Part shown: piece after piece, positions 1-41,547 of the stretch
How positions within the stretch are numbered: position 1 is the first letter of the stretch
Layout of the letters: each line of letters opens with the position of its first letter
Assembly (NCBI GenBank): GCA_030154225.1
Contig: JASKKI010000014.1
Coordinates: 1-41,547, forward strand
Source: Clostridia bacterium
GTDB taxonomy: Bacteria; Bacillota; Peptococcia; Peptococcales; BICA1-8
Direction of reading: 5' to 3'
DNA length: 41,547 nucleotides
Notes under the pieces: generated by a model
The model's input: the letters and a program-made list of their open reading frames with translations, nothing else
The model's database searches: none
Told to the model about the DNA's origin: nothing
Translations under genes and position numbers: made by a program

Positions 1-91
1 TTTTCTTTCACTTATTAAGTGAAAACGTATAAAAACCTTGGATGCTTTAAACAAAAGGTTTAGATGATTATTGATAATGATTTATGAATAA

Positions 92-373
92 TTCAGGATT
101 AATATTTTACAATTCTTTTTTATCTACATTATTATTTTTATGTTTTCTTCAATTGTTATGGCAGGTTTTGGATTGGATATATTAAGTGCAATGACAGCTG
201 TTGCTGCAACTTTAGGAAATGTCGGGCCTGGACTTGGATTAGTAGGACCTGCACAAAATTACAGCTTTATATCTCCTGCTGGTAAGTTACTTTTAACATT
301 TTTGATGCTTTTAGGAAGATTAGAGCTGTATACTGTTTTAGTTATGTTCAGTCCACATTTTTGGAAAAAATAA
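92..373 (+). pseudogene. trkH: TrkH-type potassium transporter, C-terminal remnant
   Basis: The frame is open from just after a TAA at 89-91 and reads through a hydrophobic stretch into [18 protein letters not shown] and [19 protein letters not shown]. These are the final pore-loop and last transmembrane segment typical of TrkH/TrkG potassium transporter membrane subunits. Resemblance begins near position 104. The family is normally about 450-490 residues, so over 80 percent of the protein is missing. The preceding 90 bases have stops and do not read as TrkH in this frame. The ATG at 140 has no good ribosome site. I infer a 5'-deleted remnant. It could instead be a real gene broken by a deletion or assembly problem just before base 92. 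No trkA is visible in the window. Confidence 0.75.
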
Positions 374-390
374 AGCCCATATGATATAAT
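361..390 (+). promoter_or_regulatory. Possible sigma-A promoter of the Fur-family gene
   Basis: TTGGAA at 361-366 and TATAAT at 385-390 are separated by 18 nt, 36 bases upstream of the fur-like start. The -35 matches the consensus at four of six positions. The -10 is perfect and is followed by AT-rich sequence that could hold an autoregulatory site, although no good PerR or Fur palindrome is seen. Confidence 0.5.
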
Positions 391-425
391 AATAAATATT
401 AAAAAGTAAATTAATAGGTGAAATT

Positions 426-872
426 ATGACTCATTTTGAAGATATTAAATCACGATTAAAAGCCAAGGATTATAAGATGACCCCGCAACGAAAGGTAATA
501 ATTAATGCTTTTGCGGAAAATATGGAAAAACATTTGAGTGCTGAAGAGGTATTTCAAATTGTAAAAACTGCCCATCCTGAAATTGGCTTGGCAACTGTTT
601 ACAGGACATTAGAGTTATTAGCAGAATTACAGATATTAAAAAAGATGAACTTTGGGGACGGCAGGTCAAGATATGAATTCTGTGAAGAAGATGATCATCA
701 CCATCACCATTTAATCTGTTTAGAATGTGAAAAAGTTACAGAATTTGAGGATGACCTTTTAGAAAGTCTGGAAGCAATAATCGGAAAGAAAAATGGTTTT
801 AAAGTTATTGATCACCAGTTAAAATTTTATGGATTTTGTAAGAATTGCCAAGAAAAAAAGAGCAAGGATTAA
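426..872 (+). CDS. fur: Fur family transcriptional regulator (Fur/PerR/Zur type)
   Basis: This 148-aa protein has the normal length and layout of the family. The N-terminal winged helix includes MTPQRKVI (18-25) and the recognition segment ATVYRTLELL (56-65). The C-terminal dimerisation and metal domain has a His run at 91-95, the first structural zinc pair C98/C101 (CLEC) and the second pair C138/C141 (CKNC). Such proteins repress iron, zinc or peroxide-response genes when metal-bound. The subfamily cannot be fixed from sequence alone. ATG 426 follows TAGGTG. It has its own likely promoter inside the trkH remnant and is closed by a bidirectional terminator shared with the convergent lipoprotein gene. 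Confidence 0.93.
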   Translation: MTHFEDIKSRLKAKDYKMTPQRKVIINAFAENMEKHLSAEEVFQIVKTAHPEIGLATVYRTLELLAELQILKKMNFGDGRSRYEFCEEDDHHHHHLICLECEKVTEFEDDLLESLEAIIGKKNGFKVIDHQLKFYGFCKNCQEKKSKD

Positions 873-907
873 AAGCTGGAGATTTTCCAGATTCCTTGCT
901 CTTTTTT
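853..907. terminator. Bidirectional terminator between fur and the lipoprotein gene
   Basis: GAGCAAGGA at 860-868 pairs with TCCTTGCTC at 893-901. The stem is preceded by an A-run and followed by a T-run, so it works on both strands. A small inner hairpin (CTGGA/TCCAG) sits in the loop. It overlaps the last codons of both convergent genes. Confidence 0.9.
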
Positions 908-1324
908 CATTTTAAAATCATGGGGACCGAATGAGAAATTCTGTTTTTGGTTAATCTTGTTATATCCAGAAGAGATACTAATGGGATAACCTTTCAAATT
1001 AGCTCTAACTCTAAGTGTAGCATCATTCCGGTCATAACTAATTATTTTAATATCATAGCTTTTTTCTGTAATCTTTATACCCTGATCTATTTCTAAATTT
1101 GCTTTATAGCCTTCTAAAACTTGTTCTACCATCTTTTTATCAGTAAAAGCTTTATTGGCTAGTTTTCTAGCTGTGTTAATATCTTTACTTTGCCAAATCT
1201 CTTGATAGGCATTCATAGCAATGTTAAAGTCCTTTTCTATTTCTTTTTTTAGTGCTGTTTTATTTCCGTTACAACCAAAAGTCAATAATATTATAAACAA
1301 TAATATCAGTAATAGTCTCTTCAT
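869..1324 (-). CDS. Small lipoprotein of unknown function
   Basis: The start is ATG 1324, preceded by GGAGGG four bases upstream. A longer reading from TTG 1336 would place that ribosome site inside the gene. The 151-aa product begins with a short positive stretch, a hydrophobic segment and lipobox LTFGC, so it should be a lipid-anchored envelope protein. The mature part has an early helix-rich region, then alternating strands ending in FKMKKEQGIWKISSF. That ending resembles NTF2-like or DUF4878-like lipoproteins, but this is inference from pattern only. It lies 85 bases downstream of the hypothetical gene at 1410-2342 and may be cotranscribed with it. Function unknown. Confidence 0.8.
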   Translation of the reverse strand: MKRLLLILLFIILLTFGCNGNKTALKKEIEKDFNIAMNAYQEIWQSKDINTARKLANKAFTDKKMVEQVLEGYKANLEIDQGIKITEKSYDIKIISYDRNDATLRVRANLKGYPISISSGYNKINQKQNFSFGPHDFKMKKEQGIWKISSF

Positions 1325-1370
1325 ACTACCCTCCAAAAAATTCTTTTACTATTAAATATTATCGTTTACT

Positions 1371-1407
1371 GGTTAGGAAATTATGCATTATGGATAATTC
1401 CCTAACC
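1371..1407 (-). other. Long RNA hairpin between two minus-strand genes
   Basis: GGTTAGGAAATTAT (1371-1384) and ATAATTCCCTAACC (1394-1407) form a 14-bp inverted repeat with a 9-nt loop. The single mismatch becomes a G-U pair only in the minus-strand transcript. It begins right after the stop codon of the 310-aa gene. No T-run follows, so it looks like a processing or stability hairpin rather than a classical terminator. Confidence 0.6.
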
Positions 1408-1409
1408 AA

Positions 1410-2342
1410 TTAAAGATTTTTTATTTGAGCTAAAACTAAAAAATTGTTGTCAGAAAAGTCTTTTAAAATACAGTGCCAATTAAATCCTTTATTTAACCAA
1501 AAGGCTAACTTTTCTCCTAATTTATTATTTAAACTCCCAAGTATTTCTCCCCGGTTATCCAAAATATTTACTTTATTTTCTTTAGTTTTTAAATAGAGGT
1601 TTTGATTAGATTTCGGATTTAATTTAGTAATTATTTTTTTTCTTACTTTAATCATTAAGCATAAATCATGTAAAAAAATGGGGGGAACTTGGTTTAACTG
1701 TCCTTTATAACATGATTTATGAAGATTTATTGTTGCCGGTTTATTTGTAATGTATTCAATAGTAATCACATCCAGGTTTATATCGATCTTTTTTCCACAT
1801 TTTAAACAGTAATCTTGATATGTTAGAGTGTTCTTATAAATACTTTTTTCGATATGACCCCACTTTTGCCAACTTTTCCACTGTGTTTTACATAATTTTT
1901 GTCTATTATCTAAATCTGCAAAAACCCATTTTAAAAGTCGATGAAACCCAAAGGCATATCGAGCATGTTTAATGAAAGCTTTAGGTAAACCTAAATTAAT
2001 TACATATTGATTAAAAGATTCTTCAACCTTATGTTGTAAGGGTCCTTCAATTTTGGTACTTTTCCAATTGTAATCATTTTTGCTAAGCCAATCTCGGAGT
2101 TTATCAAACATATACCCCTGGCAAACCTCTATTTCTCTGTCTTTTGTCACATTTATTTTTTTAAAACCTCTCTTAATTATATCCACTACATAATCTTGAT
2201 AGGCTTTTTGATAAAAAAGTTCAGTCTGATAGTATTCTAAAGGTATTATTTCAAAGTAATATTTGTTATTTCTAGTATCTAAAATTCCAATACCAGTTCC
2301 TCCAATCAAACTACCACTTCCTGCGTCATCTATTTGAATCAT
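1410..2342 (-). CDS. Conserved hypothetical protein with C-x2-C...H-x2-C cluster
   Basis: The product is 310 aa, starting at ATG 2342 after AGAGGTG. It opens with MIQIDDAGSGSLIGGTGIGI, a Gly-rich acidic strand-turn-strand followed by alternating strands and helices. This is loosely like an RNase H/RuvC-type fold, but I cannot prove it. The middle is rich in Trp and Lys (around 145-185), followed by CLKC and, about 25 residues on, HKSC, a plausible zinc site. I have an impression of similar uncharacterised proteins in Clostridia but cannot check it. No signal peptide or membrane segment is seen. It is first in a two-gene minus-strand unit with the lipoprotein and divergent from fakA. Function unknown. 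Confidence 0.75.
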   Translation of the reverse strand: MIQIDDAGSGSLIGGTGIGILDTRNNKYYFEIIPLEYYQTELFYQKAYQDYVVDIIKRGFKKINVTKDREIEVCQGYMFDKLRDWLSKNDYNWKSTKIEGPLQHKVEESFNQYVINLGLPKAFIKHARYAFGFHRLLKWVFADLDNRQKLCKTQWKSWQKWGHIEKSIYKNTLTYQDYCLKCGKKIDINLDVITIEYITNKPATINLHKSCYKGQLNQVPPIFLHDLCLMIKVRKKIITKLNPKSNQNLYLKTKENKVNILDNRGEILGSLNNKLGEKLAFWLNKGFNWHCILKDFSDNNFLVLAQIKNL

Positions 2343-2409
2343 TATTTCACCTCTTATCAGATTTATTTTTCCTAATTATTATTAGCTACTAAAAAATAAT
2401 AATTTCTTT

Positions 2410-2439
2410 TTGACGTAAATTAACTAAAAACAGTATAAT
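2410..2439 (+). promoter_or_regulatory. Sigma-A promoter of the fakA-degV operon
   Basis: TTGACG (2410-2415) and TATAAT (2434-2439) are 18 nt apart, close to consensus. Transcription should start near 2446, giving a leader of about 65 nt before the GTG of fakA. It lies between divergent genes. Confidence 0.75.
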
Positions 2440-2512
2440 TTTAGAAGGAATTGTTTAATAGAATATAGTATTTATTATGGATGTTATTTAAATTTGTTAA
2501 GGAGGCACTAGG

Positions 2513-4138
2513 GTGAATACTACTAAAATTAAAGGTTATACTTTACGCGCCATGGTTTTAACCGGTGCCGGTAAATTAGAAATGGAAAAATCTAAGATAG
2601 ATAGTTTAAATGTATTTCCTGTTCCAGATGGTGATACAGGAACGAATATGTCTTTAACTTTAGCTTCCGCGGCTAGAGCTGTAGAAAAACTCTCTCAAGA
2701 TGCAGAATTAAAAGAGGTTGCAGAAGCTATGGCATATGGTGCATTAATGGGCGCAAGAGGTAATTCAGGGGTAATATTATCGCAACTGTTAGGTGGGTTT
2801 TCCAAAGCAGTTTCAGAGGTTAATGAAGTTGATGCTTTTACGTTGGCCAAAGCATTTGAAAAAGGTGTAGAAGCAGCTTATAAAGCTGTTGTTAAACCTG
2901 TTGAAGGAACTATATTAACCGTTGCTAGAGAAGCTTCCGAAAAACTTATGAAGGAAGTATGTGACAATACTGATATTGTAAAGGCTTTAGAAATTTTTTT
3001 AGAACAAGGCTATAAAACTTTAGCAATGACACCGGAAATGTTGCCTGTATTAAAACAGGCAGGAGTTGTAGATGCCGGGGGGCAGGGTTTTCTTACCGTA
3101 ATAGAAGGTATGTTGGTTGGATTCAAGGGGGAGAAAATTATAGGTGATTTTACCAGAGAAGATAAATATCAACCTAGTCATTCTTTTCCCGGCAATGATT
3201 TTATAATAAATGAAGAAAGTATAAAATTTCAATACTGTACGGAATTTATTATTAGAAAGAATAAGGCTATAAATGTAACAGCTGATGAAATTAAAATTTT
3301 CCTGGAGAAGAAAGGTGATTGTGTACTTGTAGTAGGTACGGATGATATTATAAAAATCCATGTACATACTAATAACCCTGGTTTAGTTTTGGAATACTGT
3401 TGTAATATAGGTTCATTATATAATATAAAAATCGATAATATGCGTGAACAAAGTAAGGAATTACAACTATCATTTCCTAACAAAAACTTAGGGGTTATCT
3501 CAGTAAGTACAGGTGAAGGAATAAATGAAATTTTTAAAAGTCTGGGAGTTGATTATATAATTACAGGTGGTCAAACCATGAACCCCAGTACGGAAGATAT
3601 TTTAGCTGCTATTGAAGGAGTAAATGCTAATGAAATTATCATACTTCCCAATAATAAAAATATTATTTTAGCTGCCCAACAAGCTGTTTCATTATCATCT
3701 AAGCCAGCTAAAGTAGTAACAAGCAAAACAATACCTCAAGGTATTAGTGCATTAATGGCTTTTAATGGAGAACTAGATCTTTTAACAAATTATAAAAGGA
3801 TGCAAGATGCTATAAATCAAGTCAAAACCTGTGAAGTTACTTATGCAGTAAGAGATGCCCAACACGGGGAAATGTCTATTACAACCGGTCAAATTATGGG
3901 GATAATAGAAGGAGAAATTTCAATTGTTGGAGAGGATATTGAAGAGGTAATCTCGAAGATAATGAAAAAAATGATTACTACTAATGTTGAATTGGTGACT
4001 CTTTATTATGGTTATGAAATTACAAAAGAACAGGCTGAAAAATTATTAGATAAAATAGCTTCTTTTTATCCCAATGTTGATTTCGAATTACATTATGGTG
4101 GTCAACCTCTTTATTATTATCTAATTTCTATCGAATGA
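2513..4138 (+). CDS. fakA: DAK2 domain fatty acid kinase subunit FakA (YloV-like)
   Basis: This 541-aa protein is the usual length for YloV/FakA. The N-terminal DhaL-like nucleotide-binding domain (about 10-200) carries the Mg-ATP motif VPDGDTGTN at 37-45 and GARGNSGVILSQLLGG. The middle and C-terminal parts match the FakA linker and DegV-like domain. FakA phosphorylates fatty acids presented by FakB/DegV proteins, feeding acyl-phosphate to PlsX/PlsY phospholipid synthesis at the membrane. The start is GTG 2513 after AAGGAGG. A DegV gene follows 10 bases later, matching the kinase-carrier partnership. The asp23/yloU gene often found upstream is absent here. Confidence 0.93.
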   Translation: MNTTKIKGYTLRAMVLTGAGKLEMEKSKIDSLNVFPVPDGDTGTNMSLTLASAARAVEKLSQDAELKEVAEAMAYGALMGARGNSGVILSQLLGGFSKAVSEVNEVDAFTLAKAFEKGVEAAYKAVVKPVEGTILTVAREASEKLMKEVCDNTDIVKALEIFLEQGYKTLAMTPEMLPVLKQAGVVDAGGQGFLTVIEGMLVGFKGEKIIGDFTREDKYQPSHSFPGNDFIINEESIKFQYCTEFIIRKNKAINVTADEIKIFLEKKGDCVLVVGTDDIIKIHVHTNNPGLVLEYCCNIGSLYNIKIDNMREQSKELQLSFPNKNLGVISVSTGEGINEIFKSLGVDYIITGGQTMNPSTEDILAAIEGVNANEIIILPNNKNIILAAQQAVSLSSKPAKVVTSKTIPQGISALMAFNGELDLLTNYKRMQDAINQVKTCEVTYAVRDAQHGEMSITTGQIMGIIEGEISIVGEDIEEVISKIMKKMITTNVELVTLYYGYEITKEQAEKLLDKIASFYPNVDFELHYGGQPLYYYLISIE

Positions 4139-4148
4139 GGTGACTTAA

Positions 4149-5000
4149 ATGTCAAAAATTAGAATTGTTACAGATAGTACTGCAGACCTACCCGTAGAAA
4201 TAATAAAAGAGTATAAAATAACAGTTGTACCTTTAAGAGTAAATTTTGGGAACCAATCTTTCTTGGAAGGGCGAGAGTTAACTCCTAATGAATTTTATAA
4301 AAAATTAGGAAATAGTGAAAATTTACCTACTACCTCCCAACCTTCACCGGGCGATTTTACCGATATTTTCGAAGAACTTGCTAATGAAAATGTTGAGGAA
4401 ATAATTTCTATTCATTTATCCAGAAAACTAAGTGGCACCTATCAAAGTGCTTTATTAGCAAAATCTTTGGTTACTAATAAAGTTAAAGTTGAAGTTATTG
4501 ATTCTGGATTAGTAAGTATGGGATTAGGGCTTGTAGTTTTAGCCGCCGCCAGGGCTGTACAAGAAGGTAAAAAGTTACAGGAGATATTAAATATTATTCA
4601 TGATGTTAAGGGTAAAATAGATACATTTTTTGTAGTAGATACTTTGGACTACTTGCAAAAAGGAGGAAGGATTGGTAAAGCCAGTCAAATTGTTGGTTCT
4701 TTGTTGAACATTAAACCAATTCTTACAATAACAAACGGTGAAGTCCATAGTTTTGAAAAAATTAGAGGAAAAGGAAAAGCTTTAGATCGACTTATTGAAA
4801 TAGCATATTCTAGAGTTCCTGCAAATAATAAATTATTATGTGCTATTACCCATAGTAATAATCTGGATACAGCATTAAATTTACATAAAAAGATTTTAAA
4901 TAAATTAAATTGTTCAGAAATCATTATTTCCGATATAGGTTCTGTTGTAGGTACCCATGTTGGCCCAGGTACAGTAGCTTTTATGTATTATGTAATTTGA
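4149..5000 (+). CDS. DegV family fatty acid-binding protein (FakB-like)
   Basis: This 283-aa protein shows the DegV hallmarks: IVTDSTADLP (5-14), TSQPSPGDF (about 60-68) and SIHLSRKLSGTYQSA, and a C-terminal domain ending in GTHVGPGTVAF, whose residues line the fatty-acid head-group pocket. DegV/FakB proteins hold one fatty acid and present it to FakA for phosphorylation. Its position 10 bases after fakA makes this pairing very likely. The preferred acyl chain cannot be told from sequence. ATG 4149 follows GAGGTG. Confidence 0.93.
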   Translation: MSKIRIVTDSTADLPVEIIKEYKITVVPLRVNFGNQSFLEGRELTPNEFYKKLGNSENLPTTSQPSPGDFTDIFEELANENVEEIISIHLSRKLSGTYQSALLAKSLVTNKVKVEVIDSGLVSMGLGLVVLAAARAVQEGKKLQEILNIIHDVKGKIDTFFVVDTLDYLQKGGRIGKASQIVGSLLNIKPILTITNGEVHSFEKIRGKGKALDRLIEIAYSRVPANNKLLCAITHSNNLDTALNLHKKILNKLNCSEIIISDIGSVVGTHVGPGTVAFMYYVI

Positions 5001-5013
5001 TTAGGTAGAAAAG

Positions 5014-5826
5014 ATGGATAAAATAGCCTTTTTAAATCTTCAAAAACACTCTGAAATTTTAAAAAATAATTCTGTTAATTTTAAAGTTGGAGAAGTTATT
5101 CAAGCTAAAGTTCTGCAAAATACCGACAATGGCTTGCTTTTATTAATAGGAAAAACCCCATTGCTGGCTAAAACCAATTTTAAATTTCCTCCTGGTACTA
5201 AATTAAATTTATTTGTTGCTAGCTTTACCAATAATAAATTGATATTATCCCTTAATAAAAGAAAAAATATTTATGACACTTCTATAGCTGATATAATTAG
5301 TAATTTAGGTTTAGAAGAGGAACAGGATACAAAATATATTGTTAGTAAATTAATAGAAAAAAAATTAAAAATTTCCAAAGAAAATTTTCAGGAGGTTAAA
5401 TTTTTAATTAATCAATTACCTTTAGAAATAGAAACTAGTTTGGATTTAATTACCGATCCAACTTTATATGCTGCTGTATTTAATATATTTGATAATGCTA
5501 CTGAAGGATTCACTTTATTATTTAGTAGTGTAAATGAAAATGAACAAAAAGAATCTTATTATGAAATTAACATTTTGTATAATTCCCATGCTCTTGGTTA
5601 TATATTAGCCGGTATAAGCTGGGTTGCAACTTTAAATATTAATTTAATATGTTCTGAAAAAGAAACTTATAAACTTCTTCAACAAAGTATTAACGACTTA
5701 AAACAAAGATTAAAATATATACCGGAACTTCGTCTAAATATAGAACTGGATAACAGTTTATTAAATAGAATTAATAAACAAGAGTTTAAGAAAATCGATC
5801 TTAAAAGTATAGATATTTTGATATAG
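5014..5826 (+). CDS. FliK-like hypothetical protein (YlqG-type position)
   Basis: This 270-aa protein has no signal peptide. An N-terminal beta-rich part (about 20-90) contains VGEVIQAKVLQNTDNGLLLLIG, a central helical linker follows, and a C-terminal alpha/beta part (about 165-245) resembles the FliK C-terminal domain: LLFSSVNENEQKESYYEINI then ICSEKETYKLLQQSINDLKQRL. FliK is the hook-length protein that switches FlhB export specificity. The call rests mainly on this layout and on the next gene being an FlhB C-terminal homologue 8 bases downstream, like the ylqG-ylqH pair of Bacillus. Sequence resemblance is weak and the function of such pairs outside flagellar operons is unknown. Confidence 0.6.
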   Translation: MDKIAFLNLQKHSEILKNNSVNFKVGEVIQAKVLQNTDNGLLLLIGKTPLLAKTNFKFPPGTKLNLFVASFTNNKLILSLNKRKNIYDTSIADIISNLGLEEEQDTKYIVSKLIEKKLKISKENFQEVKFLINQLPLEIETSLDLITDPTLYAAVFNIFDNATEGFTLLFSSVNENEQKESYYEINILYNSHALGYILAGISWVATLNINLICSEKETYKLLQQSINDLKQRLKYIPELRLNIELDNSLLNRINKQEFKKIDLKSIDILI

Positions 5827-5834
5827 GTGAGAGT

Positions 5835-6095
5835 ATGCAAAAAAAAGCTGTTGCCCTAAAATATGAATGCGGGGATAACGCTCCTAAGGTTGTTGCTTTG
5901 GGAAAAGGTGAAATAGCTGAAAAAATATTGTCCCTGGCTTCAGAAAAAGGGGTTCCTATACTTTCTAAACCTGTTTTAGTAGATAAACTAATAGAATTGG
6001 AACTCCAACAAGAAGTACCACCGGAATTATATGAAGTAGTAGCGGAAGTCTTAGCCTTTATTTATAAATTAAGTAAAAAAGAGGGTTCAATTTAA
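5835..6095 (+). CDS. Stand-alone FlhB cytoplasmic-domain protein (YlqH/FlhX-like)
   Basis: The product is 86 aa and matches only the soluble C-terminal domain of the flagellar export switch FlhB. AVALKYE, VVALGKGEIAEKILSLASEKGVPIL and VPPELYEVVAEVLAFIYKL match the region just after the NPTH self-cleavage site. The transmembrane part and the NPTH motif itself are absent, so the protein starts where the processed FlhB fragment would start. ATG 5835 follows TAGGTGAGAG. No other flagellar gene is present. It may substitute for or compete with the FlhB C-terminal fragment, or work in a different export process. Confidence 0.85.
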   Translation: MQKKAVALKYECGDNAPKVVALGKGEIAEKILSLASEKGVPILSKPVLVDKLIELELQQEVPPELYEVVAEVLAFIYKLSKKEGSI

Positions 6096-6110
6096 GAAGA
6101 ACCCTCTTTC
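6074..6110. terminator. Terminator closing the fakA operon
   Basis: GAGGGTTC (6081-6088) pairs with GAACCCTC (6099-6106), followed by TTTCTT. An A-run before the stem lets it also end transcription of the convergent zinc-ribbon gene. Confidence 0.88.
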
Positions 6111-6116
6111 TTATAC

Positions 6117-6284
6117 TTATAATATTTGGATCATTGTTGTTCCACAATCACAAGTTTTTTCATTAGTTGACATTTGCTTACAATTTGGGCAATAAAAACT
6201 TCCACTAGAAATCATAGAACTTCCACAACAATAATCAGGTAATTTTGCTTTCCTTTGACAAGTTGGGCAAACATAACCGGCCAA
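6117..6284 (-). CDS. 55-aa zinc-ribbon protein
   Basis: This small gene starts at TTG 6284, with GGAGGTG six bases upstream. The reading frame is MAGYVCPTCQRKAKLPDYCC..., continuing to FYCPNCK and CDCG before TAA. Cys pairs lie at 6/9, 19/20, 32/35 and 45/47, so it probably binds one or two zinc ions. It resembles the isolated zinc-ribbon ends of larger proteins but is complete in itself: strong ribosome site, stop and a terminator just downstream. It lies alone between the fakA operon (convergent) and the binding-lipoprotein gene (divergent). No function can be assigned. It could be a small nucleic-acid or protein-binding adaptor. Confidence 0.8.
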   Translation of the reverse strand: MAGYVCPTCQRKAKLPDYCCGSSMISSGSFYCPNCKQMSTNEKTCDCGTTMIQIL

Positions 6285-6412
6285 GAAAAACACCTCCTAG
6301 AAATATTACTTTTACAATTATTTTTACCAATTATTGTGAATTATAAACCCGTCGTAAATATGATTTTATCTGGGAAAGATAATTGTAGTGATTATTTAAG
6401 GAGATGAATAAT

Positions 6413-7579
6413 ATGCAAAAGAAAAATATTTATTATATTATACTTATATGGATTTTATTAACCTTATCTGTTACATCCGGTTGTTTTTCTAAACCCCAGG
6501 CTAAACCGGAAATTAAATCTAAAGAAAAAATTGGCTTAATAATGGCTGAAACTAATACCGAAAGAAATAAATTTATTAAGAAAAAGATTGCAGAAAGTGC
6601 TGAACAAGAAAAAATAAAATTAATTAGTCTTGAATCTAAAAAAGACCCTTTACAAGAAAAGGCTAATATTGAAAAAATGATTCAAGAGAAGGTAAAAGCG
6701 GTAATTATACAACCTGTAGATACTATTCTAGCCAAAGATTACATAAGTATGCTTCAGGAAAAAAATATTAAAGTAATTTTAATGGATGCTTTACCCAGTG
6801 ATATTTCTGTAGATGCTTTTATAAGTTCAGATTATTTGAGGGCGGGTGAATTACAAGCCCGATGTTTAGTAAATCAAGGTAGAGAATTAAATGTTTTAAT
6901 TTTAAAAGGAGACAAAACTAACAATTTAACAGAAGAAATATATCAAGGAAATTTAAATATTTTAAAAAATAATTCTCTAATTAAAAAAATTGCGGTAAAC
7001 GAAATTCCCAAGTGGGATCAAAGAAATTCTTATGAAATTATTACTAAAAAAATGACTGAAGAAAAGTTTAATGCAATAATAACCCATTATGAAGAAATTG
7101 CTCTAGGAGCAATTAAATTTTTAAAAGAGAATAACTTGGATGATAAGATTCCCTTGATAACTATAGGAATAAATAAAAATTATTTAAATGATATCATTAA
7201 TGGGAAAGTAGTAGCAGTGGATACTTTGCCCAATCTTGTTTCACAAATTGCTGTTGAGACTGCCAAAGATTTAATTGAGACAAATAGCTGGGAATATGAT
7301 TTACAAGTAAACAATGGAATAGCCCTTGTTCCTGCCAAATTAACTCCGGTAAGAATTATTACTAAAGATAATTATTATTTGTTAAAGGAAAGATTTGGGG
7401 AAATAGAAAAACAGTATAAAAAAGATAAAAGTACTAAGGATCAAAATAGTGGCAAACAAGGCGGGTCAAATAAACAGACTAAATTAAAAGTTAAAACTAA
7501 GGATGGAAAAGAATTTGAAGTCACAATCCCGGGAGAAATTCAAAGTGTAGAAATGGAACCTAAAGAAGGTCAACAATAA
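6413..7579 (+). CDS. Orphan sugar-type periplasmic-binding lipoprotein
   Basis: ATG 6413 is chosen because AAGGAG ends 9 bases before it. The ATG at 6404 directly touches the ribosome site. The 388-aa product has a signal peptide with lipobox VTSGC, a linker, and a type-1 periplasmic-binding domain (about 40-320) like ribose- and galactose-binding proteins: KIGLIMAE, AVIIQPVD, VILMDALPS, DAFISSDYLRAG and NAIITHYEEIALGAIKFL. An unusual charged, Gly/Lys-rich tail ends in KVKTKDGKEFEVTIPG. No permease or ATPase gene is adjacent. It may serve a transporter encoded elsewhere or act as a ligand sensor for a surface receptor. The ligand is unknown. Confidence 0.8.
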   Translation: MQKKNIYYIILIWILLTLSVTSGCFSKPQAKPEIKSKEKIGLIMAETNTERNKFIKKKIAESAEQEKIKLISLESKKDPLQEKANIEKMIQEKVKAVIIQPVDTILAKDYISMLQEKNIKVILMDALPSDISVDAFISSDYLRAGELQARCLVNQGRELNVLILKGDKTNNLTEEIYQGNLNILKNNSLIKKIAVNEIPKWDQRNSYEIITKKMTEEKFNAIITHYEEIALGAIKFLKENNLDDKIPLITIGINKNYLNDIINGKVVAVDTLPNLVSQIAVETAKDLIETNSWEYDLQVNNGIALVPAKLTPVRIITKDNYYLLKERFGEIEKQYKKDKSTKDQNSGKQGGSNKQTKLKVKTKDGKEFEVTIPGEIQSVEMEPKEGQQ

Positions 7580-7649
7580 ACCGTGATATTACTATGAAAA
7601 TTAAAAAAAATGTGCTATTATTGGAGCGAAGAGAGGAGAGGAAAGGACC

Positions 7650-8117
7650 TTGTTTAATATTGTTTTAGTTGAACCAGAAATTCCTGCTAATACTGGTAAT
7701 GTTGCCCGAACATGTGCAGTTACAAACTGTAACTTGCATCTCGTAAAACCTTTAGGTTTTTCCATCAATGATAAACATTTAAAAAGGGCAGGACTTGACT
7801 ATTGGAATTTATTAAATGTTCAATTATATGAAAACCTAGAGGACTTTTTTTTAAAAAATTCAGGAATAGAATTTTATTTAGTTACTACCAAAGGTAATAA
7901 TTCTTATACTGATAAAAACTATAGACCAGGATCATATTTTCTTTTTGGGAAAGAAACAAAAGGTTTACCGGAAAAATTATTATTTAATTACCCCGATAAA
8001 TGTATTAAAATACCAATGTTAAATAATAAAAGTGCTCGTTCTTTAAACTTGTCTAATTCTGTTGCTATAGTTACTTATGAGGCTCTGAGACAAATTGGGT
8101 TTCCTAATATGAAATAA
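7650..8117 (+). CDS. trmL: tRNA (cytidine/uridine-34 2'-O)-methyltransferase
   Basis: This 155-aa SPOUT methyltransferase methylates the ribose of the tRNA wobble nucleotide using S-adenosylmethionine. The family motifs are present: VEPEIPANTGNVARTCAVT near the N-terminus, LFGKETKGLP around 105-114, and IPMLNNKSARSLNLSNSVAI, which forms the trefoil-knot cofactor site. Length is normal. The start is TTG 7650, preceded by GAGGAGAGGAAAGG. It is monocistronic, ending before a weak terminator and the convergent tRNA-Arg. Confidence 0.93.
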   Translation: MFNIVLVEPEIPANTGNVARTCAVTNCNLHLVKPLGFSINDKHLKRAGLDYWNLLNVQLYENLEDFFLKNSGIEFYLVTTKGNNSYTDKNYRPGSYFLFGKETKGLPEKLLFNYPDKCIKIPMLNNKSARSLNLSNSVAIVTYEALRQIGFPNMK

Positions 8118-8127
8118 AAAACGTACT

Positions 8128-8165
8128 AAACCGTCTTTAATAAATAAAAGCGGGAGGTTTTTCTG
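8128..8165 (+). terminator. Weak terminator after trmL
   Basis: AAACC (8128-8132) and CTTT pair with AAAG and GGTTT (8156-8160) around an internal mismatch, followed by TTTTTC. It is the only hairpin with a T-run between trmL and the tRNA. Confidence 0.45.
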
Positions 8166-8171
8166 GAAAAT

Positions 8172-8203
8172 AAAAAAACCTATTTGTGGAAACAAATAAG
8201 GTT
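8172..8203 (-). terminator. Terminator of tRNA-Arg
   Basis: On the minus strand AACCTTATTTGT pairs with ACAAATAGGTT across a TTCC loop and runs into a T-rich tract. It lies 6 bases after the encoded CCA of the tRNA. Confidence 0.85.
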
Positions 8204-8208
8204 TGAAA

Positions 8209-8283
8209 TGGTACGCCCGATAGGAATCGAACCTACGCTCCTGGCTCCGGAGGCCAGTGCTCTATCCACTGAGCTACGGGCGC
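8209..8283 (-). tRNA. tRNA-Arg (anticodon CCG)
   Basis: The minus strand folds as a full cloverleaf. The acceptor is GCGCCCG with CGGGCGT (G-U first pair), the D arm contains AGCTCAGTGGATAGAGC, and the anticodon arm is CTGGC-CTCCGGA-GCCAG with CCG in the loop. The T arm is GTAGGTTCGATTCCTAT, and CCA is encoded at 8209-8211. It reads the rare CGG arginine codon. It is a single gene with its own terminator. Confidence 0.95.
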
Positions 8284-8337
8284 TTATGACACTAATATAT
8301 AATATACTAAAATATTCACAAAATGTCAAAGGAAATA

Positions 8338-8661
8338 TTAAACGTTTTTTATTGGAGTCCACCTATTTTTATCTCTAGTTTTATATTTTTCCATTACTCT
8401 AATAAAAGCCTCTGTCAAATCAATATTAAGGGTATTGGCAAGACAGGCAATAACAAATAAAATATCTCCCAATTCCAGAGCAATATCCCCGGAAGGTTCA
8501 CTTATTTTTTTAGGTTTCTGACCATAATAATGATTGATTTCCCTGGCAAGTTCACCTACTTCTTCTATTAATTTAACCATTTGATTTGAAGGCTGCCAGT
8601 ACCCTTCTTGAAATTGGGAAATCCATTCATCTACTTCTTTTTGCATATGTTTAATATCCAT
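8338..8661 (-). CDS. MazG-like nucleotide pyrophosphohydrolase
   Basis: The product is 107 aa, a single all-alpha MazG domain. The Mg2+-binding helices show KLIEEVGELAREI (about 30-42) and ALELGDILFVIACLAN (about 61-76), the ExxE...ExxD arrangement that hydrolyses nucleoside triphosphates to monophosphate and pyrophosphate. Such short forms (YpjD-like) clean up non-canonical nucleotides. ATG 8661 follows TAGGTG. It is divergent from the S-adenosylhomocysteinase gene and the two share a 55-base promoter region. Substrate unknown. Confidence 0.9.
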   Translation of the reverse strand: MDIKHMQKEVDEWISQFQEGYWQPSNQMVKLIEEVGELAREINHYYGQKPKKISEPSGDIALELGDILFVIACLANTLNIDLTEAFIRVMEKYKTRDKNRWTPIKNV

Positions 8662-8716
8662 AAAATCACCTACATGAAAATTGTTTTTATAATATTCATA
8701 TTTTAGGAGGTATACG

Positions 8717-9961
8717 ATGAAAAGTCAAATTAGAAATTTGCAATTAGCACCCCAAGGTTCTGATAAGATTAGTTGGGTAAAAAATCATATGCCCGTGCTA
8801 AATTTAATTAATGAAGAATTTAAAATAAATAAACCTTTTAAAGGGTTGCGAGTAGTAATTTGTTTGCATTTAGAAGCTAAAACAGGTTATTTAGCCCAAG
8901 TAATACAAGAAGGAGGAGCTAAAGTAGCGGTTGTTGCCAGTAATCCTTTATCAACTCAAGATGATGTTGTGGCAGCATTAGTAGAAAGTGGAATTACTGC
9001 TTTTGCATGGTATAAAGCAACAGATGAAGAATATTTTAACCATCTTAATGCAGCTGCTCAATTTGAGCCGAATCTAGTTATAGACGACGGAGGAGATCTG
9101 GTTGCTCTTTTACATAGTAAGTACCCAGAAATTCTAGATAATGTTTTAGGTGGGTGTGAAGAAACTACTACAGGTATTCTAAGACTGCGTTCCTTGGAAA
9201 AAGAGGGAACATTAAAAATTCCCATGATTGCTGTTAATGACGCCATGTCAAAATATTTATTTGATAATCGTTATGGGACAGGACAGTCGGTTTGGGATGG
9301 TATTATGAGAACTACAAATTTAGTAGTAGCCGGTAAAACTGTTGTAGTTATTGGCTATGGTTGGTGTGGAAAAGGTGTAGCATTACGGGCCAAAGGACTT
9401 GGAGCAAAAGTTATAGTTTGTGAAATTGATCCCATTAAAGCTACTGAAGCTTTAATGGACGGCTTTCAAGTTATGCCTATGATTGAAGCAGCGCCACAAG
9501 GAGATTTTTTCATAACAGTCACAGGAAACAAAAATGTAATTAGAGAAGAACATTTAAAATTAATTAAGGATAAAGCCCTATTAGCAAATGCTGGACATTT
9601 TGATATAGAGATCTCAAAACCTGATTTAGTCAAGATGGCAGTTGAAAGAAAAATTGTTAAACCAAACATTGAAGAATATCTATTTAGTGATGGAAGAAAA
9701 GTTTATTTATTAGCAGAAGGTCGCCTTGTAAATTTGGCTGCGGGTGATGGGCATCCCGTTGAAATAATGGATATGACTTTTGCTTTACAAGCATTGTCAC
9801 TAGAATATTTAACAAAAAATAAAACTTTAAAAAATAAAGTTTATAAAGTTTCTGAACATATAGATCAAAAAGTTGCTGCCTTAAGACTCGCATCTCTGGG
9901 TATCAAATTTGATAAATTAACACCCGAGCAAGAGGAATATTTGGCTAGCTGGCAATTATAG
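8717..9961 (+). CDS. ahcY: S-adenosylhomocysteinase
   Basis: This 414-aa enzyme splits S-adenosylhomocysteine into adenosine and homocysteine with bound NAD+, relieving product inhibition of methyltransferases. Recognisable pieces are IDDGGDLVALLH, GGCEETTTGILRLRSLE, VNDAMSKYLFDNRYGTGQS, the NAD site VVIGYGWCGKGVALRAKGLGA (about 211-231) and GDGHPVEIMDMTFALQAL. The chain ends LTPEQEEYLASWQL, lacking the Lys-Tyr-containing tail of longer bacterial and eukaryotic enzymes, so it belongs to the short type seen in Thermotoga and archaea. A role in S-inosylhomocysteine hydrolysis cannot be excluded. ATG 8717 follows TAGGAGG. Confidence 0.93.
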   Translation: MKSQIRNLQLAPQGSDKISWVKNHMPVLNLINEEFKINKPFKGLRVVICLHLEAKTGYLAQVIQEGGAKVAVVASNPLSTQDDVVAALVESGITAFAWYKATDEEYFNHLNAAAQFEPNLVIDDGGDLVALLHSKYPEILDNVLGGCEETTTGILRLRSLEKEGTLKIPMIAVNDAMSKYLFDNRYGTGQSVWDGIMRTTNLVVAGKTVVVIGYGWCGKGVALRAKGLGAKVIVCEIDPIKATEALMDGFQVMPMIEAAPQGDFFITVTGNKNVIREEHLKLIKDKALLANAGHFDIEISKPDLVKMAVERKIVKPNIEEYLFSDGRKVYLLAEGRLVNLAAGDGHPVEIMDMTFALQALSLEYLTKNKTLKNKVYKVSEHIDQKVAALRLASLGIKFDKLTPEQEEYLASWQL

Positions 9962-9984
9962 TTGCAACCAGGAGGGAGAGAGAT

Positions 9985-12729
9985 TTGCTGAAAAATTTTG
10001 TAGCAATAGATTTAGAAACAACAGGATTAGATGAAAATGCCGAAATAATTGAAATAGGTATGGTTAAAATTATTGAAGGAGAGATTATAGAAAAATATGA
10101 AAAATTAGTAAAACCGGTAAGCCCTATTCCAGAAAATATTACCTCATTAACCGGTATAACTAATGAAATGATTGCTAATAAACCAATATGGCAGGAAATA
10201 GAACAAGAAGTACTAAGTTTTTGTGGAAATAATTTGCTTGTTGCCCATAATTGCAACTTCGATAAAGCTTTTTTAGAAAGAGCAGTGGGATTTAAATTAA
10301 CAAACTTGTGGCTAGATACATACGAATTTGCAAAAATTATAATTCCTAATTTACCTAACTATAAATTAAGCTATCTAACTAATTTCTTAAACGTTAATTA
10401 TCTTGGTTTCCATAGGGCGGTTAATGATGCAGAAATGGCAGCAAATATATTATTAAAATTGATAGAATTAGCTATGAAAATATCTCCTTTTACCCTAGAA
10501 AAAATTATTAAACTATTTTCTTCAGAAGTGAATGGTATTACTTTATTTTTAAAAAGCATACAAAAAGAAATTATCACTAATTATAGTTTTAATGAAAAAA
10601 TACCTATTGCAAAAGAAGAAACTGTTTATCTAGATAAACTGGAAAACTTAAGTTTTTCCCAAGGAGAGTGCCTATTAAAACCTGGAGGACTTTTAAGCTT
10701 AGGTATTGATAATTATGAGTTTAGACCTCAGCAATTAAAAATGTTAAATGTTGTAAGTGAAGCTTTTAAAACAAAATCCCATGCAATTATTGAGGCCAGT
10801 ACGGGGACTGGTAAAAGTCTGGCCTATCTAATTCCAGCTTTACTTTGGTCTCTTGAAAATAAATGTAAAGTAGTCATAGCTACTAATACCATTGCTTTGC
10901 AGGAACAGCTTTTTAAGAAAGATATACCTTTATTAGAAAAATGTTTTAATAGCAAATTACCTGTTTCATTATTAAAAGGTAGAAATAATTATATTTGTTT
11001 AAGACGATTTTCTATAATAATCACAGAGAAAGATTTTTTAACCTGGTCAGAAAAGGTTTTTATCTCCCGAATTATTACCTGGTTAGATAATACAAAAACA
11101 GGTGACAAAGAAGAACTAAATTTAAATAATTATGAAAATGAGAAATGGTATCTTTTTGCCAGCCAAACAGAAACCTGTTTAGGTAATAAATGTTCTTATT
11201 ATTTTGATTGTTACTATTATAAAATACGTAAAAAAGTAGAAACAAGTGGGCTTATTATTACTAATCATTCTTTAGTTTTACAAGATGTTAAAAGTGATAA
11301 TAAAATTTTACCTAAACATGAATATTTGATTATAGATGAAGCCCATAACCTAGAAGAAGAAGGAATAAAACAATTTGCAGAAGTAGTCGATTTTATCCAG
11401 TTGAGAAAAAGTTGTTTTCTATTAACTAAAGGAAAATCAACTGGTCTATTAAATAAGTTAAGGAATCTATGTACAGAAGAAGAAAATATTAGTGAACTAA
11501 TTATTGAAACAAAAGAGGAAGTTAAAATAATTCTTACAAAAACTAATGAAATTATTCATTTTTTTTCTAGAAAAAAAGACTTTACAGTTTTAGGAGAAAT
11601 TAGAATTACCAGAAATGAAAGAAAAACTTTTTGGTGGAAAGAAATATGTTCATTAGTCAGAGAATTAGTAAATTATATTACTTCATTATGTAATAAAATA
11701 ACTAGAATAATAAATAAATTTGAACTTATAGATAGGTTTGAAGAAATCATTAATGAATTACAATTTATTTCTAAGAGACTATTATTGTTTAAAAACACCC
11801 TCGATAGTTTTATAACAGGTGACGATGAGGAACAAGTATATTGGCTGGAAATTAATAATAAAAATGTAGCTTTTGTAATAACACCTATAAAAATAAATCA
11901 AATCTTAAGAGATAAATTATTTAATACAAAAGTTTCTGTAATTTTGACTTCAGCCACATTAGCTATAAATTATAATCTTGATCATGTAGCAAAAACTTAC
12001 GGTTTGGAAAAAGATAATGAATATTTAACTTTAATTACTGATTCTCCTTTTAATTTTCAAGAACAATCACTGATTTGCATTCCGACAGATCTACCCGACC
12101 CTTCGGTTATTTCAGATGATGAATATACCAGAGCCATTACAAAAAGCATTTTAAACATAATACCAGCAATTAATGGTGGTATTTTAATTTTATTTACTTC
12201 TTACTATATGTTAAATAATGTTTATAATTCTTTAAAAAAAGAGAGTAGTTTAGCTGCCAAAGAAATCTTAGCCCACGGCAAAGATGGAAATAGAATAAAT
12301 TTAGTTAAAGCATTAAAAACCAACCCAGATGGTGCAATTGTTTTAGGAACAAATAGCTTTTGGGAAGGTATTGATATTAGTGGAATTGGTTTAACTACGG
12401 TTATAATCGTTAAGCTACCATTTGCTCCTCCAACCCGACCAGTTATCGCCGCCAAATTAGAAGCTCTGGAAAAACAGGGTGAAAATAGTTTTTACAAATA
12501 TAGTTTGCCTCTAGCCATATTAAAATTCAGACAGGGTTATGGTCGTTTAATAAGAAGTAATAAAGATTGGGGTACATTAATTATATTAGATAACAGAATA
12601 TTAACTAAAAAATATGGAAAAGAATTTCTAAAATCAATTCCTTTACAACCAGTTTTTAAAGGTACAACAGTATACATTTCCCATTTACTATCTAAATGGA
12701 TGGAGAATAAATTTTCTAATTATTGTTGA
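9985..12729 (+). CDS. dinG: DnaQ exonuclease-DinG family helicase fusion
   Basis: This 914-aa two-part protein starts at TTG 9985 after GGAGGGAGAG. Residues about 5-165 form a DEDD 3'-5' exonuclease: AIDLETTGLD, VAHNCNFDKAFLE and HRAVNDAEMA. The rest is an XPD/DinG-type superfamily-2 helicase with Walker A EASTGTGKS (near 270), DEAH box IIDEAHNLEE (near 450), the SAT-like motif LTSATLA, and arginine-finger motif QGYGRLIRS (near 850). Between motifs I and II are four cysteines (YICLRRF near 339 and CLGNKCSYYFDC near 398-409), suggesting an iron-sulfur cluster. Several Firmicute DinG proteins carry the exonuclease. The likely role is in DNA repair or replication. It sits 23 bases after ahcY. 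Confidence 0.92.
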   Translation: MLKNFVAIDLETTGLDENAEIIEIGMVKIIEGEIIEKYEKLVKPVSPIPENITSLTGITNEMIANKPIWQEIEQEVLSFCGNNLLVAHNCNFDKAFLERAVGFKLTNLWLDTYEFAKIIIPNLPNYKLSYLTNFLNVNYLGFHRAVNDAEMAANILLKLIELAMKISPFTLEKIIKLFSSEVNGITLFLKSIQKEIITNYSFNEKIPIAKEETVYLDKLENLSFSQGECLLKPGGLLSLGIDNYEFRPQQLKMLNVVSEAFKTKSHAIIEASTGTGKSLAYLIPALLWSLENKCKVVIATNTIALQEQLFKKDIPLLEKCFNSKLPVSLLKGRNNYICLRRFSIIITEKDFLTWSEKVFISRIITWLDNTKTGDKEELNLNNYENEKWYLFASQTETCLGNKCSYYFDCYYYKIRKKVETSGLIITNHSLVLQDVKSDNKILPKHEYLIIDEAHNLEEEGIKQFAEVVDFIQLRKSCFLLTKGKSTGLLNKLRNLCTEEENISELIIETKEEVKIILTKTNEIIHFFSRKKDFTVLGEIRITRNERKTFWWKEICSLVRELVNYITSLCNKITRIINKFELIDRFEEIINELQFISKRLLLFKNTLDSFITGDDEEQVYWLEINNKNVAFVITPIKINQILRDKLFNTKVSVILTSATLAINYNLDHVAKTYGLEKDNEYLTLITDSPFNFQEQSLICIPTDLPDPSVISDDEYTRAITKSILNIIPAINGGILILFTSYYMLNNVYNSLKKESSLAAKEILAHGKDGNRINLVKALKTNPDGAIVLGTNSFWEGIDISGIGLTTVIIVKLPFAPPTRPVIAAKLEALEKQGENSFYKYSLPLAILKFRQGYGRLIRSNKDWGTLIILDNRILTKKYGKEFLKSIPLQPVFKGTTVYISHLLSKWMENKFSNYC

Positions 12730-12821
12730 TTAATTTCTTTTAAATTTTTTTAAAAAATGCTAAAATATAATATCAGAGTTATTAACAATGTTGACAAAAC
12801 CTTTATAGGGAGGATAAATAA

Positions 12822-13328
12822 ATGAGTAGAAAAGTTATTATCCCTAATATAGTAACCCTGGCCAATTTATTATTAGGTATTGTATCATTAGTATATACAA
12901 TGGATGGACAATATCCCATTGCTGCCACAGCAATACTTTTAGCTATGATATTGGATGGTATGGATGGTAGAATTGCAAGAAAACTTGATGTTACCTCAAA
13001 CTTCGGTAAAGAACTGGATTCCCTTTGTGATTTGGTTTCCTTTGGAGTTGCACCAGCTCTTTTGGTATATAGTAGTTCTTTACAAAATATGGGACATATT
13101 GGACTGATAATTGCCGTTAATTTTGCTTTATGTGGTGCAATAAGATTAGCACGATTTAATGTTTTAAATATAACAACTCATTTTATAGGAATCCCTATTA
13201 CTATGGCAGGTAGTTTAATGGCAGTTTCTATTTTATTATCTAATAAATTACCTCTTGTTTTTTTTCCAATATTAACAATCTTACTTTCTTACCTTATGGT
13301 TAGTAATTTAAAAGTACCTAAATATTAA
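12822..13328 (+). CDS. pssA: CDP-diacylglycerol-serine O-phosphatidyltransferase
   Basis: This 168-aa integral membrane enzyme joins serine to CDP-diacylglycerol, giving phosphatidylserine, the precursor of phosphatidylethanolamine. The CDP-alcohol phosphatidyltransferase signature DG-x2-AR-x8-G-x3-D-x3-D is present from DGMDGRIARK through GKELDSLCDLVSFG, with the metal-binding Asp residues intact. Several hydrophobic helices follow. It begins VIIPNIVTLANLLLG like other PssA proteins of this short type. ATG 12822 follows GGGAGG. No psd gene is adjacent. It is monocistronic, followed by two terminators. Confidence 0.93.
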   Translation: MSRKVIIPNIVTLANLLLGIVSLVYTMDGQYPIAATAILLAMILDGMDGRIARKLDVTSNFGKELDSLCDLVSFGVAPALLVYSSSLQNMGHIGLIIAVNFALCGAIRLARFNVLNITTHFIGIPITMAGSLMAVSILLSNKLPLVFFPILTILLSYLMVSNLKVPKY

Positions 13329-13329
13329 G

Positions 13330-13360
13330 AAAAAACTGGCTATTACATTGCCCGTTTTTT
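13330..13360 (+). terminator. Terminator after pssA
   Basis: AAAAAACTGGC (13330-13340) pairs, with one mismatch, with GCCCGTTTTTT (13350-13360), immediately after the stop codon. Confidence 0.75.
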
Positions 13361-13409
13361 CTTTAACTACAAAAGTTATAGTTTTACGAGTATAAGAAAT
13401 TTTTGTTTT

Positions 13410-13437
13410 AAAGATGGCAAATTGCCATCTTTTTTTG
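13410..13437. terminator. Second, perfect terminator hairpin
   Basis: AAAGATGGCAA (13410-13420) pairs with TTGCCATCTTT (13422-13432) and continues into a T-run. It stands alone about 50 bases after the first pssA terminator, so it is either a backup or the end of an unannotated short transcript. Confidence 0.8.
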
Positions 13438-13501
13438 TTCTACTTTAATAAAGCAAACATATTTTTAATATAAAACGAAATGGACAAGCAAGGTGAGTTA
13501 T

Positions 13502-14068
13502 ATGGAATATTTAATTTCTTTTCTAATTGGTTTTTTTCTAAATGACTCCAGAATTTTATACAAAATATATGGTGGAAATTTACAATATATAAAATATAAA
13601 GTAGTTTTAAAAGATCTAGGTTTGGAAATTTATTTGATTTGTGTAATATTAAATTATTTGAAAGGATTGTTACCATTTATATTATTTTCAAAACCAGGTC
13701 TGGATCTAAACATCACTTTAATGGCAATATGTTTAATTTATGGCCTTTTTCTAGGTTCTAAACCTGGAAAAACAGAGGGGAGTGAACTAATAGTATTATG
13801 GGGAATTTATACAGGTCTTCATTATAAGCTTATACAAATTCCTTTTGCAGTTTTTATTTCTTTACTGCTATTAACAAGAAAATTAAATATTTCTTTTGGG
13901 TTATCAACAATAATAATACTAATTAATTTATTGTTAAATAAAAATTTTAATATATTTTTTTTATCATTAATAATTTTGGTTAATTATGTCATTAATAACT
14001 ATGCACTTTTTTCACCCTTGTTAAATAAAATAAAAGGGAAATTAACTTTTCAAAATTTAAAGGGGTGA
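13502..14068 (+). CDS. Divergent PlsY-like membrane protein
   Basis: ATG 13502 has AAGGTG six bases upstream. GTG 13493 would also be in frame. The 188-aa product is very hydrophobic with about five or six membrane segments. It resembles glycerol-3-phosphate acyltransferase PlsY in layout (YLISFLIGF at the start, NYLKGLLPFILF after the first loop), but the catalytic loops are degraded: GGNLQYIKY stands where GSGNxGATN is expected, and SKPGKTEGSE where the GGKG loop is expected. It is probably not an active acyltransferase, or acts on another substrate. It lies directly upstream of spoVM (5 bases), suggesting cotranscription and perhaps a sporulation-membrane role. Confidence 0.55.
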   Translation: MEYLISFLIGFFLNDSRILYKIYGGNLQYIKYKVVLKDLGLEIYLICVILNYLKGLLPFILFSKPGLDLNITLMAICLIYGLFLGSKPGKTEGSELIVLWGIYTGLHYKLIQIPFAVFISLLLLTRKLNISFGLSTIIILINLLLNKNFNIFFLSLIILVNYVINNYALFSPLLNKIKGKLTFQNLKG

Positions 14069-14073
14069 ATACC

Positions 14074-14139
14074 ATGAAAGTATATTATATTCCTCTGCCT
14101 AACTTTTTGAGAAAATTTTTAAAAAAAGTAATTAAATGA
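14074..14139 (+). CDS. spoVM: SpoVM, 21-aa spore coat/cortex morphogenetic peptide
   Basis: ATG 14074 is preceded by AAAGGGGTG and the frame stops at TGA 14137. The first twelve residues, MKVYYIPLPNFL, align without gaps to the start of Bacillus subtilis SpoVM (MKFYTIKLPKFL), with eight identities including Pro9. Pro9 is the residue known to matter for recognising the convex forespore membrane. The rest is a short basic amphipathic helix ending KKVIK. The known peptide is 26 aa, so this one is about five residues shorter. SpoVM embeds in the outer forespore membrane and anchors SpoIVA. Finding it supports an endospore-forming host. Confidence 0.88.
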   Translation: MKVYYIPLPNFLRKFLKKVIK

Positions 14140-14156
14140 TATGTTTAAACAGCACA

Positions 14157-14183
14157 ATAAAAAAAGAGGAGTTATTCTCCTCT
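14157..14183 (-). terminator. Hairpin acting as minus-strand terminator
   Basis: AGAGGAG (14165-14171) pairs with CTCCTCT (14177-14183) across TTATT. Read on the minus strand it is followed by a T-run (the A-run at 14157-14164). It can end the transcript of the minus-strand membrane gene at 14319-14693. On the plus strand it has no T-run and would let spoVM transcripts read on. Confidence 0.65.
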
Positions 14184-14204
14184 AAATTATGGGGGAGAGA
14201 GAAC

Positions 14205-14315
14205 ATGAAACGCTTAAGGTATCAAGCCCCAGGTACAAGTAATATTAAAATTAATTTATCTATTATGTTTTTTATAACAAGCATAATATTTTACTTATGG
14301 GCATTTTTTAATTAA
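14205..14315 (+). CDS. 36-aa single-span membrane peptide downstream of spoVM
   Basis: ATG 14205 follows the strong ribosome site GGGGGAGAG. The peptide begins MKRLRYQAPGTSNIKI, a basic, soluble head, followed by a hydrophobic segment (about 18-35, SIMFFITSIIFYLWAFF) and TAA. It looks like a small inner-membrane peptide with the N-terminus in the cytoplasm. It is 65 bases after spoVM with only a non-terminating hairpin between them, so it could share that transcript. Its stop is 3 bases from the stop of the convergent gene. I do not recognise a family. A chance frame is possible, but the ribosome site argues for a gene. Confidence 0.6.
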   Translation: MKRLRYQAPGTSNIKINLSIMFFITSIIFYLWAFFN

Positions 14316-14318
14316 ATA

Positions 14319-14693
14319 TCATTGATTGGAAAGACCTATACCTATTATACCGCCTAAAGCACCTCCTAAAAGGGTATAGGCAATTTTTTTGGTAAATAAC
14401 ACCCACGAAAAGGGATCGGTAGAAACTATTATACCAAAAATAATTGAAAAGAATAAGTATAGGATACCAACACCCAAACCATGAAAAAGTCCCCGATTAC
14501 CAGCACTTTTAGCTGATATTGTACTACCTAAAAGGATACTCAAAAAAAAGATTAAGCTTGCAAAAGATGGCAATAGTGTTTCAGAAATGGAAGTAAAATG
14601 TAATAGAAAAGTAATTAATATTGATAAAATTACAGAAATAAACAAAGCCCAAATTAAACCTTTTATGATGGAATTAAGTTTTATATATTCCAT
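14319..14693 (-). CDS. TIGR04086-type small membrane protein
   Basis: ATG 14693 is chosen since AGGGGTG lies 7-8 bases upstream. An in-frame GTG at 14702 overlaps that site. The 124-aa product has four predicted membrane helices, with Gly-rich turns: AKSAGNRGLFHGLGVGILY and LLGGALGGIIGIGLS. This matches the uncharacterised Firmicute family TIGR04086 (YrzE-like), common in spore formers. Function unknown. Its transcript probably runs on to the hairpin at 14157-14183, antisense to the 36-aa gene. Confidence 0.8.
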   Translation of the reverse strand: MEYIKLNSIIKGLIWALFISVILSILITFLLHFTSISETLLPSFASLIFFLSILLGSTISAKSAGNRGLFHGLGVGILYLFFSIIFGIIVSTDPFSWVLFTKKIAYTLLGGALGGIIGIGLSNQ

Positions 14694-14927
14694 AATAATC
14701 ACCCCTATTTTAAAGGTTTTATAAAAAATTTATGCCGGAAAATATCAAATATGATAAGGATTTTTTAAATATTATTCTAAGTAATTTTAAAAATAATAGA
14801 GAAAAACAAAGAATTTTAAGGTAAATTAGTGGAATATCTTTTACATAAAAGGAAGGAATTGTAAGTATAATTATAGAATTGAAAAATATGCTTTTTTCCA
14901 ACTATTGGATAAGAAAGGAGATCAAGC

Positions 14928-16100
14928 ATGTCTGAAAATGAAAAAAAGTTTGTTGTTTCTAATACCATTTACCAAAAAATTGTTAAATTTCTTTACATAG
15001 GTATGAGTGCAATTAGCAATTTACGAGGTGACTATCTGGAATCTATAAAAAAATTAAAACAAACTATTAAATTAGAACCAAATAATCCAGAGCTTCATTG
15101 GAAGTTGGGGACTATTTATTTGAAATTATTAGATACAAAAAATGCATTAATCCATTTAAAAATTGCTGCTAATTTAGGTAATAAAAAAACAAAATATTTA
15201 TTATGGTTAAGCTCTGCCGAAAATTCTGTTGGAAATGTGGACAACTCTTATAATCTTATACAAGAAGTATTAAAAAATAATCCCATTTCTTCCGAAGCAT
15301 GGTATATAAAAGGAGAAATATTAATAAATAAAGGTTTGATAAAAGAAGGAATAGAGGCTTTAAAAAAAGCAGTGGATATTGATCCTCATAATGTAAACTG
15401 TTGGAATGAGTTGGGGTGTGTTTATTTAGAAAATAATGAAATTCTAAATGCATTAGAATCTTTTACTAATGGACTAAAAGCTAATCACAAAGAACCAACA
15501 TTATTATTTAATACCGGTTTAGCTTATTTAAAATTAGAAAATTACATTATGAGTTTAGACTATTTAGAAAAAGCCAAAAAACACAAATTAAATTGTCCAG
15601 AATTATATAATGCTTTAGGGTTATGTTACTCAAAAACTGGTAACCTGGAAGTAGCGGAAATAAACTATCAAAAAGCATTAGAATTATTTCCCGAAAATCC
15701 AGAAACTATCTGTAATTTAGCAGCAATAAAGGGAAAAAAACATTTATTCAGAGATGCTATCAAACTTTATGAACAATTAATTAAACTAAATGAATATGAC
15801 GCAACAATTCTTAATAATATTGCCTGGTGTTTAGAACAAACTAATAATTTAGATGATGCAATTAAATACTATTATCGTGCATTAGCAATTGAACCATCTA
15901 ATGTTATGATTCGATTAAATTTAAGTGAATGTTTATATTTAAAAGGATATTTAACAGAAGCTATTGAACATTTAGAGCAAATACTTGAAGAGAACTCTAA
16001 AAATCAAAAAGCTTGGGGAATTTTAGGTAATATTTATGATAAAAGCAAATTACATGCTAAAGCCATAGATTGTTTTAATAAAGCTCTTGGTTTAGAATAA
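14928..16100 (+). CDS. Tetratricopeptide repeat protein
   Basis: This 390-aa, mostly helical protein is built from about ten consecutive 34-residue TPR units from residue 30 to the end. It shows the usual spacing (W-LG-Y..G....A...+..A + P): ALIHLKIAANLG, GIEALKKAVDIDPHNVNCWNELG, AEINYQKALELFPENPETICNLA and AIKYYYRALAIEPSNVMIRLNLS. No signal peptide or enzymatic domain is visible, so it is probably a cytosolic scaffold. ATG 14928 follows AAAGGAG. It heads a likely operon with the YpmA-like gene, lepB and surE. Its partner is unknown. Confidence 0.88.
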   Translation: MSENEKKFVVSNTIYQKIVKFLYIGMSAISNLRGDYLESIKKLKQTIKLEPNNPELHWKLGTIYLKLLDTKNALIHLKIAANLGNKKTKYLLWLSSAENSVGNVDNSYNLIQEVLKNNPISSEAWYIKGEILINKGLIKEGIEALKKAVDIDPHNVNCWNELGCVYLENNEILNALESFTNGLKANHKEPTLLFNTGLAYLKLENYIMSLDYLEKAKKHKLNCPELYNALGLCYSKTGNLEVAEINYQKALELFPENPETICNLAAIKGKKHLFRDAIKLYEQLIKLNEYDATILNNIAWCLEQTNNLDDAIKYYYRALAIEPSNVMIRLNLSECLYLKGYLTEAIEHLEQILEENSKNQKAWGILGNIYDKSKLHAKAIDCFNKALGLE

Positions 16101-16133
16101 AGATGTGCATATTATGATTAAGGAGGAAATATT

Positions 16134-16301
16134 TTGAGTAAAAAACTTGTAGTAAAAGCAATTAATGATTTCAGCCCCTATCCGGAGATGTATAAAGTAA
16201 TTGATTTTTTAAACAAAAATCTTAAAGAAAAGCAAATAATTCTAGGTTTAACTAAGGACAAAGAAAAAAATAAGATGACCATAACTATTTATGAGGTTTA
16301 A
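16134..16301 (+). CDS. YpmA-like (DUF4264) small protein
   Basis: TTG 16134 is preceded by AAGGAGGAAA. The 55-aa product has a central YKVIDFLNKNLKEKQIILGL segment and ends NKMTITIYEV. This agrees with the short Firmicute family DUF4264, which includes Bacillus YpmA: one helix followed by beta strands. Its function is not known. It lies 33 bases after the TPR gene and 18 bases before lepB, so it is most likely part of the same operon. Confidence 0.8.
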   Translation: MSKKLVVKAINDFSPYPEMYKVIDFLNKNLKEKQIILGLTKDKEKNKMTITIYEV

Positions 16302-16319
16302 ACTAACGAGGTGGGATAG

Positions 16320-16877
16320 GTGCATAAATTTAAGAATTTAATAAAAGAAGTTTTAATAACTATTAGTATAGCATTTTGTCTATCTTTACTTCTGCAAAGT
16401 TTTGTTTTAGAAGCCAGAGTTATTCCAACCGGTTCTATGCTACCAACAATTCAGTTAAATCAACGCATTTTAGTTAATAAACTTATTTATAAGTTTATTG
16501 ACCCCCAGCGGGGAGATATAATAATATTTTCACCCCCGATTCAGACAATGGATAACAAGGATTATATTAAAAGAGTTATTGGGATAGCTGGTGATAAAAT
16601 TGAAATTAAAGATGGTTTGGTTTATATTAATGACCAGCCATTAATCGAAAATTATATTAATGACAAACCAAATTATGATTTTGGGCCGGTAATTGTTCCT
16701 GAAAAATCTCTCTTTGTGTTAGGAGATAATAGGAATTACAGTTATGATAGTCACGCCTGGAATAAATGGTTAACACTTGATCGAGTTAAAGGAAAAGCTT
16801 TTTTTACATATTGGCCTTTTCAAAGACTAGGATTATTAAATACGGAGGTTACAAGTGCGAATATTAGTAACAAATGA
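16320..16877 (+). CDS. lepB: Signal peptidase I
   Basis: This 185-aa membrane protease removes signal peptides from exported proteins at the outer face of the cytoplasmic membrane. One N-terminal transmembrane helix (about 10-30) is followed by the catalytic serine in IPTGSMLPTI (Ser39) and the catalytic lysine in IKRVIGIAGD (Lys84). Conserved box E, VLGDNRNYSYDSHAW, is also present. The length is that of Gram-positive SipS-type enzymes. The start is GTG 16320, with GAGGTGGGA upstream. The 3' end overlaps surE by 23 bases, implying translational coupling. Confidence 0.95.
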   Translation: MHKFKNLIKEVLITISIAFCLSLLLQSFVLEARVIPTGSMLPTIQLNQRILVNKLIYKFIDPQRGDIIIFSPPIQTMDNKDYIKRVIGIAGDKIEIKDGLVYINDQPLIENYINDKPNYDFGPVIVPEKSLFVLGDNRNYSYDSHAWNKWLTLDRVKGKAFFTYWPFQRLGLLNTEVTSANISNK

Positions 16878-17625
16878 TGATGGAATAAAAGCCGAAGGAA
16901 TTAAGCAATTAGTAAGTGCCCTTAAAAGTCTTGGTGAAATATATGTTATAGCACCTGAAAGTGAAAAAAGTGCTTGCGGACACGGGATAACTGTTCATCA
17001 TCCTATAAAAGTTAAAAAAATTTATTTTAGTCAAGATATAGAAGCATGGTCAGTGAGCGGAACTCCGGCCGATTGTGTTAAGCTGGGTATTACTACTTTA
17101 CTTAAAGTAAAACCCGATATAGTGGTTTCGGGGATTAATAAAGGTCCCAATTTAGGAACTGATGTTCTTTATTCCGGTACTGTTTCCGGTGCAATTGAAG
17201 GCATTCTTCATGGAATTCCGGCCATGGCCATTTCTCTTAACTCCTTTTCTTCAGAAGATTTTACCGGTGCTAAAATAGTTGCCCAAAAACTTTGTCAAGA
17301 AATGTTAAACAAAAACCTGGCACCTGATACTTTATTGAATGTTAATGTTCCCGCTATAAGTGATAAAGAAATTAAAGGTTTTAAGGTTACAAAATTAGGA
17401 GAACGAAAATACATTAATAATTTTGAACACAGAACAGACCCTAGGGGTAATGATTACTACTGGTTAGCAGGACAAGTCGTACCACCAGATAAAGAAGATG
17501 AGGATCTAGATGTAGTTGCCATAAGTAATAATTATGTTTCTGTCACACCCATTCATTTTGATTTAACTAATTATAGGATAATGAAACAAATAAAAGAATG
17601 GGGAGTTGAAAAAATGGGCATTTAG
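16855..17625 (+). CDS. surE: 5'-nucleotidase SurE
   Basis: This 256-aa metal-dependent nucleoside monophosphatase carries the SurE markers: N-terminal LVTNDDG (4-10), with metal-binding Asp8 and Asp9, VSGTPADCVKLG, and SGINKGPNLGTDVLYSGTVSGA. The start is GTG 16855, inside the end of lepB, after TACGGAGG. It hydrolyses 5'- and 3'-nucleotides and is linked in other bacteria to stress and stationary-phase survival. Its stop codon sits in the terminator loop and overlaps the end of the convergent spoVB-like gene by 4 bases. Confidence 0.95.
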   Translation: MRILVTNDDGIKAEGIKQLVSALKSLGEIYVIAPESEKSACGHGITVHHPIKVKKIYFSQDIEAWSVSGTPADCVKLGITTLLKVKPDIVVSGINKGPNLGTDVLYSGTVSGAIEGILHGIPAMAISLNSFSSEDFTGAKIVAQKLCQEMLNKNLAPDTLLNVNVPAISDKEIKGFKVTKLGERKYINNFEHRTDPRGNDYYWLAGQVVPPDKEDEDLDVVAISNNYVSVTPIHFDLTNYRIMKQIKEWGVEKMGI

Positions 17626-17636
17626 CCCTTTTTTTT
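17610..17636. terminator. Terminator shared by surE and spoVB
   Basis: GGGC (17616-17619) and GCCC (17625-17628) form a short stem flanked by an A-run before and eight Ts after, so it serves both converging genes. Confidence 0.8.
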
Positions 17637-19166
17637 AAAGATATACTTAAAATTAATTTGTTTCCAAATACTTACTAAAAATAAATAAAGAAAACTACCG
17701 GTAGATAAGCTAACTATAGTAATTAAATTTTGGGAAAGATAACTGGATAAGATTTTAGTTTCCCAGAAAATTAACCCCCCCATGAAAAATGCAGCTATCA
17801 TAGGTAAAATAATTTGAAAAATGGTAAAGTTAAAACCAGTATTTAAATAAATAATATATAAATTTAATAAACAAACCACAATATAGCTAATAACAAAAGC
17901 AATTGCTGCACCATTAATATTTAGTTGGGGAATTGAGACTAGGTAAATTATACCCAATATTTTTATAACTGCCCCTACTATAGTATTAAATAAAATATTT
18001 TTGACTAAACCAAGTCCCTGTAAAATACCGTTAGAAGTTTGGGCTAAATATAAAAAAATTGCACCACAGGCAAGATATCTTAAGGTTATTCCTGCATCTG
18101 GTAAATTAAATAATAGTGAACTTAAATTGGATGCTTTAAGAAATAAAATGATTGCTACCGGTAGTCCGAAAACATAAGTTAGCCTTAAAGCTTCTGTACT
18201 TCGAAATTGTAAAGCTGACAATTTACCTTGAGCCTCCGCTTCTGAAATAGATGGAACTAGTGATGTTGCTAAAGAAAAGGTCAATACAGTTGGAATGGTT
18301 AATAAAGTAATAGCAACTCCAGAAAATTGCCCATAAATACTTGCTGCCTGATTAATATTATAACCTGATTTCTGGAGTGTTAGAGGAATAAGGCTTGCTT
18401 CAAAAGTTAAAACCAGGCTGGCAGTTAAACGTGTTAAAGTAGTAGGAAAACCAAAAGAAAAAAGCTCCAATATAATCTTTCTGATCGATACTTCTAAAGA
18501 GCCTAAGAAGTTTCCTAATTCTTTTTTAAGCTTATTTTTTTTGAACAGGTAAAAAATATAGATTAAGATAAGTCCAATAATTTCTCCAGTAATCATACTT
18601 GCTGACAAACCGACAGCTACCATTTTTATGCCATATGGTTGTAGTTTTGTAATTAAAATTAAGGCTAATGAAACCCTTACTATTTGTTCAACACACTGGG
18701 TTATAGCTGGGGCAAACATTTCTTGTAATCCTTGAAAAAAACCTCTAAATGCTGAGCAGATAGAAACAATTAAAATTCCAGGCAACATGGTATAAAAGCA
18801 CCAGATTACCCGGGGGTCATCATATAGATTTTCAATAATAAAAGGTGAAACTATTATTAAGACCACTGTAAAAGTAAATCCAAGTAATACTAAAAGTAAT
18901 AAACAAATTTTAAATATTTTAATTGCTGCTTTATAATTATTTAATGCTACTTGTTGGGCAACCATTTTGGAAATAGCTAGAGGTAAACCTGCGGTAGTAA
19001 TAACTAAAACAGTAATATATAGGGGAAATACCATATTATATAAGCCAACAGCTTCAGTACCAATTAATCTAATAACTAATATTTGAAAAGTGAATCCTAC
19101 AATTTTGACAAAAATACCGGAAATAAATAATATTAGAGCACCTTGCATAAAACTATGTCTAGTCAT
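17622..19166 (-). CDS. spoVB: SpoVB-like MOP-superfamily polysaccharide flippase
   Basis: This 514-aa protein, reading from ATG 19166, has about 14 membrane helices. The start is placed by alignment to the SpoVB N-terminus, since neither this ATG nor GTG 19178 has a clear ribosome site. It opens TRHSFMQGALILFISGIFVKIVGF and contains RLIGTEAVGLYNMVFPLY and STAFRGFFQG-type loops (CSAFRGFFQGLQEMFAP), as in the stage V sporulation protein B/MurJ-related branch. These proteins flip lipid-linked peptidoglycan or polysaccharide precursors, and SpoVB acts in spore cortex synthesis. Clostridia carry several paralogues, so a vegetative role is possible. Confidence 0.82.
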   Translation of the reverse strand: MTRHSFMQGALILFISGIFVKIVGFTFQILVIRLIGTEAVGLYNMVFPLYITVLVITTAGLPLAISKMVAQQVALNNYKAAIKIFKICLLLLVLLGFTFTVVLIIVSPFIIENLYDDPRVIWCFYTMLPGILIVSICSAFRGFFQGLQEMFAPAITQCVEQIVRVSLALILITKLQPYGIKMVAVGLSASMITGEIIGLILIYIFYLFKKNKLKKELGNFLGSLEVSIRKIILELFSFGFPTTLTRLTASLVLTFEASLIPLTLQKSGYNINQAASIYGQFSGVAITLLTIPTVLTFSLATSLVPSISEAEAQGKLSALQFRSTEALRLTYVFGLPVAIILFLKASNLSSLLFNLPDAGITLRYLACGAIFLYLAQTSNGILQGLGLVKNILFNTIVGAVIKILGIIYLVSIPQLNINGAAIAFVISYIVVCLLNLYIIYLNTGFNFTIFQIILPMIAAFFMGGLIFWETKILSSYLSQNLITIVSLSTGSFLYLFLVSIWKQINFKYIFKKKG

Positions 19167-19248
19167 ACTTTCACTCACTTATTAAATATTTTTCTTATTC
19201 ATGTCTATGCAAGGTTTCCAGCTACTATTTATGGTATTTTAGAAAAAT

Positions 19249-20376
19249 TTATTCAGTTCGATAATAAATTACAGCTGCTAAAATACAAACTATACCAAGG
19301 ATGGTATACATAAATTCATAACCTTTCCAATTTACTAATAAACCGGCCATTAAACTTCCTGTCATTGGTCCCAATCCAAAACAAATAGCCCCAAATATTG
19401 TTTGTCCCGTTGTTTTTATTGAAGAGGGAGTACTGGTGTTAATAAAATCAACTGCCGCAAAATAAAAAATCCCAAAGGTCAAGCCTTGAGTAAGGGAAAT
19501 TATTAATAAATAAGAAGGGTTAGTTATCAGATTATGAATTAGCCAGCGCATCCCGTATATCAAAGCTGCAAAACATAATAATTTCTTGTGGGGAAATTTA
19601 TGCAATGCTTTTTGTGCAGTTGAAAAAATTGGGACCTCACTTAAAGCAGCCAACGCCCAGGCCCATCCTAAACTACCGGTATTTCCTCCCAAGTATTTAA
19701 AAAATAAACTAAAAAAAGAATTATTTGCTCCAAAGGAAGTTTGGACTAAAAAACCAAATAAAAGAAAATATATTATTTTTTTATCAGTAAATAATCGTTT
19801 TATATCTGTAGAAAAATTCAGGTGCGAGTTTTTATTTTTCCTTTTTTCCGGTATTTTTAAAGCAACAAATAAAGAAATTAATAAAACCAGACCATAAGTT
19901 GAAAAGATCCAGATAGTTGAAAAAAACTCTAAAATTTTGCCCATTATTATTACCCCAAAAGCAAACCCAATAGAACCCCATAGACGATAAATACCAAAAT
20001 TTGAAGTATTTTTTTCCAGATTTGCTAAAATCAAACTATCGGATATAGGGGTGATGGGGCTTTGAAAAAAGAAAAAGATTATAGCAGCAAAAATTAAAAA
20101 AATAGCTAAATTAAAAATATAATAACCCCATACAGTTATTAATGCCATCAACATAGTAATTTTTAGTGTTTTTTGGGGTGATAAATAGTTATCAGTCCAT
20201 ATTCCCCAAAGTGGTTGACTAAAAATCATTACTAAAGGTCCAATAGATAAAATTAACCCAATCTGGTCTGAACTAAAAGACCGGCTAGCAAGATGAAGTG
20301 GTAAAAAGGGTATTAAAAAACCAATTGCCTGAAAATAAAAAAAGTAATACATTCCTAATAAATATTTCTGTTTCAT
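19249..20376 (-). CDS. MFS transporter (PPP/LacY-like branch)
   Basis: ATG 20376 is chosen because GAGG lies seven bases upstream. A longer frame to 20430 lacks any ribosome site and adds an uncharacteristic Cys-rich start. The 375-aa protein has about 12 transmembrane helices. The family features are FYFQAIGFLIPFLPLHL in helix 1, FSQPLWGIWTDNY after helix 2 (the MFS loop 2-3 motif) and GIYRLWGSIGFAFG in helix 5. It matches the MFS_1_like group that includes 3-phenylpropionate and some sugar or nucleoside permeases. Substrate unknown. It lies upstream of spoVB on the same strand and divergent from the EF-G-like gene. Confidence 0.85.
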   Translation of the reverse strand: MKQKYLLGMYYFFYFQAIGFLIPFLPLHLASRSFSSDQIGLILSIGPLVMIFSQPLWGIWTDNYLSPQKTLKITMLMALITVWGYYIFNLAIFLIFAAIIFFFFQSPITPISDSLILANLEKNTSNFGIYRLWGSIGFAFGVIIMGKILEFFSTIWIFSTYGLVLLISLFVALKIPEKRKNKNSHLNFSTDIKRLFTDKKIIYFLLFGFLVQTSFGANNSFFSLFFKYLGGNTGSLGWAWALAALSEVPIFSTAQKALHKFPHKKLLCFAALIYGMRWLIHNLITNPSYLLIISLTQGLTFGIFYFAAVDFINTSTPSSIKTTGQTIFGAICFGLGPMTGSLMAGLLVNWKGYEFMYTILGIVCILAAVIYYRTE

Positions 20377-20609
20377 TTTTTTACCTCGTTCCCTGATTAA
20401 ATATCCAAAAATACAATAACATAAACACATATTTGAAAAAATATCTAATAAATGGCAATACTATAAATAATAACTTGTAAAACGACATTTTCTTAATGTT
20501 TTAAATTTTCAAGAAGGATTTTCAGATTTTTTGCTTAATTATAATATTAAATTAACATTAATAGTATATAGGCTATATGCCAAACTTAAATAAACAAGGA
20601 GGGGCTTCT

Positions 20610-22634
20610 TTGAAAACGTATACACCAGACAAAATTAGAAACGTGGGGATAGTTGCCCACGGAGGAGCAGGTAAAACTTCATTAGCTGAAGCAATACTCT
20701 ACAATGCTGGTCTTACTTCCAGGCTAGGTAAAGTTGATGACGGAACAACGGTCACTGATTATCTACCAGAAGAAATTAAACGTAAAGTTACCATAACTTC
20801 TACCCTGGCCCCCATGGAGTGGAATAATACAAAGGTAAACCTGGTAGACACCCCTGGTTATGCTGACTTTATCGGTGAGGTGAAAGGAGCATTAAGGGCT
20901 GTTGATAATGTATTAATGGTAGTTTGTGGTGTTTCCGGTGTGGAAGTTCAAACTGAAGTAATTTGGGACTTTGCCAGTGAAAAAAATATGCCGCGCATAG
21001 TATTTGTTAATAAACTGGATAGGGAAAATTCCAATTTCTTTAAAGTAGTTGAAGAATTAAAAGAAACTTTCGGTACTGGTATAGCTCCTATTCAAATACC
21101 TATTGGTTCCGAAGCTTCCTTTAACGGTATAGTGGATATCTTGCAACAAAAAGCTTTTACTTTTAAAGATGGCAAAATGACAGAAATTGATATTCCTGCC
21201 GATTTACAGGACCAGGTTCAGGAATATCGTGATGCGTTAATGGAATCTGCTGCAGAAGGCGATGATGAATTATTAATGAAATATCTGGAAGGTGAAGAAT
21301 TAACACCTGAAGAAATCATTTCCGGTTTTAAAAAAGGTGTCAAAGAGGGTAAAATTTTTCCTGTTTTAGCAGGCTCTGCATTGAATAACATAGGTATTCA
21401 ACCTCTTATGAATGCATTGGTTGAATTTTTACCTTCTCCTCTTGAATTAAGTGACAAAGATTTACTTAATGAACCACCGGCAGCTTTGGTATTTAAAACT
21501 TTGGCTGACCCATATGTAGGTAAATTAAGTTTTTTCAGAGTTTTCACCGGAGTTTTAAAAACTAGTGATAGCATTTATAACGCCAATAAAGAAAAAGAAG
21601 AAAAAGTAGGCAGCTTTTTAATGGTCCGGGGTAAAACCCAAGAAAGTTTTAATGAAGTAATGGCCGGTGATATAGCTGCTGTTGCAAAACTTCAAGAAAC
21701 ATTAACAGGTCATACTTTATGCTTGAAATCCAATCCTGTTATTTTAGAAGATATTGAATTTCCCGAGCCAACATTAGCTGTTGCCATTAGTCCTAAATCA
21801 AGGGGAGATGAAGATAAAGTAGGTAATGCTTTATCTAGACTTTTGGAAGAAGATCCAACCCTCAAAGTAGAGAAAAATACCGAAACTAAAGAGACTATTT
21901 TAAAAGGTATGGGTGACCTTCACTTAGATATTATTATGGATAGAATGAAAGCCAAATTCGGGGTAGAAGTAGAAATGCGTACTCCCAAAGTACCTTATAG
22001 GGAAACAATTAGAGGAAACGTTAAAATACAGGGTAAACACAAAAAACAATCAGGTGGAGCCGGTCAATATGGAGATGTCTGGTTGACTTTAGAACCACTA
22101 CCTGACGCTGATTTTGAGTTTCATGAAACAATTTTTGGTGGGGCAGTACCCAGGAACTACTTCCCTGCTGTTGAAAAAGGTGTTAGGGAAGCTATGCAAG
22201 AAGGTGTTCTCGCTGGTTATCCTGTAACAAACGTTAAAGTAACTTTAGTAGATGGCTCTTACCATCCCGTTGATTCTAATGAAATGTCTTTCAAAATTGC
22301 AGGTTCGCTGGCTTTCAGAAAAGGTATGGAGAAAGCTAATCCCGTTATTTTAGAACCTATAATGAATGTAGAAATAGTGGTACCTGAACAGTTTATGGGG
22401 GATATAATGGGTGATTTAAATAGCAAACGTGGGCGAATCATGGGAATGGAGCCTAAAGGTAAATTCCAGGTTATTAAAGCTCAGGCACCATTAGCTGAAA
22501 TGTTCCGTTATGCCATAGATCTTAAGTCAATAACTCAGGCCCGGGGGAGCTTTAAAATGGAATTATCCCATTACGAAGAAGTTCCCCAAAGAATCGCCGA
22601 AGATATCATTAATTCTAGAAAAAAGGAAGAGTGA
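20610..22634 (+). CDS. Elongation factor G-like GTPase
   Basis: This 674-aa product starts at TTG 20610, chosen because AAGGAGGGG is five bases upstream. The upstream ATG 20577 has none. Domains run in EF-G order. The GTPase domain has P-loop AHGGAGKT (17-24), DTPGYADF (80-87) and NKLD (134-137). Domains II-V include the domain IV region QSGGAGQYGDVWLTLEP and the C-terminal PEQFMGDIMGDLNSKRGRIMGM. The P-loop context AHGGAGKT rather than AHIDAGKT, and IKRKVTIT in place of RGITI, mark it as the secondary EF-G-like group (EF-G2 type), not the main fusA. It may assist translocation or ribosome rescue. It is monocistronic. Confidence 0.92.
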   Translation: MKTYTPDKIRNVGIVAHGGAGKTSLAEAILYNAGLTSRLGKVDDGTTVTDYLPEEIKRKVTITSTLAPMEWNNTKVNLVDTPGYADFIGEVKGALRAVDNVLMVVCGVSGVEVQTEVIWDFASEKNMPRIVFVNKLDRENSNFFKVVEELKETFGTGIAPIQIPIGSEASFNGIVDILQQKAFTFKDGKMTEIDIPADLQDQVQEYRDALMESAAEGDDELLMKYLEGEELTPEEIISGFKKGVKEGKIFPVLAGSALNNIGIQPLMNALVEFLPSPLELSDKDLLNEPPAALVFKTLADPYVGKLSFFRVFTGVLKTSDSIYNANKEKEEKVGSFLMVRGKTQESFNEVMAGDIAAVAKLQETLTGHTLCLKSNPVILEDIEFPEPTLAVAISPKSRGDEDKVGNALSRLLEEDPTLKVEKNTETKETILKGMGDLHLDIIMDRMKAKFGVEVEMRTPKVPYRETIRGNVKIQGKHKKQSGGAGQYGDVWLTLEPLPDADFEFHETIFGGAVPRNYFPAVEKGVREAMQEGVLAGYPVTNVKVTLVDGSYHPVDSNEMSFKIAGSLAFRKGMEKANPVILEPIMNVEIVVPEQFMGDIMGDLNSKRGRIMGMEPKGKFQVIKAQAPLAEMFRYAIDLKSITQARGSFKMELSHYEEVPQRIAEDIINSRKKEE

Positions 22635-22639
22635 TATAC

Positions 22640-22668
22640 AAAAGGGAGTCTCCACTGACTCCCTTTTA
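22640..22668. terminator. Terminator after the EF-G-like gene
   Basis: AAAAGGGAGTC (22640-22650) pairs perfectly with GACTCCCTTTT (22657-22667) across TCCACT. Confidence 0.88.
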
Positions 22669-22725
22669 TGTGGTTTAAATAACAATATTTTTATTAATAA
22701 AAAGAATATGATTTTCTCAATAATT

Positions 22726-22752
22726 ATAAAAAAGTCTCCTTAAAGGAGACTT
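22726..22752 (-). terminator. Terminator of tRNA-Trp
   Basis: On the minus strand AAAGTCTCC and GGAGACTTT pair across a short TTTAA loop and lead into further Ts. It follows the tRNA CCA end directly. Confidence 0.85.
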
Positions 22753-22828
22753 TGGCAGGGGCGGCAGGACTTGAACCCGCAACCAATGGATTTGGAGTCC
22801 ACTACTCTACCAATTGAGCTACACCCCT
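22753..22828 (-). tRNA. tRNA-Trp (anticodon CCA)
   Basis: The minus strand gives a complete cloverleaf of 76 nt. The acceptor is AGGGGTG with CGCCCCT (one G-C/T-G variation), the D arm contains TAGCTCAATTGGTAGAGTA, and the anticodon arm GTGGA-CTCCAAA-TCCAT has CCA in the loop. The T arm is GCGGGTTCAAGTCCTGC, with encoded CCA at 22753-22755. It is a single gene with its own terminator. Confidence 0.95.
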
Positions 22829-22918
22829 ATAAAATTTTTAAAATGATTTATGGATTATAACAAACAATTTAAATTTTAATCTAATTTTATTTATTTGTCA
22901 ATGATATAGGTGATTATT

Positions 22919-23764
22919 ATGACAAGTACTATTGATTTACATATTCACTCCACAGCTTCTGATGGAACTTTATCTCCATCAGATATTGTTGAAGAAGCTC
23001 TATTAAAAGGACTTAAATATATTAGCATAACTGATCACGAGAGTATAGCAGGTTATAGTATTCTTAATAAGATTAAGCCTACTTGGAAAAATAAATTAAA
23101 AATTATTCCTGGATTGGAACTCCATACATACTATAAAGGTTATGAAATTCATTTATTAGGTTATTGTATTGATTTGAAAAATATTTATTTAATAAAAAGG
23201 TTAAAAGAATTAAGGCAAGCTAGAACTGAGGTTTCTTATAGAACTGTCCAGTACTTAAATAAAGCAGGAATAAAACTACAATGGAAAGATATAGAAAACA
23301 TTACTAACGGTGATGTAGCAATTACAAAAGCACATATAATTGCAGCTTTAAAAAAATCAAAAAACATCTCTAGAGAAACATTTTATACTTATTTTCACCC
23401 TAGAGGTAAATTATACTTACCTTTTACAGACCATAATTTGGAAGACGCAATAAATTTAATAAAACATGCGGGAGGCATTCCTGTTCTAGCCCACCCCGGG
23501 TTAATAGGCAATGATAACCTTGTTAATGAAATACTTAATAATTTTGAAATAGGCCTAGAAGTCTATTATCATTATTTTGGAGAAAAAGCAGTAATTTGGG
23601 TAGAAAAATTTAAAAAGTTTGCTGACATTCATAATGTAATCATGACTGGTGGAACGGATTATCATGGGAATATTACTCCGGTAGAAATTGGGGATACTTA
23701 TGTCCCCCCACAGATTATAGATCAATTAACTTTTAATAAAAATTCTTTTTTTAACATTTTATAG
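22919..23764 (+). CDS. PHP-domain phosphoesterase (TrpH/YciV-like)
   Basis: ATG 22919 is taken because TAGGTG sits about 7 bases upstream. GTG 22910 is part of that site. The 281-aa protein has the polymerase-and-histidinol-phosphatase metal-binding motifs: DLHIHSTASDGTLSP (6-20), ITDHESIAGY, GLELHTYYKGYEIHLLGY, VLAHPGL and the C-terminal GGTDYHG. Relatives include RNase AM/YciV, a 5'-3' exonuclease that also acts on 3',5'-bisphosphonucleotides, and other nucleotide or oligonucleotide phosphatases. The exact substrate cannot be told. It is monocistronic, or followed 70 bases later by the lipoprotein gene. Confidence 0.9.
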   Translation: MTSTIDLHIHSTASDGTLSPSDIVEEALLKGLKYISITDHESIAGYSILNKIKPTWKNKLKIIPGLELHTYYKGYEIHLLGYCIDLKNIYLIKRLKELRQARTEVSYRTVQYLNKAGIKLQWKDIENITNGDVAITKAHIIAALKKSKNISRETFYTYFHPRGKLYLPFTDHNLEDAINLIKHAGGIPVLAHPGLIGNDNLVNEILNNFEIGLEVYYHYFGEKAVIWVEKFKKFADIHNVIMTGGTDYHGNITPVEIGDTYVPPQIIDQLTFNKNSFFNIL

Positions 23765-23836
23765 CAGGAATACCAATTAAAATGTAGAATTAGAAAAATA
23801 AATCAATTAAAATAAAATTATAAAGTTGGTGGCGTG

Positions 23837-24340
23837 ATGCAGAGAAAAAAAACATTGTTTTTCCTTGTTTTCTTTGTAATTTTTATCTTTGGTTGTTCTC
23901 CAAAGGTTACAGAAATAACTGCACCACCAGATACTATTTCATTAGATGAAGTTACTAAAATAAATTTAAAAATGTTAGATTTAGATAAACTATCCAAATC
24001 GGATATTAACGAATTAGATGGAATTCGGTTAAAAGAAAACACTGTTGGTTATGAATTAGAATATCGGTATCCTGATAAACCAATAAAAATTAAAATAATA
24101 AAATTCGTCTCTAAAAATGAATTAACTAACTTCTGGCTGGACTGGTTAACTGTACATAATTTAGATCAACAAAAAAATGAGCAATCTGTTAAATTTGAAC
24201 TGCAAAATAAATATGCGGTTTATGCTTGGCAAAAAGGACAATGGTTTACTTATATAGGAGTACCAAGTGAACCTTTAAGGGATAAAGTTAAAGATATAAT
24301 TTCAAATCATTATTTGAATTTAGCTAAACGTGAAAATTAG
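23837..24340 (+). CDS. Small lipoprotein of unknown function
   Basis: ATG 23837 (or GTG 23834) starts a 167-aa product. A basic start QRKKT, hydrophobic segment and lipobox FIFGC form a lipoprotein signal. The mature region is soluble and acidic in its first half (DEVTKINLKMLDLDKLSKSDI). The second half is beta-rich: YELEYRYPDKPIKIKIIKF and NKYAVYAWQKGQWFTYIGVP, a layout that suggests a compact single domain. I recognise no family. A terminator follows. Function unknown. Confidence 0.78.
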   Translation: MQRKKTLFFLVFFVIFIFGCSPKVTEITAPPDTISLDEVTKINLKMLDLDKLSKSDINELDGIRLKENTVGYELEYRYPDKPIKIKIIKFVSKNELTNFWLDWLTVHNLDQQKNEQSVKFELQNKYAVYAWQKGQWFTYIGVPSEPLRDKVKDIISNHYLNLAKREN

Positions 24341-24367
24341 ATTAGATAAATACCTTTAATGTTATTA

Positions 24368-24401
24368 GGCTATGTTGTGTTTTTGGACATAGTCTTTTTT
24401 T
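24368..24401 (+). terminator. Terminator after the 167-aa lipoprotein gene
   Basis: GGCTATGT (24368-24375) pairs with ACATAGTC (one G-U) and runs into seven Ts. Confidence 0.8.
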
Positions 24402-24510
24402 CGGAAATTTTTCTATTAAAAAAAAGGGAAATTGCAAATAAAATTGAAAACTTAAATAGTATTCTAAAGTTGTTATTTAAAAAAATTAAATAATTAAGGA
24501 GGTCTAACTA

Positions 24511-25773
24511 ATGAATAGCAAAATGAAAAGTGCAAGAGAAATATCATTAGCTAGAGCTGAAATTTTAAAAACTAGAATTAAACCTTACTTAGAAGCAAGA
24601 GAACAAATCCCAACCGGTTTAAAAACGTCTGATGCTATAAAAAAACGTCAGGAAAAAATTAAAGAAGTATTAGGAGCAACGGAAGAGCAATGGAATGACT
24701 GGCATTGGCAGATAAGAAACAGGATTAGTGATAGTAAAACATTAGGAAAGTTTTTAAATCTTACAGAAAAACAAAAACAAGACATAGATAAAGTGGGTGA
24801 AAGTTTCCGATGGGCAATTTCACCATATTATTTATCCCTTATCAATCCAGATGCTGATTATCTACAAGACCCAATATATTTACAGTCTGTTCCAACAGGT
24901 TTTGAATTGGCAGATACTAAAGGAATTGCTGATCCAATGGGAGAGGAATTTACAAATCCTGCAGAATGTATTACTCGCCGGTATCCAGACCGGTTGATAA
25001 TTAATGTAACTAACCAGTGTGCTATGTACTGCCGTCATTGTCAGAGAAGGAGAAATATAGGAGAAGTTGATAAACCAAGGTCAAAGGAGGAAATCAGTGA
25101 AGCTATAAACTATATCAAAAATTCTCCTGAAATCCGGGACGTCTTAATTACCGGTGGTGATGCTTTTACTTTATCTGATGAATTAATTGATTGGATTTTA
25201 GGAGAACTGGATAAAATACCTCACATAGAGTATAAACGTCTTGGTTCGCGGATGCTAGTTACATTACCTCAAAGGGTTACTCCCGAGTTTTGTGAAATTT
25301 TAAAGAAACATCATCCTGTTTATGTAAATACCCATTTTAATAATCCAATGGAGGTAACTGAGGAATCGAAAAAAGCTTGCGAAATGCTTGCTAATTCAGG
25401 AATACCATTAGGAAATCAAGCTGTGTTATTAAGAGGAATTAACGATGATCCTCATATTATGAAGACTTTAAATCATGAACTTTTGAAAATTAGGGTCAGA
25501 CCTTATTACATATTTCATGCTAAAGGTGTTATAGGTACAATGCATTTTAAAACCAGTGTTGATATTGGAATTGAAATTATGGAACAATTAAGGGGATATA
25601 CTTCAGGTTTAGCAGTTCCTACTTATATAATTAATGCCCCTCAAGGTAAAGGAAAAACTCCTATGCTACCCGAGTATTTAATTTCCCACGGTCGGGATTA
25701 CATTACTATTAGAACTTGGGAAGGAGAAGTTATACATTATCCTAATAAAGATGCCGAATTAACTTCGAAATAA
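24511..25773 (+). CDS. eam: Glutamate 2,3-aminomutase (radical SAM, PLP)
   Basis: This 420-aa enzyme of the lysine 2,3-aminomutase family moves the amino group of glutamate from C2 to C3, giving beta-glutamate. The radical-SAM cysteines are C170, C174 and C177 (CAMYCRHC) and the PLP lysine is K382 in APQGKGKTP. Lysine aminomutases hold the substrate side chain with two Asp residues. Here they are replaced by Lys338 (IFHAKG) and Asn375 (IINAP), 37 residues apart. These match, in identity and spacing, the Lys/Asn pair described for glutamate 2,3-aminomutase (K332/N369). Beta-glutamate serves as an osmolyte in some anaerobes. The start ATG follows AAGGAGG. It is monocistronic. Confidence 0.9.
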   Translation: MNSKMKSAREISLARAEILKTRIKPYLEAREQIPTGLKTSDAIKKRQEKIKEVLGATEEQWNDWHWQIRNRISDSKTLGKFLNLTEKQKQDIDKVGESFRWAISPYYLSLINPDADYLQDPIYLQSVPTGFELADTKGIADPMGEEFTNPAECITRRYPDRLIINVTNQCAMYCRHCQRRRNIGEVDKPRSKEEISEAINYIKNSPEIRDVLITGGDAFTLSDELIDWILGELDKIPHIEYKRLGSRMLVTLPQRVTPEFCEILKKHHPVYVNTHFNNPMEVTEESKKACEMLANSGIPLGNQAVLLRGINDDPHIMKTLNHELLKIRVRPYYIFHAKGVIGTMHFKTSVDIGIEIMEQLRGYTSGLAVPTYIINAPQGKGKTPMLPEYLISHGRDYITIRTWEGEVIHYPNKDAELTSK

Positions 25774-25933
25774 AAATTTAATTACCAAAAAATATTTAAA
25801 GGTTTTTTAAATTTTTAGCGAATACTAAGTTTTAGATGTTTTTGGGAATTACAATATTAAATATATAAAAAGTAATTACCAGTAAACATCAAAATAATTA
25901 AATTTTATAATTAAAAAAAGGGGGTTAATATTT

Positions 25934-26917
25934 ATGAAAAAAAGAATTGCTTTAATTTTAATTGTTACTTTAATCTTAAGCATCGCATTAGTAGGGTGTG
26001 CTCCAAAAGAGGAGGCTAAAAAAGAAGAACCTAAGAAAGAGGAAGCTAAAAAAGTCTTTATTAACATTGCTACGGGAGGAACTGCAGGAACATACTTCCC
26101 CTTGGGTGGAGGTATTGCAGATATTTGGAATAAAAATATTCCCGGTGTAAATGCTACCGCTGAAAGTACTGGTGCTTCTGTAGCAAATACTAATATGCTC
26201 CGTGACGGAAAAGTTGACGTTATTTTTGTTCAAAATGATATTGCTTATTATGCTGCTAATGGAACCGAAGCTTTTAAAGATAATAAATACGCTGATATTA
26301 GAGGCCTATGTACTTTATATCCGGAAACAGTACAAATCATAACTTTTGCTGATAAAGGTATTGAAACTTTAGCTGACCTAAAAGATAAGAAAGTTGCTGT
26401 TGGTGCACCCGGTTCTGGTACAGAAGCAAACGCCCGTCAAATTTTAGGAGTTGCGGGTATTACTTATGAAGATATTGATGAACAATACTTATCCTTTTCT
26501 GAAGCTGCTCAAAACTTAAAAGACGGGAACATTGATGCTGCATTTATTACAGCAGGCCATCCTACAGCAGCAGTTCAAGATATTGCTGCTCAACACAAAA
26601 TTAAATTAATACCAGTTCCAAGCGATATAGCTGACAAATTAAAAGCAGATTATCCTTTCTATACTAAAGTAACCATACCAGCTGGAACATATAATACCGT
26701 TGATGTTGATGTAGAAGCTGTGGCAGTTAAGGCTATGTTAGCTGTGGATGCAAAGATGGATGCAGACCTTGCCTACAATTTATTAAAAACTATGTATGAA
26801 AATCCTGACCGTTTAAAAGCAGCTCATGCCAAAGGTGCAATGATAACCAAAGAAACCGGTAAAGATGGTATGTCTATAGATTTACATCCTGGTGCTGCAA
26901 AATTCTTTAGTGAATAA
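25934..26917 (+). CDS. TAXI-family TRAP transporter substrate-binding lipoprotein
   Basis: This 327-aa protein has a signal peptide ending in lipobox ALVGC, then a Lys/Glu-rich linker (residues 24-40). The TAXI receptor domain follows: INIATGGTAGTYFPLGGGIADIWN, AESTGASVANTNMLRDGKVDVIFVQND and VAVGAPGSGTEANARQIL. TAXI proteins bind dicarboxylates, glutamate or other organic acids and deliver them to a Na+- or H+-driven TRAP permease. The DUF1850 gene and fused permease follow, completing the typical TAXI-TRAP set. The start ATG follows AAAAGGGGG. The ligand cannot be told from sequence. Confidence 0.95.
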   Translation: MKKRIALILIVTLILSIALVGCAPKEEAKKEEPKKEEAKKVFINIATGGTAGTYFPLGGGIADIWNKNIPGVNATAESTGASVANTNMLRDGKVDVIFVQNDIAYYAANGTEAFKDNKYADIRGLCTLYPETVQIITFADKGIETLADLKDKKVAVGAPGSGTEANARQILGVAGITYEDIDEQYLSFSEAAQNLKDGNIDAAFITAGHPTAAVQDIAAQHKIKLIPVPSDIADKLKADYPFYTKVTIPAGTYNTVDVDVEAVAVKAMLAVDAKMDADLAYNLLKTMYENPDRLKAAHAKGAMITKETGKDGMSIDLHPGAAKFFSE

Positions 26918-26925
26918 ATTATTAG

Positions 26926-26946
26926 TTCAATAAACTGTTTATTGAA
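26926..26946 (+). other. Intercistronic hairpin after TAXI gene
   Basis: TTCAATAAA (26926-26934) pairs with TTTATTGAA (26938-26946) across CTG, 9 bases after the stop codon. It lacks a T-run, so it probably stabilises or partly terminates the abundant binding-protein mRNA. Confidence 0.65.
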
Positions 26947-26950
26947 TTAC

Positions 26951-26995
26951 AAGGGGGTCTGAGCATTGGAGTAATCCAATGCTCACATTTTAATG
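26951..26995 (+). promoter_or_regulatory. Shine-Dalgarno separated from start codon by a hairpin
   Basis: AAGGGGG at 26951-26957 is the only plausible ribosome site for ATG 26993, but they are 35 nt apart. Between them TGAGCATTGGA (26960-26970) and TCCAATGCTCA (26975-26985) form a perfect 11-bp hairpin with a GTAA (GNRA-type) tetraloop. When folded, the remaining spacer is TC plus CATTTTA, nine nucleotides, the ideal distance. A two-codon ORF TTG-GAG-TAA at 26966-26974 would be the competing product of the same ribosome site. Confidence 0.65.
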
Positions 26996-27487
26996 AAAAA
27001 AAATATTTTAATATTTATCATATTATTATCAATAAGTTTCTTAATCCTATTTTTTGCAAATTTTACTGTTACAAAAGAAAAAGTTTTAATTATTGCCAAT
27101 ACAGAAAAAAACACGGAAAAAGTATTAAGTGTACCTGATAATAAATTTATTTTGAGTTTTATTCATTCTGTTCACCATACTCCGGTTTACGAGTATTTTG
27201 AAATTAATCAAGATAATACACTTATTATGAAGGAAATTAGATATTATTCCTTAGGGGTAGGTATGCCATTTACTGATGAAGGTGGAATTTTTTCTAACGA
27301 AAATGGTGAATTTGTATTAAAATTTAATCGAGAATTTGATAAACTCTTTATGAGAATCTCTCCTATTCCCCAACATGCAATTAAAATAGGTGATAAAATC
27401 TATCCACTACTTAGTTTTGCAGAACCGGAACAACAAATTAAAATAGTAGCATCAGAAAAATGGCTTTTTAAAAAAAGAAATAATTGA
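26993..27487 (+). CDS. DUF1850 protein of the TAXI-TRAP transporter
   Basis: This 164-aa protein has an N-terminal membrane anchor (about 4-25) and an extracytoplasmic beta-rich domain. The DUF1850 features are the early FILSFIHSVHHTPVYEYFEI and later YYSLGVGMPF near the middle, with the conserved SxxHSV-xxxPV-E pattern. DUF1850 genes regularly lie between TAXI receptor and fused permease genes and are thought to be accessory to transport, with unknown mechanism. It is translated from ATG 26993, whose ribosome site is set apart by a hairpin. The permease gene follows 16 bases later. Confidence 0.85.
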   Translation: MKKNILIFIILLSISFLILFFANFTVTKEKVLIIANTEKNTEKVLSVPDNKFILSFIHSVHHTPVYEYFEINQDNTLIMKEIRYYSLGVGMPFTDEGGIFSNENGEFVLKFNREFDKLFMRISPIPQHAIKIGDKIYPLLSFAEPEQQIKIVASEKWLFKKRNN

Positions 27488-27503
27488 ACGAGGAGGGGAA
27501 AAA

Positions 27504-29447
27504 GTGTCAAAAAATCAGCAGGAAGCTTTTGTAAATGATGAAGAAATATTACGAAAATATGATAAGGAATCCGACTACAGGAAGCTGACTGGTTTAACTG
27601 CAAAAGTTATTTCAGCCCTTGCTATTTCTTTTACTCTTTTTCAATTATATACGGCAGTATTCGGTGTATTAGATGCTATGATCCAGAGATCTATCCACGT
27701 TTCCTTTGGATTTGCATTAATCTTTCTTTTATATCCTGCCAGGAAAAAATGGTCCCGTTATAAAATTCATCCCATCGATATCTTATTTGCTATTGTTGGT
27801 GCTGCAGTCCCATTATACATTGTCACCTTTTATAAAGAACTTGTGTTAAGAGCCGGAACAGTAACAACTACAGATTATATTATTGGTTTAATAGGGATCT
27901 TAATTGTTTTAGAAGCAGCACGGCGCATTGTAGGTTGGCCAATGGTAACTGTTGCCAGCTTATTCTTGGTATACGCTCTATTTGGAAGATATGTACCAGG
28001 GCAATTAGCACACCGGGGTGTTGATTTAGAAAGTTTAGTTTATCATCTATTTTTTACCACTGAAGGAATTTTTGGTATACCTATAGGTGTTTCATCTACG
28101 TTTATATTCCTTTTTATTTTATTTGGTGCTTTTTTAGAAAAAACCGGTATGGGGCAATTTTTTATTGATTTAGCTAATGCTATTGCAGGTTGGGCTTCAG
28201 GTGGACCAGCTAAGGTTGCAGTACTTTCAAGCGGACTAATGGGTACAGTTTCAGGAAGTTCTGTGGCTAATGTTGTTGGTACTGGTAGTTTTACTATTCC
28301 AATGATGAAAAAGTTAGGGTATAAAGGTGAATTTGCAGGGGCTGTGGAAGCGACTGCATCTACAGGTGGTCAGCTTATGCCACCAATTATGGGCGCCGCT
28401 GCTTTCTTAATGGCTGAATTCACTCAAATTCCTTATGTGAAAATAATTGCTTCAGCCGCAATTCCTGCTCTGTTATATTATTTTGGAGTCTGGACCGGAG
28501 TACATTTAGAAGCAAAGAAATTAGGGTTAAAAGGAATGACCCGGGAAGAATTACCCAAAATAAAAGAGATTATTTTAGATAGAGGACATCTTTTCTTACC
28601 TTTGGCTCTAATTGTTTATCTTTTAGTTACAGGTTATACACCAATGCGGGCTGCATTATTTGCTATTCTTTCATCTGTATTAGTTTCTATGGTGAAAAGA
28701 AATACACGAATAGGTTTTATGGATATTGTTAAAGGACTTGAACAAGGGGCTAGGGGTGCATTAGGTGTTCTGGCTGCTACTGCTTGTGCAGGTATTATAA
28801 TAGGAGTTGTAACAAAAACAGGCTTAGGTTTAAAATTAGGTACCTCTCTTGTAGATTTAGCAGGGGGAAGGTTAATATTAACTTTATTCTTTACAATGGT
28901 AACTTCTATTATATTAGGTATGGGCGTACCAACTACAGCTAATTATGTTATAACATCCACTATTGCTGCACCGGCACTGTTACTCTTAGATGTACCGGTT
29001 CTGGCTGCTCATATGTTTGCATTTTATTTTGGTATTATTGCTGATGTTACTCCGCCGGTTGCTTTAGCAGCTTTTGCGGGTTCAGGTATTGCTAAGTCCA
29101 ATCCTTTAAAAACTGCATTTAATGCATCAAAACTGGCCATTGCCGCTTATCTGGTTCCTTATATCTTTGTATTTAGTCCTGCATTACTTCTAGTCGATGT
29201 TACTATTGTGGAGGTAATCCGTATTATAATTACTTCTGTCATAGGTATTGTTGCAGTTGGTTCTGCAGTTCAAGGATTCTTGGTGACCTATGAAAGCTGG
29301 TTTGAAAGAATTCTTTTCTTCGGTAGTGGTGTACTGCTAATCCAGCCTAATTTCTATACAGATATTATTGGGTTATCATTAATCATTTTTGGTTATATTA
29401 TGCAAAAAAGAAAGTATGCAAAAACAATTAAATTACAAGAAATTTAA
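27504..29447 (+). CDS. TRAP transporter fused permease (4TM/12TM)
   Basis: This 647-aa integral membrane protein combines the small and large TRAP subunits. The first ~150 residues give four helices (DctQ-like). The rest is the 12-helix DctM-like part with VLSSGLMGTVSGSSVANVVGTGSFTIPMMKKLGY, TASTGGQLMPPIMGAAAFLM and ILGMGVPTTANYVITSTIAAPALL. It drives uptake of the TAXI-bound substrate with an ion gradient. The start is GTG 27504 after GAGGAGGGG. Two terminators follow. The substrate is unknown but likely an organic or amino acid. Confidence 0.95.
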   Translation: MSKNQQEAFVNDEEILRKYDKESDYRKLTGLTAKVISALAISFTLFQLYTAVFGVLDAMIQRSIHVSFGFALIFLLYPARKKWSRYKIHPIDILFAIVGAAVPLYIVTFYKELVLRAGTVTTTDYIIGLIGILIVLEAARRIVGWPMVTVASLFLVYALFGRYVPGQLAHRGVDLESLVYHLFFTTEGIFGIPIGVSSTFIFLFILFGAFLEKTGMGQFFIDLANAIAGWASGGPAKVAVLSSGLMGTVSGSSVANVVGTGSFTIPMMKKLGYKGEFAGAVEATASTGGQLMPPIMGAAAFLMAEFTQIPYVKIIASAAIPALLYYFGVWTGVHLEAKKLGLKGMTREELPKIKEIILDRGHLFLPLALIVYLLVTGYTPMRAALFAILSSVLVSMVKRNTRIGFMDIVKGLEQGARGALGVLAATACAGIIIGVVTKTGLGLKLGTSLVDLAGGRLILTLFFTMVTSIILGMGVPTTANYVITSTIAAPALLLLDVPVLAAHMFAFYFGIIADVTPPVALAAFAGSGIAKSNPLKTAFNASKLAIAAYLVPYIFVFSPALLLVDVTIVEVIRIIITSVIGIVAVGSAVQGFLVTYESWFERILFFGSGVLLIQPNFYTDIIGLSLIIFGYIMQKRKYAKTIKLQEI

Positions 29448-29456
29448 GATTTAAAA

Positions 29457-29492
29457 ACTTATCCCTTTAGAACTTTTAGAAAATGGATAAGT
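29457..29492 (+). terminator. First hairpin after TRAP operon
   Basis: ACTTATCC (29457-29464) pairs with GGATAAGT (29485-29492) around an A/T-rich loop. The T-run is poor, so it probably acts together with the next hairpin. Confidence 0.5.
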
Positions 29493-29495
29493 ATT

Positions 29496-29525
29496 ACCAC
29501 AAACTTTTTGTTTGTGGTTTTTCTT
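29496..29525 (+). terminator. Main terminator after TRAP operon
   Basis: ACCACAAAC (29496-29504) pairs with GTTTGTGGT across TTTTT and runs into TTTTTC, a textbook intrinsic terminator. Confidence 0.9.
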
Positions 29526-29598
29526 TAAAAAAAACTTGAGTTTTGGTAGGATAAATGTAATTAGTATTTGTTCAAGTTTCATTAAAAGAGGTGGTATA

Positions 29599-30393
29599 AT
29601 GTATAAAATACTAACTATTGCCGGCTCTGATTCCGGGGGTGGTGCCGGAATACAAGCTGATATTAAGACAATTACTATCCTGGGCGGTTATGCAGCTAGT
29701 GTCCTAACATCCATAACTGCTCAAAATACATTGGGAGTTCAAGGAGTTCACAATCTTCCCGGTGAATTTATTGAAAAACAACTTGATTCAGTGTTATCAG
29801 ATATTAAAATAGATGCGGCTAAAACGGGTATGCTAGCCAATGCGGAAATAATAAAAACCGTAGCTACAAAGGTAAAACAATACGGTTTATCTAAGCTGGT
29901 AGTGGACCCTGTAATGGTTGCCACAAGTGGAGATATACTTTTAGAAAAAGATGCCATTGATAGTTTAATGAAGCTTTTACTTCCTTTAGCTTATGTTGTA
30001 ACACCCAACATCTCTGAAGCTAAAGTGTTAACAGGTAAGGAAATTAATGATATAGAGCAAATGAAAGATGCAGCCAGAAAAATTTATGAATATGGACCTA
30101 AGCATGTCCTGATAAAAGGTGGTCATCTTTTAAATGATGCTATTGATATTCTTTATGATGGCCATAATTATTATGAATTTATTGCCAAAAGAATAGAAAC
30201 TACTAATACCCATGGTACAGGCTGTACCTTATCGGCAGCAATTGCAACTTATTTAGGTATGCAGTTTAGTATTGAAAAAGCAGTAGAATTAGCTAAACAG
30301 TATTTAACTAAAGCTTTAGATGCGGGTAAAGAAATAAGTATTGGTAGAGGTAATGGTCCCGTTAATCATTTGTATTGTTTAAACTATAAATAA
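29599..30393 (+). CDS. thiD: Hydroxymethylpyrimidine/phosphomethylpyrimidine kinase
   Basis: ATG 29599 follows GAGGTGG. An open frame extends upstream through the terminator, but those residues do not belong. The 264-aa ribokinase-fold enzyme phosphorylates HMP twice to HMP-PP, the pyrimidine half of thiamine. Motifs are LTIAGSDSGGGAGIQADIKT at the N-terminus, VVDPVMVATSGD, and the C-terminal anion hole THGTGCTLSAAIA. It is followed by thiM and thiL, forming a thiamine salvage and activation unit. No thiamine riboswitch precedes it. Confidence 0.94.
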   Translation: MYKILTIAGSDSGGGAGIQADIKTITILGGYAASVLTSITAQNTLGVQGVHNLPGEFIEKQLDSVLSDIKIDAAKTGMLANAEIIKTVATKVKQYGLSKLVVDPVMVATSGDILLEKDAIDSLMKLLLPLAYVVTPNISEAKVLTGKEINDIEQMKDAARKIYEYGPKHVLIKGGHLLNDAIDILYDGHNYYEFIAKRIETTNTHGTGCTLSAAIATYLGMQFSIEKAVELAKQYLTKALDAGKEISIGRGNGPVNHLYCLNYK

Positions 30394-30430
30394 AATTTAT
30401 TAGATGTGGTGTTTTATTAAGGAGGATACT

Positions 30431-31228
30431 ATGAACTTTAAAATGTTAACTAATCTAAGAAACGAAAAACCATTAGTGCACCACATTACAAATATTGTCT
30501 CTATTAATGATTGTGCAAATATCACTTTATGTTTTGGTGCCTTACCTGTTATGTCTAATAGTATTGATGAGGTTACAGAAGTTGTTTGCAAGTCAGATTC
30601 TTTAGTTTTAAATATGGGAACCTTATCAAGGGAACAGTTTAAAGCTATTTTAATAGCAGGTCAAATGGCAAATAAAAAAAACGTTCCAATAGTAATAGAC
30701 CCTGTTGGGATAGGAACAACAACTTCCCGTACAAAAAGAATTTTTCAATTAGTTAATACAATAAAACCTTCTGTAATTAAGGGTAATGCAGCAGAAATCA
30801 ACATCCTAGCAGGCCGGAAAGGTCAAATCAAAGGTGTTGAATCTTTAGGTACCTACCATAATATAATTGATACGGCAAAATTACTGGCAGTTCGATATGA
30901 ATGCACCGTTGTTGTAACCGGGCAAGTAGATATAATTACAAATGGCATAGAAACCTACTTAATTGATAACGGAAGTATAATGATGAGCAAATTAGTAGGT
31001 ACAGGATGTATGGCTGCAAGTGTTATTGGTTGTTTTTTAGGAATATACCATAATCAAATAGATGCAACCCTTTGCGCAGTAGTATCTTATGAGGTTGCAG
31101 CAGAGCTAGCTGCAGAAAGAATAGATGTTAAAGGTCCGGGAACTTTTAAACCGGCCCTGTTTGATGAGTGCTATAGTTTACAGGCAGAGGAAGTAGAAAA
31201 AAGAGCTAAAATAAGGAAGGTAAAATAA
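30431..31228 (+). CDS. thiM: Hydroxyethylthiazole kinase
   Basis: This 265-aa enzyme phosphorylates 4-methyl-5-(2-hydroxyethyl)thiazole, the thiazole half of thiamine, for salvage. ATG 30431 has AAGGAGG upstream. An earlier in-frame codon at 30404 lacks a ribosome site. Signature segments are PLVHHITNIVSINDCANI (about 15-32), VVIDPVGIGTT-like VIDPVGIGTTTSRT, and VGTGCMAASVIGCFLG with the catalytic Cys/Gly anion hole. The gene lies between thiD and thiL, whose ATG comes one base after its stop. Confidence 0.94.
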   Translation: MNFKMLTNLRNEKPLVHHITNIVSINDCANITLCFGALPVMSNSIDEVTEVVCKSDSLVLNMGTLSREQFKAILIAGQMANKKNVPIVIDPVGIGTTTSRTKRIFQLVNTIKPSVIKGNAAEINILAGRKGQIKGVESLGTYHNIIDTAKLLAVRYECTVVVTGQVDIITNGIETYLIDNGSIMMSKLVGTGCMAASVIGCFLGIYHNQIDATLCAVVSYEVAAELAAERIDVKGPGTFKPALFDECYSLQAEEVEKRAKIRKVK

Positions 31229-31229
31229 T

Positions 31230-32234
31230 ATGGACTTAAAGAATATTGGTGAGTTTGGCTTAATATCCAGGTTATCTGAAAATTGTATAATCAATAACGA
31301 CCAGGTTTTTACTGGTATAGGGGATGATGCAGCAGTCTTACCTTTGGATACCGAAAACTATTTATTAGCTGCCTGTGATATGCTTGTAGAAAAAGTTCAT
31401 TTTTTAACTGAAAAAAGTACTCCTTTTCAAATCGGTTATAAATCTATTGCAGTTAATTTTAGTGACATTGCAGCAATGGGAGGATGGCCTACAGGAATAT
31501 TAGTTTCCATAGGTTTACCAAGCTCAATTTCCTTGAATTATATTGAAGAAATATATTTGGGTATGAAACAAATCTGTCATAAATATAATGTTAATATTGT
31601 CGGAGGGGATACTGTAGCAAGTCCCGGAGGATTAGTTATAAATGTCAGTGTATTAGGTAAGGTAAAAAAAGAACACCTACACCTAAGGTCACAAGCTCAA
31701 ATTGGTGATGTTGTATTCACAACCGGTACATTAGGTGATTCTGCTGCTGGACTAGAAATACTAAAAAATGTTAATATTAATGTTCCATACTGGATCAAAG
31801 CACCACTTTTAAACAGGCATCTTTGTCCTGAACCTTGTTTAAAGGAAAGTAAAATCTTAAATATGAAACCAGGTCTTAATGCTTTAAATGATATTAGTGA
31901 TGGATTAGCAAGTGACGTTTGGGAAATTGCAACGGCAAGTAAGCTAGGAATTGAATTATATGCGGAAAATATACCGTTATCTCCCGAGGTAAAGGAACTT
32001 GCAAAAATAATTAATAGGGATCCTTTGGATTGGGCATTATACGGTGGTGAAGATTTTGAGCTTGTTGGCACTATTTGCAAAAAGAATTTTCAAGAACTTA
32101 GAAATTTATTTAAAATTAACCTAAACAAAGAATTAATTCCTATTGGTACTGTTGTTCAAAAACCGGAAGTTTATTTAATGAAAGATACTGAAAAAATATT
32201 GCTTGATAAAAAAGGTTATAATCATTTTATCTGA
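31230..32234 (+). CDS. thiL: Thiamine-monophosphate kinase
   Basis: This 334-aa enzyme phosphorylates thiamine monophosphate to the active diphosphate. Family motifs are GIGDDAAVLPLD (about 29-40), MLVEKVHFLTE, NFSDIAAMGGWPTG, VGGDTVASPGG, and the C-terminal YGGEDFELVGTI. ATG 31230 lies one base after thiM, so translation is probably coupled. thiE, which joins the two halves, is not in this window, so the pathway must be completed elsewhere or by imported thiamine monophosphate. Thiamine diphosphate is also the cofactor of the oxidoreductase encoded next. Confidence 0.94.
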   Translation: MDLKNIGEFGLISRLSENCIINNDQVFTGIGDDAAVLPLDTENYLLAACDMLVEKVHFLTEKSTPFQIGYKSIAVNFSDIAAMGGWPTGILVSIGLPSSISLNYIEEIYLGMKQICHKYNVNIVGGDTVASPGGLVINVSVLGKVKKEHLHLRSQAQIGDVVFTTGTLGDSAAGLEILKNVNINVPYWIKAPLLNRHLCPEPCLKESKILNMKPGLNALNDISDGLASDVWEIATASKLGIELYAENIPLSPEVKELAKIINRDPLDWALYGGEDFELVGTICKKNFQELRNLFKINLNKELIPIGTVVQKPEVYLMKDTEKILLDKKGYNHFI

Positions 32235-32426
32235 TGTAAGCAGTTTAAAGCTTGCTTTAGTCTATTGATAAAGTCATAAACTTTATAATAACATTCTTAT
32301 ATTATTCATTTAAGTTAAAATTATTCAACAGTTAAATTCAAGGATTTTGAATAATTACTAAAGCCATGGATTTCATTTATAAAAGCTTACTTTTAAATAT
32401 AAAAATTGCCTGAACTTATAAAATAG

Positions 32427-32457
32427 TCTTGTTAATTACATTAACAAGAGATATTAT
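32427..32457 (+). promoter_or_regulatory. Promoter with overlapping Rex-like palindrome before the kor operon
   Basis: TTGTTA (32429-32434) and TATTAT (32452-32457) are 17 nt apart. A perfect inverted repeat, TCTTGTTAAT (32427-32436), three bases, ATTAACAAGA (32440-32449), covers the -35 and spacer. Its core resembles the clostridial Rex site TTGTTAA-N4-TTAACAA but has a 5-nt centre. A second palindrome, AATTTCA-N7-TGAAATT (32466-32486), lies at the likely transcript start. No terminator follows thiL clearly in this 370-base gap. The rest of the gap (to 32604) is AT-rich, with a weak 7-bp hairpin at 32563-32580 and no gene. Confidence 0.55.
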
Positions 32458-32604
32458 ATATTAAGAATTTCACAAAATATGAAATTATTTAATTAATTAT
32501 TACTAAAATTGTTTTGAGGAAGGATTACATTTAAAAAAATAGAATAAAAAACGTGTGCCTTTGGCCTTTTCTTAAAGGTCGTAATAAAATAGGGGGTGGA
32601 AGAG

Positions 32605-32805
32605 TTGGTTGAAAAACCACTGGACATTGATCAGAAACTTTGTAAAGGATGTGGTATTTGTTACACATTATGTCCCAAAAAGGCTATTAAAGGAGATGAA
32701 AAAGGAAAAGTGGTAGTAGACAATCCTGATCTTTGTTCAAAATGTGGAATTTGTGAATCTCATTGTCCTGATTATGCAATTTTTGTAAGGAGGGAGAAAA
32801 AATGA
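32605..32805 (+). CDS. korD: 2-oxoacid:ferredoxin oxidoreductase, ferredoxin-like delta subunit
   Basis: This 66-aa protein carries two [4Fe-4S] cluster motifs: CKGCGICYTLCP and CSKCGICESHCPD. It accepts electrons from the catalytic subunits for transfer to ferredoxin. TTG 32605 is favoured because AGGGGGTG lies about 7 bases upstream. GTG 32596 overlaps that site. It precedes the alpha, beta and gamma subunits in the usual D-A-B-C order, overlapping korA by 4 bases (ATGA). Confidence 0.88.
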   Translation: MVEKPLDIDQKLCKGCGICYTLCPKKAIKGDEKGKVVVDNPDLCSKCGICESHCPDYAIFVRREKK

Positions 32806-33938
32806 CTTCCAAGAAAGCACGATTAATTCAAGGTAATAGGGCATGTGCAGAAGGTGCAATGGCAGCTGGAGTTCGTTTTTTCGCTGGGTATCCCATTACC
32901 CCTTCTACAGAAATTGCGGAAATAATGTCTGAAGAATTACCTAAGTTAGGTGGAAAATTTATTCAGATGGAAGATGAAATTGCTAGTATGGCTTGTATAA
33001 TTGGCGCATCCCTAACGGGTAAAAAAGTTTTAACAGCAAGTAGTGGACCTGGTATTTCATTGAAACAGGAAGCCATTGGTTATGCTTGTATGACGGAAAT
33101 TCCCTGTGTAATAGTAAATGTTCAAAGGCTTGGTCCTAGCACAGGGGGTCCTACATCTTCTGCCCAGGGAGATATTATGCAGGCCCGTTGGGGTACTCAT
33201 GGTGACCACCCCATAATTGCTTTATGTCCATCATCTGTTTATGAATGCTTTACCCTAACTGTTACTGCAGTAAACTTTGCAGAGAAATATCGTACACCAG
33301 TTTATGTTCTAATGGATGAAATTATTGGTCATATGCGGGAAAAAGTAATATTACCAAATATTGATGAAATTAAGATAGTAAACCGTAAAAGACCTACCTG
33401 TCCCTCGAATGAATATAAGCCTTATCAAATTGATGAAACTCTAATTCCGGCCATGGCTGATTTCGGTACAGGTTATAAGTGGCATGTTACTGGCCTCTTT
33501 CATGACGAAACAGGATTTCCCAGTGGAAAACCTAAAGTCATAGAAGAACAATTTAAACGATTAATGACTAAATTTGATAAATATTCAGATGAAATATTAT
33601 CATGGGAGGAAACTGAAGCAGAAGATGCAGAAATCTTACTAGTGGCTTATGGTAGTACTGCCCGTTCTGCTTTAGATGCAGTAAATATATTAAGATCTGA
33701 AGGAATTAAAGTTGGTTTGTTTAGGCCCATTACCATCTGGCCGTTTCCTGAAAAAAGACTAAAAACTTTAGCCGAAAAAGCTAACAAAATCATTGTTCCG
33801 GAAATGAACTATGGACAACTAATCCTTGAAGTTGAAAGGATTTGTAAAGATAAAGCTTCCGTTGGTGGACTATTTAAATTTAATAGTTTACCAATAACTC
33901 CCGAGGAAATTATGTTTAAAATTAGGGAGGTGTTATAA
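32802..33938 (+). CDS. korA: 2-oxoacid:ferredoxin oxidoreductase, alpha subunit
   Basis: This 378-aa subunit oxidatively decarboxylates a 2-oxoacid with CoA to acyl-CoA. GYPITPSTEIAEIM, FIQMEDEIASMACIIGASLTGKKVLTASSGPG, GPSTGGPTSSAQGD and DEIIGHMREKV are typical of the KorA/VorB family. The enzyme may act on 2-oxoglutarate or branched-chain 2-oxoacids. The neighbouring liv genes make the latter plausible. ATG 32802 follows GGAGGG. It overlaps korD and korB by 4 and 1 bases, indicating tight coupling. Confidence 0.92.
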   Translation: MTSKKARLIQGNRACAEGAMAAGVRFFAGYPITPSTEIAEIMSEELPKLGGKFIQMEDEIASMACIIGASLTGKKVLTASSGPGISLKQEAIGYACMTEIPCVIVNVQRLGPSTGGPTSSAQGDIMQARWGTHGDHPIIALCPSSVYECFTLTVTAVNFAEKYRTPVYVLMDEIIGHMREKVILPNIDEIKIVNRKRPTCPSNEYKPYQIDETLIPAMADFGTGYKWHVTGLFHDETGFPSGKPKVIEEQFKRLMTKFDKYSDEILSWEETEAEDAEILLVAYGSTARSALDAVNILRSEGIKVGLFRPITIWPFPEKRLKTLAEKANKIIVPEMNYGQLILEVERICKDKASVGGLFKFNSLPITPEEIMFKIREVL

Positions 33939-34759
33939 TGCGGCCAGAATTACAAAAATTATTTCGAATGGATAAATTACCCCATATTTGGTGTCCGGGT
34001 TGTGGACATGGTATTATAACCAGAGCAATTGCAGAAGCAATTAATGAATCAGATCTGGATTTAGATAAAACAGTTATTGTTTCCGGTATTGGATGTTCTT
34101 CCCGTGCTCCAGGTTATATGCATTTTGATACATTGCATACCCTACATGGAAGAGCCCTGGCCTTTGCTACCGGGGTAAAGCTTGCTAATCCGGAATTAAA
34201 TGTATTTGTATTGACCGGTGATGGTGATGCTACAGCTATAGGTGGTAATCATTTTATTCATGCTGCCAGAAGAAATATTGATTTAAACATAATCCTCTTT
34301 AATAATAATATTTACGGTATGACTGGAGGACAGTATTCACCTCTAACACCAACAGGTAAAATAGCTTCTACTTCACCATATGGTAACCCGGAAAATAATT
34401 TTGATATCCCTGCTTTAGCTATTGCTGCAGGAGCATCTTATGTAGCCAGGGGAACAGCATTCCATGATAAATTGTTAATAGACTGTATTAAAGAAGGTAT
34501 AAAAAATAAAGGTTTTAGTTTAATAGAAGCAATGAGTATGTGTCCTACCTCTTATGGCAGGCGTAATAAAATGGGAAATGCTGCAGATATGCTTAATGAT
34601 TTAAAAACAACTGCAGTTAATATTAATGTTGCTAAAAAACTCCCCCCGGAAAAACTAGAAGGCAAATTTTTAATAGGGAAATTACACCATAAACCTTATC
34701 CAGAATTTACTCAAGAATACGATAAATTAATTGCTAAACTCCAGAAAGGGGCTGAATAA
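33938..34759 (+). CDS. korB: 2-oxoacid:ferredoxin oxidoreductase, beta (TPP) subunit
   Basis: This 273-aa subunit carries the thiamine-diphosphate site: GDGDATAIGGNHFIHAARR with NNNIYGMTGGQ downstream. It also has cysteines for a [4Fe-4S] cluster in WCPGCGHG (near 18-25) and GIGCSSRAP (near 50-58). It binds the substrate-derived intermediate and passes electrons on. ATG 33938 shares its first base with the end of korA. It follows AGGGAGG. Confidence 0.94.
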   Translation: MRPELQKLFRMDKLPHIWCPGCGHGIITRAIAEAINESDLDLDKTVIVSGIGCSSRAPGYMHFDTLHTLHGRALAFATGVKLANPELNVFVLTGDGDATAIGGNHFIHAARRNIDLNIILFNNNIYGMTGGQYSPLTPTGKIASTSPYGNPENNFDIPALAIAAGASYVARGTAFHDKLLIDCIKEGIKNKGFSLIEAMSMCPTSYGRRNKMGNAADMLNDLKTTAVNINVAKKLPPEKLEGKFLIGKLHHKPYPEFTQEYDKLIAKLQKGAE

Positions 34760-34761
34760 TT

Positions 34762-35298
34762 ATGAAAAGGTGGAAATTCAGACTCAGTGGTTCTGGAGGT
34801 CAAGGTTTAATTACAGCAGGAATAATCTTGGGTGAAGCTGCCGTAATTGAAGGAAAAGAGGTTGTGCAGTCCCAAAGCTATGGTCCGGAAGCAAGGGGGG
34901 GAGCCAGTAAGGCAGAAGTTATCATTGATGATAAAAAAATAAATTACCCCAAAGTAGTAATTCCAGAAGTATTATTAGCTATGTCCCAGGAAGCGGCAGA
35001 TAAGTATGGTACAGAAATTGAGGACAATGGGTTAATAATCATAGATTCTAGCATGGTTAATAATTTCAAAAATGATAAAGCAAAGATAGTTAACATTCCA
35101 ATTACTAAATTAGCCAAAGAAGAAATTGGTAAAACTTTTGTAGCTAATATTATTGCTATTTCCGCTTTAGTTAATTTGACTAAGGTAGTTTCCTTTGATT
35201 CCTTAAAACAGGCTGTTTTAAACCGTATTCCCAAAGGAACAGAAGATATTAATCTTAAAGCTTTAGAAATCGGTTGGAAATGGGCACAAAGTAATTAA
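34762..35298 (+). CDS. korC: 2-oxoacid:ferredoxin oxidoreductase, gamma subunit
   Basis: This 178-aa subunit carries the family motifs LSGSGGQGLITAGIILGEAA (about 8-27) and QSQSYGPEARGGASKAEVIID. The subunit closes the CoA pocket and completes the four-subunit enzyme. ATG 34762 starts 2 bases after the korB stop, with AAAGGGG upstream. The operon ends in a strong bidirectional terminator shared with putP. Confidence 0.94.
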   Translation: MKRWKFRLSGSGGQGLITAGIILGEAAVIEGKEVVQSQSYGPEARGGASKAEVIIDDKKINYPKVVIPEVLLAMSQEAADKYGTEIEDNGLIIIDSSMVNNFKNDKAKIVNIPITKLAKEEIGKTFVANIIAISALVNLTKVVSFDSLKQAVLNRIPKGTEDINLKALEIGWKWAQSN

Positions 35299-35300
35299 TA

Positions 35301-35340
35301 AAAAAACTACGGAGACTCATAATGGTCTCCGTAGTTTTTT
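35301..35340. terminator. Bidirectional terminator between kor operon and putP
   Basis: AAAAAACTACGGAGAC (35301-35316) pairs with its exact complement at 35325-35340 across TCATAATG. A- and T-runs on either side make it active on both strands. Confidence 0.93.
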
Positions 35341-36829
35341 AAATTTTACTAATTTTAACTTGTTCAAACTCATCAATAATTTCCTGAGCAGGTTCTTTAT
35401 CTAATAAACTTCCTATTAAGATTGAGATAATAGATATCAAAAAGCCTGGAACAATTTCATATAACTCAAATATTCCACCTTCAAGTTGTTTCCAGATGAT
35501 TACAGTTAGCCCTCCACTAATCATCCCCATTAAAGCTCCTAAACAGGTCATCCTTTTCCAAAATAGGGATAATATTATTGTTGGCCCAAAAGCAGCACCA
35601 AAACCAGCCCAGGCATAAGCAACTAAATCCAATACTGAACTCTCAGGATCCAAGGCTAAAAGAAAAGCAATAATGGAAACTATAATAACAGCTAAACGAC
35701 CTACCCAAACCAATTCCTTTTCCGTTGCATTTTTCTTTAGAAATACCTTATAAAAATCTTCAGTGATTGAGGATGCACTAACCAGTAACTGGGAATCGGC
35801 AGTACTCATGATAGCTGATAAAATTGCAGCTAAAAGAAAACCGGCTAGTAAAGAAGGGAATAAATCATTAACCATAACCATAAAAACGGTTTCAGAAGCT
35901 GGACCTTCTAATGGTTGGGTTAAATAAACCCTACCAACTACTCCCACCAGTACTGCAGCAAACAGGGATATAATGACCCAGGTCATGGCAATTATCCTGG
36001 CTTGTTTAATTTCTTGGGTCGAACGAATTGCCATGAACCTTACCAGTATATGGGGTTGACCAAAATAACCTAATCCCCAGGCTAATAAAGATACTAGGGC
36101 AATAATGGAAATAGCTTTACCATCGGTTGACGTTAACGGGTTTATTAATTGAGGATTTATTTTTCCCAGTAATTCCATGGTAGTTGTTGTTCCACCCAAT
36201 ACCTTCATTCCTTTTAAAGGAACAATAATAATAGCGAAAAACATAAGCATTCCTTGAAAAAAATCTGTCCAGCATACCGCCATAAAACCACCTAAAAAGG
36301 TATAAGTAACAACAAAAAATACTCCTATTGTTAACGCTATTAAATAAGAAATATCAAAAACAGTGCTAAATAATTTACCACCAGCTACAAAACCTGATGC
36401 TGTATAAAAAATAAAAAAAACAATTATAAAAATTGCCGAAATTAACCTTAAAATTTTAGATTTATCACGAAATCTATTTTCAAAGTAATCAGATAAAGTT
36501 AAGGAATTACCAGCAATTTGTGTATACTTTCGTAAATGTTTGGCAATAAACTTCCAATTCAGATATGTTCCTAAAGCTAAACCAATAGCAATCCAAGATG
36601 CTTCGAACCCTTTAAGATATGCATATCCGGGTAATCCCAGTAATAACCATCCGCTCATATCCGAAGCTTGTGCACTTAGAGAAGTAACCCAACTATTTAA
36701 CTGTCTACCACCTAAAATATAATCGGCAATATCGGTAGTTTTTCTAAAAAATATTAACCCTATGGCAAGTATGAGTAGTAGATATAATATAAAAGCTATA
36801 ATAATACCTAAATTGTTACTAATAAACAT
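35339..36829 (-). CDS. putP: Sodium/proline symporter (SSS family)
   Basis: This 496-aa integral membrane protein has about 13 helices. PutP hallmarks are DYILGGRQLNSWVTSLSAQASDMSGWLLLGLPG (residues about 36-68), YTASGFVAGGKLF, and SAIMSTADSQLLVSASSITEDFY in helix 8/9, holding the sodium-site serines and threonine. It should import proline, or a related amino acid or osmolyte, with Na+. ATG 36829 follows AAGGAGGAC. It is monocistronic, divergent from the liv operon. A glycine-betaine or pantothenate role is less likely from these motifs. Confidence 0.92.
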   Translation of the reverse strand: MFISNNLGIIIAFILYLLLILAIGLIFFRKTTDIADYILGGRQLNSWVTSLSAQASDMSGWLLLGLPGYAYLKGFEASWIAIGLALGTYLNWKFIAKHLRKYTQIAGNSLTLSDYFENRFRDKSKILRLISAIFIIVFFIFYTASGFVAGGKLFSTVFDISYLIALTIGVFFVVTYTFLGGFMAVCWTDFFQGMLMFFAIIIVPLKGMKVLGGTTTTMELLGKINPQLINPLTSTDGKAISIIALVSLLAWGLGYFGQPHILVRFMAIRSTQEIKQARIIAMTWVIISLFAAVLVGVVGRVYLTQPLEGPASETVFMVMVNDLFPSLLAGFLLAAILSAIMSTADSQLLVSASSITEDFYKVFLKKNATEKELVWVGRLAVIIVSIIAFLLALDPESSVLDLVAYAWAGFGAAFGPTIILSLFWKRMTCLGALMGMISGGLTVIIWKQLEGGIFELYEIVPGFLISIISILIGSLLDKEPAQEIIDEFEQVKISKI

Positions 36830-37193
36830 TATAGTCCTCCTTATATTTGAATTTTTAAAATAAAACTAAATTTTTTATTAACATCTCATTGTTGAATAAA
36901 ATATTTAGTTATACAAAACTTTTTAAAATCCTTTAAAATATTATTGCCATAAAAATAATATAATTATAATTATTATTGAAATACATATTTTTATTAATCA
37001 GGAATTTTTTGATTTGTGGAAAATTCCATACATTTATTTAAAAAACTATTGCTTTGTTAATAAAAAAGTGGTAGTCTACTCTATGTAGATATTAATCCTC
37101 TCATCGCGGACATAGTGTGGGATAGGAGGGATTTACAAAAGAGAAGAAAGAGAACAACATTAAAAAATTTATAAAGGATTTTAGGGGGGTTAT
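36830..37193 (+). promoter_or_regulatory. putP-livK divergent region with structured livK leader
   Basis: No gene is seen. The left part is AT-rich and holds a GGAATTTT (37001-37008)/AAAATTCC (37020-37027) inverted repeat. A weak promoter candidate is TTGTTA near 37055 and TACTCT 17 nt on. The right part can fold into a stem, ACTCTATGT (37078-37086) with ACATAGTGT (37110-37118), one mismatch. Its loop segment AATCC (37094-37098) can pair with GGATT (37129-37133), an H-type pseudoknot shape. TCTAC/GTAGA (37075-37089) is a mutually exclusive alternative. This resembles a regulated leader, but matches no riboswitch class I know. Confidence 0.35.
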
Positions 37194-38381
37194 ATGATGT
37201 TTAGAAAAAGAAATGCTTTAATTTTACTGGTTACTTTCTTAATTTTATCCTTAATTGTAGCAGGATGTGGAGGAAACAAGAAAGAGGAGCCAAAAAAAGA
37301 AGATACAGAAACTTCTGAAGTAATAAAAATAGGTGTTTTTGAACCAATGACCAACGCCAATGCAGCCGGTGGAGCAATGGAAGTCGAAGGTATTCAGCTG
37401 GCCAATGACCTGTATCCTGAGGTTCTGGGTAAAAAAATTAAATTAGTTATCGCTGATAACAAATCTGATAAAGTAGAAGCAGCCAATGCTGTAACTAGAT
37501 TAGTAGAAAAAGAAAAAGTTGTAGCTATTATTGGTAGCTGGGGAAGCTCTTTTTCTATGGCTGCAGGACCAATTGTTAAAGAAAATAAAATTCCCGCTGT
37601 TGCTGCATCTGCAACTAATCCATTGGTTACCAAGGGTAATGATTATTACTTCAGGGTTTGTTTTATCGATCCTTTTCAAGGAAAAGTAATGGCTAACTAT
37701 GCTTTTAACCAGATTGGTGCGAAAAAAGCTGCAATAATTAAAGAAGTTTCCAATGACTATGCAGTTGGATTAGCAAAATTCTTTAGTGATGAGTTTGTAA
37801 AATTAACTGGAGATCCCAAAAGTATTGTAGCTAATGTTGATTATCAAACCAACGACCAGGAATTTTCTGCTCAATTACAAGCTGCGGCTCAAGCCAATCC
37901 TGATGTAATTTTCGCACCTGGTAACTTTACCGAATCTGCATTAATTATTAAACAAGCGAGAGAACAAGGTATTGATATTCCTATCATCGGTGGAGATACC
38001 TGGGAAGCTCCTGAATTTTTGCAAATCGGTGGTGAAGCAGTTGAAGGTGCTGTTTTCTCAACATTCTTTACTTCTGAAGTACCTATAACTAAAGAGTCTG
38101 AAAAATTCCTTGCAGAATATAGAAAAAAATATAATGAAGAACCCAGTTCAGTTGCAGCTTTAGGTTATGATGCTTATTTAGTGATCCGTGCTGCTATTGA
38201 AAAAGCCGGATCAACAGACCCGGTTAAAATAAGAGATGAAATTGCCAAAACTAAAGATTTTGTAGGTGCAGCTGGTATTATTACACTTGATGAAAATGGT
38301 GATGCTGTTAAAAGTGCCGTAATCAAAAAAGTGGAAAACGGTAAATTTGTCTATCAAGCTACTGTCGAACCTTCAAAATAA
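37194..38381 (+). CDS. livK: Branched-chain amino-acid ABC transporter binding lipoprotein
   Basis: This 395-aa protein starts at ATG 37194 (37197 is also possible) after AGGGGGG. The signal peptide ends in lipobox VAGC, followed by a Lys/Glu-rich linker. The type-1 binding domain shows IKIGVFEPMTNANAAGGAMEVEGIQLANDL, IIGSWGSSFSMAAGPIVKENKIPAVAASATNP and ALGYDAYLVIRAAIEKAG, as in LivJ/LivK leucine, isoleucine and valine receptors. Related receptors bind amides or aromatic acids, so the ligand is inferred from family. A strong hairpin separates it from livH. Confidence 0.92.
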   Translation: MMFRKRNALILLVTFLILSLIVAGCGGNKKEEPKKEDTETSEVIKIGVFEPMTNANAAGGAMEVEGIQLANDLYPEVLGKKIKLVIADNKSDKVEAANAVTRLVEKEKVVAIIGSWGSSFSMAAGPIVKENKIPAVAASATNPLVTKGNDYYFRVCFIDPFQGKVMANYAFNQIGAKKAAIIKEVSNDYAVGLAKFFSDEFVKLTGDPKSIVANVDYQTNDQEFSAQLQAAAQANPDVIFAPGNFTESALIIKQAREQGIDIPIIGGDTWEAPEFLQIGGEAVEGAVFSTFFTSEVPITKESEKFLAEYRKKYNEEPSSVAALGYDAYLVIRAAIEKAGSTDPVKIRDEIAKTKDFVGAAGIITLDENGDAVKSAVIKKVENGKFVYQATVEPSK

Positions 38382-38396
38382 TTCCATAACATAAAA

Positions 38397-38430
38397 TAGA
38401 GGAGCGAAGAGTTTATTCTTCACTCCTCTA
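38397..38430 (+). other. Intercistronic hairpin between livK and livH
   Basis: TAGAGGAG-C-GAAGA (38397-38410) pairs with TCTTC-A-CTCCTCTA (38417-38430) across a 6-nt loop, with one mismatch. No T-run follows, so it may protect livK mRNA or cause partial termination, giving more receptor than permease. Confidence 0.75.
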
Positions 38431-38475
38431 AATATTGCTATGGTTTTTAAATAATACGAATAGAGGGGACATGTA

Positions 38476-39369
38476 ATGACTCTGGAACTTTTCTTACAAC
38501 ACATGGTAAATGGTATTTCACTAGGAAGCTTGTATGCTTTAATTGCCATAGGATATACAATGGTTTACGGAATATTAAGACTAATCAATTTTGCCCACGG
38601 TGACCTGATTATGATAGCTGCTTATATTGCTTTTTATTCTGTTGCAATATTCTCCATTCCCTGGTATTTGTCATTTATTATTGCTGTTTTATTTACTATG
38701 GCCCTTGGAATAATGATTGAACGTTCAGCTTATAAACCTTTACGAAGTTCACCAAGGATCACCGTTTTAATATCCGCCATTGGTGTATCTTTTCTTTTGC
38801 AAAACTTAGGAATAGTAATTTTTGGAGGAAGACCTAAACCTTTTCAAGTTCCCGAGCTTTTTTCAAAAGTATATGAAATAGCTGGAGTAAATATTGTTAG
38901 TATTACATTCTTTATTCCCATTATAACTATAGTTTTGCTCCTGGGCTTAATTTATCTTATTAATAAGACTAAAGTTGGCATGGCTATGAGGGCAGTTGCT
39001 AAGGATTATGATACATCAAGTTTAATGGGTATAGATGTAAATAAAATTATTTCCACTACTTTTGGTGTTGGTTCAGGATTAGCGGCAGTAGGTGGAGTTA
39101 TGTGGAGTATGAAATTTCCACAACTAATTCCATTTATGGGGGTAATTCCTGGACTTAAGTGCTTTATTGCTGCTGTAGTTGGTGGCATTGGTAATATAAC
39201 CGGTGCAGTTATAGGTGGTTTTTTATTAGGTTTAGGAGAAATTTTATTGGTCGCTTTTTTACCAGAACTTTCGGGCTACCGGGATGCTTTTGCATTTATA
39301 TTATTAATTCTTATTCTTCTATTAAAGCCAACAGGTATTATGGGTGAAAAAATTGCAGAAAAGGTGTGA
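38476..39369 (+). CDS. livH: Branched-chain amino-acid ABC transporter permease LivH
   Basis: This 297-aa permease has about eight membrane helices. It shows GISLGSLYALIAIGYTMVYGILRLINFAHGDLIM at the N-terminus and GVIPGLKCFIAAVVGGIGNITGAVIGGFLLGLGE near the end, the coupling loop region that contacts LivG/LivF ATPases. ATG 38476 follows GAGGGG. livM starts 3 bases after its stop. One of the two membrane channels of the LIV-I-type system. Confidence 0.95.
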   Translation: MTLELFLQHMVNGISLGSLYALIAIGYTMVYGILRLINFAHGDLIMIAAYIAFYSVAIFSIPWYLSFIIAVLFTMALGIMIERSAYKPLRSSPRITVLISAIGVSFLLQNLGIVIFGGRPKPFQVPELFSKVYEIAGVNIVSITFFIPIITIVLLLGLIYLINKTKVGMAMRAVAKDYDTSSLMGIDVNKIISTTFGVGSGLAAVGGVMWSMKFPQLIPFMGVIPGLKCFIAAVVGGIGNITGAVIGGFLLGLGEILLVAFLPELSGYRDAFAFILLILILLLKPTGIMGEKIAEKV

Positions 39370-39372
39370 GCC

Positions 39373-40440
39373 ATGAGTAAAAAAGTTATTACTTCATTAA
39401 TTTTGATTTTAATTACAATAACTCTTTTGATTATTGCTCAAAATAATTTAGATTCTTTTAGTTTGAGGATTTTAAATTTATGTGGTATTTATGTAATTTT
39501 TGCTGTTAGCATGAATTTGATCAATGGCTTTACCGGACAATTAGCTTTAGGACATGCGGGATTTATTGCAGTGGGAGCTTATTCCTACTCCCTATTAGTA
39601 ATGGATCCACAGTTAAAAGAAATGAATTTCTTTTTAAAACCCCTTATTGCACCTCTAAATACAGTACACTGGCCTTTTTTACCCGCATTAATTTTGGCAG
39701 GCTTAATGGCAGCACTTGCTGGTTTTTTGGTTGGTGCTCCTGCTTTAAGACTAAGGGGAGATTATTTAGCAATTGCTACTTTAGGCTTTGGTGAAATAAT
39801 TAGGATAATTTTTACCAATACCCAGAGTATTACTAATGGTTCCTTAGGTTTAAAAGGAATTCCTGCTCCGGACAAATTTTTATTTTTTTCTATGAAGAAC
39901 AGCCTAATGTGGTGGGTATGGATTGCGGCTATAATAACAGTTATTTTTCATTTCTTATTGATAGATTCTAGCTATGGACGTGCTTTTAAGGCAATTAGAG
40001 AAGATGAAAAAGCTGCTCAAGCAATGGGAATAGCTTTGTTTAAACATAAAGTTATGGCAATGGTTATTAGCTCTTTTTTTGCTGGAATTGGTGGGGCACT
40101 TTTAGCAAGTTTAATTGGCACTATAGACCCGCTAATGTTTAGATTTTTGCTTACTTTTAATATTCTTTTAATTGTTGTTGTTGGTGGTATGGGTAGTATT
40201 TCCGGCTCAATAATATCTGCAATCTCTATTACAATTTTAATGGAAGTATTAAGAGCTCTTGATCAGGGATTTATGGGTCTGCCGGCTTTACCTGGTTTAA
40301 GAATGGTTGTTTTTGCTCTGTTATTAATGAGTGTTGTTTTATTCTATCCTAAAGGACTTATGGGTAATGAGGAACTTTCCTGGAATAAACTAATGAATTT
40401 ATTAAAAAAACCCTTACTCTTAAAGGAGGTTAAAAAATGA
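39373..40440 (+). CDS. livM: Branched-chain amino-acid ABC transporter permease LivM
   Basis: This 355-aa protein has about ten helices and LivM features: NLINGFTGQLALGHAGFIAVGAYSYSLL, APALRLRGDYLAIATLGFGEIIRI, GRAFKAIREDEKAAQAMGI (the ATPase-contact loop) and IVVVGGMGSISGSII. It pairs with LivH to form the transmembrane channel. ATG 39373 follows AAAGGTGTGAG. Its end overlaps livG by 4 bases (ATGA), coupling their translation. Confidence 0.95.
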   Translation: MSKKVITSLILILITITLLIIAQNNLDSFSLRILNLCGIYVIFAVSMNLINGFTGQLALGHAGFIAVGAYSYSLLVMDPQLKEMNFFLKPLIAPLNTVHWPFLPALILAGLMAALAGFLVGAPALRLRGDYLAIATLGFGEIIRIIFTNTQSITNGSLGLKGIPAPDKFLFFSMKNSLMWWVWIAAIITVIFHFLLIDSSYGRAFKAIREDEKAAQAMGIALFKHKVMAMVISSFFAGIGGALLASLIGTIDPLMFRFLLTFNILLIVVVGGMGSISGSIISAISITILMEVLRALDQGFMGLPALPGLRMVVFALLLMSVVLFYPKGLMGNEELSWNKLMNLLKKPLLLKEVKK

Positions 40441-41207
40441 GCCTTTTAGAAGTAAAGGATGTAACAATGCAATTTGGTGGTTTAACAGCAGTTACTAATT
40501 TTAACCTCCACATAAATAACGATGAAATAGTTGGACTAATAGGTCCAAATGGTGCAGGTAAAACCACTTGTTTCAATGTTATTACAGGTGAGTATATTCC
40601 CAGTAAAGGTAGTGTTTTTTTTGAAAAGAAAGACATCACCAAAGCAAGATCAGATCAGGTTACTAAATTAGGGATTGCCCGAACTTTTCAAAATATAAGA
40701 CTTTTTAAAGATCTAACAGTTTTGGAAAATGTTTTAATTGCTAATCACTTAAATGTTAAATCTAATCTTTTTACAGCAATATTTAAATTACCAAAATATC
40801 AAAAAGAAGAAAGACAAATGTATGAAAAGTCTTTGGACCTTCTAAAAGAGTTAAAACTGGAAAGATTTAAAAATGAGAAATCATCCTCACTTCCTTATGG
40901 ACTACAACGAAGATTGGAAATTGCTAGGGCCCTAGCAACTCAACCTAAACTATTATTATTAGATGAACCAGCTGCAGGTATGAATCCTCAAGAATCTATA
41001 GAATTAATGAAATTAATTAATGAGATAAAAGAGAAGTTTAATTTAACTATTTTTATGATTGAACATCATATGCCTGTAATTATGGGAGTTTGTAAAAGAA
41101 TACTTGTACTTGACCATGGTCTAACAATTGCCGAAGGAACACCAAAAGAAATTCAAACTAATCCAAAAGTTATTGAGGCATATTTGGGAGTTGAGACTAT
41201 TGCTTAA
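40437..41207 (+). CDS. livG: Branched-chain amino-acid ABC transporter ATPase LivG
   Basis: This 256-aa ABC ATPase has Walker A GPNGAGKTT (36-44), the LivG-specific long insert RTFQNIRLFKDLTVLENVLIANH, signature motif LPYGLQRRLEIARAL and Walker B LLLLDEPAAGMNP. It ends with the usual GTPKEIQTNPKVIEAYLG. ATP hydrolysis drives the LivHM permease. The start ATG overlaps livM by 4 bases and follows AAAGGAGG. It overlaps livF by 8 bases. Confidence 0.96.
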   Translation: MSLLEVKDVTMQFGGLTAVTNFNLHINNDEIVGLIGPNGAGKTTCFNVITGEYIPSKGSVFFEKKDITKARSDQVTKLGIARTFQNIRLFKDLTVLENVLIANHLNVKSNLFTAIFKLPKYQKEERQMYEKSLDLLKELKLERFKNEKSSSLPYGLQRRLEIARALATQPKLLLLDEPAAGMNPQESIELMKLINEIKEKFNLTIFMIEHHMPVIMGVCKRILVLDHGLTIAEGTPKEIQTNPKVIEAYLGVETIA

Positions 41208-41547
41208 AATTAATAATTTACACGTATATTATGGAGGTATCCATGCCATAAAGGGTATAAGCATAGAAGTACCCAAAAATAAAATTATTACATTGATTGG
41301 AGCTAATGGTGCCGGAAAAAGCACAACTCTTAGATCCATTTGTAGCCTTGTTCCTGCACATGAAGGACAGATATTTTTTAATGGTGAAGATATTACTAAG
41401 TTAAAAACTACGGAAATAGTAAAAAGAGGTATTACTTTGGTTCCGGAAGGTAGACGGGTTTTTCCCGATCTAACAGTAGTGGAAAACTTAAAATTAGGTG
41501 CTTACTTAAGGAAGGATAAAACTTCAATAAATGAAGATATTAGATAC
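41200..41547 (+). CDS. livF: Branched-chain amino-acid ABC transporter ATPase LivF (cut by window end)
   Basis: The first 116 codons of livF run to the last base of the window. The frame starts at TTG 41200, inside the end of livG, with GGGAG about 10 bases upstream. It reads LKINNLHVYYGGIHAIKGISIEVP, Walker A GANGAGKSTTLRSI and ITLVPEGRRVFPDLTVVENLKLGAYLR, the VPEGRRIFPxLTVxENL segment that distinguishes LivF from LivG. The remaining half, including the signature motif and Walker B, is outside the window. Confidence 0.95.
   Translation, partial: MLKINNLHVYYGGIHAIKGISIEVPKNKIITLIGANGAGKSTTLRSICSLVPAHEGQIFFNGEDITKLKTTEIVKRGITLVPEGRRVFPDLTVVENLKLGAYLRKDKTSINEDIRY

Follow-up and report, generated by a model that had tools for sequence, protein, structure and literature searches.

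In a stretch of 41,547 nucleotides from a Clostridia bacterium (the window), a perfect hairpin separates a strong Shine-Dalgarno (SD) sequence from the start codon of a DUF1850 gene, and we regard it as rather probable that this hairpin structurally bridges the two halves of a split ribosome binding site. This reading, put forward in a preliminary description of the same DNA, has gained support from the comparison of relatives, in which the layout of SD, hairpin and ATG is found in all 23 distinct sequences and compensatory changes are seen in a second, Dialister-type hairpin.

The DUF1850 junction in the window

The DUF1850 gene (26993..27487, PF08905 E 1.8e-23) starts with ATG 26993-26995 and is located, on the forward strand like the two genes around it and the elements of the junction, downstream of the gene for a TAXI-family TRAP solute-binding protein (25934..26917; PF16868 E 1.3e-89, TIGR02122 TRAP_TAXI above cut-off) and upstream of that for a fused TRAP permease (27504..29447; TIGR02123 above cut-off), which has an ordinary linear SD, GAGGAGGGG, of -12.1 kcal/mol. 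At the DUF1850 junction, the SD sequence AAGGGGG (26951..26957) is followed by the hairpin UGAGCAUUGGA-GUAA-UCCAAUGCUCA (26960..26985), for which both the fold and the invariant core arms in relatives speak, and by an A/U-rich tail, CATTTTA (26986..26992), with four U forming a weak terminator-like tract and no SD, that leads to the start codon. Reading the DNA at 26950-26995 directly, C-AAGGGGG-TC-TGAGCATTGGA-GTAA-TCCAATGCTCA-CATTTTA-ATG, the arms at 26960-26970 and 26975-26985 form 11 perfect pairs around the loop GTAA at 26971-26974, which is of the GNRA tetraloop type. The linear gap from G26957 to A26993 amounts to 35 nt and is reduced to 9 nt when the 26-nt hairpin is subtracted; the coordinates, stem, loop and gap reported earlier have been found exact on re-reading the sequence.

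In a local fold of the window, the hairpin is contained in both the minimum-free-energy and the centroid structure (z -3.15, with 2 of 200 shuffles equally stable). Perfect inverted repeats with arms of at least 11 nt occur four times in the window, compared with a mean of 0.25 in dinucleotide shuffles; the other three, which likewise have short loops, are found at 9432, 22640 and 35306. A second, A/T-rich hairpin, TTAGTTCAATAAAC...GTTTATTGAATTA, lies immediately 5' of the SD (26923-26950) and is missing in the nearest relative (L028), which places it outside the conserved element.

The 15 nt before ATG 26993 show no pairing with the anti-SD (+1.5 kcal/mol), whereas the region 5' of the hairpin pairs with it at -11.5 kcal/mol, in agreement with the earlier view that AAGGGGG is the only ribosome site at this start. 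As the 16S 3' end of the genome itself has not been found in the assembly by a pattern search, the anti-SD sequence used in these calculations has been assumed. Linear SD sequences (-4 to -15 kcal/mol) precede all 33 other listed starts in the window, and a further entry in the list, at 27152, is a codon within DUF1850, which leaves DUF1850 as the sole gene start without a linear SD among those checked in the window; ribosome-site models based on spacing would score it as having none. ATG 26993 appears to be a credible start, since it opens a lysine-plus-hydrophobic signal anchor that is common to relatives and is then followed by the DUF1850 domain.

From the anatomy of the junction and its conservation, we infer that initiation may proceed at this AUG across the folded helix. 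The 30S subunit would pair with the SD 5' of the stem and would accommodate the 11-bp helix without melting it, so that 26 nt would be looped out, the effective spacer would be 9 nt and AUG 26993 would reach the P site. Standing where the binding-protein message ends, the same helix probably also protects that message or partly terminates its transcription, a more weakly grounded second role that is compatible with bridging and by which DUF1850 and the permease would be held below the level of the binding protein.

The TAXI-TRAP transporter belongs to a family with known glutamate binders, and the gene preceding it in the window (24511-25773) encodes glutamate 2,3-aminomutase (TIGR04368 above cut-off). 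This neighbourhood suggests a link to beta-glutamate metabolism.

Distribution and layout in relatives

The junctions of relatives from many lineages have been collected by protein searches with DUF1850 and the permease, and the element has been found in 24 genomes of several families, with 23 distinct sequences, which are not independent of each other but inherited within essentially one transporter lineage. All 23 keep the order of SD, hairpin, short A/U tail and ATG, with an SD of the GGAGG/GGGGG type directly 5' of the stem, whose surroundings pair with the anti-SD at a median of -12.1 kcal/mol. The linear gap between SD and AUG is 33-40 nt; removal of the paired stem leaves 5-12 nt in 22 of the 23 sequences and 2 nt in one, in which the stem can extend by five pairs. 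The start codon is situated 5-8 nt 3' of the core stem in the relatives with an orthologous junction, and closer where the stem extends. No relative carrying the element has an SD in the tail between hairpin and start (+0.4 kcal/mol or more). The stem pair probability reaches 0.98-1.0 throughout the 23 sequences, while folding in the local context often leaves the SD partly paired (median unpaired 0.41). The alignment of relatives, proposed earlier as a check of the bridging reading, has accordingly returned a strong SD 5' of the hairpin and a short residual spacing at every orthologous junction. Relatives with a normal linear ribosome site had been named as evidence against bridging, and these have turned up solely among distant homologues, many of which have a linear SD or a terminator-like hairpin.

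Scanning 398 genomes of the phylum with the exact pattern has given a match in nine of them, one copy each, and none with the reversed control pattern. With a covariance model, 19 of the 22 genomes searched in one order have proved to carry the element, as have 5 of the 46 genomes of the window's own class. The three genomes of that order in which it is missing comprise one devoid of such a transporter, one with only a 41%-identical homologue and one whose contig ends inside the binding-protein gene. Every true match precedes DUF1850 in a TAXI-TRAP operon, and the model has found no match at 77 other TAXI operon loci; two further weak matches (genomes G018 and G019, loci L151 and L152) lie in other gene contexts and have been judged to be chance. 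The single copy per genome rules out a repeat or mobile element, and the half sites by themselves occur a handful of times per genome. The binding-protein tree groups every carrier of the frozen stem in one region, inside which some non-carriers may lie, and one origin of the element followed by losses is possible. A search in Rfam has given three matches up to E 5, all far below the gathering threshold and none at the hairpin.

The layout has also been encountered with hairpins of other sequence. A mechanical scan of 1.8 Mb of fetched loci, both strands counted, for an SD, a stem of at least 9 bp and a start has recovered the present element and, in addition, DUF1850 starts with different stem sequences at three loci (L048, L055 and L088); the few other matches resemble chance. 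In Dialister and relatives (L160-L163, L165, L166 and L168), a hairpin of unrelated sequence occupies the same position, with the SD 5' of the stem and the start 6-9 nt after it. One position of this stem is A-U in L160, G-U in L165 and G-C in L168, so that pairing is kept, and the Dialister-type hairpin looks like an independent version of the layout. At the same place, several Selenomonadaceae have a terminator-like hairpin with a U tract. In the Anaerovibrio-type junctions (L046, L058, L061, L076, L091, L193 and L196-L198), DUF1850 is preceded by a single G-rich stretch resembling an SD, and this stretch forms the base of a terminator-like stem with a U tract after it. In another family of the same order (L009-L013, L015 and L017-L020), the DUF1850 coding sequence itself contains a strong terminator-like hairpin, GCCGCAACC...GGTTGCGGT, close to the first membrane helix; in L010, for example, it lies some 55-90 nt past the stop codon of the binding-protein gene.

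Frozen stem, free loop and known systems

The core arms GAGCATTGG and CCAATGCTC are invariant in all relatives with the element, and ten stem pairs show no variation at all among 15 distinct aligned sequences. Of the 23 sequences, 17 have U-A and 3 have C-G at the outer pair next to these, and the loop between the 9-bp arms ranges from 6 to 10 nt with many different sequences. The fourfold-degenerate sites of the neighbouring binding-protein gene are saturated, with a mean identity of 34%; none of the 53 shared fourfold columns is invariant and the longest invariant run in the gene is 5 nt. Because these sites vary freely, the stem arms can be taken to be under strong selection at the level of single letters. 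As the core stem never varies, covariation is uninformative for the fold in the window's clade; the stem covariation predicted in the preliminary description is nearly absent there, being restricted to the flanking pair, and is clear in the Dialister-type hairpin.

Bridging requires pairing only and not a fixed sequence, and it leaves the frozen letters unexplained. For this reason, a further factor that reads the sequence of the helix, or of each arm separately, is likely, be it a protein, a nuclease or an RNA. A freely changing loop on a frozen stem is not what a purely structural spacer would usually show, and it points towards a factor; the combination favours a sequence-reading factor over a thermometer, and the variable length and sequence of the loop argue against loop-recognising proteins. 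More tentatively, and with some doubt on our side, the invariant helix may be recognised by a sequence-specific factor (an RNA-binding protein, a ribonuclease or a small RNA) that turns the hairpin-bridged site on or off and that perhaps acts on the 3' end of the binding-protein mRNA. If true, the outcome would be a split-SD element on bacterial chromosomes that is regulated and has been conserved in several families. A second, conserved copy of an arm that could act as pairing partner elsewhere in the operon has not been found in seven loci including the window. A listing of neighbouring ORFs, made in search of a linked regulator, has given one set for the window and different ones for the Thermosediminibacterales loci.

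The precedent of a hairpin-shortened ribosome site in phage T4 gene 38, cited in the preliminary description, is borne out by the literature: hairpins cut the SD-AUG spacing from 22 to 5 nt in gene 38 and from 27 to 11 nt in gene 25, and initiation falls when the stem is destabilised (PMC3014915). Like the junction in the window, where the spacing would go from 35 to 9 nt, both T4 genes have a strong SD too distant from the AUG and a stem that shortens the spacing, and gene 25 shares the intercistronic position. Unlike in T4, the present element occurs in bacterial chromosomes of several families and has an invariant stem with a free loop, and it is known from sequence comparison, the T4 cases being known from mutations. 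A hairpin also interrupts the ribosome site of E. coli thrS, and the 30S subunit holds it there without unfolding (PMC3936740, PMC3858243); that hairpin, however, lies 5' of the SD, where ThrRS binds it to regulate its own synthesis, whereas the one in the window lies between SD and AUG and has a variable loop. In the open papers searched, the two T4 genes are the main documented cases of a distant SD being bridged by a hairpin. The 23 sequences together with the Dialister version constitute a natural series in bacterial chromosomes, on which one can test whether an 11-bp helix between SD and start is something that ribosomes accept as a matter of routine.

Rival readings and alternative starts

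The hairpin might instead be chiefly a weak intrinsic terminator or a 3' stabiliser of the binding-protein mRNA that sets transporter stoichiometry by selective processing and stabilisation, its place in the ribosome site being incidental, which we consider unlikely. An AUUUU tract does follow the stem, and 76 of 110 loci have a stem of at least 8 bp within the 150 nt that follow the stop codon of the binding-protein gene, in some cases with stronger U tracts. In Clostridium cellulolyticum, intergenic stem-loops control subunit ratios (PMC4423207), and for these processing and stabilisation stem-loops of the cip-cel operon, as for the window, the gene 5' of the stem-loop is expected to exceed the following genes of the operon in abundance; the stem in the window differs from them in splitting the SD from the start codon of the next gene and in its frozen sequence. 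A terminator scan flags the hairpin, one being found where 0.9 are expected by chance. In the window, 5 of the 11 stem pairs are G-C and the tail reads CAUUUUA; among the loci, the 8 nt past the stem mostly contain 4-5 U, which is a point against this rival. Moreover, a terminator or stabiliser needs neither the SD 5' of the stem, present in 23 of 23 sequences, nor the missing SD 3' of it, and it leaves the frozen letters unexplained; taken as a second role, it is compatible with bridging.

That the UUG in the 5' arm (26966), 8 nt past the SD, is the real start of a leader peptide or of an N-terminally extended DUF1850 seems very improbable to us, even though this codon is invariant, its spacing to the SD is ordinary in all copies and 8 of 23 sequences have it in frame with DUF1850, in several of them with the reading frame open. 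Its frame relative to the DUF1850 AUG is evenly spread (8/7/8) and out of frame in 15, in the window a stop follows after two codons, the codon is sequestered by a stem of about -18 kcal/mol and conservation extends beyond it to the entire stem. The two-codon ORF UUG-GAG-UAA, previously named as a competing reading, is indeed present at 26966-26974 but recurs in just one relative (L004). We attach hardly any probability to the dyad being a DNA operator for a transcription factor and not an RNA structure: the perfect inverted repeat with invariant half sites is operator-like, but the half sites lie anywhere from 6 to 10 bp apart, a variation that one would scarcely expect a DNA-binding dimer to accept, and the dyad is single-copy and lies within the SD-AUG interval in every genome. 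An AUG in the 3' arm (26979) has been rejected as a start, being in the DUF1850 frame in none of the 23 sequences, and its mini-ORF (AUG CUC ACA UUU UAA) is not conserved. In the window, the last letter of this mini-ORF is A26993, the first of the DUF1850 start codon.
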